This document shows, piece by piece, positions 1 to 33,635 of a DNA stretch of 33,635 nucleotides. How positions within the stretch are numbered: position 1 is the stretch's first letter; each line of letters opens with the position of its first letter. The stretch covers positions 1-33,635 of the forward strand of contig NZ_JARIBH010000035.1 of NCBI RefSeq assembly GCF_029264495.1, in the 5' to 3' direction. Source of the DNA: Peptacetobacter sp. (GTDB lineage: Bacteria > Bacillota > Clostridia > Peptostreptococcales > Peptostreptococcaceae). The notes beneath the pieces are model-generated. The model saw only the letters and a list, made by a program, of their open reading frames with translations. It was not told the origin of the DNA and did no database searches. The translations under genes and the position numbers were made by a program.

Positions 1-154
1 AGGATTCAGTAGTATGCACGTTTATATAATATATTTAATATTGCGTGCCACTTGTAGAATGTTGTGTATTTGTATATACCCTCTATTATTTTAACTATAA
101 GTAAAATAAATATATAAAATTATAATAAAAAACTATAGATTAAATATAAATATT

Positions 155-199
155 GGGATTGTAGCAATAATTTGCAACAGTCCCTTTTTTTCTCTTTTT
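155..199 (+). terminator. Rho-independent terminator of upstream off-window gene
   Basis: A 13-base arm (155-167, starting GGGATTG) pairs with 172-184 (ending CAGTCCC) around a 4-base loop, with one wobble and one mismatch. A T-rich run follows directly at 185-199. It points to a plus-strand transcript that ends just before the yggS cluster. Confidence 0.8.
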
Positions 200-204
200 A
201 TAAA

Positions 205-233
205 TTGATAAATTTGGTATAATATAATATGGT
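205..233 (+). promoter_or_regulatory. Candidate promoter of the yggS-divIVA cluster
   Basis: TTGATA at 205-210 and TATGGT at 228-233 are spaced by 17 bases. The region also has overlapping TATAAT boxes at 218-223 and 223-228, and an isolated TTGACA at 242-247 without a good partner. The exact start point is therefore uncertain. Confidence 0.35.
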
Positions 234-366
234 ATAAAATATTGACATTATGCTCAGAGTTTGTCATTTGATTAAATTTTGATTTGAAATTAAAAAATGG
301 CAAAGTTCATTAAAAGTATGATATAGATCATATATTTTTAAATTTTAAAAATAGGTGGCGATTTAT

Positions 367-1068
367 ATGGAAAATATAAGAGAAAATATTGAAAATATAA
401 GAAAAAGAATAGCTGATGCAGCACAGAGAGTTGGTAGAGATACTGATGATATAAAGCTTATTTCAGTTACAAAAACAGTTGATATTGATAAGGTTGAAGA
501 GGCAATAGAAGCGGGTTCTTTAGATGCTGGTGAAAATAAACCTCAAGAGTTAGCTAGAAAGTACGATGTGCTTGGAAATAAAATTAGATGGCATCAAATA
601 GGTTCATTACAAACAAATAAAGTAAAATATATAATTGATAAGGTATGTATGATACATTCTCTTGACAGAGAAGGACTTGCTGAAGAAATAGATAAAAGAG
701 CTAGTAAAATAAATAGAGTTATTGATTGCCTTGTTCAAGTTAATATTTCTGGCGAAGAAAGTAAGCATGGTATGACTAGAGAAGAAGTAGAACCATTTAT
801 TAGATTAGTATCAGAAAAATATCATAATATAAAAATAAAGGGTTTAATGACAATGGCACCATTTGATGCAGAAAGAGATGAAATAAGAAAAGTATTTAGA
901 AATCTTAAAGAACTTTCTGAAGAAATAAATAATATGAATATAGAAAATGTTGATATGACAGAGCTTTCTATGGGTATGACAAACGATTTTGAAATAGCTA
1001 TAGAAGAAGGTGCTACAATGGTTAGAGTAGGAACGGCTATATTTGGAAAAAGAAATTATAATAAATAA
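367..1068 (+). CDS. yggS: YggS/YlmE-family pyridoxal 5'-phosphate homeostasis protein
   Basis: This is a PLP-binding alanine-racemase-fold barrel (PLPBP/PROSC family) that buffers free PLP and affects amino-acid and vitamin B6 balance in the cytoplasm; no enzymatic reaction is established for the family. Family marks seen are the PLP lysine in LISVTK (K36), GENKPQEL near 55, HQIGSLQTNK (76-85), the VQVNISGEESKHGM stretch near 123-136, SMGMTNDF (201-208) and VRVGTAIFG at the C-terminus. The 233 residues match the family length. A GTG at 355 is in frame but lies inside the AGGTGG ribosome binding site (353-358), so the ATG at 367 is the better start. It heads a cluster with sepF 26 bases downstream, as ylmE precedes ylmF (sepF) in Bacillus. 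Confidence 0.93.
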   Translation: MENIRENIENIRKRIADAAQRVGRDTDDIKLISVTKTVDIDKVEEAIEAGSLDAGENKPQELARKYDVLGNKIRWHQIGSLQTNKVKYIIDKVCMIHSLDREGLAEEIDKRASKINRVIDCLVQVNISGEESKHGMTREEVEPFIRLVSEKYHNIKIKGLMTMAPFDAERDEIRKVFRNLKELSEEINNMNIENVDMTELSMGMTNDFEIAIEEGATMVRVGTAIFGKRNYNK

Positions 1069-1094
1069 AATCATTAATATTGGAGGAAATAAAA

Positions 1095-1571
1095 ATGGCA
1101 AAACTAATCGATAAAGTTAAAAATATGTTCAACGATGACGATTTAGAATATGATGAATATGAAGATGAATTTGAAGATGATGAGGAAGAGATAGAAGAAG
1201 TAGCAGAAGATGACGAAGAAGTATCAGATTACAATGCTTTATCTTCTAATAAAAAAGTAGGAAAAGTGATAGATTATCCTTCTGGACAAATGAAAGTAGT
1301 TATTTATGCACCTAAAATTTATGATGAAGCTACTCAAATTGCAGATGCTTTAAAACAAAGAAAAACAGTAGTTGTAAATTTAGATGGAGTATCTTCACCA
1401 CAAGTAAAAAAATCTATTTTTGATTTTTTAAATGGAGCTGTATATGTACTAGATGGGGATATACAAAAAGTAGCAGGCTCTATATTTATACTTGCACCAA
1501 ATAATGTAGATATAGATGCTAGTGTAAAAAAAGAGCTTGAAAGTAGAGCACTTTTCCCTTGGCAAAAATAA
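1095..1571 (+). CDS. sepF: Cell division protein SepF
   Basis: SepF anchors FtsZ at the membrane and organises filaments during septum formation. The 158-residue protein has the expected parts: an N-terminal amphipathic membrane-binding helix (MAKLIDKVKNMF), an extremely acidic linker (residues 14-42, about 22 D/E), and a C-terminal SepF domain (about 66-145) with VVIYAPK, the VVVNLD strand and VYVLDGDIQKVAGSIFILAPNNV. A TTG at 1080 would add five residues but overlaps the GGAGG at 1082-1086; the ATG at 1095 sits nine bases after it and restores the canonical MAKLID start. Its neighbours YggT, YlmH and DivIVA are the usual Gram-positive division cluster. Confidence 0.95.
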   Translation: MAKLIDKVKNMFNDDDLEYDEYEDEFEDDEEEIEEVAEDDEEVSDYNALSSNKKVGKVIDYPSGQMKVVIYAPKIYDEATQIADALKQRKTVVVNLDGVSSPQVKKSIFDFLNGAVYVLDGDIQKVAGSIFILAPNNVDIDASVKKELESRALFPWQK

Positions 1572-1600
1572 TTTAAATAAAAATGAAAGAGGGAATACAA

Positions 1601-1849
1601 ATGAATATATTAAGAATATCTTTAGCATATCTTATAGATATAATTTCATGGATAATAGTAATAAAAAGTTTATTTACTTGGATACCATCACTTATGAACA
1701 CAAAATTGTATCAAATAATGGATGAAATAACAGAGCCTATTGAAGCACCGATAAGAAAAATACTTTATAAAAATTATTCTGCTAGTATAGATTTTTCACC
1801 AGCTATAGCAATAATAATATTAATATTCTTGAAAGGTTTATTATTATAA
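1601..1849 (+). CDS. YggT/YlmG-family membrane protein
   Basis: A small integral membrane protein of the YggT family (YlmG in Bacillus), found next to sepF in many Gram-positive bacteria; the molecular role is unproven. The 82 residues carry two hydrophobic segments (about 5-28, including LIDIISWIIVIKSLFTWIP, and about 64-82) separated by a polar stretch with the family-like EITEPIEAPIRKIL motif. An upstream in-frame ATG at 1583 lacks an SD, whereas AAAGAGGGA precedes the ATG at 1601, which gives the typical short N-terminus. Its stop shares one base with the ylmH start (TAATG), so the two are translationally coupled. Confidence 0.88.
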   Translation: MNILRISLAYLIDIISWIIVIKSLFTWIPSLMNTKLYQIMDEITEPIEAPIRKILYKNYSASIDFSPAIAIIILIFLKGLLL

Positions 1850-2634
1850 TGGATAAAATTAAATTAACTAATCATCTAAAGGATATAGAATTAAAAAATA
1901 AGATGTTTAGATTGATAGATAAAGCAAATGTGTGTTTAAAAAATTATGAAATAAAAAATACTGAATTTATGAATCCATATGAAATAAAAAATGCAAAAGA
2001 TATACTAAATTCTGAAATAAATATAAAATATCATTCTGATGGAGGATATGAAAAAGCAGAGAGAAGTATAATATCTATTTTTCCATTTTATGTAGATTAT
2101 GAAGATATAGATTCCCCGATAAGATTTATACAGATAGAAGGCAATTTTAAGTTTAGAAGTATATCTCATAAAGATTATTTGGGCTCTATATTAGGTCTTG
2201 GAATAAAAAGAGAAAAAATTGGAGATTTACTTATACATGATGAATTTTGCCAAGTAGTCGTAAGTAGTGATATTTGTGACTATATCGTTTTAAATCTTAC
2301 AAAGGTAGCTACAAATAAAGTAAAAGTTAGAGAAATAAAACGAGATGAGTTATTGCCATCAGAAAAAAAATATAAAGAGATATCTTTTACAATTTCATCA
2401 AATAGATTAGATTGTGTAATAAGTGGAATATATAATATGTCAAGACAAGATAGTTTAAAGTATATAAATGCGGAAAGAGTTAGTGTAAATTATGAAAAAA
2501 TTAGTTCTGCATCAAAAGTTGTAAACGCAGGGGATCTTATTTCAGTTAGAGGAAAAGGAAGAGCAGAAGTTATTGAAATAGGAGAAGAAACAAAAAAAGG
2601 AAGACTAAAAACAAAAGTTAGAATACTATTATAA
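1849..2634 (+). CDS. ylmH: YlmH-family S4-domain RNA-binding protein
   Basis: Seen: 261 residues, with the conserved region KDYLGSILGLGIKREKIGDLL near 109-129 and a C-terminal S4 RNA-binding domain (about 184-245) ending in GDLISVRGKGR. Known: YlmH proteins sit in the division cluster and, in Bacillus, have been linked to ribosome-associated quality control, overlapping with RqcP in binding stalled 50S subunits. That matters here because an RqcH homologue is encoded at 12669-14438. It starts by one-base overlap with the yggT stop and has no strong SD of its own, which fits coupled translation. Confidence 0.9.
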   Translation: MDKIKLTNHLKDIELKNKMFRLIDKANVCLKNYEIKNTEFMNPYEIKNAKDILNSEINIKYHSDGGYEKAERSIISIFPFYVDYEDIDSPIRFIQIEGNFKFRSISHKDYLGSILGLGIKREKIGDLLIHDEFCQVVVSSDICDYIVLNLTKVATNKVKVREIKRDELLPSEKKYKEISFTISSNRLDCVISGIYNMSRQDSLKYINAERVSVNYEKISSASKVVNAGDLISVRGKGRAEVIEIGEETKKGRLKTKVRILL

Positions 2635-2648
2635 TCGAGGAGACAATC

Positions 2649-3275
2649 ATGATAACACCACAAGAAATAGAAGAAAAAATTTTTAAAAAATCTATGAGAG
2701 GATTTAACTGTGAAGAAGTTGATGAATTTTTAGATGATTTAAGAGTAGATTATGAAAATCTTATCAGAGAAAATGACTCTTTAAAAGAAAGATTAAGAAT
2801 GTATGGAGATCAGTTAAATAAATATACAAATATAGAAGATACTTTAAAAGAAACATTAATAACTGCACAGACTGCTGCAGAAGATACAACTTCGGCAGCT
2901 AATAAAAAAGCGAAAATAATAGTAGAAGAGGCAGAATTTATAGCAAAACAAAAAATAGATGAAGCCAACAGTAGAGTTCTTGAAATAAGAAAAGAATACG
3001 ATAATATAACAGCGGAATTTAAAATATTTAAGAATAAATTTAAATCTCTTTTAGAAAATGAAATAAAAAATATTGATGAAATATGCTCTAATATAGATAC
3101 AGGTCTTGCAAGTCAGTTTGAGTGGAGAACTGTTATGAATAGTTATGGAGAAGAAGAAATACCAAATAGGAATTATGAAATAAATTACTCAGAAGAACAA
3201 GAAATAAATGATAATGAAATAGAAGAAAGTAAAGAAAAAGATAATACTTCTCCTGAAAGCATATTTGGAATGTAG
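2649..3275 (+). CDS. divIVA: DivIVA-family cell pole / septum protein
   Basis: DivIVA senses negatively curved membrane at septa and poles and recruits division, wall-growth and chromosome partners. The N-terminal lipid-binding domain is clear (MITPQEIEEKIFKK, then RGFNCEEVDEFLDDL at about 17-31). A long coiled coil follows (about 32-130, rich in E, K, A and L heptads). The tail (about 150-208) is acidic, polar and probably disordered. The 208 residues are within the family range. GGAG at 2638-2641 precedes the ATG by seven bases, and the gene lies 14 bases after ylmH. No convincing terminator follows; only a weak ATTATC/GATAAT hairpin near 3283-3303 is present. Confidence 0.93.
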   Translation: MITPQEIEEKIFKKSMRGFNCEEVDEFLDDLRVDYENLIRENDSLKERLRMYGDQLNKYTNIEDTLKETLITAQTAAEDTTSAANKKAKIIVEEAEFIAKQKIDEANSRVLEIRKEYDNITAEFKIFKNKFKSLLENEIKNIDEICSNIDTGLASQFEWRTVMNSYGEEEIPNRNYEINYSEEQEINDNEIEESKEKDNTSPESIFGM

Positions 3276-3335
3276 AAATAAAATTATCCAATTTTGAGAT
3301 AATAAAGAATTGTCTGAAAAAATAAAAAGTAAGTA

Positions 3336-3364
3336 TTGACTATTTTAAAAAGATAGTATATACT
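3336..3364 (+). promoter_or_regulatory. Promoter of the ileS T-box transcript
   Basis: TTGACT (3336-3341) and TATACT (3359-3364) are separated by exactly 17 bases, close to sigma-A consensus. The predicted start near 3371 falls just before the first conserved T-box helix. Confidence 0.8.
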
Positions 3365-3370
3365 TTCAAA

Positions 3371-3652
3371 GTATAGAAAACAAAATCTTTAAAAGCTATG
3401 ATGAAGACAGTAGGTTTAGAATATATTTTTACAGAGAACTGGAGTTGCTGAGAACCAGAGAATAATCTAAATTGAATATCACTTCGGAGTTGAATGCTGA
3501 AAGATTTATCTTATTTAAGATTTATCGAATAAGTTATTCCGGTAATGTGCCGTTATACAGAAGAGTGTCGTATAATTTTTATTTATACGGAATTAGGGTG
3601 GTAACGCGATTAGACTCGTCCCTTTGTTTTACAAAGGAGACGAGTTTTTTTA
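3371..3652 (+). promoter_or_regulatory. T-box riboswitch (isoleucine), leader of ileS
   Basis: T-box leaders bind a tRNA and let transcription continue only when that tRNA is uncharged. Stem I features are visible at about 3395-3500: the GATGAAGA turn, an AGAGA bulge with the GTTGCTGAGAA apical region, and a GAATATCA specifier loop with codon ATC (Ile) at 3478-3480. The T-box consensus AGGGTGGTAACGCG lies at 3595-3608. Its TGGT (3599-3602) can pair with a tRNA ending in ACCA, as expected for tRNA-Ile with A at the discriminator position. The terminator at 3614-3652 competes with the antiterminator. Specifier and downstream gene agree. Confidence 0.95.
3614..3652 (+). terminator. T-box regulated intrinsic terminator
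   Basis: ACTCGTC plus CCTTTG (3614-3626) pair with CAAAGG and GACGAGT (3632-3645) with one bulged A, followed by a T run to about 3652. The 5' arm lies just after the T-box sequence, so antiterminator and terminator are mutually exclusive. Confidence 0.9.
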
Positions 3653-3708
3653 TTTTGGAAAACTTTAAACTAAGATAAAGGAATATTTTTAGAAAGGGTG
3701 ATTATTTA

Positions 3709-6700
3709 ATGGCAAATTTTAAACCATTAGTAGATACTTCTGTAAAAGATGCAGAAGCAAATGTATTTGATTATTGGCAAGATATCAATATATTAGAAAG
3801 AACATTAGAAAAAGGTGAAAATGATCCTAGTTTTGTATTCTATGAAGGGCCTCCAACAGCAAATGGAAATCCAGGAATACACCATGTTGTTGCTAGAACT
3901 TTAAAAGACTGGGTATGTAGATATAAAACAATGTCTGGATTCCAGGTAAAAAGAAAAGCTGGTTGGGATACTCATGGACTTCCAGTAGAAATACAGGTAG
4001 AAAAAGAATTAGGCTTAGCAGATAAACAAGCTATAGAAGAATATGGAATAGAAAAATTCTGTGAAAAATGTAGAGATTCTGTATTTACATTTGAAAAACA
4101 ATGGAGAAATATGACAGAAAGAATGGCATATGAAGTAGACCTTGATAATCCATATATAACTCTAGATAATAATTATATAGAATCAGTTTGGTGGATTTTA
4201 AATAAATTTAATAAAGAAGGATATGTATATGAAGGACATAAAATACTTCCTTATTGCCCAAGATGTGGAACTGGATTAGCATCTCATGAAGTTGCTCAGG
4301 GATACAAAGAAGTAAAAACAAATACATTAGTGGCTAAATTTAAAAAATCTGGAACTGAAAATGAATATTTCCTAGCATGGACAACTACTCCATGGACATT
4401 ACCATCAAATGTATCTTTAACAGTAAATCCAGAAGTTACGTATATAAAAGTAAAACCTGCTGATGTGGATGAATATTACTATCTAGCAGAACCATTAGCA
4501 GAAAAAGTTTTAAAAGATAGAGAATATGAAGTAGTTGAAAAAATGCTTGGTAAAGATTTAGAGTATGTTGAATATGAACAGCTTATGGACTTTGTAAAAC
4601 CAGATAAAAAAGCATTCTTTATAACTTGTGCAGATTATGTAACAACTGAAGATGGTACAGGTATAGTACATACAGCTCCAGCATTTGGTGAAGATGACTA
4701 TAATTGTGGTAGAAGATATAATTTACCAGTTCTTCAACCTGTTGATGAAAGTGGAGAATTTACAGCAACTCCTTGGAAAGGTAAATTTGTAATGGAAGAA
4801 GGACTAGATGTTGAAATAATAAAATATCTAGCAAAAGAAAATAAATTATTCAGTAAAGAAAAAGTAGCACATAATTATCCACATTGTTGGAGATGTCAGA
4901 CACCACTTGTTTACTATGCAAAACCAAGTTGGTACATAGAAATGACAAAATTAAAGGATAAATTAATAGAAAATAATAATACTGTAAATTGGTATCCGGA
5001 ATTCGTAGGTCAAGGAAGATTTGGAAACTGGTTAGAAGAATTAAAAGACTGGGCTATATCAAGAAGTAGATATTGGGGAACTCCTTTACCAATTTGGAGA
5101 TGTGAATGTGGAAATACTGAATCAGTAGGATCTAGACAGGAACTTGCTGATAAAGCTATAGAAACAGTAGATCCAAAAACAGTAGAACTTCATAGACCAT
5201 ATGTTGATGAAATACATTTAAGATGCCCTGATTGTGGAAAACCAATGACTAGAGTAAAAGATGTTATAGACTGTTGGTTTGATTCAGGTTCAATGCCATT
5301 TGCTCAACATCATTATCCATTTGAAAATAAAGAAAACTTTGATCAGTTATTCCCAGCAGATTATATCTGTGAAGGTATAGATCAAACAAGAGGTTGGTTC
5401 TATTCATTATTAGCTATATCAACATTTGTAATGGGTAAAGCACCATATAAAAATGTTTTAGTTAATGACCTTGTTCTTGATAAAAACGGCAAAAAAATGT
5501 CTAAATCAAGAGGAAACACTGTAAATCCATTTGAATTATTTGATAAATATGGAGCAGATGCATTAAGATGGTATCTATTATACGTATCTCCACCATGGAC
5601 TCCAATAAGATTTGATGAAGATGGATTAAAAGAAATCCAATCTAAATTTATAGGAACAATAAAAAATGTTTATAATTTCTTTACACTATATGCGAATATG
5701 GACAATGTAAATCCAGGAGATTTCTTTGTTGAGTATAAAGATAGACCAGAATTAGATAGATGGATACTTTCTAAATTTAATAATTTAAAAGCTGAAATAG
5801 AAGAAAATCTAGAAATATTCGAAGTAAATAGAACTATAAGAAGAATACAAGAATTCTTAAATGATGATTTATCTAACTGGTACATAAGAAGATCTAGAAG
5901 AAGATTCTGGGAACCAGAATTAAATGAAGATAAAAAATCAGTTTACAATACAACTTATGAATTATTAACAGAATTATGTAGAGTAATAGCACCATTTGCT
6001 CCATACTTATCAGAAGAAATGTATAGAAACTTAACAGGAGAAGAATCTGTACATTTAGCATCTTATCCAAGATGTAATAAAGAACTTCTTGATGAAAAAC
6101 TTGAAGAAAAAATGGACTTAGTTAAAAACTTAGTAACTCTTGGTAGAGCATCAAGAGAAAATGCTAAAATAAAAGTTCGTCAACCATTAAAAGAAGTTTT
6201 AATAGATGGAAAATATAAAGAAGTTATATCTGATTTAGTAGATATAATAAAAGAAGAGTTAAATGTTAAAGAAGTAGTATTTGTTGAAGATTTAAGTGAA
6301 TATATGAACTACAGCTTAAAACCAAACTTTAGAGAAGTTGGTTCTGTGCTTGGTAAAAAAGTAAATACATTTGCAAAAACTCTAGCTGCATTAGATGCCC
6401 ATGATACTGTAACTAAATTAGAAAACGGAGAAAAAATAACAGTAGAACTAGATGGAGAAAACTTTGAATTTGGAAAAGATTATGTTTTAATAAATATATC
6501 TGCTAAAGAAGGATTCAATGTATCTATGCAGAACAATGTATTCGTTTTATTAGATACTGAATTAAATGAAGAATTAATAAATGAAGGATTTGCAAGAGAA
6601 TTTATATCAAAAGTACAGCAATTAAGAAAAGCTGCAGACTTTGAAGTTCTTGACAATATAGTAATAGATTATTGTTCAGATGAAGAAATAGCAAAAGCTG

Positions 6701-6828
6701 TTGCTGAGTTTGAAGAATATATAAAATCTGAAACTTTAGCATTAGAAATAAATAGAGTAGAAGATGAATCTATAGAAAAACATAACTTAAATGACCACAT
6801 GACAGGTATAAAAGTGACAAGAAAATAA
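3709..6828 (+). CDS. ileS: Isoleucyl-tRNA synthetase, type 2 (GXHH signature)
   Basis: Charges tRNA-Ile with isoleucine and edits misactivated valine. The 1039 residues exceed the usual 900-930 of type-1 bacterial enzymes and fit the eukaryote-like type-2 clade. Seen: the nucleotide-binding entry FYEGPPTANGNPGIHH with GIHH at 56-59 where class I enzymes usually have HIGH; GWDTHGLPVE; the CP1 editing-domain TTTPWTLPSN (225-234); Zn-ligand-like CPRCGTG and CRCEC/CPDCGKP pairs; KMSKS at 596-600; and an anticodon-binding helical domain (about 690-870) with a long C-terminal extension. Type-2 enzymes with swapped GXHH have been reported as strongly mupirocin resistant. The start has AAAGGGTG upstream, and expression is controlled by the T-box. 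Confidence 0.96.
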   Translation: MANFKPLVDTSVKDAEANVFDYWQDINILERTLEKGENDPSFVFYEGPPTANGNPGIHHVVARTLKDWVCRYKTMSGFQVKRKAGWDTHGLPVEIQVEKELGLADKQAIEEYGIEKFCEKCRDSVFTFEKQWRNMTERMAYEVDLDNPYITLDNNYIESVWWILNKFNKEGYVYEGHKILPYCPRCGTGLASHEVAQGYKEVKTNTLVAKFKKSGTENEYFLAWTTTPWTLPSNVSLTVNPEVTYIKVKPADVDEYYYLAEPLAEKVLKDREYEVVEKMLGKDLEYVEYEQLMDFVKPDKKAFFITCADYVTTEDGTGIVHTAPAFGEDDYNCGRRYNLPVLQPVDESGEFTATPWKGKFVMEEGLDVEIIKYLAKENKLFSKEKVAHNYPHCWRCQTPLVYYAKPSWYIEMTKLKDKLIENNNTVNWYPEFVGQGRFGNWLEELKDWAISRSRYWGTPLPIWRCECGNTESVGSRQELADKAIETVDPKTVELHRPYVDEIHLRCPDCGKPMTRVKDVIDCWFDSGSMPFAQHHYPFENKENFDQLFPADYICEGIDQTRGWFYSLLAISTFVMGKAPYKNVLVNDLVLDKNGKKMSKSRGNTVNPFELFDKYGADALRWYLLYVSPPWTPIRFDEDGLKEIQSKFIGTIKNVYNFFTLYANMDNVNPGDFFVEYKDRPELDRWILSKFNNLKAEIEENLEIFEVNRTIRRIQEFLNDDLSNWYIRRSRRRFWEPELNEDKKSVYNTTYELLTELCRVIAPFAPYLSEEMYRNLTGEESVHLASYPRCNKELLDEKLEEKMDLVKNLVTLGRASRENAKIKVRQPLKEVLIDGKYKEVISDLVDIIKEELNVKEVVFVEDLSEYMNYSLKPNFREVGSVLGKKVNTFAKTLAALDAHDTVTKLENGEKITVELDGENFEFGKDYVLINISAKEGFNVSMQNNVFVLLDTELNEELINEGFAREFISKVQQLRKAADFEVLDNIVIDYCSDEEIAKAVAEFEEYIKSETLALEINRVEDESIEKHNLNDHMTGIKVTRK

Positions 6829-6835
6829 TTATATA

Positions 6836-6863
6836 TTGATATATAAAATATTCTATATATAAT
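6836..6863 (+). promoter_or_regulatory. Candidate promoter upstream of the DMT transporter
   Basis: TTGATA (6836-6841) and TATAAT (6858-6863) are separated by 16 bases, directly after the ileS stop. Because it lies before the hairpin at 6919-6951, a transcript starting here would have to pass that hairpin to reach the transporter gene. In such AT-rich sequence a chance match is possible. Confidence 0.35.
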
Positions 6864-6918
6864 AAGCTATAGAAAAATAACTTAATATATAATATAATGA
6901 TAATGTTGTATTTAATTA

Positions 6919-6951
6919 AAAGAAGTGTTTCGGTTTCCGAAGCACTTCTTT
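6919..6951 (+). terminator. Hairpin terminator after ileS (possible attenuator of next gene)
   Basis: A 15-base arm (AAGAAGTGTTTCGG and flank, 6919-6933) pairs with 6937-6951 (CCGAAGCACTTCTTT) around a TTT loop with one G-U wobble. The T run after it is short (three to four T), so termination may be partial. Confidence 0.6.
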
Positions 6952-6998
6952 CATGTGTAAAATAAATATAATTTTATTATAAAATAGGAGGATTATTT

Positions 6999-7934
6999 AT
7001 GAATGATAGAAAAAAAGGTATATCATTAGTATTGATTGCTACGACTTTTTGGGGAATGATGGGAATTAACAGTAGAACATTATCATTAGCAGGATTATCT
7101 GCAATGGATATAGCATTTATTAGATGCTCAATAGCTGGAGTATTATTTACAATATATATGCTAATAACAAAACCTAATGAATTAAAGCAAAAATTTTCAG
7201 GTATATTTGTAGGATGTATATATGGAATAGTATGTTTTGTGTTAGGATTTATGACTTATAATATATCAGTAGAAAGAGTTCCTATATCTGTAGCTACAGT
7301 TTTAATGTTTACAAATCCAATTTGGGTATCTATATTTGGGACACTAGTATTTAAAGATAAAATGACAAAGAAAAAATTATTTGTAATATGTATGTGCATA
7401 TTAGGATGTATATGTATATCAGATATAATGTCAACTGGAGGAGCTAATTTAGATATAATAGGAATAATAGCAGGTCTTACAAATGGTATGACATTTGCAA
7501 TGCAAATTATAATACCTAGATTTTTTGAGGGCAAATACTCAAAAGATGCAATTTTAGTTTATGGATTTATATCAAGTACAATAGTATTATCATTTTTCAC
7601 AGATTTTTCTGCGATTTCATCAGCAATAGTTGGAGAAAATTCATTCAAAGTTGTACTAAACATGCTTGCAATATCTGTTTTATCTACTTTTATAGCTAGT
7701 ACATTTTATGTTAAGTCAACAGAATATATAGAAACACAAGTAACAAGTATATTAGTTTCTTTAGAACCAATATTAGGAAGTATATTTGCTTTCTTTATAT
7801 TTGGGGAAACTATGTCTCAAACACAATTATTAGGAGCTGTAATAGTAATACTTGCAGCATGTATATTAGAGTCTGATTTATCAAAAGTAACAGAAAAGAT
7901 ATTGATGTTATTACCAAATAAAGAGAGAAGTTAA
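6999..7934 (+). CDS. EamA/DMT-superfamily transporter
   Basis: A ten-segment drug/metabolite transporter-superfamily permease of the inner membrane; the substrate cannot be told from sequence. The 311 residues form two EamA repeats (about 8-138 and 150-288). The first starts with the typical LVLIATTFWGMMGINSRTL, includes RCSIAGVLF, and has VPISVATVLMFTNPIWVSIFG. The second contains ILVSLEPILGSIFAFFIFGE, the usual EamA signature, and LLGAVIVILAACIL. The SD is AGGAGG, eight bases before the ATG. It is a single gene bounded by hairpins and convergent to tetR. Exporter is more likely than importer from family habit, but that is inference. Confidence 0.88.
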   Translation: MNDRKKGISLVLIATTFWGMMGINSRTLSLAGLSAMDIAFIRCSIAGVLFTIYMLITKPNELKQKFSGIFVGCIYGIVCFVLGFMTYNISVERVPISVATVLMFTNPIWVSIFGTLVFKDKMTKKKLFVICMCILGCICISDIMSTGGANLDIIGIIAGLTNGMTFAMQIIIPRFFEGKYSKDAILVYGFISSTIVLSFFTDFSAISSAIVGENSFKVVLNMLAISVLSTFIASTFYVKSTEYIETQVTSILVSLEPILGSIFAFFIFGETMSQTQLLGAVIVILAACILESDLSKVTEKILMLLPNKERS

Positions 7935-7944
7935 AAATAGATTA

Positions 7945-7990
7945 AATAAAAAACTATCGATTGAAATTTAAGTAATCGATAGTTTTTTTA
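7945..7990. terminator. Bidirectional terminator between DMT gene and tetR
   Basis: AAAACTATCGATT (7951-7963) pairs with AATCGATAGTTTT (7975-7987) around a loop of about 11 bases. A T run follows on the plus strand, and AGTTTTTTATTTAATC follows on the minus strand, so both convergent genes can end here. Confidence 0.85.
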
Positions 7991-7992
7991 TA

Positions 7993-8553
7993 CTAATTCC
8001 AAATATCTACAAGGCATTTAGAAATATCAGCAAAAGGTATCTCTTCAGATTTTAATATACTTTGCATTACTAATCCATCTACAATAGAGATAAGTAAAAA
8101 AGATATAGCATCAGCTCTATCCTTATGTTCTTCAGAAAGATTTTCAATTAAAGAATTTTTAAGAGCTAATCTCCAAGCTCTATATTTTTCTTTAAATTGA
8201 TTTCTTAAATTTTCATTTTCAGTTATAGCTTCACAAATTAAATACATATGTATTCTACCTGTAGAAGAAATAGTTGATATATTGTCCATAACAAGAGAAA
8301 CAAGATCTAAATCACTTGTCCCATTTATATTTTTTACACACATTAAAACAGCTTCATTTATAATATTCAAATGAACATCTGCTATTTCAGAAATTATATC
8401 ATCTTTAGATGCATAATAATAATAAAGAGTACCTTTACTTATATTTGTATTTCTAGCAATATCAGCAAGACTGGTATTTTTTACACCCTGTTTTGTTATA
8501 AGTTTTATAGTTGTATCTATTATAAGTTGTTTTGTATTATTATTAGATTTCAT
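7993..8553 (-). CDS. TetR/AcrR-family transcriptional regulator
   Basis: A dimeric DNA-binding repressor with a ligand-binding C-terminal domain. The N-terminal helix-turn-helix is clear: IIDTTIKLITKQGVKNTSL, then ADIARNTNISKGTLYYYY and ASKDDI (residues 11-53). The C-terminal part (about 60-186) is helical and not assignable to a ligand class. The 186 residues are normal. AAAGGTG lies eight bases before the start, and a consensus promoter is at 8585-8613. The gene is divergent from degV, and an 18-base palindrome with 8-base perfect arms lies in front of degV (8754-8771). I infer that this regulator controls degV. The convergent DMT transporter is a less likely target because no similar palindrome lies in front of it. 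Confidence 0.92.
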   Translation of the reverse strand: MKSNNNTKQLIIDTTIKLITKQGVKNTSLADIARNTNISKGTLYYYYASKDDIISEIADVHLNIINEAVLMCVKNINGTSDLDLVSLVMDNISTISSTGRIHMYLICEAITENENLRNQFKEKYRAWRLALKNSLIENLSEEHKDRADAISFLLISIVDGLVMQSILKSEEIPFADISKCLVDIWN

Positions 8554-8584
8554 ATTAACACCTTTCTTTATGTATTATAAAATA

Positions 8585-8613
8585 ATTATAATCTTATATA
8601 TTAATACTGTCAA
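8585..8613 (-). promoter_or_regulatory. Promoter of tetR
   Basis: On the minus strand a perfect TTGACA (8608-8613) and a perfect TATAAT (8585-8590) are spaced by 17 bases. It is the best consensus promoter in the window. Confidence 0.85.
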
Positions 8614-8696
8614 ACGTATAGATTTATATAATTTAATATGGTATTAATAAAAATATAATTGAGATAGATTTTAAAAACAAAAAATAGAAATAGATA

Positions 8697-8725
8697 TTGA
8701 CACTAGGTACTAAAAAATATATACT
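8697..8725 (+). promoter_or_regulatory. Promoter of degV
   Basis: TTGACA (8697-8702) and TATACT (8720-8725) are spaced by 17 bases. The predicted start near 8732 places the palindrome at 8754-8771 about 22 to 40 bases into the transcript. Confidence 0.85.
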
Positions 8726-8753
8726 AAAAATATGCAAAATTTTTTAAAATTAC

Positions 8754-8771
8754 ATCAGTCGGTCGACTGAT
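8754..8771. promoter_or_regulatory. Palindromic operator, probable TetR site
   Basis: ATCAGTCG and CGACTGAT form a perfect 8+8 inverted repeat with a GT spacer. This GC-rich dyad stands out in an AT-rich spacer. Its size and symmetry fit TetR-family operators, and it sits between the degV promoter and the degV SD, where a bound dimer could block elongation. Binding by the neighbouring TetR is inference. Confidence 0.7.
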
Positions 8772-8791
8772 TTAAAAGAGGGAGAAATAAA

Positions 8792-9652
8792 ATGAAAAAG
8801 GTCAGAATAATAACAGATAGAGCATCTGATTTAACAAAAGATATCATAGAAAAGTACAATATAGAAATAGCAGAAATGGATATATCGTTTGGAAAAGAGG
8901 TATTTTATGAAGGAAGAGGAATTACACTAGAAGAATTTTATAAAAAAATGAAAAAAGAAAAAGAACTTCCTAAAACTGCATGCCCTTCTCCAGAAAGATT
9001 TATAAAATTATATAAAAAAGCTGAATCAGATATATTGGTTCTATCAATGACTTCAAAACTATCAGCAACATATAATAGTGCAGTACTTGCAAAGAGTATA
9101 TATAATGAAGAAAAAGTTGAAAATAAAATAAATATAATAGATACTATGACTGGTTCTATTGGGCAAGGTCTTATAGTAGTTTATGCAGCACAACTTGCTG
9201 AAATGGGTAAAAGTTTAGAAGAAATATCTGAAAGTGTAGAAAAGATAATAAATAAAAATAAACTTTATGGTGTTTTAGAAACTTTAGAAAATGCAATAAA
9301 AGGTGGAAGAATAAGTAAATTATCTGGAAGTATAATAAATACATTTAACTTAAAACCTATAATAAAGGTTGAAGATGGATTAGTAATTCCATTTGAAAAA
9401 GCAAGAGGAGAAAAAGCTAGTATTGAAAAATTAGTAAGATTATTTTTAGAAAAAGATACAGAAAAAAAGACTTTATTTATAGGACATTCTAATTGTTTTG
9501 AAAAAGCTATTAATTTAAAAGAAATAATATCAAAAAAAACTAATTATAAAGAAGTGGTGATATGTGATATAGGTAGTGTTATGGGGACATATGCTTCTGA
9601 AGGATGTTTACTACTTAGCTCACTAGAATTACCAGAAAAAATATTTAATTAA
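8792..9652 (+). CDS. DegV-family fatty-acid-binding protein, divergent C-terminal motif
   Basis: DegV/FakB proteins carry fatty acids, and in the Fak system present them to the kinase FakA for phosphorylation. The 286 residues show ITDRASDL (7-14), CPSPERF (64-70, where TSQPSP is common), MTSKLSATYNSA (86-97) and KGGRISKL (170-177). The usual C-terminal HxGPG is replaced: GSVMGTYASEG (261-271) puts Tyr267 where a His that helps hold the carboxylate is normal. The protein may therefore bind a different ligand, or bind in a different way. Promoter, palindrome and an AGAGGGA ribosome binding site lie directly upstream, and the tetR gene is divergent. No FakA gene is in the window. Confidence 0.9.
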   Translation: MKKVRIITDRASDLTKDIIEKYNIEIAEMDISFGKEVFYEGRGITLEEFYKKMKKEKELPKTACPSPERFIKLYKKAESDILVLSMTSKLSATYNSAVLAKSIYNEEKVENKINIIDTMTGSIGQGLIVVYAAQLAEMGKSLEEISESVEKIINKNKLYGVLETLENAIKGGRISKLSGSIINTFNLKPIIKVEDGLVIPFEKARGEKASIEKLVRLFLEKDTEKKTLFIGHSNCFEKAINLKEIISKKTNYKEVVICDIGSVMGTYASEGCLLLSSLELPEKIFN

Positions 9653-9782
9653 ATGAATTTTAAAATTTAGAGATATAAGAGTAAATAAATATTTAATATT
9701 TAAATTTTAAAAATAAAAATTTAAGTATAAATTTTTGAATATTAAATTGAGGTTAAGATATTGTTAATTCAATAAAAAAATA

Positions 9783-9811
9783 TTGAATATATAAATTAAA
9801 TATTATATAAT
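9783..9811 (+). promoter_or_regulatory. Promoter of the leader ORF and CNNM gene
   Basis: TTGAAT (9783-9788) and TATAAT (9806-9811) are spaced by 17 bases. Transcription would begin near 9818, about 24 bases before the leader ORF and about 205 bases before the CNNM gene. Confidence 0.6.
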
Positions 9812-9841
9812 CGTCTAAAATACTATTTTAAGGAGAAAAAA

Positions 9842-9958
9842 ATGGATTCTGACGAGGAGAAGAGTAATAAAATATTTTTAGGGTTTGAATATAAGTACAA
9901 AAAAAATTATTATTACAAAATTTTACATTGGGATAACATAATCAAACTTGTGTGTTAA
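9842..9958 (+). CDS. Putative 38-residue leader peptide with acidic N-terminus
   Basis: Too short for a standard ORF call. An AAGGAG SD (9830-9835) stands six bases before an ATG. The peptide begins MDSDEEKSNK, continues with Lys/Tyr-rich and hydrophobic residues, and ends KLVC with stop TAA at 9956-9958. The first codons are unusual for this genome (GAC, GAG, GAG, AAG rather than GAT, GAA, AAA). Its last codons form the 5' arm of an 11-base-pair stem whose 3' arm reaches the SD of the CNNM gene. I know no family for it. It could be a regulatory leader peptide, a small protein, or a chance ORF in a structured leader. Confidence 0.5.
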   Translation: MDSDEEKSNKIFLGFEYKYKKNYYYKILHWDNIIKLVC

Positions 9959-10014
9959 TATATTAAATTTTTAAAATTATAAAATTTAAAATTATAAAAT
10001 AAATAACACATAAG
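9947..10014 (+). promoter_or_regulatory. Long-range stem overlapping the CNNM-gene SD
   Basis: CTTGTGTGTTA (9947-9957) can pair over 11 contiguous positions (one G-U) with TAACACATAAG (10004-10014); the loop is about 46 AT-only bases. The 3' arm covers the first three bases of the SD AAGGAGAG (10012-10019), and the 5' arm covers the last codons and stop of the leader ORF. A ribosome at the end of that ORF would open the stem. Confidence 0.5.
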
Positions 10015-10022
10015 GAGAGAAA

Positions 10023-11357
10023 ATGTATAAACAAATAATATTTCAGATTGTATTAATAGCATTAAATGCTTTTTTTGCTATGACAGAGGTAGCATTAATA
10101 TCAACAAATAAGATAAAATTAAAAAAATTATCAGATGAAGGAGATAAAATAGCCGGTAAACTTATGGAGATTTCTAAAGATCCATCTGAATTTTTATCTA
10201 CAATACAGATAGGTATAACTTTAGCAAACTTTCTTGCAAGTGCATTTGCTGCAGATGGATTATCAGGTTACCTAGCAGACTTTATATATAATACACTTAA
10301 TTTAAAAGTATTATCTTATGAAATGACAAATACAGCTTCATTGATAATAATAACTTTAATATTATCTTACTTCACACTTATATTGGGAGAGTTAGTTCCT
10401 AAAAGAATAGCTATGAATAAACCACTTGAAGTTGCAAAATTTGCCTGTATACCAGTATCAATAATATCTACAGTTGTTAGACCTGCTGTAAAATTTTTAT
10501 CTTTTTCAACTAATTTAGTTCTTAGACTATTAAAAATAGAGGATAAAGATGAAGAAAATAAAATTACTGAAGAAGAAATAAGAATGATGATAGACTTGGG
10601 AAATAGCGAGGGCGATATAAACTCATATGAAAAAGAGCTTATAGATAATGTGTTTGACTTTTCTGATTCAAGTATTAGAAATATCATGACACATAAAACA
10701 GATATAGTATCAATATTTGAAGATGATAGCATAGAAGATATAGAAGATAAAATTCATGAAACAGGTTATTCAAGGTATCCAGTATATGGAGAAAATGAAA
10801 ATGATATAAAAGGTGTTTTATATGCTAAAGATTTCTTTGCAAAATTACATGGGTATTCTGTAGATGAAAATAATATCTATAAAAATAAAATAAAAGATAA
10901 TGGAATAGTAGATATTATTAGAAAAGCGTATTTTATACCAGACTCAATAGATCCTGTAACCTTATTTAAAAATATGCAAAAAAGGAAAATTCATATTGCC
11001 ATTGTAATAAATGAATATGGAGAAAATATTGGTATAGTAACAATGGAAGATTTATTAGAAGAGATTGTCGGAAATATATATGATGAGTTTGATGAGTATG
11101 AAGACGATAATATAAAGATTTCTGATAAATCATGGAAAATAAAAGGAAATACAACATTAGTAGATTTGTCTGAAAAGATAGGTATAGAATTTCCAGATAA
11201 TTTACCTTATGATACAATATCAGGTGCTATTTTAAATAAGATACAGAGAATACCAAATAACGATGAAAAGTTTGAAGTCGATATTTTTGGAATGAAAGTA
11301 AAGGTTGAAAAAATAGAGTCTAGAAAAATTGAAGAAGTTATAATAACTATTAATTAG
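10023..11357 (+). CDS. CNNM/CorC-type membrane protein with CBS pair (HlyC/CorC family)
   Basis: A membrane protein of the family that includes Bacillus YhdP and Staphylococcus MpfA, linked to magnesium (mainly efflux) handling. Of its 444 residues, the N-terminal DUF21/CNNM domain (about 1-180) has about four hydrophobic segments, with FFAMTEVALIS near 17-27 and ELVPKRIAMNKP near 122-133. A cytoplasmic region follows with EEEIRMMIDLGNSEGDI and two CBS motifs (about 205-335, including RNIMTHKTDI and GIVTMEDLLEEIVG). A CorC_HlyC domain closes the protein (about 350-440). A strong AAGGAGAG SD precedes the ATG. A promoter, short ORF and SD-overlapping stem lie upstream, suggesting leader control. 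Confidence 0.92.
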   Translation: MYKQIIFQIVLIALNAFFAMTEVALISTNKIKLKKLSDEGDKIAGKLMEISKDPSEFLSTIQIGITLANFLASAFAADGLSGYLADFIYNTLNLKVLSYEMTNTASLIIITLILSYFTLILGELVPKRIAMNKPLEVAKFACIPVSIISTVVRPAVKFLSFSTNLVLRLLKIEDKDEENKITEEEIRMMIDLGNSEGDINSYEKELIDNVFDFSDSSIRNIMTHKTDIVSIFEDDSIEDIEDKIHETGYSRYPVYGENENDIKGVLYAKDFFAKLHGYSVDENNIYKNKIKDNGIVDIIRKAYFIPDSIDPVTLFKNMQKRKIHIAIVINEYGENIGIVTMEDLLEEIVGNIYDEFDEYEDDNIKISDKSWKIKGNTTLVDLSEKIGIEFPDNLPYDTISGAILNKIQRIPNNDEKFEVDIFGMKVKVEKIESRKIEEVIITIN

Positions 11358-11390
11358 TTATTTAGATTATTCAAATAAATATAATATATA

Positions 11391-11424
11391 AAAATAGGAG
11401 CTAATATTTAGCTCCTATTTTATT
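11391..11424. terminator. Bidirectional terminator, CNNM gene / Xaa-Pro peptidase
   Basis: AAAATAGGAGCTA (11391-11403) pairs perfectly with TAGCTCCTATTTT (11409-11421) around a 5-base loop. T-rich sequence flanks it on both strands, and the genes on either side converge. Confidence 0.85.
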
Positions 11425-11475
11425 GTATTAAATTGTAATAAAATTTTTGTTTTAGTTATTCCGTAAGGTTAAATA

Positions 11476-12552
11476 TTAGCCAACAACAACTAATTCTTTA
11501 TTGTATTTGTTTAGGTTTTCGTAACCATCTTCAGTTACTAATATAAGGTCTTCTATTCTAACACCGAATTCTCCTGGTAAATATATACCTGGTTCAACTG
11601 AGAATATCATACCTGGTTTTAATTCGTCTGTATTAACAGATGAAACATCTCCCATATCATGGCATTCTAGACCTATAGAATGTCCTGTTCTATGAGTGAA
11701 GTATTCTCCATAACCTTTTTCAGTTATATAATCTCTTGCTGCAGCATCTATGTCGCAGAATCTAACACCTGGTTTAACCATTTCTATTGCTCTTTTGTTA
11801 GCTTCAAGAACTATTTCAAATATTTCTCTTCCTTTTTCAGGAACTGATTTGAAGAATACTGTTCTTGTCATATCTGAGCAGTAGTGGTCTTTTATACAAC
11901 CAAGGTCAAGTATTATAGCATCTCCTTCTTTAACATATCTGTCTCCTGGTTCACCATGTGGGTTAGCACCATTAGCAGCGAATCCTATTATTGGATCGAA
12001 AGATAATCCATCTGCACCAAGATCTTCATATATACCTTTAAGTACAGTAACTAATTGTTTTTCAGTTAAATCAGCTTTAACTTCTTTCTGAAGTCTTTCA
12101 ACAGCTTTGTCATTTAAAGCAGAAGCTTTTCTCATTAATTCTTTTTCTTCTTCATCTTTGCACATTCTTAATCTGTCAACTATATAAGAAGAGTTAACGA
12201 ATTTGCTTCCAGCACCGTGTTCCATTAATCCTAATAAGAATCTTGCTGGCCAAGTTTTATCTATACCCATAACAGCGTTGTGGTCAACTCTGTCTGCTAC
12301 AACTTTTATAGCATCATCAGTATCTTTGAATATAACTTTTTCAACACCAAGATCTTCTTCTATTGGGAATAATTCATTAACGAATAATTTATGATTGCCA
12401 TCTACATTTAGGTAAAGAGCGAAAAGTCTTTCTCCTGTATGTAACATTAATCCTGATAGATAGAATATTGAGTAAGGATCACTTACTATCATTTGCTGTA
12501 TTCCGTCTTTTTTCATCTGTTCTAAAACGGCATTTAATCTCTGAGTTTTCAT
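11476..12552 (-). CDS. M24B-family Xaa-Pro peptidase (aminopeptidase P / prolidase type)
   Basis: A cytoplasmic two-metal peptidase that cleaves before or after proline in short peptides. The 358 residues form a creatinase N-terminal domain (about 4-125) and the pita-bread catalytic domain (about 133-350). Predicted metal ligands are all present: D216 in LDLG, D227 in SDMTRT, H291 in HRTGHSIGLECHD, E320 in SVEPGIYLPG and E334 in VRIEDL. H199 in NPHGEPG is also conserved. Aminopeptidase P and prolidase cannot be separated by eye. Translation starts after a strong AGGAGG. With proline iminopeptidase at 32361 it suggests active use of proline peptides. Confidence 0.92.
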   Translation of the reverse strand: MKTQRLNAVLEQMKKDGIQQMIVSDPYSIFYLSGLMLHTGERLFALYLNVDGNHKLFVNELFPIEEDLGVEKVIFKDTDDAIKVVADRVDHNAVMGIDKTWPARFLLGLMEHGAGSKFVNSSYIVDRLRMCKDEEEKELMRKASALNDKAVERLQKEVKADLTEKQLVTVLKGIYEDLGADGLSFDPIIGFAANGANPHGEPGDRYVKEGDAIILDLGCIKDHYCSDMTRTVFFKSVPEKGREIFEIVLEANKRAIEMVKPGVRFCDIDAAARDYITEKGYGEYFTHRTGHSIGLECHDMGDVSSVNTDELKPGMIFSVEPGIYLPGEFGVRIEDLILVTEDGYENLNKYNKELVVVG

Positions 12553-12580
12553 TGGAAACTACCTCCTGGCTATTTATAAA

Positions 12581-12610
12581 ATTTTATTACCATAATTAAT
12601 TTTATCACAA
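12581..12610 (-). promoter_or_regulatory. Weak promoter candidate of the Xaa-Pro peptidase
   Basis: On the minus strand TTGTGA (12605-12610) and TAAAAT (12581-12586) are spaced by 18 bases. It lies in the 116-base gap after the RqcH gene, which has no clear terminator, so readthrough is an alternative. Confidence 0.3.
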
Positions 12611-12668
12611 TAATAGAAAAATGGAATAGCTTTTCACTAAAAAAATAAAATATGATTTAAAATTATTA

Positions 12669-14438
12669 TTATTTTATTTTTAATTTGGCGATAATTTCTT
12701 CATTAGGTGTAACATATGCAGTGTTATTAGTTTCGTATATAACCATTCCTGGTTTTGCACCACTAGGTTTTTTAACATTTTTTTTCTTAGTATAATCTAC
12801 TGGCACTTTTGCTGACATTCTAGCTTTACTATAATATGCAGCTAAAACAGCACCTTCAAATAATGTTTGATCAGAAGGTTCATGACCTGCACATTTTATA
12901 ATAACATGAGAACCTGGAATATCTTTTGTATGCATCCAAACATCATCATTGTCAGCAAGTCTTAGAGTAAGGTAGTCATTCTGTCTATTATTTTTTCCAA
13001 CTAAAATCTGATATCCTTCAGAAGATTTAAATTCTAAAGGTGCAGTAGATGGTTGGATTTCTTTTTTACCGATTTTTTTCTGTGATTTAACATATCCTGT
13101 TTTAATTAATTCTTCACGAATATCTTTTAATTCTTTGAGATTTTCACAATTTTCTATCCCAAGTATAGTGTTTTCAAGATATTCAACTTCTTCTTTTGTC
13201 ATTTCCATTTGATGGGTAATTTCTATTTTTGCATTTTTTAGTTTATTATATTTTTTAAAATATTTTTGTGCATTTTCTGAAGGAGTTAAATTTTTATTTA
13301 AAGATATAGTTACAGTATTATAATTTGGATCATAGAAATTCTGAACATCTATACTTTCCATACCTTTCTCAATCATATAGATATATGATGTGATAAGCTC
13401 TCCTTTAACTTTATAAATTTCTGCATTTTCAGATTCATCAAGCTCTTTTTGTTGTTTTTCTAATTTATGAATAAGCCTTTCAAGTTTGATAGAGATATTT
13501 TTCTTCATAACAGAAGCTTTTTGATTAATTCTATCTTTAATATCTTTAGTTTTATAATAATCTTCTATTGCATTAGAAATACTATCTTTATGAATAGTAG
13601 TAAATTCATGATACATATTCATATTAATACAGCCAAAATCTACTATTTTGTCAATTTTTTCGTTAAGAATAATACAAGGTGAATAATTTCCTTCTTTTAT
13701 ATTTTTGAATAAATTTTCAAATGAATTAAAAAGATTTTTAAAATCGGAATCTGAAAGTGAAGAAGTAGATTCACCTTTTTCTACGCCAGCTCTAAAACAG
13801 ATTTCTCTAGCTATTGAAGGACTTATTCCTAAAAATTCTGAATAGATAGATTTAAAACAAGGTCCTTCAAAAGATTTGATTCTATTAGAAAAATCTTCAA
13901 GAGAAATATTTTCAAGTGGATTTAACTTATCTTGAGCTGGAGGAAGATTGTAATCTTGTCCTGGAAGAATTTGTCTAACTCTACTAACACTGACGGGAAT
14001 TCTTTTAGCGGCGTCTACTATTCTATTTTCATTTCTCTGGACAAGTATAATATTACTGTGTCTTCCCATTATTTCAACATAAATATCTTTAATAGTCTTT
14101 TCCTTTAACTCATCAAAAGATTCAACGCTTATCTTTAAAATTCTTTCAAATCCAACTTGTTCGATATTTGTAATAATACCTCCTTGAACATATTTTCTAA
14201 GAAGCATACAAAAAACAGGAGCTTTTTTAGGATTATTCTTCTTATAATCTTCAGCTAAATAAACTCTTGGATTTGATGCACTTGCACTAATAACAAGTTT
14301 ATAGTTAATTTTATTATTTCTTATTTGAAGAAGTATTTCGTCTTCTTCTGGTTGATATATTTTATCGATTTTTGCTCCATTAAGCAGAGAATTTAATTCG
14401 TCTGCAATTGAATGGATAACTAATCCGTCTAATGCCAT
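12669..14438 (-). CDS. rqcH: RqcH / NFACT-family ribosome quality control protein (Rqc2 homologue)
   Basis: Binds 50S subunits carrying stalled peptidyl-tRNA and recruits tRNA-Ala to add C-terminal alanine tails that mark the product for degradation. Such proteins were earlier called fibronectin-binding. The 589 residues show NFACT-N (about 1-205: MALDGLVIHSIADEL, APVFCMLLRKYV at 73-84, GFERIL at 96-101, IYVEIMGRHSNIIL), a helix-hairpin region, a central coiled coil (about 290-440), and NFACT-R (about 475-575: GYQILVGKNNRQNDYL, DVWMHTKDIPGSHVII). The acid-Arg pair needed for tRNA recruitment appears as Glu98-Arg99 rather than Asp-Arg. The start has a GAGAGGAG site. The YlmH homologue at 1849 is a likely partner pathway member. 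Confidence 0.95.
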   Translation of the reverse strand: MALDGLVIHSIADELNSLLNGAKIDKIYQPEEDEILLQIRNNKINYKLVISASASNPRVYLAEDYKKNNPKKAPVFCMLLRKYVQGGIITNIEQVGFERILKISVESFDELKEKTIKDIYVEIMGRHSNIILVQRNENRIVDAAKRIPVSVSRVRQILPGQDYNLPPAQDKLNPLENISLEDFSNRIKSFEGPCFKSIYSEFLGISPSIAREICFRAGVEKGESTSSLSDSDFKNLFNSFENLFKNIKEGNYSPCIILNEKIDKIVDFGCINMNMYHEFTTIHKDSISNAIEDYYKTKDIKDRINQKASVMKKNISIKLERLIHKLEKQQKELDESENAEIYKVKGELITSYIYMIEKGMESIDVQNFYDPNYNTVTISLNKNLTPSENAQKYFKKYNKLKNAKIEITHQMEMTKEEVEYLENTILGIENCENLKELKDIREELIKTGYVKSQKKIGKKEIQPSTAPLEFKSSEGYQILVGKNNRQNDYLTLRLADNDDVWMHTKDIPGSHVIIKCAGHEPSDQTLFEGAVLAAYYSKARMSAKVPVDYTKKKNVKKPSGAKPGMVIYETNNTAYVTPNEEIIAKLKIK

Positions 14439-14470
14439 AATTTTTCTCCTCTCAAAATGTTTATCATTTA

Positions 14471-14499
14471 ATTATATCATATATATCTTTTGTTTAATC
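14471..14499 (-). promoter_or_regulatory. Extended -10 promoter candidate of rqcH
   Basis: On the minus strand TGATATAAT occupies 14479-14471, a TATAAT with an extended -10 TG. The -35 region (GATTAA) is poor. Confidence 0.4.
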
Positions 14500-14538
14500 T
14501 TATCAGTTTTAAATTTTTGAAATAATGAAAAATAAGTC

Positions 14539-14573
14539 AAAAAAAAGATGCCACTTAAAAGAGCGACATCTTT
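14539..14573 (-). terminator. Terminator of the SDR gene
   Basis: Reading the minus strand, AAAGATGTCGCT pairs with AGTGGCATCTTT across a short C/T/A loop with two G-U pairs, then a run of T. It lies 34 bases past the SDR stop. Confidence 0.75.
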
Positions 14574-14606
14574 TATATTATAACTTAAAGTTCTTTTGTA
14601 TTATAA

Positions 14607-15407
14607 TTAAGGTCTTAATCCTTTTCCACCTTCAAGAGTTATTGTTTCACCACTCATATATTTGAAATCAGGTGAAGCTAACTGAACACAAACACGTCCA
14701 ATTTCTTTTTCAGGATCTCCAAAATGTCCAGCAGGTGGCATTTTTACATTTTGTTTAAATGCATCTGGATATTCTTGTTCAAATTTTTCAAGTTGAGCAG
14801 TCCAAGCAAGAGGGCAGATTATATTTACATTGATTCCAAATTGTCCCCATTCATTAGCAGCAACTCTACTTAATCCACGAACACCTTCTTTAGCAGCAGC
14901 ATAAGCACACTGTCCAAAGTTTCCAAATAAACCAGCACCTGATGCGAAGTTGATTACACTTCCTTTAGTTTCTTTTAAATAAGGTAAACAAGCTTTCATA
15001 TAATAGAAAGTAGCATAAAGTCCTGAATATAATGCTAAATCAAACTGTTCAGTTGTATGATCTTCTAAAGTTACACCAGAAGCAGAAGCTTGAGCATTAT
15101 TTACAAGAACATCTATTCTTCCAAAAGTATCCACTGTTTGTTTGATAACATCATTTACAACAGCTTCATTATCTGCACCTGAGCTTACATCAGCTCTAAC
15201 AGGTAAAACTTTAACACCATAAAGTCTTTCTATTTCTTCTTTAGCAGATTCAAGTTTTTTTACATTACGACCTGTTATTACTATATTAGCACCTTCTTTA
15301 GCAAATGCTGTAACTATACCATATCCTATAGATCCGCATCTACCATCACTTAATACAGATCTACCACCACCAGTAACAATTACTGTTTTTCCATCTAAAA
15401 AGCCCAT
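14607..15407 (-). CDS. SDR-family oxidoreductase with extended glycine loop
   Basis: A classical-type short-chain dehydrogenase/reductase of 266 residues; substrate unknown. The catalytic residues are present with normal spacing: Ser156 (NFASG), Tyr169 and Lys173 (YAAAK). NNAQ (103-106) replaces NNAG. The cofactor loop is unusual: after TGGG (12-15) about nine extra residues, RSVLSDGRC, precede GSIGYGI, so the loop is longer than TGxxxGIG. ITGRN (44-48) after strand two favours NADP(H). The C-terminal CPLAW and SGETITLEGG are typical. It is transcribed alone from a promoter at 15474-15502, divergent from threonine aldolase. I do not recognise a specific enzyme. Confidence 0.85.
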   Translation of the reverse strand: MGFLDGKTVIVTGGGRSVLSDGRCGSIGYGIVTAFAKEGANIVITGRNVKKLESAKEEIERLYGVKVLPVRADVSSGADNEAVVNDVIKQTVDTFGRIDVLVNNAQASASGVTLEDHTTEQFDLALYSGLYATFYYMKACLPYLKETKGSVINFASGAGLFGNFGQCAYAAAKEGVRGLSRVAANEWGQFGINVNIICPLAWTAQLEKFEQEYPDAFKQNVKMPPAGHFGDPEKEIGRVCVQLASPDFKYMSGETITLEGGKGLRP

Positions 15408-15473
15408 ATTACATATACCCCTTTCATAACCTAATACTATATATAAAATTTATTTTTTTTATATTACACTTAT

Positions 15474-15502
15474 ATGATACAATGTTTTAGTTCAACATTC
15501 AA
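15474..15502 (-). promoter_or_regulatory. Promoter of the SDR gene
   Basis: On the minus strand TTGAAT (15497-15502) and TATCAT (15474-15479) are spaced by 17 bases. It lies about 65 bases before the ATG; a GGGG run serves as the SD. Confidence 0.6.
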
Positions 15503-15641
15503 TAGTTTTCTGAAAAATATAAAAATTCACAAACATTATGTATAGTTATACAATTAAATAAAATAGGCAAAGTTTGAAAAGCATTTATAAAATAGATAAT
15601 ATATTTTAAATTATCAAAATATATGAAAAATAAACTTGATT

Positions 15642-15650
15642 TGATATAAT
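15642..15650 (+). promoter_or_regulatory. Extended -10 promoter of threonine aldolase
   Basis: TGATATAAT at 15642-15650 is a perfect TATAAT with an extended -10 TG. No good -35 lies 17 bases upstream. The start codon is about 40 bases downstream. Confidence 0.5.
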
Positions 15651-15690
15651 ATATAATAAATAAAGTAAATTTGGTGAAGGGGAAAAAAGC

Positions 15691-16725
15691 ATGAGATTTA
15701 TTGATTTAAGAAGTGATACAGTAACAATGCCAACAGATAAAATGAGAAAAGCTATGGCAGAAGCAGAAGTAGGAGATTCAATATACAGAGATGATCCTAC
15801 ATTAAATGAATTAGAAATAAAAGCTGCTGAAAAAGTTGGAAAAGAAGCGGCTATTTTTGTTCCAAGTGGAACTTTTGGAAATCAACTTTGTCTTTTTACA
15901 CATTGTCAAAGAGGACAAGAAATAATAATAGGTAAAGATTATCATATAGTAGTTCATGAAGTTGGAGCACCAGCAGTTATAGCAGGAGTACAGCTTAGAA
16001 CATTAGAAACAGGCGAAAAAGGAGAATTAAATCCTAAAGAAGTTGAAAAAGCGATAAGAAGAGATGATATACATGAGCCTTCAACAGGACTTATATGTGT
16101 TGAAAATGCATGTCTTGGAGGAACTGTTGTAAGTGTTGAAAATCTTAAAGAAATAAAAAAAATAGCTGAAAAACATAATTTACCAGTACATTTAGATGGA
16201 GCTAGAATATTTAATGCAGCACAATCTCTTGGAGTAGATGTAAAAGAAATAACAGATTGTTGTGATTCTGTAATGTTTTGTTTATCAAAAGGTCTTGCAG
16301 CTCCAATAGGATCAATAGTTGCTGGTAGTAAAGAATTTATTGAAAAAGCTAGAAGAAAACAAAAATTAATGGGTGGAGGAATGAGACAAGTTGGAATACT
16401 TGCAGCAGCAGGACTTATAGCGATAGAAGAGATGACAGAAAGATTATCTGAAGACCATGAAAATAGCTATTATTTAGCAGAAGAACTTGATAAAATAGAT
16501 GGAATTTCTGTAAATAAAAATACTAATGATATAAGTATGGTTTATTTTACAATGAGTGAGGATATTATATCAGAAAAAGAATTTGTACAAAAAATGTATG
16601 ATAAAGGAATAAAGATAAGTGGAATGGAAAATGGAGAATATAGATTTGTAACTCATGTAAATGTGAGTAGAGAAGACGTAGATAAAGTTATAAAAACAGT
16701 TAAAGAATTAATATCTAGTAAGTAA
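15691..16725 (+). CDS. ltaE: Low-specificity L-threonine aldolase
   Basis: A PLP enzyme of fold type I that splits L-threonine or allo-threonine into glycine and acetaldehyde. Seen in the 344 residues: the N-terminal IDLRSDTVTMPT (4-15), GDSIYRDDPT, FVPSGTFGNQ (56-64), HEVGAPA (89-95), NACLGGTV, HLDGARIFNAA with PLP-contacting D169, and the Schiff-base lysine K200 in CLSKGLAAPIGS. Length and motifs match the family throughout. GGTGAAGGGG precedes the ATG. It is a single gene, flanked by its own extended -10 promoter and a terminator. A role in glycine supply or amino-acid fermentation is plausible but inferred. Confidence 0.94.
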   Translation: MRFIDLRSDTVTMPTDKMRKAMAEAEVGDSIYRDDPTLNELEIKAAEKVGKEAAIFVPSGTFGNQLCLFTHCQRGQEIIIGKDYHIVVHEVGAPAVIAGVQLRTLETGEKGELNPKEVEKAIRRDDIHEPSTGLICVENACLGGTVVSVENLKEIKKIAEKHNLPVHLDGARIFNAAQSLGVDVKEITDCCDSVMFCLSKGLAAPIGSIVAGSKEFIEKARRKQKLMGGGMRQVGILAAAGLIAIEEMTERLSEDHENSYYLAEELDKIDGISVNKNTNDISMVYFTMSEDIISEKEFVQKMYDKGIKISGMENGEYRFVTHVNVSREDVDKVIKTVKELISSK

Positions 16726-16733
16726 AAAATTAA

Positions 16734-16812
16734 AAGAAGTAACAATTTCTTATTTAAATAATAATGATAAAAAAAGGAGTTGTTACTTCTTATTTTTGTA
16801 TATTTTTTTTAC
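16734..16812 (+). terminator. Terminator of threonine aldolase
   Basis: AAGAAGTAACAA (16734-16745) pairs perfectly with TTGTTACTTCTT (16780-16791) across a 34-base AT-rich loop, followed by TATTTTTGTATATTTTTTTT. Confidence 0.75.
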
Positions 16813-16847
16813 AATAAGAATTATATAAAATAAAACATTGACATTAA

Positions 16848-16876
16848 TTGAAAACATTTAAGATTTAAGATATAAT
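16848..16876 (+). promoter_or_regulatory. Promoter of the dapF operon
   Basis: TTGAAA (16848-16853) and TATAAT (16871-16876) are spaced by 17 bases. An upstream TTGACA at 16838-16843 is too far from the TATAAT to be used. The leader to dapF is about 130 bases. Confidence 0.7.
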
Positions 16877-16927
16877 TATATAGTTAAGGAAGACATAAAT
16901 TAAAATGTATGAGCGAAATAAAAATGG

Positions 16928-16985
16928 ACTACTTGAGTTTATACAAAATTTTATAATTTATTATTAGTATAAAATTTTAAGTAGT
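16928..16985 (+). promoter_or_regulatory. Structured leader hairpin before dapF
   Basis: ACTACTT (16928-16934) pairs with AAGTAGT (16979-16985). Above a 10-base one-sided internal loop, AAAATTTTATA (16945-16955) pairs with TATAAAATTTT (16968-16978). No T run follows, so it is not a plain terminator. It ends about a dozen bases before the AAAGGAG SD of dapF. A 20-codon ORF (16903-16965) overlaps its 5' half but has a poorly placed SD. I match it to no known riboswitch. Confidence 0.5.
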
Positions 16986-17013
16986 AAAATACTTTTAAAA
17001 GGAGTGTATCGAT

Positions 17014-17847
17014 ATGAAATTCTGGAAGCTACATGGTATAGGAAATGATTTTATAGCCATTGATGGAAGAAATGATGGAAAAAATCCTGAAGATTACTCT
17101 TCTTTAGCATTACAAGTATGCAATAGAAGGATGTCTGTTGGAGCAGATGGACTTTTAATTGTAAAAAATTCAAAAGTAGCAGATATAGAGATGGTATATT
17201 ATAATGCTGATGGTTCTAGAGCTGCTATGTGTGGAAATGGAATGAGATGTTTCTGTAGATTTGTTTACGATAATCATATAATTCAAGAAAATGAATTTGA
17301 TGTAGATACACTAGATGGAATAAAACATATAAATATAATAACTACTGATTTAGGGGATGTTAGGACGGTAAGAGTTGATATGGGGAAAGGTTCTTTTAAG
17401 GCAAAAGATATACCTGTGATAACAAATAAGGAAAACTTTATAGAAGAAAATGTGAAAATTTTAGATAAAGAATTTAAACTTACTTCTATGCTTATGGGAG
17501 TTCCTCATACAATAGTATTTATAGATGAGTTTGATTTAGATATGATAGAAAAATATGGTCCAGCTATTGAAAATAATAGTATATTTCCAGAAAAAACAAA
17601 TGTTAACTTTGTAAAAGTTAGAGACCAATATAATATAAATGTATATACATGGGAAAGAGGTTGTGGATATACTTTAGGTTGTGGAACAGGAATGACTGCA
17701 TCTGCAATAATATGCAACTACCTTGGGAAAACAGAAAATAGTATAAATGTTACATCAAAGGGTGGAACTGTAAAAGTAGACATAGCGGACAAAGTATTTA
17801 TGACAGGTCCAGCTGTGAAAATATGTGAAGGATATTTGGAGGTTTAA
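17014..17847 (+). CDS. dapF: Diaminopimelate epimerase
   Basis: Interconverts LL- and meso-diaminopimelate for lysine and peptidoglycan synthesis, using two cysteines as acid and base. The 277 residues show the N-terminal FWKLHGIGNDFIAID, VGADGLL, YYNADGSRAAMCGNGMRC with catalytic Cys73, and ERGCGYTLGCGTGMTA with catalytic Cys223. An extra Cys217 sits in the loop before the second catalytic Cys. Length fits the family. AAAGGAG precedes the ATG. It is the first gene of a tight operon (one-base gap to yicC), driven by the promoter at 16848-16876 and preceded by a stable leader hairpin. Confidence 0.96.
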   Translation: MKFWKLHGIGNDFIAIDGRNDGKNPEDYSSLALQVCNRRMSVGADGLLIVKNSKVADIEMVYYNADGSRAAMCGNGMRCFCRFVYDNHIIQENEFDVDTLDGIKHINIITTDLGDVRTVRVDMGKGSFKAKDIPVITNKENFIEENVKILDKEFKLTSMLMGVPHTIVFIDEFDLDMIEKYGPAIENNSIFPEKTNVNFVKVRDQYNINVYTWERGCGYTLGCGTGMTASAIICNYLGKTENSINVTSKGGTVKVDIADKVFMTGPAVKICEGYLEV

Positions 17848-17848
17848 A

Positions 17849-18730
17849 ATGGCAATAAGTATGACAGGCTTTGGAAGAGGCGAATATAAAGATGATAATT
17901 ATTATTTTTTAGTAGAATGTAAGACAATAAACCATAAATATTCTGATATAAATATAAGACTTCCTAGAAAAATAGCTTTTTTAGAAGATAAAGTTAGAAA
18001 TTTAATAAAAGATTATGTTAAAAGAGGAAGAGCTGATGTATTTATTAAATTAGAACTTACAGGTAGTGAAGATGTAAGTTTAAAATTTGATGAGCAATTA
18101 GCAGACCAATATTATAAAATTTTGACAAAAATAAAAGAAAGATATTCTATGGAAGATGAAGTATCTATAATGAATATAGCTAAGTTCCCAGATGTAGTAA
18201 GAACTGAAGAAAAAGAAGATGATGAAGATTTACTTTGGAATATGCTTGAAAAAGCTGTTAAATCATCTATGGAAAAACTTACTGAAATGAGAACAGAAGA
18301 AGGTAAAAAATTAGCTGAAGATGTAAAAATGAGATGTGAACTACTTAAAGAATATATAGATAGAATAGAAGAATATTCAGAAACAGTTGTTATCGAATAC
18401 AAAGAAAAATTAAATTCTAGGATAAAAGAGTTTCTTGATAATCCAGAAATAATAGATGAAAATAGAATAGCTATGGAAGTAGCTATATATGCAGATAAAA
18501 GCAATATAACAGAAGAAATAGTAAGATTTAAAAGTCATATATCTCAATTAAAAACAACAATAGATAGAAATGATTCTATTGGTAGAAAAATAGATTTTTT
18601 AATTCAAGAAATGAATAGAGAAACAAATACTATAGGCTCAAAATCATCAGATTTAGAAATAACAAATACAGTTGTTGAAATTAAGAGTGAGTTAGAAAAA
18701 ATAAGAGAACAGATACAAAATATAGAATAA
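17849..18730 (+). CDS. yicC: YicC-family endoribonuclease
   Basis: YicC proteins were long called stress-induced and are now described as endoribonucleases acting on RNA, including small RNAs. The 293 residues hold the YicC N-terminal domain (MAISMTGFGRGEY, CKTINHKYSDINIRLPR) and the DUF1732 C-terminal domain with the highly conserved end (residues 256-293: FLIQEMNRETNTIGSKSSD, then KSELEKIREQIQNIE). A GTG at 17825 would add eight residues but lies inside dapF; GGAGG seven bases before the ATG at 17849 fixes the start. It is directly followed by gmk, as in many Firmicutes. Confidence 0.94.
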   Translation: MAISMTGFGRGEYKDDNYYFLVECKTINHKYSDINIRLPRKIAFLEDKVRNLIKDYVKRGRADVFIKLELTGSEDVSLKFDEQLADQYYKILTKIKERYSMEDEVSIMNIAKFPDVVRTEEKEDDEDLLWNMLEKAVKSSMEKLTEMRTEEGKKLAEDVKMRCELLKEYIDRIEEYSETVVIEYKEKLNSRIKEFLDNPEIIDENRIAMEVAIYADKSNITEEIVRFKSHISQLKTTIDRNDSIGRKIDFLIQEMNRETNTIGSKSSDLEITNTVVEIKSELEKIREQIQNIE

Positions 18731-18774
18731 AAAAGTTCTATATTAAAAAATAAATTAATCGGAGGATTTTGAAA

Positions 18775-19398
18775 ATGAATAGAAAAGGAATTCTAACTGT
18801 TGTTTCAGGACCTTCAGGTGCAGGAAAAGGTACAATATGCAAAGAGTTGTTAAAAAATAATGATAATATACAATTATCTGTATCTGCAACAACAAGAGCT
18901 CCTAGAGAAGGAGAACAGGAAGGTGTAAATTATTATTATAAAACACATGAAGAATTTAAAAATATGATAGAAAATGGAGATCTTTTTGAGTATGCGGAAA
19001 GATATGGTAATTTTTATGGTACTCCAAAGGCTGCTATCATGGAAAATCTTGAAAAAGGAAAAGATGTTCTTCTTGAAATTGAAATGATAGGTGCATTAAA
19101 TGTAAAAAAAATGTGTCCTGATTCAGTTTTAATATTTGTATTACCTCCATCATTAGAAGAGCTAAAGAAAAGATTAGTTGGAAGAGGAACTGAAACAGAA
19201 GAACAGATTGAAAAAAGATTCAGCATGGCGTATGAAGAGATACAAACTCTAAAAGAATACGACTATTTCATAATAAATGAAGATGTTGAAACTGCAGCAA
19301 AAGAAATAGAACTATTAATTGCAGCAGAAAAAAATAAAACAGAAAGATATAAAGATATTATACTTAAAGAATTTGAGGAGGAATATAAAAAATGTTAA
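18775..19398 (+). CDS. gmk: Guanylate kinase
   Basis: Phosphorylates GMP to GDP with ATP. The 207 residues carry the P-loop SGPSGAGKGTI (11-21), the GMP-binding TRAPREGEQEGVNYYY, FLEYAERYGNFYGTP-like segment (seen as LFEYAERYGNFYGTPKA) and FVLPPSLEELKKRLVGRGTE in the lid. A TTG at 18769 is in frame, but the GGAGG at 18761-18765 is only three bases from it and nine from the ATG at 18775, so the ATG is chosen. The 3' end overlaps rpoZ by seven bases, indicating coupling. The gmk-rpoZ-coaBC-priA order is standard. Confidence 0.96.
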   Translation: MNRKGILTVVSGPSGAGKGTICKELLKNNDNIQLSVSATTRAPREGEQEGVNYYYKTHEEFKNMIENGDLFEYAERYGNFYGTPKAAIMENLEKGKDVLLEIEMIGALNVKKMCPDSVLIFVLPPSLEELKKRLVGRGTETEEQIEKRFSMAYEEIQTLKEYDYFIINEDVETAAKEIELLIAAEKNKTERYKDIILKEFEEEYKKC

Positions 19399-19661
19399 AA
19401 CCATCAATAAACGACGTATTAGAAAAAATAGACAACAGATATTACTTAGCTTGGACTGTAGCAAAAAGAGCTAGAGAATTAGTTGATCATGCAGAACCAT
19501 ATGTAAAAACAGAAAATAAAGAAAAACCTGTTATAACTGCTACTAAAGAAGTTGCAGAAAATAAAATAACTTACAGATTATTAACAGAAGAAGAAATAGC
19601 TGCAAAAGAAAAATTACATCAGGAAGAACAAAATAGACAATTAGCTGAACATCAGGAGTAA
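19392..19661 (+). CDS. rpoZ: RNA polymerase omega subunit
   Basis: A small RNA polymerase subunit that helps fold and stabilise the beta-prime subunit. The 89 residues begin LKPSINDVLEKIDNRYYLAW and contain TVAKRARELV (23-32), the conserved core helix. The tail is Glu/Gln-rich. The SD GAGGAGG lies inside the end of gmk, and the coding region overlaps gmk by seven bases. It lies four bases ahead of coaBC. Confidence 0.93.
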   Translation: MLKPSINDVLEKIDNRYYLAWTVAKRARELVDHAEPYVKTENKEKPVITATKEVAENKITYRLLTEEEIAAKEKLHQEEQNRQLAEHQE

Positions 19662-19665
19662 GAAT

Positions 19666-20871
19666 ATGGAAAAGAAAACAGTAGTAATTGGAGTTTGTGG
19701 AGGAATAGCTGCTTATAAGGCATGTGATATTGTCAGTAAACTTAAAAAAATGGATTTAAATGTTCATGTTATTATGACAAAATCAGCTTGTGAATTTGTA
19801 GCTCCTATGACTTTTCAGACATTAAGCCAAAATTTTGCTATAACAGATATGTTTGAAGAGCCAAAAACTTGGGATGTAGAACATATATCTCTTGCAAAGA
19901 AAGCAGATGCATTTTTAATAGTCCCAGCTACTGCAAATGTTATTGGTAAAATAGCTAATGGTATAGCAGATGATATGCTTACAACAACTGTTATGGCTAC
20001 AAAAGCACCAGTAATAATAGCACCAGCTATGAATACTAATATGTATGAAAATCCAATTGTTCAAGATAATATAAAAAAATTAAAAAATTATGGATATCAA
20101 TTTATTGAGCCTGCATCTGGAAGGTTAGCTTGCGGAGATTTAGGAAAAGGAAAATTAGCAGATGTAGATGATATAGTTTATAGTGTTTATGCATCTTTAT
20201 ATGGAAAAGATGATTTAAAAGGTATGAAAATTACTGTTACAGCTGGACCTACAATTGAAGATATAGATCCTGTAAGATATTTAACAAATAGATCTTCAGG
20301 AAAAATGGGATACTCTATTGCAAAAAGAGCAGTATTAAGAGGTGCAGATGTAACACTTATATCAGGACCTACAAGATTGGAAATTCCAAGAGGAATTCAT
20401 AAATTTGTTCAAACTTCATCAGCAGAGAGTCTTTATAATGCTGTAAATGATAATTTTGAAGATTGTGATGCTTTGATACAAAGTGCAGCGATTGCCGATT
20501 ATAAACCTAAAAATTATTCTAAGAAAAAGGTTAAAAAGAAAGAAGGAGATCTTTCAATAGAATTATCAAGAACAAAAGATGTTGCTAAAGAAATGGGAAA
20601 AATAAAAGAAGATAAAGTTTTAGTTGGTTTTGCCGCAGAAACTAATGATTTATTAAAAAATGCCCAAAGAAAAATAGAAACTAAAAATTTAGACTTTATA
20701 GTTGCTAATGACCTTACTAAAGAAGGAGCTGGATTCAACACAGATACTAATATAGTAAAGATTATAGATATAAATGGAAATATAGAAGATTATCCTATGA
20801 TGAGCAAGGAAGATGTAGCGGATATTATATTGGATAAAGTAAAAGAGTTAATCGAAAATCAAGAAAAATAG
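19666..20871 (+). CDS. coaBC: Bifunctional phosphopantothenoylcysteine decarboxylase / phosphopantothenate-cysteine ligase
   Basis: Performs two steps of coenzyme A synthesis. The N-terminal CoaC half (about 1-180) is a flavoprotein: GVCGGIAAYKA (9-19), catalytic His73 in WDVEHISLA, PAMNTNMYENP with Asn123, and GRLACGDLGKG with Cys156. The CoaB half (about 186-400) begins GMKITVTAGPTIEDIDPVRYLTN and includes NRSSGKMGYSIA, SAAIADYKPK, the Lys-rich KKKVKKKEG loop near 285-295, and GFAAET. The 401 residues match the fusion. It starts four bases after rpoZ with AGGAG inside the rpoZ end. A terminator overlaps its stop codon. Confidence 0.96.
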   Translation: MEKKTVVIGVCGGIAAYKACDIVSKLKKMDLNVHVIMTKSACEFVAPMTFQTLSQNFAITDMFEEPKTWDVEHISLAKKADAFLIVPATANVIGKIANGIADDMLTTTVMATKAPVIIAPAMNTNMYENPIVQDNIKKLKNYGYQFIEPASGRLACGDLGKGKLADVDDIVYSVYASLYGKDDLKGMKITVTAGPTIEDIDPVRYLTNRSSGKMGYSIAKRAVLRGADVTLISGPTRLEIPRGIHKFVQTSSAESLYNAVNDNFEDCDALIQSAAIADYKPKNYSKKKVKKKEGDLSIELSRTKDVAKEMGKIKEDKVLVGFAAETNDLLKNAQRKIETKNLDFIVANDLTKEGAGFNTDTNIVKIIDINGNIEDYPMMSKEDVADIILDKVKELIENQEK

Positions 20872-20894
20872 AGGGGAATCTCCTCTATTTTTTT
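20868..20894 (+). terminator. Terminator overlapping the coaBC stop
   Basis: ATAGAGG (20868-20874) pairs with CCTCTAT (20882-20888), followed by seven T. The stem includes the TAG stop codon. It divides the dapF-coaBC operon from priA, though the short stem may allow readthrough. Confidence 0.75.
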
Positions 20895-20924
20895 ACATAT
20901 TATTATTTATAAGGGGGTGGATAA

Positions 20925-23390
20925 ATGTATGCAGAAGTTATAGTAAGAAGCAACACTGTTTATACTGATAATCTATTTACTTATAAAATACCCGATTTTT
21001 TAGAAGAAATAATTAGAATAGGACATAGAGTATTAGTTCCTTTTGGAAAAAGTAATAAACCTATAGAAGCATTTGTGTTTAAAATAAAAAACAATTATGA
21101 AAAACAAAGTAATATAAAAATAAAAGAGATAGAAGATATTTTAGATGAAGAACCTTTATTTACACCAGAGCAACTATCTATGGTTCATTGGATGAAAAAT
21201 AGGTATTTATGTACATATATGGATTGTATAAATATGATATATCCAAAAGGACTAAAAGTTAAAAATTATAAGGTGATTTCATTAAAGGAAGGATACTTAG
21301 AAGAGTATAATAATTTATCTGAAGATGAAAAAAAAATTATAAGGAATATATCAGAAAATAAAGGAAAAATAAAGGTAGATAAATTAAAATATATTAAAAA
21401 TATAAATAATCTATTATATAAAATGAAAAATAAAAAGATAATAGATATAAAATGGGAATATACAAGTACTAAAAACGAAAAAAAAATTATAATTGTCAGT
21501 TTATCTAGCTATATAGAAAATATAGATGAATATATATCTGAAAATAAGATAAAAATAGGAGTAAATCAGAGAAAAATAATAGATTTTCTAAAATTAAATG
21601 AAGAAGTAGAGATAAATGATATTATAGAGATATTAAAAATTTCTAAACAAAGTATAAATTCTCTTGAAAAAAAAGGAATAATTACTTTTAAAGAAGAGGA
21701 TTTTTTTAGAAAACCAAAATTAACTTATAAAGAAAAAGCAAAGAAAATTGAATTAAATGAACAACAAAAGGAAGTTTCTGAAATAATAAAAGGTGAAATG
21801 TTTTCTGATAATAAAAAACCATATATACTACATGGAATAACAGGTAGTGGTAAAACAGAAGTTTATATGGATATTGTAGATTTTGCATTATCTCAAGGTC
21901 TTGATAGTATAATATTAGTTCCAGAAATTTCTTTGACACCACAAACAGTATCTAGAATAAAAAATAGATTCGGAGAAATAGTAGGAGTTTTTCATAGTCA
22001 ACTTTCAGAGGGAGAAAAACATGATGTATTTAGAGCTGTAAGAAAGGGAGAAATAAGAATTCTTATAGGAGCGAGATCTGCACTATTTGCACCGTTTAGA
22101 AGTTTGGGAGTAGTTATAATAGATGAATTCCATGAATCTTCATATAAATCTGAAATGAATCCAAAGTTTAATGCTATTGAAGTAGCTAGATATATGTCTT
22201 TTAAAAATAATATAACACTAGTTATGGGTTCTGCAACGCCATCAATAGAAGAATATTATAGAGCAAAAACAGGAGACTATAAACTTTTAAAAATAGATAA
22301 AAGAGCAAATTCAAAACCATTACCAAAGATAAAAGCAATTGATATGAAACAAGAATTAAATGAAGGAAATAAAAGTGTATTTAGTAGAGAATTAATAGAA
22401 AAAATAAAAGAAAATACTTATAAAAAAAATCAAACTATATTATTCTTAAATAGAAGAGGATATGCTAACTTTATATCATGTAGAAATTGTGGGTATGTTA
22501 TGAAGTGTGAGCATTGTGATATATCACTTACATATCATAAAAGAGAAAATACTGCTAGGTGTCATTATTGTGGATTTGAAAAAAAAGTTCCAAAAGAATG
22601 TCCAGAATGTAAAAGTAAATATTTAAAACCATTTGGGACAGGGACACAAAGAATTGAAGAGGAGTTAAAAAAATTAATTCCAGATATAAAAGTTTTAAGA
22701 ATGGACAAAGATACTACAGCTAGAAAAGGTGAAACAGAAGAGATTTTAGGAAAATTTAAAAATAAAGAAGCAGATGTATTAATAGGTACACAGATGATAT
22801 CAAAAGGACTTGATTTTCCAGATGTAACATTAGTAGGAATAATGTCAGCCGATATGATGCTTAATTTTCCTGATTTCAAAAGTTTTGAAACTACATTTCA
22901 ATTGATTACACAAGTAGCAGGAAGAGCGGGAAGAGCAGAAAAAGAAGGAGAAGTATTGTTACAATCTTACAATATAGATAATTATGCTATAAAAAATGCT
23001 ATGGAGTATAATTTTGAAAAGTTTTATGAAAATGAGATAAAAATTAGAGAATCGTTTGAATACCCACCATTTAGAAATATTATAAGTGTGGTGATAAGTG
23101 GAGATAATGAAGAAAAAGTAAAGAAAAATATTTATTCTATGTATAATTCTTTAAAATACTTATTTAAAGGACGAGGATATGATGATTTAAGTTTTATACT
23201 AGGTCCAAATCCATGTACAATATCAAAAATAAATAAAAATTATAGATGGCAACTTTTATTTAAAGATGATTTTGTTGAAATTAATCTTTTAAAGGGTATA
23301 ATAAAATATGTATGTATAACAAAAAGAGATGTTGTTTTTGATAAAAATATAAACATATCAATTTCTGTAAATCCAAACAGTGTACTTTAG
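20925..23390 (+). CDS. priA: Primosomal protein N' (replication restart helicase PriA)
   Basis: A superfamily 2 3'-5' helicase that reloads the replisome at stalled forks. The 821 residues show the N-terminal DNA-binding domain (YAEVIVRSNTVYTDNLFTYKIP, HRVLVPFGKSNKPIEAFVF), Walker A GITGSGKT (304-311), motif II DEFH (400-403, usually DEEH), GSATPSIE, and a zinc region (about 519-565) with eight cysteines in four CxxC pairs. Motifs IGTQMISKGLDFPDVTLVG and QVAGRAGRAEKEGEV follow. AAGGGGGTG precedes the ATG. The segment at about 105-270 is Lys/Ile/Asn-rich and weakly conserved. It is followed after 39 bases by def, as usual in Firmicutes. Confidence 0.96.
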   Translation: MYAEVIVRSNTVYTDNLFTYKIPDFLEEIIRIGHRVLVPFGKSNKPIEAFVFKIKNNYEKQSNIKIKEIEDILDEEPLFTPEQLSMVHWMKNRYLCTYMDCINMIYPKGLKVKNYKVISLKEGYLEEYNNLSEDEKKIIRNISENKGKIKVDKLKYIKNINNLLYKMKNKKIIDIKWEYTSTKNEKKIIIVSLSSYIENIDEYISENKIKIGVNQRKIIDFLKLNEEVEINDIIEILKISKQSINSLEKKGIITFKEEDFFRKPKLTYKEKAKKIELNEQQKEVSEIIKGEMFSDNKKPYILHGITGSGKTEVYMDIVDFALSQGLDSIILVPEISLTPQTVSRIKNRFGEIVGVFHSQLSEGEKHDVFRAVRKGEIRILIGARSALFAPFRSLGVVIIDEFHESSYKSEMNPKFNAIEVARYMSFKNNITLVMGSATPSIEEYYRAKTGDYKLLKIDKRANSKPLPKIKAIDMKQELNEGNKSVFSRELIEKIKENTYKKNQTILFLNRRGYANFISCRNCGYVMKCEHCDISLTYHKRENTARCHYCGFEKKVPKECPECKSKYLKPFGTGTQRIEEELKKLIPDIKVLRMDKDTTARKGETEEILGKFKNKEADVLIGTQMISKGLDFPDVTLVGIMSADMMLNFPDFKSFETTFQLITQVAGRAGRAEKEGEVLLQSYNIDNYAIKNAMEYNFEKFYENEIKIRESFEYPPFRNIISVVISGDNEEKVKKNIYSMYNSLKYLFKGRGYDDLSFILGPNPCTISKINKNYRWQLLFKDDFVEINLLKGIIKYVCITKRDVVFDKNINISISVNPNSVL

Positions 23391-23429
23391 AATAAAATTT
23401 AATTAGAGGTAATATTAGGAGGAATAAAA

Positions 23430-23870
23430 ATGGCTTTAAGAAGAGTTACAAAAATGGGAGAACCAGTATTAAGAAAAATATGTAAACCAGTTAATAAATT
23501 TGATGAGAAATTAGCACAGCTATTAGATGATATGGCTGACACTATGTATGAAGCAGATGGTGTAGGATTAGCAGCTCCACAGGTAGGAATGTTAAAAAGA
23601 GCGGTAGTTATAGATGTTGGAGAAGGAATTATAGAATTAATAAATCCAGAAATAATAGAAACAGCAGGAGAGCAGACTGATATAGAAGGATGTTTAAGTG
23701 TAGATAATATAAATGAAGAAGTAACAAGACCATATTTTGTAAAAGTAAAAGCTCAAGATAGACATGGAAATGAATTTGAAATAGCGGGAGAAGAATTACT
23801 TGCTAGAGCTTTCTGTCATGAGATAGATCATTTAAATGGAATACTATTTGTGGATAGAGTAGAAAAATAA
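23430..23870 (+). CDS. def: Peptide deformylase
   Basis: Removes the formyl group from the N-terminal Met of new proteins; acts at the ribosome exit. The 146 residues contain all three motifs: [10 protein letters not shown] (45-54), EGCLSV (87-92, metal ligand Cys88) and HEIDHLNG (130-137, ligands His130 and His134, catalytic Glu131). Length fits a compact type. GGAGG lies eight bases before the ATG. It pairs with fmt downstream (36-base gap), the enzyme that adds the formyl group. Confidence 0.97.
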
Positions 23871-23906
23871 TTATAAAAAATAAAATATTTATATGGAGGT
23901 AATATA

Positions 23907-24836
23907 ATGAAAGTTGTATTTATGGGAACTCCAGATATAGCAGTTCCATGTTTGCAAAAAATTATAGATGAAAAACATGAGGTATTAGCTGTAGTTACAC
24001 AGCCAGATAAACCTAAAGGTAGAGGCAAAAAAATGGCTATGCCACCAGTAAAAGAGTTAGCTGTAGAACATAATATTGAAGTATATCAGCCTCTAAAAGC
24101 AAGAGATAAAGAATTTATAAAAACTATAGAAAAAATAAATCCGGATATAATTGTTGTTGTAGCTTTTGGACAAATACTTCCAAAAGAATTAATAGAAATA
24201 CCTAAATATGGATGTATAAATGTACATGTGTCATTATTACCAAAATATAGAGGAGCAGCGCCTATAAACTGGGTAATAATTAATGGTGAAGAAAAAACAG
24301 GAGTTACTACTATGTACATGGATGAAGGATTAGATACTGGAGATATGATCCTTACAAAAGAATTTAAATTAGATGATAAAATAACAGCAGGTGAACTTCA
24401 TGATAAAATGATGATAGAAGGGGCTAAACTTCTAAAAGAAACTATGGATTTAATAGAAGAAGGTAAAGCACCAAGAATAGCACAAAATCACGAGGAATTT
24501 ACTTATGCACCTATAATGGACAAAGAGTTAGGACATATAGATTTTAATAAATCATCTAAAGACATTCATAACTTAGTTAGAGGTGTAAATCCTTGGCCAA
24601 GTGCATATGCAATGTATAATGAAGGTAAAATGAAAATTTGGAAAACAGAAGTATTAGATGAAAAAAGTGACAAAAAACCAGGAACTATAATATCAACTGA
24701 TAAATTAGGTATAAGAGTAAGTACAAATGATGGGGTTATTTTAATAAAAGAAATACAAATGCCTAATAAAAAAAGAATGCCTGTATCTGAATATATAAAA
24801 GGAAATAGTATCGAAGAAGGAGTAGTTCTTTCATAG
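23907..24836 (+). CDS. fmt: Methionyl-tRNA formyltransferase
   Basis: Formylates Met-tRNA-fMet using 10-formyltetrahydrofolate to start translation. The 309 residues have the N-terminal VVFMGTPDIAVPCLQ, TQPDKPKGRGKK, the catalytic set Asn105, His107 (INVHVSLLPKYRGAAPI) and Asp143 (GLDTGDMI), and a C-terminal tRNA-binding barrel (about 205-309). GGAGG precedes the ATG. The stop is directly followed by the AGGTGG SD of the DUF116 gene, so def, fmt, DUF116 and the zinc protease look like one operon. Confidence 0.97.
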   Translation: MKVVFMGTPDIAVPCLQKIIDEKHEVLAVVTQPDKPKGRGKKMAMPPVKELAVEHNIEVYQPLKARDKEFIKTIEKINPDIIVVVAFGQILPKELIEIPKYGCINVHVSLLPKYRGAAPINWVIINGEEKTGVTTMYMDEGLDTGDMILTKEFKLDDKITAGELHDKMMIEGAKLLKETMDLIEEGKAPRIAQNHEEFTYAPIMDKELGHIDFNKSSKDIHNLVRGVNPWPSAYAMYNEGKMKIWKTEVLDEKSDKKPGTIISTDKLGIRVSTNDGVILIKEIQMPNKKRMPVSEYIKGNSIEEGVVLS

Positions 24837-24845
24837 GTGGATATT

Positions 24846-25580
24846 ATGTCAGATATAAAAAAATATTCTATAAGTATAGCTATTTTATTTTTAATTTTAC
24901 TATTTTTTACAACATTAGTTGATATCCTTATAGTTGGTATGCCTAGAATAATAATAACAATAAATATATTAATATTTATTATAATAGCATCAATATTATT
25001 ATTTTCAGCAACTATAACTAGATTTATAATATGTGATAAGAAAGTTAATAAAAATTTAATGAAATTTAATTTTATGATAGCTAAAACAATTTATCCTATA
25101 GTTGTTTCTATATCAGAATTATTAAAAATGTCAAAAAGTAGTATTAGAAGGATATTTATAAAATTAAATAATAGCTATGTAAAAGCAAATAAATATAATT
25201 TAACTGGAGAAAAAATATTAATATTGCTTCCTCATTGTTTACAATTTCATAATTGTAAATTTAGAGTAACATCTACAATAGACAATTGTGCTAGATGTGG
25301 ACTTTGTAATATCTCAGATTTAGCTAAATTGGGAGAAAAAGAAAATGTTCATGTATTTATAGCTACAGGGGGAACACTAGCTAGAAAAGTTATAATAGAA
25401 ACAAGGCCAAAAGCTGTAATAGCTGTAGCTTGTGAAAGAGATTTAACAGAAGGTATAATAGATGTTAAAGGAATTCCAGTCTTAGGTGTATATAATGAAA
25501 GACCTAACGGACCTTGTTTTGACACAAGAGTAAGTGTAGAAAAAGTAAAAGAGGCAATAGATTTTTTCAAAGGGGAATAG
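24846..25580 (+). CDS. DUF116 family membrane protein, cysteine-rich
   Basis: A family of unknown function, common in clostridia, often beside fmt. The 244 residues have two N-terminal transmembrane segments (about 9-31 and 36-57), then a soluble domain with LLPHCLQFHNCKF, NCARCGLCN (CxxCxxC), FIATGGTLARK, AVACERDL and YNERPNGPCFDTR. The six or so conserved cysteines could hold a metal or iron-sulfur centre, which is inference. The in-frame GTG at 24837 lies in the AGGTGG site; the ATG at 24846, five bases after it, is preferred. The next gene begins 12 bases downstream. Confidence 0.85.
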   Translation: MSDIKKYSISIAILFLILLFFTTLVDILIVGMPRIIITINILIFIIIASILLFSATITRFIICDKKVNKNLMKFNFMIAKTIYPIVVSISELLKMSKSSIRRIFIKLNNSYVKANKYNLTGEKILILLPHCLQFHNCKFRVTSTIDNCARCGLCNISDLAKLGEKENVHVFIATGGTLARKVIIETRPKAVIAVACERDLTEGIIDVKGIPVLGVYNERPNGPCFDTRVSVEKVKEAIDFFKGE

Positions 25581-25592
25581 GAAGGTGATTTT

Positions 25593-26294
25593 ATGCCATA
25601 TTATGGCTTTGGATTTTATGATCCGACAATGATTATAATAATACCAGCTATATTATTTACAATGTATGCTCAGTTTAAAGTATCTTCAACAACGAATAGA
25701 TTTTTTAGAATAAAATCTGCAAGTGGATATAATGGGCAAGAAACAGCGGCAAGAATACTGGCAGCAAATGGTATAAGAGATGTAAGAATAGAGCCGATAA
25801 GAGGAACTTTAACAGATCATTATGACCCAAGAAATAAAGTTCTTAGATTATCAGAAGAAGTATATTATGGAACATCTGTAACATCAGTATCAGTTGCTGC
25901 ACATGAATGTGGCCATGCACTACAACATGCTTATGGATATGCACCTCTATCAATAAGGGGAGCAATTGTTCCAATTGTAAACTTTGCTTCTAGTTTATCA
26001 TGGATACTTATATTTGTAGGATTATTATTTACAAGAAGCAGTACTCTATTACAATTAGGAATACTAATGTTTTCAGCTACTGTAGTATTCCAACTTATAA
26101 CATTACCAGTTGAATTTAATGCATCAAAAAGGGCATTAGTTCAATTAGAGGATTTAGGAATAGTAGATAATGCAGAAGCAAGAGATAGTAGAAAAGTACT
26201 TTCAGCAGCAGCAATGACATATGTTGCAGCTGCGATGACAGCTATATTACAGTTATTAAGACTATTATTGATAGCATCAAATAGAGATGATTAA
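25593..26294 (+). CDS. Zinc metallopeptidase, YugP-like (Zn_peptidase_2)
   Basis: A membrane-bound metallopeptidase family with no known substrate. The 233 residues start with a membrane segment (about 12-27), then DPRNKVLRLSEEVYYG, the HExxH motif HECGH (104-108), two further membrane segments (about 123-147 and 150-172) and LPVEFNASKRA, whose Glu174 is the likely third zinc ligand. A C-terminal hydrophobic stretch (about 210-228) closes the protein. GAAGGTG lies seven bases before the ATG. It is the last gene of the def-fmt unit and is followed by a strong terminator. Confidence 0.9.
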   Translation: MPYYGFGFYDPTMIIIIPAILFTMYAQFKVSSTTNRFFRIKSASGYNGQETAARILAANGIRDVRIEPIRGTLTDHYDPRNKVLRLSEEVYYGTSVTSVSVAAHECGHALQHAYGYAPLSIRGAIVPIVNFASSLSWILIFVGLLFTRSSTLLQLGILMFSATVVFQLITLPVEFNASKRALVQLEDLGIVDNAEARDSRKVLSAAAMTYVAAAMTAILQLLRLLLIASNRDD

Positions 26295-26326
26295 TAAATT
26301 TAGAAATACAAAATAAAAAATAATTT

Positions 26327-26366
26327 AAAAAGAGAGATACTTTTATAAAATTTCTCTCTTTTTTTA
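26327..26366 (+). terminator. Terminator of the def-fmt-DUF116-protease unit
   Basis: AAAAAGAGAGA (26327-26337) pairs with TCTCTCTTTTT (26353-26363) across a 15-base loop, within a long T tract. Confidence 0.85.
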
Positions 26367-26376
26367 TTTTTTAGTG

Positions 26377-26382
26377 TATAAT
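26377..26382 (+). promoter_or_regulatory. Candidate -10 element of the rsmB unit
   Basis: TATAAT at 26377-26382 lies about 50 bases before the rsmB ATG and just after a terminator, where a promoter is expected. The -35 region falls in the terminator T tract and does not match consensus. Confidence 0.3.
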
Positions 26383-26434
26383 TAAATTAGATTATTGTGC
26401 GAGAAATTAAATAAAAATTAAGAGAGGTTATTTT

Positions 26435-27757
26435 ATGAATGCAAGAGAAGCAGCATTTAAAATTCTTTGTGATATAGAAATAGATAAAAACTATTCTAAT
26501 ATGGCAATAAATAAAATTTTTAAAAATAATGAAATAAATGATAAAGACAAAGGACTAGCGACAGAAATTGTATATGGAGTTATAGAAAATAAAAAATATC
26601 TAGACTTTATAATAAATAAACTTTCTAAAATAAAAGTAAAAAAAATGTCTAGTTATGTAAAAATTATACTAAGAATGGGAACATATCAAATACTATTTTT
26701 AGATAATATAGAAAATTATGCAGCTGTAAATGAAACAGTAAAGTTAGCTAATAAGTATGATAAAAAATCTAGAGGATTTGTAAATGCTATTTTAAGAAAT
26801 GAAATTAGACAAGAAAGAACTATAAAATATATAGATATAGAAGATCCAATAAGAAGATTGGCTGTAAAATATTCTTATCAGCAATGGATTATAGAAGATT
26901 GGGTCGATAAATTTGGAATGGAATTTACAGAAGAACTTTTAGAAGCAGGAAATGAAAGACCTAATTTGTATTTAAGAACGAATACTTTAAAAATAGATAG
27001 AGAAACTCTTTTAAAAGAGTTTGAAAAAGAGGGTATAAAAGCCAATAAAGCTATGTTACCTGAAGGAATAATGGTTGAAAAATTTAAGGGAATAGAAAAC
27101 TCTAGACTTTATAAAGAGGGGTATTTTACTATACAAGATATAAGTTCTATGTTGGTTGCAAAAGTAATGAATCCAAAAGAAAATGATATGGTTTTAGATG
27201 TATGTAGTGCTCCAGGTGGTAAAAGTACACATATGGCAGAACTTATGAAAAATACTGGAAAAGTTGTATCAAGAGATGTATTCGAACATAAAATAAAAGT
27301 AATAAAAGCAGCATCAAAGAGACTTGGAATAAATAATATAGAGGCTGAAGAATTTGATGCAACTAAATTGGATAAGGAAAGTATAGAAAAATTTGACTGC
27401 GTATTAGCAGATGTACCATGTTCTGGATTTGGTATAATAAAAAGAAAGCCAGAAATAAAATATAAAAGTAAAGAAGAATTAAAAGATTTACCTGAAATTC
27501 AAGCTAAAATACTTGAAAATGCATCTAAGTATGTTAAAATAGGTGGAACTTTAGTTTATTCAACATGTACTGTTCAAGATTGTGAAAACATAGATATAGT
27601 AAATGAATTTTTAGAAAAAAATTCAAATTATAAATTAGTTCCTATAGAAGGAGTAAATGTAGACCCAGATGAGCAAGAAAGAGGATATTTAAAAATATAT
27701 CCACACATACATGGAATAGATGGATTCTTTATTGCAAAAATGAAGAGAGTAAAATAG
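26435..27757 (+). CDS. rsmB: 16S rRNA (cytosine-967-C5) methyltransferase
   Basis: Methylates C967 (E. coli numbering) of 16S rRNA using S-adenosylmethionine. The 440 residues combine an N-terminal NusB-like RNA-binding domain (about 1-140, beginning NAREAAFKILCDIE) and a methyltransferase domain. SAM motif I is DVCSAPGGKS (255-264), motif IV is ADVPCSGFG with Cys329, and YSTCTVQ holds the nucleophile Cys378. GAGAGG lies nine bases before the ATG. It is followed after 16 bases by rlmN, the start of the usual rsmB-rlmN-PP2C-prkC order. Confidence 0.95.
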   Translation: MNAREAAFKILCDIEIDKNYSNMAINKIFKNNEINDKDKGLATEIVYGVIENKKYLDFIINKLSKIKVKKMSSYVKIILRMGTYQILFLDNIENYAAVNETVKLANKYDKKSRGFVNAILRNEIRQERTIKYIDIEDPIRRLAVKYSYQQWIIEDWVDKFGMEFTEELLEAGNERPNLYLRTNTLKIDRETLLKEFEKEGIKANKAMLPEGIMVEKFKGIENSRLYKEGYFTIQDISSMLVAKVMNPKENDMVLDVCSAPGGKSTHMAELMKNTGKVVSRDVFEHKIKVIKAASKRLGINNIEAEEFDATKLDKESIEKFDCVLADVPCSGFGIIKRKPEIKYKSKEELKDLPEIQAKILENASKYVKIGGTLVYSTCTVQDCENIDIVNEFLEKNSNYKLVPIEGVNVDPDEQERGYLKIYPHIHGIDGFFIAKMKRVK

Positions 27758-27773
27758 CAAAAGAGGTAGTATT

Positions 27774-28802
27774 ATGATAGAAAAAAAAGCTTTGAAAAAT
27801 TTTACAGAAGCTGAAATGAAAGAATTTATGAAAGAAATTGGAGAAAAAGCTTTTAGAGCAACTCAAGTTTATTCATGGATTTATAAAGGTGCAAAGAGTT
27901 TTGATGATATGAATAATATTCCTAAATCTCTTAGAGCAAAATTAGAAGAAGTTTCATATATTGGGAATATAGATATAGAATTAAAATTAGAATCAAAAGA
28001 TGGAAAAACAAAAAAATATTTATTTTTATTAAATGATGGAAATATAATAGAAACTGTTATGATGGATTATGACAGCAGAGTAACTGTTTGTGTATCCAAC
28101 CAAGTAGGATGTAGAATGGGATGTAGGTTCTGTGCATCTACAATGGACGGATTAGTTAGAAATCTTGAACCTTGGGAAATTTTGGATCAAATAATGAAAA
28201 TACAAGAAGATACTGGAAAAAGAGTATCAAACTTAGTATTGATGGGAAGTGGAGAGCCACTTGATAATTACGAAAATACAAAACAATTCTTAAAAATTGT
28301 AAATGATGAAAATGGACTAAATATAGGATATAGACACATAACTCTTTCTACATGTGGAATAGTTCCTAAAATTTATGAATTAGCAGATATGGAAATTCCC
28401 ATTAATTTGGCGATATCTCTTCATTCACCATATGATGATAAGAGGGCTGAAATAATGCCGGTTGCAAATAAGTATAGTATAAAGGAAATATTAGAGGCAT
28501 GTAGATACTATATTAAAAAGACTAATAGAAGAGTTACATTTGAATATTCCTTAATAAAAGGAGTAAATGACAGTAAAAAAGAAGCAGAGGCATTATCAAA
28601 ATTATTAAAAGGAATGCTTTGTCATGTAAATCTTATACCTATAAATGAGGTTGATGAAAGAGATTTTAAAAAACCAGATAAGGCATTTATATATAAATTT
28701 AGAGATTATCTTGAAGAAAGAAATATTCCAGCTACAGTTAGGATATCTATGGGTTCTGACATAAGTGGAGCTTGTGGGCAATTAAGAAGAAAACATAAAT
28801 AA
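27774..28802 (+). CDS. rlmN: Dual-specificity RNA methyltransferase RlmN
   Basis: A radical-SAM enzyme that methylates C2 of A2503 in 23S rRNA and A37 in some tRNAs. The 342 residues show an N-terminal helical domain (ALKNFTEAEMKEFMKEIGEK, FRATQVYSWIY), the cluster motif Cys113-x3-Cys117-x2-Cys120 (GCRMGCRFCAST), NLVLMGSGEPLDN, LAISLHSPYD, and the C-terminal SGACGQL with methyl-carrying Cys334. AGAGGTAG precedes the ATG. No Cfr-like change is evident; the context is housekeeping. Confidence 0.96.
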   Translation: MIEKKALKNFTEAEMKEFMKEIGEKAFRATQVYSWIYKGAKSFDDMNNIPKSLRAKLEEVSYIGNIDIELKLESKDGKTKKYLFLLNDGNIIETVMMDYDSRVTVCVSNQVGCRMGCRFCASTMDGLVRNLEPWEILDQIMKIQEDTGKRVSNLVLMGSGEPLDNYENTKQFLKIVNDENGLNIGYRHITLSTCGIVPKIYELADMEIPINLAISLHSPYDDKRAEIMPVANKYSIKEILEACRYYIKKTNRRVTFEYSLIKGVNDSKKEAEALSKLLKGMLCHVNLIPINEVDERDFKKPDKAFIYKFRDYLEERNIPATVRISMGSDISGACGQLRRKHK

Positions 28803-28821
28803 TCTAAAAGGGAGGGATTTT

Positions 28822-29568
28822 ATGGAGTTTTATTTTGCCTCTGATGTAGGGTTAGTTAGAGAAAACAATGAAGATTATTGTAAATGTGAAATAATAGACT
28901 TAGAAAATGAAGAAATAGGTCTATTTGCAATAGCTGACGGCATGGGAGGTTATAAAAAAGGAGAGGTAGCTAGTAAAATGGCGGCCGAAAATATAATACT
29001 CTTTCTCAAAGAAAATTTGCTTCAAACAAATAAAATTAAGATAGAATATATAGACGATATACTTAAACAAGCGTATAATAATGTGAATAGCTTAATATAT
29101 GAAAAAGCTTCAGAAGATAATTCTTTTTTGGGAATGGGGACAACTCTTACAACTGCTATATTATATAAAAATCATTTGTATATAGCCAATGTAGGTGATA
29201 GTAGAGGATATACCTTTGATAATGACAATGGACTTAAAAGAATAACTAAAGACCATTCATACGTTGAAGAATTAATCGAAAAAAAAGCAATTACAGAAAA
29301 AGAAGCTATGACACACCCTAATAGAAGTATTATAACTAGAGCTATAGGACCAGATCCTTTTGTTATAGTAGATATATTTAAACAAAATATTGAAAAAAGT
29401 GGTATAATACTTTTAGCAACAGATGGACTTACAGGTTGTGTTGCTGATGAAGAAATAGAAAAAATAATAAAAGATAATGAAGATTTTGAAGATATAAGCA
29501 ATGAATTAATTAATACAGCTAATGATGCTGGAAATGATAATGTTTCTGTAATACTAGTTAGAGTTTAG
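28822..29568 (+). CDS. prpC: PP2C-family Ser/Thr protein phosphatase (PrpC/Stp type)
   Basis: A metal-dependent phosphatase that removes phosphate from targets of the PrkC kinase and from the kinase itself. The 248 residues carry all PP2C signatures: DVGLVRENNEDY, AIADGMGGYKKGEVAS, GMGTTLTTA, NVGDSRGY, TKDHSYVEEL, HPNRSIITRAIG, LLATDGLTG and GNDNVSVILV. The aspartates in the DGMGG, DGLTG and DN motifs are the metal ligands. GGGAGGG precedes the ATG. The kinase gene follows after 18 bases. Confidence 0.95.
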   Translation: MEFYFASDVGLVRENNEDYCKCEIIDLENEEIGLFAIADGMGGYKKGEVASKMAAENIILFLKENLLQTNKIKIEYIDDILKQAYNNVNSLIYEKASEDNSFLGMGTTLTTAILYKNHLYIANVGDSRGYTFDNDNGLKRITKDHSYVEELIEKKAITEKEAMTHPNRSIITRAIGPDPFVIVDIFKQNIEKSGIILLATDGLTGCVADEEIEKIIKDNEDFEDISNELINTANDAGNDNVSVILVRV

Positions 29569-29586
29569 TTGGGACGGTGATATAAC

Positions 29587-31404
29587 GTGGGAGATACAAT
29601 TTTAGGAAATAGATATAAGATAGAGAAAAAAATTGGTGAAGGCGGAATGGCTTATGTTTATGAAGCAAAAGATAAGCTTTTAAACAGAGTAGTAGCTGTT
29701 AAAGTTTTAAGACCTGAATTTGTAGATGATCAAGAATTTTTAAAGAAATTTAAGAGAGAAGCTGAAGCAGTTGCAAGTCTTTCACATCCAAATATAGTAA
29801 ATGTTTATGATGTAGGTGAAGATGGCAAAGTTCATTACATTGTAATGGAATATGTAAATGGAAAAAATTTAAAAGAAATAATACAAGAAGAAGGAACTCT
29901 TGATGAGTATACGGCTCTTGATATAAGTAAACAAATAGCAATGGCATTAAGCTGTGCACATAAAAGAGGGATTATACATAGAGATATAAAACCACATAAT
30001 ATACTTATATCAAATGAAGGTAGAAATATAGCAAAAGTTGCAGATTTTGGTATTGCAAAAGCAGTATCAAATTCAACAATGACAAATATCGGTGGAGTAA
30101 TAGGGTCAGTACATTATTTTTCTCCAGAACAAGCCAAAGGAAAATTTGTTACAAATAATGCAGATTTATATTCATTGGGTATTGTTTTATATGAAATGCT
30201 TACTGGAAAAGTTCCATTTAGAGGAGATACGCCAGTTTCAATTGCACTTCAGCATATAAATGATGATATAGAATTTACAGAAGAGGAAAAAATAAGAATA
30301 CCTCAAAGTGTTAGAACTATAATAAAAAAACTTACAGAGAAAAATACTGCAGATAGATATCAAACCGCAGAAGAAGTAATAGAAGACATAGAGTATATAG
30401 AAAAAAATATAGATTTAGATTTTATAAAAGAATATGATGATTTTGCAACAAGACATATAGACGAAAGAAATTTAAATTCTGTAGCAAAACCTAAAATAGT
30501 ACCAGCTGCTATAGCAGATATAGATGGAGATGATGCTGGATACTATGATGATGAGGAATATGATGACGATGATTATTATGATGAGGAAGACGAAGAAGAT
30601 TATATTCCTAAAAAAAGAAGAAAAAAGAAAAAGAAAAAAGTGATTCAAGAAGAAACACCAAAAACTAGAAAAAAATTAAAGATAGCAGCAGTGATATTAT
30701 CACTAATACTTTTAGCTCAAGTAGGAGTATTCTTTAAACTATTTGGTTCAAGTATTTTTGGAAGTAAAGATGCTATAATAGCGCCAAATGTTGAAGGAAT
30801 GCAAGTAACACAAGCAGAAACAACTGTAGAAGATATGGGATTAAATTTAAAAATAGTTAGTTATGAATATAGTTATTCAGCAGCTGAAAATGAAATAATT
30901 TCACAAGATCCAGATGCAGGTACAGAATTAAAAGAAGGAGATACTATTACAGTAGTTGTAAGTAAAGGAAATAACAATAAAGAAGAACCTAATGTAGTAG
31001 GTATGACACTTAGTCAAGCTCAAGGAATGATACAAGCAAAAGGATTTGCTGTAGGTAAAATAACATATGAGTACAGTTCTGCATATAAAGAAGGAACTGT
31101 ATTAGCTCAAAGTAATTCTGGTGGAAAAATCTCTTTAGTTGTAAGTAAGGGAGAAGATAAAGAGAATAAACCGACATTACCAAATGAAGATAATAATAAT
31201 ACAAATAATAACAATAATAATGGAAATACAGGTAATGATAATACTGGTGGAGGATCATCAGGAGGCGGAAGCAATAACTCTGGTGGAGGATCATCAGGAG
31301 GTGGAAGCGATAACTCTGGTGGAGAATCATCAGGAGGTGGAAGCGATAATTCTGGTGGAGGATCATCAGGAGGTGGCGAATCTAGTGGAGGAGCTACAGA
31401 ATAA
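29587..31404 (+). CDS. prkC: PASTA-domain Ser/Thr protein kinase with repetitive GGGS tail
   Basis: A transmembrane Hanks-type kinase that senses wall fragments or lipid II and controls growth, division and dormancy. The 605 residues begin at a GTG (29587) after GGGACGGTGA. Kinase domain (about 10-272): GEGGMAYVYEA, VAVKV with Lys39, HRDIKPHN with Asp133, DFG (153-155), and activation-loop Thr164/Thr166. Juxtamembrane: acid-Tyr block 311-338 (19 D/E, 5 Y), then ten basic residues (342-351). One TM helix lies at about 366-386. Outside: two PASTA domains (about 398-461 and 465-522; three or more are common), then a Asn-rich run (536-547) and four 12-residue Gly/Ser repeats (551-598). The following gene is not rsgA, the usual neighbour. 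Confidence 0.95.
   Translation: MGDTILGNRYKIEKKIGEGGMAYVYEAKDKLLNRVVAVKVLRPEFVDDQEFLKKFKREAEAVASLSHPNIVNVYDVGEDGKVHYIVMEYVNGKNLKEIIQEEGTLDEYTALDISKQIAMALSCAHKRGIIHRDIKPHNILISNEGRNIAKVADFGIAKAVSNSTMTNIGGVIGSVHYFSPEQAKGKFVTNNADLYSLGIVLYEMLTGKVPFRGDTPVSIALQHINDDIEFTEEEKIRIPQSVRTIIKKLTEKNTADRYQTAEEVIEDIEYIEKNIDLDFIKEYDDFATRHIDERNLNSVAKPKIVPAAIADIDGDDAGYYDDEEYDDDDYYDEEDEEDYIPKKRRKKKKKKVIQEETPKTRKKLKIAAVILSLILLAQVGVFFKLFGSSIFGSKDAIIAPNVEGMQVTQAETTVEDMGLNLKIVSYEYSYSAAENEIISQDPDAGTELKEGDTITVVVSKGNNNKEEPNVVGMTLSQAQGMIQAKGFAVGKITYEYSSAYKEGTVLAQSNSGGKISLVVSKGEDKENKPTLPNEDNNNTNNNNNNGNTGNDNTGGGSSGGGSNNSGGGSSGGGSDNSGGESSGGGSDNSGGGSSGGGESSGGATE
31237..31380 (+). repeat. Four tandem 36-bp repeats in the prkC 3' end
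   Basis: In-frame units at 31237-31272, 31273-31308, 31309-31344 and 31345-31380 each encode a 12-residue unit close to DNSGGGSSGGGS. Units differ by few bases (GGC/GGT, GGA/GAA, AAC/AAT). The repeats are much richer in G than the flanks and could change number by slippage without loss of frame. Confidence 0.9.
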
Positions 31405-31418
31405 AAAATATGAAAATT

Positions 31419-31452
31419 AAAAGTATCCTCTTTTAAAGAGGATACTTTTTTT
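31419..31452 (+). terminator. Terminator after prkC
   Basis: AAGTATCCTCTT (31421-31432) pairs with AAGAGGATACTT (31436-31447) around a three-base loop, followed by seven T. It closes the rsmB-prkC unit; the next gene begins 22 bases after the stem. Confidence 0.9.
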
Positions 31453-31468
31453 ATTAAAGGAGAAAAAT

Positions 31469-32200
31469 ATGAAAAAAACAGTAGTAGTAACAGGTGCATC
31501 TAGAGGAATAGGAAAGGAAATAGCAAGAGAATTTGCAATAAATGACTATAATGTCTTAGCTAATTATAATAATTCAGAAAAAGAAGCTAAAGAATTAGAA
31601 AAAGAACTTTTAGAAAAAGGATGTAGTATAAAAATATTCAAAGCAGATGTATCGAAAAGTGAAGAAGCAAATAAAATGATAGATTTTTGTTTAAAAGAAT
31701 TTGGTAATATTGATGTTTTAGTAAATAATGCTGGAATAAGTCAAGATAAATTGTTCACAGATATAACAGATGAAGAGTGGGATAAAATGATGTCTGTAAA
31801 TGTAAAAAGTGTATTTAATTGTTCAAGAAAAGCATTACAGCATATGATATGGGAAAAAAATGGTTGTATTATAAATATAACATCTATGTGGGGAGAAACA
31901 GGTGCATCTTGTGAAGTACACTACTCAACATCAAAAGCTGCTATAATAGGAATGACAAAAGCTTTAGCAAAAGAAGTTGGTCCGTCTAATATAAGAGTAA
32001 ATGCAGTATCACCAGGTGTAATAATGACAGATATGTGTTCATACTATGGAGAAGAAACATTAAATGAATTAAAAGAAGAAACACCTCTTATGAAATTAGG
32101 CAAGGTAGAAGATATAGCCGAAACAGTATACTTCTTAGCTGAAAAAGGTGGATTTATAACAGGTCAAATAATAGGTGTAAATGGAGGAATGGTAATTTAA
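31469..32200 (+). CDS. SDR-family reductase, probable EF-P 5-aminopentanone reductase (YmfI-like)
   Basis: Classical SDR of 243 residues, of the FabG/YmfI type. Seen: the cofactor loop TGASRGIG (8-15), ANYNNSE after strand two (NADPH-like), NNAGIS (86-91), Asn111, Ser139 (NITSMWG), Tyr152 and Lys156 (YSTSK), and a C-terminal SPGVIMTDM and ITGQIIGVNGGMVI. The closest remembered family is the YmfI-type enzyme that reduces 5-aminopentanone-modified elongation factor P, because of the SQDKLFTDITDEEW and WGETGASCEVHYST segments. FabG (3-oxoacyl-ACP reductase) is the alternative. No fatty-acid synthesis gene is nearby. AAGGAG precedes the ATG. A promoter is not evident, so readthrough from prkC is possible. 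Confidence 0.75.
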   Translation: MKKTVVVTGASRGIGKEIAREFAINDYNVLANYNNSEKEAKELEKELLEKGCSIKIFKADVSKSEEANKMIDFCLKEFGNIDVLVNNAGISQDKLFTDITDEEWDKMMSVNVKSVFNCSRKALQHMIWEKNGCIINITSMWGETGASCEVHYSTSKAAIIGMTKALAKEVGPSNIRVNAVSPGVIMTDMCSYYGEETLNELKEETPLMKLGKVEDIAETVYFLAEKGGFITGQIIGVNGGMVI

Positions 32201-32255
32201 AGTTATTTTAAATTTATTATAATACTAATAATAAAAAACACTTTAATTAAATCAC

Positions 32256-32284
32256 TTGTAAAAATATTATAGTATTGTTATAAT
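32256..32284 (+). promoter_or_regulatory. Promoter of proline iminopeptidase
   Basis: TTGTAA (32256-32261) and TATAAT (32279-32284) are spaced by 17 bases, about 75 bases before the start codon. Confidence 0.65.
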
Positions 32285-32360
32285 ATAGTCAAATGATTAA
32301 AAAAATATAAAATATAGTTAAAAAAAGAAATATTTTATATAATTGTAAGGAGTGAATACA

Positions 32361-33245
32361 ATGAAAATAGTAGAAGGATATATGCCTTTTAAAGAGTACA
32401 AAACATATTATCGTATAGTAGGAGAAGCAAATCCTAAAAAAGCTCCACTAGTGTTACTTCATGGTGGACCAGGGTCAACACATAATTATTTTGAAGTTCT
32501 TGATAAGATGGCTGAACTTGATGATAGACAGATAATAATGTATGATCAATTAGGTTGTGGAGAATCATTTGTAGAAAATAGACCTGACTTATGGAATAAA
32601 GAAGTTTGGATAGAAGAGTTAATGGAATTAAGAAAACATTTAGGACTTGATGAAATTCATTTACTAGGTCAATCTTGGGGTGGAATGCAGACTCTTGAAT
32701 ATATATGTAACTATAAACCAGAAGGTATAAAAAGTATAATATTATCTAGTACACTTCCAGCATCATGGATGTGGGGATTAGAACGGAAAAGATTAATATC
32801 ATTCCTTCCAGAAGAAATGCAAGAAGCAATAGATTATGCAACTAAAAATAATGATTATTCTTCACCAGAATACCAAGCAGCAGAAGCAGAATATATGCTT
32901 CGTCATGCAGCTGGAAAATATGGAGAAAATGATCCAGAATGCTTAACAAGACCAGTTAAAAAAGGTGCTGAAGCCTATGTAGTAGGTTGGGGACCAAATG
33001 AATTTACTCCTCTTGGAACATTAAAAACTTATGATGTTACAGAACAATTAAAAGATATAAAAGAACCAGCATTAGTTATATCAGGAGGAAATGATTTATG
33101 TACTCCATATATAGCAAAATATATGTATGATAGAATACCTAATTCTCAATGGGAATTATTTAGAGATTGTCGCCACATGTGTTTTGTTGAAGATAATGAA
33201 AAATATATAAATCTTCTAATAGATTGGTTAAATAAAAACGACTAA
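32361..33245 (+). CDS. pip: Proline iminopeptidase (alpha/beta-hydrolase, S33)
   Basis: Releases N-terminal proline from peptides. The 294 residues show the oxyanion motif HGGPGSTHNYF (34-44), YDQLGCGESF, nucleophile elbow GQSWGGMQ with Ser105, catalytic Asp245 (SGGNDLCTPY) and His272 (CRHMCF). The cap domain (about 135-215) includes the paired acids that bind the substrate amino group in this family. GTG at 32352 is in frame but lies in the SD; AAGGAGTG then ATG at 32361 is better. Single gene with its own promoter and terminator. Together with the M24 peptidase it points to peptide and proline use. Confidence 0.93.
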   Translation: MKIVEGYMPFKEYKTYYRIVGEANPKKAPLVLLHGGPGSTHNYFEVLDKMAELDDRQIIMYDQLGCGESFVENRPDLWNKEVWIEELMELRKHLGLDEIHLLGQSWGGMQTLEYICNYKPEGIKSIILSSTLPASWMWGLERKRLISFLPEEMQEAIDYATKNNDYSSPEYQAAEAEYMLRHAAGKYGENDPECLTRPVKKGAEAYVVGWGPNEFTPLGTLKTYDVTEQLKDIKEPALVISGGNDLCTPYIAKYMYDRIPNSQWELFRDCRHMCFVEDNEKYINLLIDWLNKND

Positions 33246-33266
33246 TAAAAAATACTTAATAAATAT

Positions 33267-33305
33267 AAAAGGACTCTATTAATAAATTTGATAGAGTCCT
33301 TTTTA
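33267..33305. terminator. Bidirectional terminator after pip
   Basis: AAAAGGACTCTAT (33267-33279) pairs perfectly with ATAGAGTCCTTTT (33291-33303) across an 11-base loop. T runs lie on both strands, and the flanking genes converge. Confidence 0.88.
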
Positions 33306-33352
33306 ATTTATTGCAATCTAAAAAATAAAATCTCATAATAAGTTCAAGTTTA

Positions 33353-33635
33353 TTATTTAAATTCAAATCTTTTATTTTTGAATTCTAAATGGTTGTACAA
33401 ATAAGCAAATATTAAAGGCAATATAAGACAAGCTATAGGAGAAATGAAATAATCAAAGAATTCTCTGTAAATTCCTAAAATACCTGTATTTGCAAATTGA
33501 GTAAATAACCATTTTATCAGTAAATGATGAATCATGATGCTCCAAGTATTGTTACCTATAAAAGAAATTAATTCTGGAAGATGTTTTTCTACTTTAAACG
33601 CAATCCTACATAAAAATTCAGATAAATAAAGTATA
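33353..33635 (-). CDS. Acyltransferase-3-like membrane protein, C-terminal part (runs off window)
   Basis: The frame is open from the window edge (33634) to a stop at 33353, giving about 93 residues of the C-terminal end. Seen: the segment ISFIGNNTWSIMIHHLL, which resembles the late conserved motif of multi-pass acyltransferase-3 or related polysaccharide-modifying proteins, then two hydrophobic stretches (SPIACLILPLIFAYLY near the end) and a basic Lys/Arg tail. Methionines inside it are not starts. The substrate (cell-surface polysaccharide O-acylation in many relatives) is inferred from the family only. Confidence 0.65.
   Translation of the reverse strand, partial: ILYLSEFLCRIAFKVEKHLPELISFIGNNTWSIMIHHLLIKWLFTQFANTGILGIYREFFDYFISPIACLILPLIFAYLYNHLEFKNKRFEFK

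Follow-up and report, generated by a model that had tools for sequence, protein, structure and literature searches.

In the stretch of DNA analysed here (the window, 33,635 nucleotides from Peptacetobacter sp.), a gene of the CNNM/CorC family is preceded by a short ORF with an acidic start, and an inhibitory RNA hairpin overlaps the end of this ORF. At the sequence level, comparison between genomes shows the ORF, its acidic start and the overlapping hairpin, and shows that these are conserved and associated with CNNM genes. We consider it reasonably probable that the ORF belongs to a cis-acting leader that makes CNNM production depend on ribosomes passing an acidic or Asp-Pro start, the Mg2+ signal, the ribosome drop-off and the export being inferred. 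The broader proposal is a circuit common to the class Clostridia, in which, at low Mg2+, programmed ribosome drop-off at such a start would reduce a Mg2+ exporter of the CNNM type; we regard it as evenly poised between right and wrong. The circuit would exist in three interchangeable layouts, deduced from gene arrangement: CNNM itself may carry the start, or a leader may carry it, combined with either an intrinsic terminator or an SD-sequestering stem. The anatomy and the predicted sign of the device are well supported. Leader translation, drop-off as the sensor, Mg2+ as the signal and Mg2+ export by CNNM remain inferences, without expression, footprint or Mg2+ data.

The leader transcript of the window would start from a promoter at 9783-9811 (+ strand, as all features of this locus) with the hexamers TTGAAT and TATAAT. 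Bare matches to this type of pattern are at chance level (21 found versus 18.7 +/- 5.4 expected), and the promoter is accepted because it is conserved: the same -35 and -10 hexamers with the same 17-nt spacer occur at the window's locus (L001) and at those of two congeners (L003 and L004), ending 30, 31 and 34 nt upstream of the leader ATG, respectively. An SD sequence AAGGAG (9830-9835) precedes the leader ORF (9842-9958), whose 38 codons encode MDSDEEKSNKIFLGFEYKYKKNYYYKILHWDNIIKLVC, from MDSDEEKS to IKLVC-stop. This ORF has orthologues in both congeners, and ORFs of the same type stand at about 50 further CNNM loci. Its acidic codons D-S-D-E-E (9845-9859; DSDEE or DSDDEEE in the congeners) form the proposed ribosome-destabilising sensor, with the EPDP of MgtL as precedent (PMC11282234); the start of this leader is purely acidic and has no early Pro, in contrast to that of MgtL. 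The last codons of the ORF, encoding part of LVC-stop, contain the 5' arm of the SD-sequestering stem (9947-9957, CTTGTGTGTTA). The 3' arm (10004-10014, TAACACATAAG) overlaps the front of the CNNM SD AAGGAG (10012-10017), taking up its first bases. The stem comprises 10 Watson-Crick pairs and one G-U, and the duplex between the ORF end and the SD region reaches -14.0 kcal/mol versus -3.6 +/- 1.7 in 1000 shuffles, none of which was as good (P below 0.001); folding of the whole leader is moderately better than that of shuffles (z -1.87). The downstream gene (10023-11357) encodes a transporter of 444 aa with the CNNM, CBS and CorC_HlyC domains (Pfam PF01595, 5.8e-49; PF00571, 2.1e-17; PF03471, 2.9e-19) that define the CNNM/CorC (CorB) type; its solved relatives include 7m1u, 7m1t and 4hg0. 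It is followed by a bidirectional intrinsic terminator at 11391-11421. The promoter, the 38-codon ORF with its SD, the 11-bp stem and the CNNM/CorC assignment proposed in the preliminary description are thus all borne out.

In the corresponding position upstream of the orthologous CNNM genes, L003 carries MDNGDSDEENRS…IKLVC-stop (CNNM 74% identical) and L004 carries MDSDDEEESKRY…KRVL-stop (CNNM 57% identical). Both ends of the ORF, DSDEE and IKLVC-stop, are kept in L003, and the acidic start is kept in L004 as MDSDDEEE. Between L001 and L003 the two ends are conserved and the middle is not, the changes within DSDEE and IKLVC-stop being synonymous. The ORF end pairs with the CNNM SD region in all three species with stem sequences that differ between them; the duplex of L003 reaches -14.6 kcal/mol (P below 0.001, no shuffle as good), and that of L004, at -9.7 kcal/mol (P 0.046), is weakly better than chance. 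Absence of conservation in close relatives had been set beforehand as a refutation of the preliminary description, which survived it: ORF, promoter and SD-sequestering stem are present in all three, as are the acidic start codons. When a ribosome is modelled at the leader stop, the unpaired fraction of the CNNM SD rises from 0.39 to 0.93 in L001, from 0.40 to 0.87 in L003 and from 0.02 to 0.85 in L004. In these models, the leader of the window's genus meets the definition of a translational attenuator, namely a stem between leader codons and SD that is opened by a ribosome, with opening in vivo inferred. No intrinsic terminator was found between leader and CNNM in L001, L003 or L004, so that the leaders of this genus do not fit the pattern of a pyrBI-like attenuator, whose terminator overlaps or adjoins the leader stop codon. 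A separate observation concerns the leader acidic codons at 9851-9859 (GACGAGGAG; GATGAGGAG in L003), which resemble the CNNM SD region (10012-10017; GACGAGGAG in L003), so that the 5' arm of the stem could in principle pair with either.

To place these loci in a wider frame, CNNM relatives were sought in the family, the order and the class, and their upstream regions were then read. For named relatives, a protein scan of genome contigs with the window CNNM as lone query returned none, whereas an alignment query succeeded. A leader was defined by an ATG, an SD, a length of 15-60 codons and residues 2-7 containing three Asp/Glu, or two plus Pro, and no Lys/Arg; 30 sets of dinucleotide shuffles and 305 background genes from the same genomes served as controls. 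Such leaders were found at 36 of 184 distinct CNNM loci, compared with a mean of 1.0 (maximum 4) in the shuffles and with two of the 305 background genes. This definition misses the window's own ORF, whose residue 7 is Lys. Starts such as MDDNPED, MDDSPGG, MDDIPED, MDDYPAD, MDDEPGE, MEDESEE and MDDSDS are typical, and among the named holders are Eisenbergiella porci and MAGs assigned to Sellimonas, Ruthenibacterium, Anaerotruncus, Emergencia and Peptococcaceae. The strict DNA pattern ATG-GAY-GAY-NNN-CCN-GNN-GAY has seven matches in 21 genomes, all located 161-202 nt upstream of CNNM and none before any other gene. By these counts, early acidic or acidic/Pro residues of the MDSDEE and MDDxP types are far above shuffles and background. 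The leaders range from 11 to 47 aa with a freely variable middle. About 65 CNNM loci, roughly a third, have neither a leader nor an acidic start as defined here, and the closest relatives, in a 4-Mb genus of the same family, carry only distant CNNM paralogues. Judged by sequence alone, the leader device occurs in a large part of the class Clostridia, usually in the form of a putative transcription attenuator, far more widely than the preliminary description supposed.

Its form as an attenuator follows from the ends of the leaders. With a slightly wider leader definition, 39 of 51 distinct leaders have an intrinsic terminator in the interval from the ORF end to the CNNM SD (4.6 expected from shuffles), a count that includes one or two probably false leaders formed by the ends of upstream genes (L020, L082). 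The 5' arm of the terminator begins inside the ORF in 28 of these 39, for the most part 10-11 nt upstream of the last base of the stop codon; in the others it begins 0-11 nt past the stop. The conserved C-terminal codons of the leaders (…AGA AGG CCT TGA and similar, encoding RRP or RA) coincide with this arm. An arrest peptide ending in RRP-stop or RA-stop is not claimed, the terminator arm explaining the conservation at least as well; a coding remnant of a larger gene and an amino-acid attenuator were likewise set aside, the leaders having no run of one codon and a variable middle. In E. coli, a ribosome represses almost fully a terminator lying a few bases from the stop codon, and this repression is lost without translation (PMC4824070). 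A ribosome finishing a leader should therefore let transcription through. Without a pause site, an attenuator based on coupling would be weakened if RNA polymerase outruns ribosomes, as has been reported for Bacillus subtilis; in Bacillota, transcription and translation may be only loosely coupled. At two loci (L007 and L008, from G035 and G036), both kinds of off-switch occur within one leader: the terminator is accompanied by an 11-bp pairing of leader codons (AAGTATTTGAA) with the sequence just upstream of the CNNM SD (TTCAAATACTT).

In many relatives without a leader, the motif is found at the start of CNNM itself, for instance as MDPDPS, MPEPDPS, MSSDPS or MNNLDSDPG. DP occurs within residues 2-10 of 72 of 185 CNNMs, versus two of 305 background proteins. 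Leader and own start largely exclude each other: a leader is present at only one of 75 own-start loci, where it is spurious (the end of an upstream gene), versus 35 of 109 other loci (Fisher p 2e-8). This statistic overstates independence, since related loci share descent; for 181 short CNNM fragments placed on a tree, as few as five switches between leader and own start may suffice, and the independent pairs are not numerous enough for a test. Own starts in the window's family use GAC CCC GGG, with CCC as 14 of 23 Pro codons versus about 1% in the same genera and GGG as 13 of 17 Gly codons versus 10% in the background. Conservation of these rare codons points to selection on decoding or RNA, beyond the peptide, and slow decoding, proneness to frameshifting or an RNA element could lie behind it. 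The Peptostreptococcaceae-like loci L009-L028, from several genera, carry GAC CCC GGG at the DPG start of CNNM.

We propose that a ribosome completing the leader would cover the 5' arm of the inhibitory hairpin, allowing CNNM to be made, whereas loss of destabilised ribosomes at the acidic or Asp-Pro start would leave this arm free, so that the hairpin forms and CNNM is off. The hairpin would be the stem hiding the CNNM SD in the window's genus and an intrinsic terminator in most other clostridia. E. coli ribosomes drop off at the EPDP of MgtL at low Mg2+, in the leader of the Mg2+ transporter gene mgtA (PMC11282234, PMC11552253); similar drop-off would result in less Mg2+ exporter when Mg2+ is scarce. 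Since the 5' arm lies in the last ORF codons at nearly all loci, it is the arrival of the ribosome, not its drop-off, that is expected to open the hairpin. The sign put forward in the preliminary description, with finishing ribosomes opening the stem and drop-off leaving it closed, agrees with the SD-stem, terminator and own-start layouts alike, drop-off itself being inferred. On the strength of this common sign and of enterobacterial precedents, the leader is held to report ribosome stability and, in practice, Mg2+.

These precedents resemble the clostridial device in part. MgtL of E. coli and Salmonella is also a short leader with an acidic/Pro start that controls a Mg2+ transporter gene, but, like CorL, it is Rho-mediated and its translation turns an importer off, whereas completion of the clostridial leader is expected to switch on a gene of exporter type by way of an SD stem or, in relatives, of a terminator that is intrinsic; the phylum is a different one, and no sequence homology is claimed. 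In the pyrBI attenuator (pyrL), a ribosome near the end of the leader ORF similarly prevents terminator folding (PMC4824070, PMC5021804), but the signal is UTP-dependent polymerase pausing rather than early ribosome drop-off. The CNNM/CorC family is associated with Mg2+ (PMC8242095, PMC12421838), and the transport role of CNNM is still debated (PMC8242095). The N-terminus of E. coli CorC (YbeX) holds an intrinsic ribosome destabilisation sequence, and Salmonella CorC and MgpA are made more at high Mg2+, translation of the YoaL leader raising MgpA (PMC12421838). The likeness here lies in CorC-domain Mg2+ efflux genes with higher expression at high Mg2+; however, these are two single enterobacterial genes, as opposed to a Clostridia-wide start borne by CNNM or by a leader that has either a terminator or an SD stem. 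The parts of the device have known counterparts (Mg2+ sensors with an acidic start, terminators blocked by ribosomes and leaders that sequester an SD), and the literature yielded no account of leaders of this type upstream of CNNM genes in clostridia or in other organisms, subscription papers and preprints being outside the search. In enterobacteria, acidic-residue Mg2+ sensing has been described for importers (MgtL, MgtQ) in addition to the destabilising start of CorC. If the proposal is true, the same principle would operate on the export side across Clostridia, gut commensals included, through a compact unannotated leader family that offers a regulatory handle on CNNM. Drop-off at acidic starts at low Mg2+ in Gram-positives, and prevention of termination by coupled translation in clostridia, would then be directly testable.

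The sign could in principle be the reverse. In mgtQ of the Salmonella mgtCBRU operon, an acidic-codon uORF likewise controls an SD-sequestering stem of a Mg2+ transporter gene, and destabilisation at its acidic codons refolds the RNA and raises mgtB translation (PMC8092293); in L001 and L003 the acidic codons are similar to the CNNM SD and could pair with the same 5' arm. We find such refolding quite improbable here. MgtQ has 8 codons, lies between two genes and uses three alternative stems, whereas the leader ORF of the window counts 38 codons, has a single stem at its end and is predicted to act with the opposite sign; folding gave no alternative anti-terminator, the position of the 5' arm favours opening on arrival, and in the own-start layout drop-off can only lower CNNM. 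Still harder to credit is the idea that the leader encodes a small peptide with a function of its own, exerted in trans or on CNNM, and that its position is incidental. The conserved peptide ends would fit it, including the synonymous changes in IKLVC-stop between L001 and L003, but the variability of the middle and of the length does not, the conserved RRP/RA codons are accounted for by the terminator arm, and the leader has no Pfam match.

Dependence on ribosome passage also leaves room for the same cis device to respond to a signal other than Mg2+, either the general ribosome or energy state (an EttA-like ABC-F protein, EF-P or proline supply) or Mn2+. This has a modest chance of being right. 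EttA alleviates pausing at acidic residues that lie among the first 30 aa, including those of MgtL (PMC11282234), and many leaders and CNNM starts place Pro beside Asp, with the rare CCC codon in the window's family; yet the window's leader has no early Pro, and the device is attached to genes of a family with ties to Mg2+; in 21 genomes, the strict leader pattern precedes CNNM alone. For Mn2+, the evidence is a single sub-threshold match to the yybP-ykoY riboswitch upstream of the CNNM of L009 (1278-1370; 26.4 bits, cut-off 45), which was not recovered in a wider scan of 16 loci, and a Mn2+ riboswitch for the whole CNNM family was rejected. No Rfam covariance match at gathering score was found in the window's leader or in 40 CNNM loci, and the M-box is absent from the three genomes of the window's genus. 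The acidic/DP start of CNNM itself might instead be a feature of membrane topology unrelated to the leaders, as the N-terminus of CNNM lies ahead of the first membrane helix, and a location outside would be compatible with its acidic residues. We think this improbable: leader-bearing CNNMs lack such a start, the further CNNM paralogues in this family, at 33% identity, begin with MESLES, MGSTG or MLESPN, without DP, and the rare codons are conserved beyond the peptide. A Mg2+-responsive leader remains our preferred reading.

Some minor observations were made alongside. The weak yybP-ykoY match of L009 is followed by a terminator-like hairpin, and L011 and L018 look similar by eye. Elsewhere in the window, a T-box leader (3389-3626) precedes a class I tRNA synthetase gene of the Ile/Leu/Val/Met type (3709-6828), an ordinary arrangement. 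A second CNNM paralogue (L002, on contig 77 of the window's genome; L005, L006 and L307-L317) has a TTG start codon, and its start region is conserved in nucleotides (GGAGTGTGGTAA…TTGGAATCGCYC or TTGGATTCGACC), perhaps representing another translational control. At some of these loci, a hairpin-like GGTTG…CGACC surrounds the start codon.
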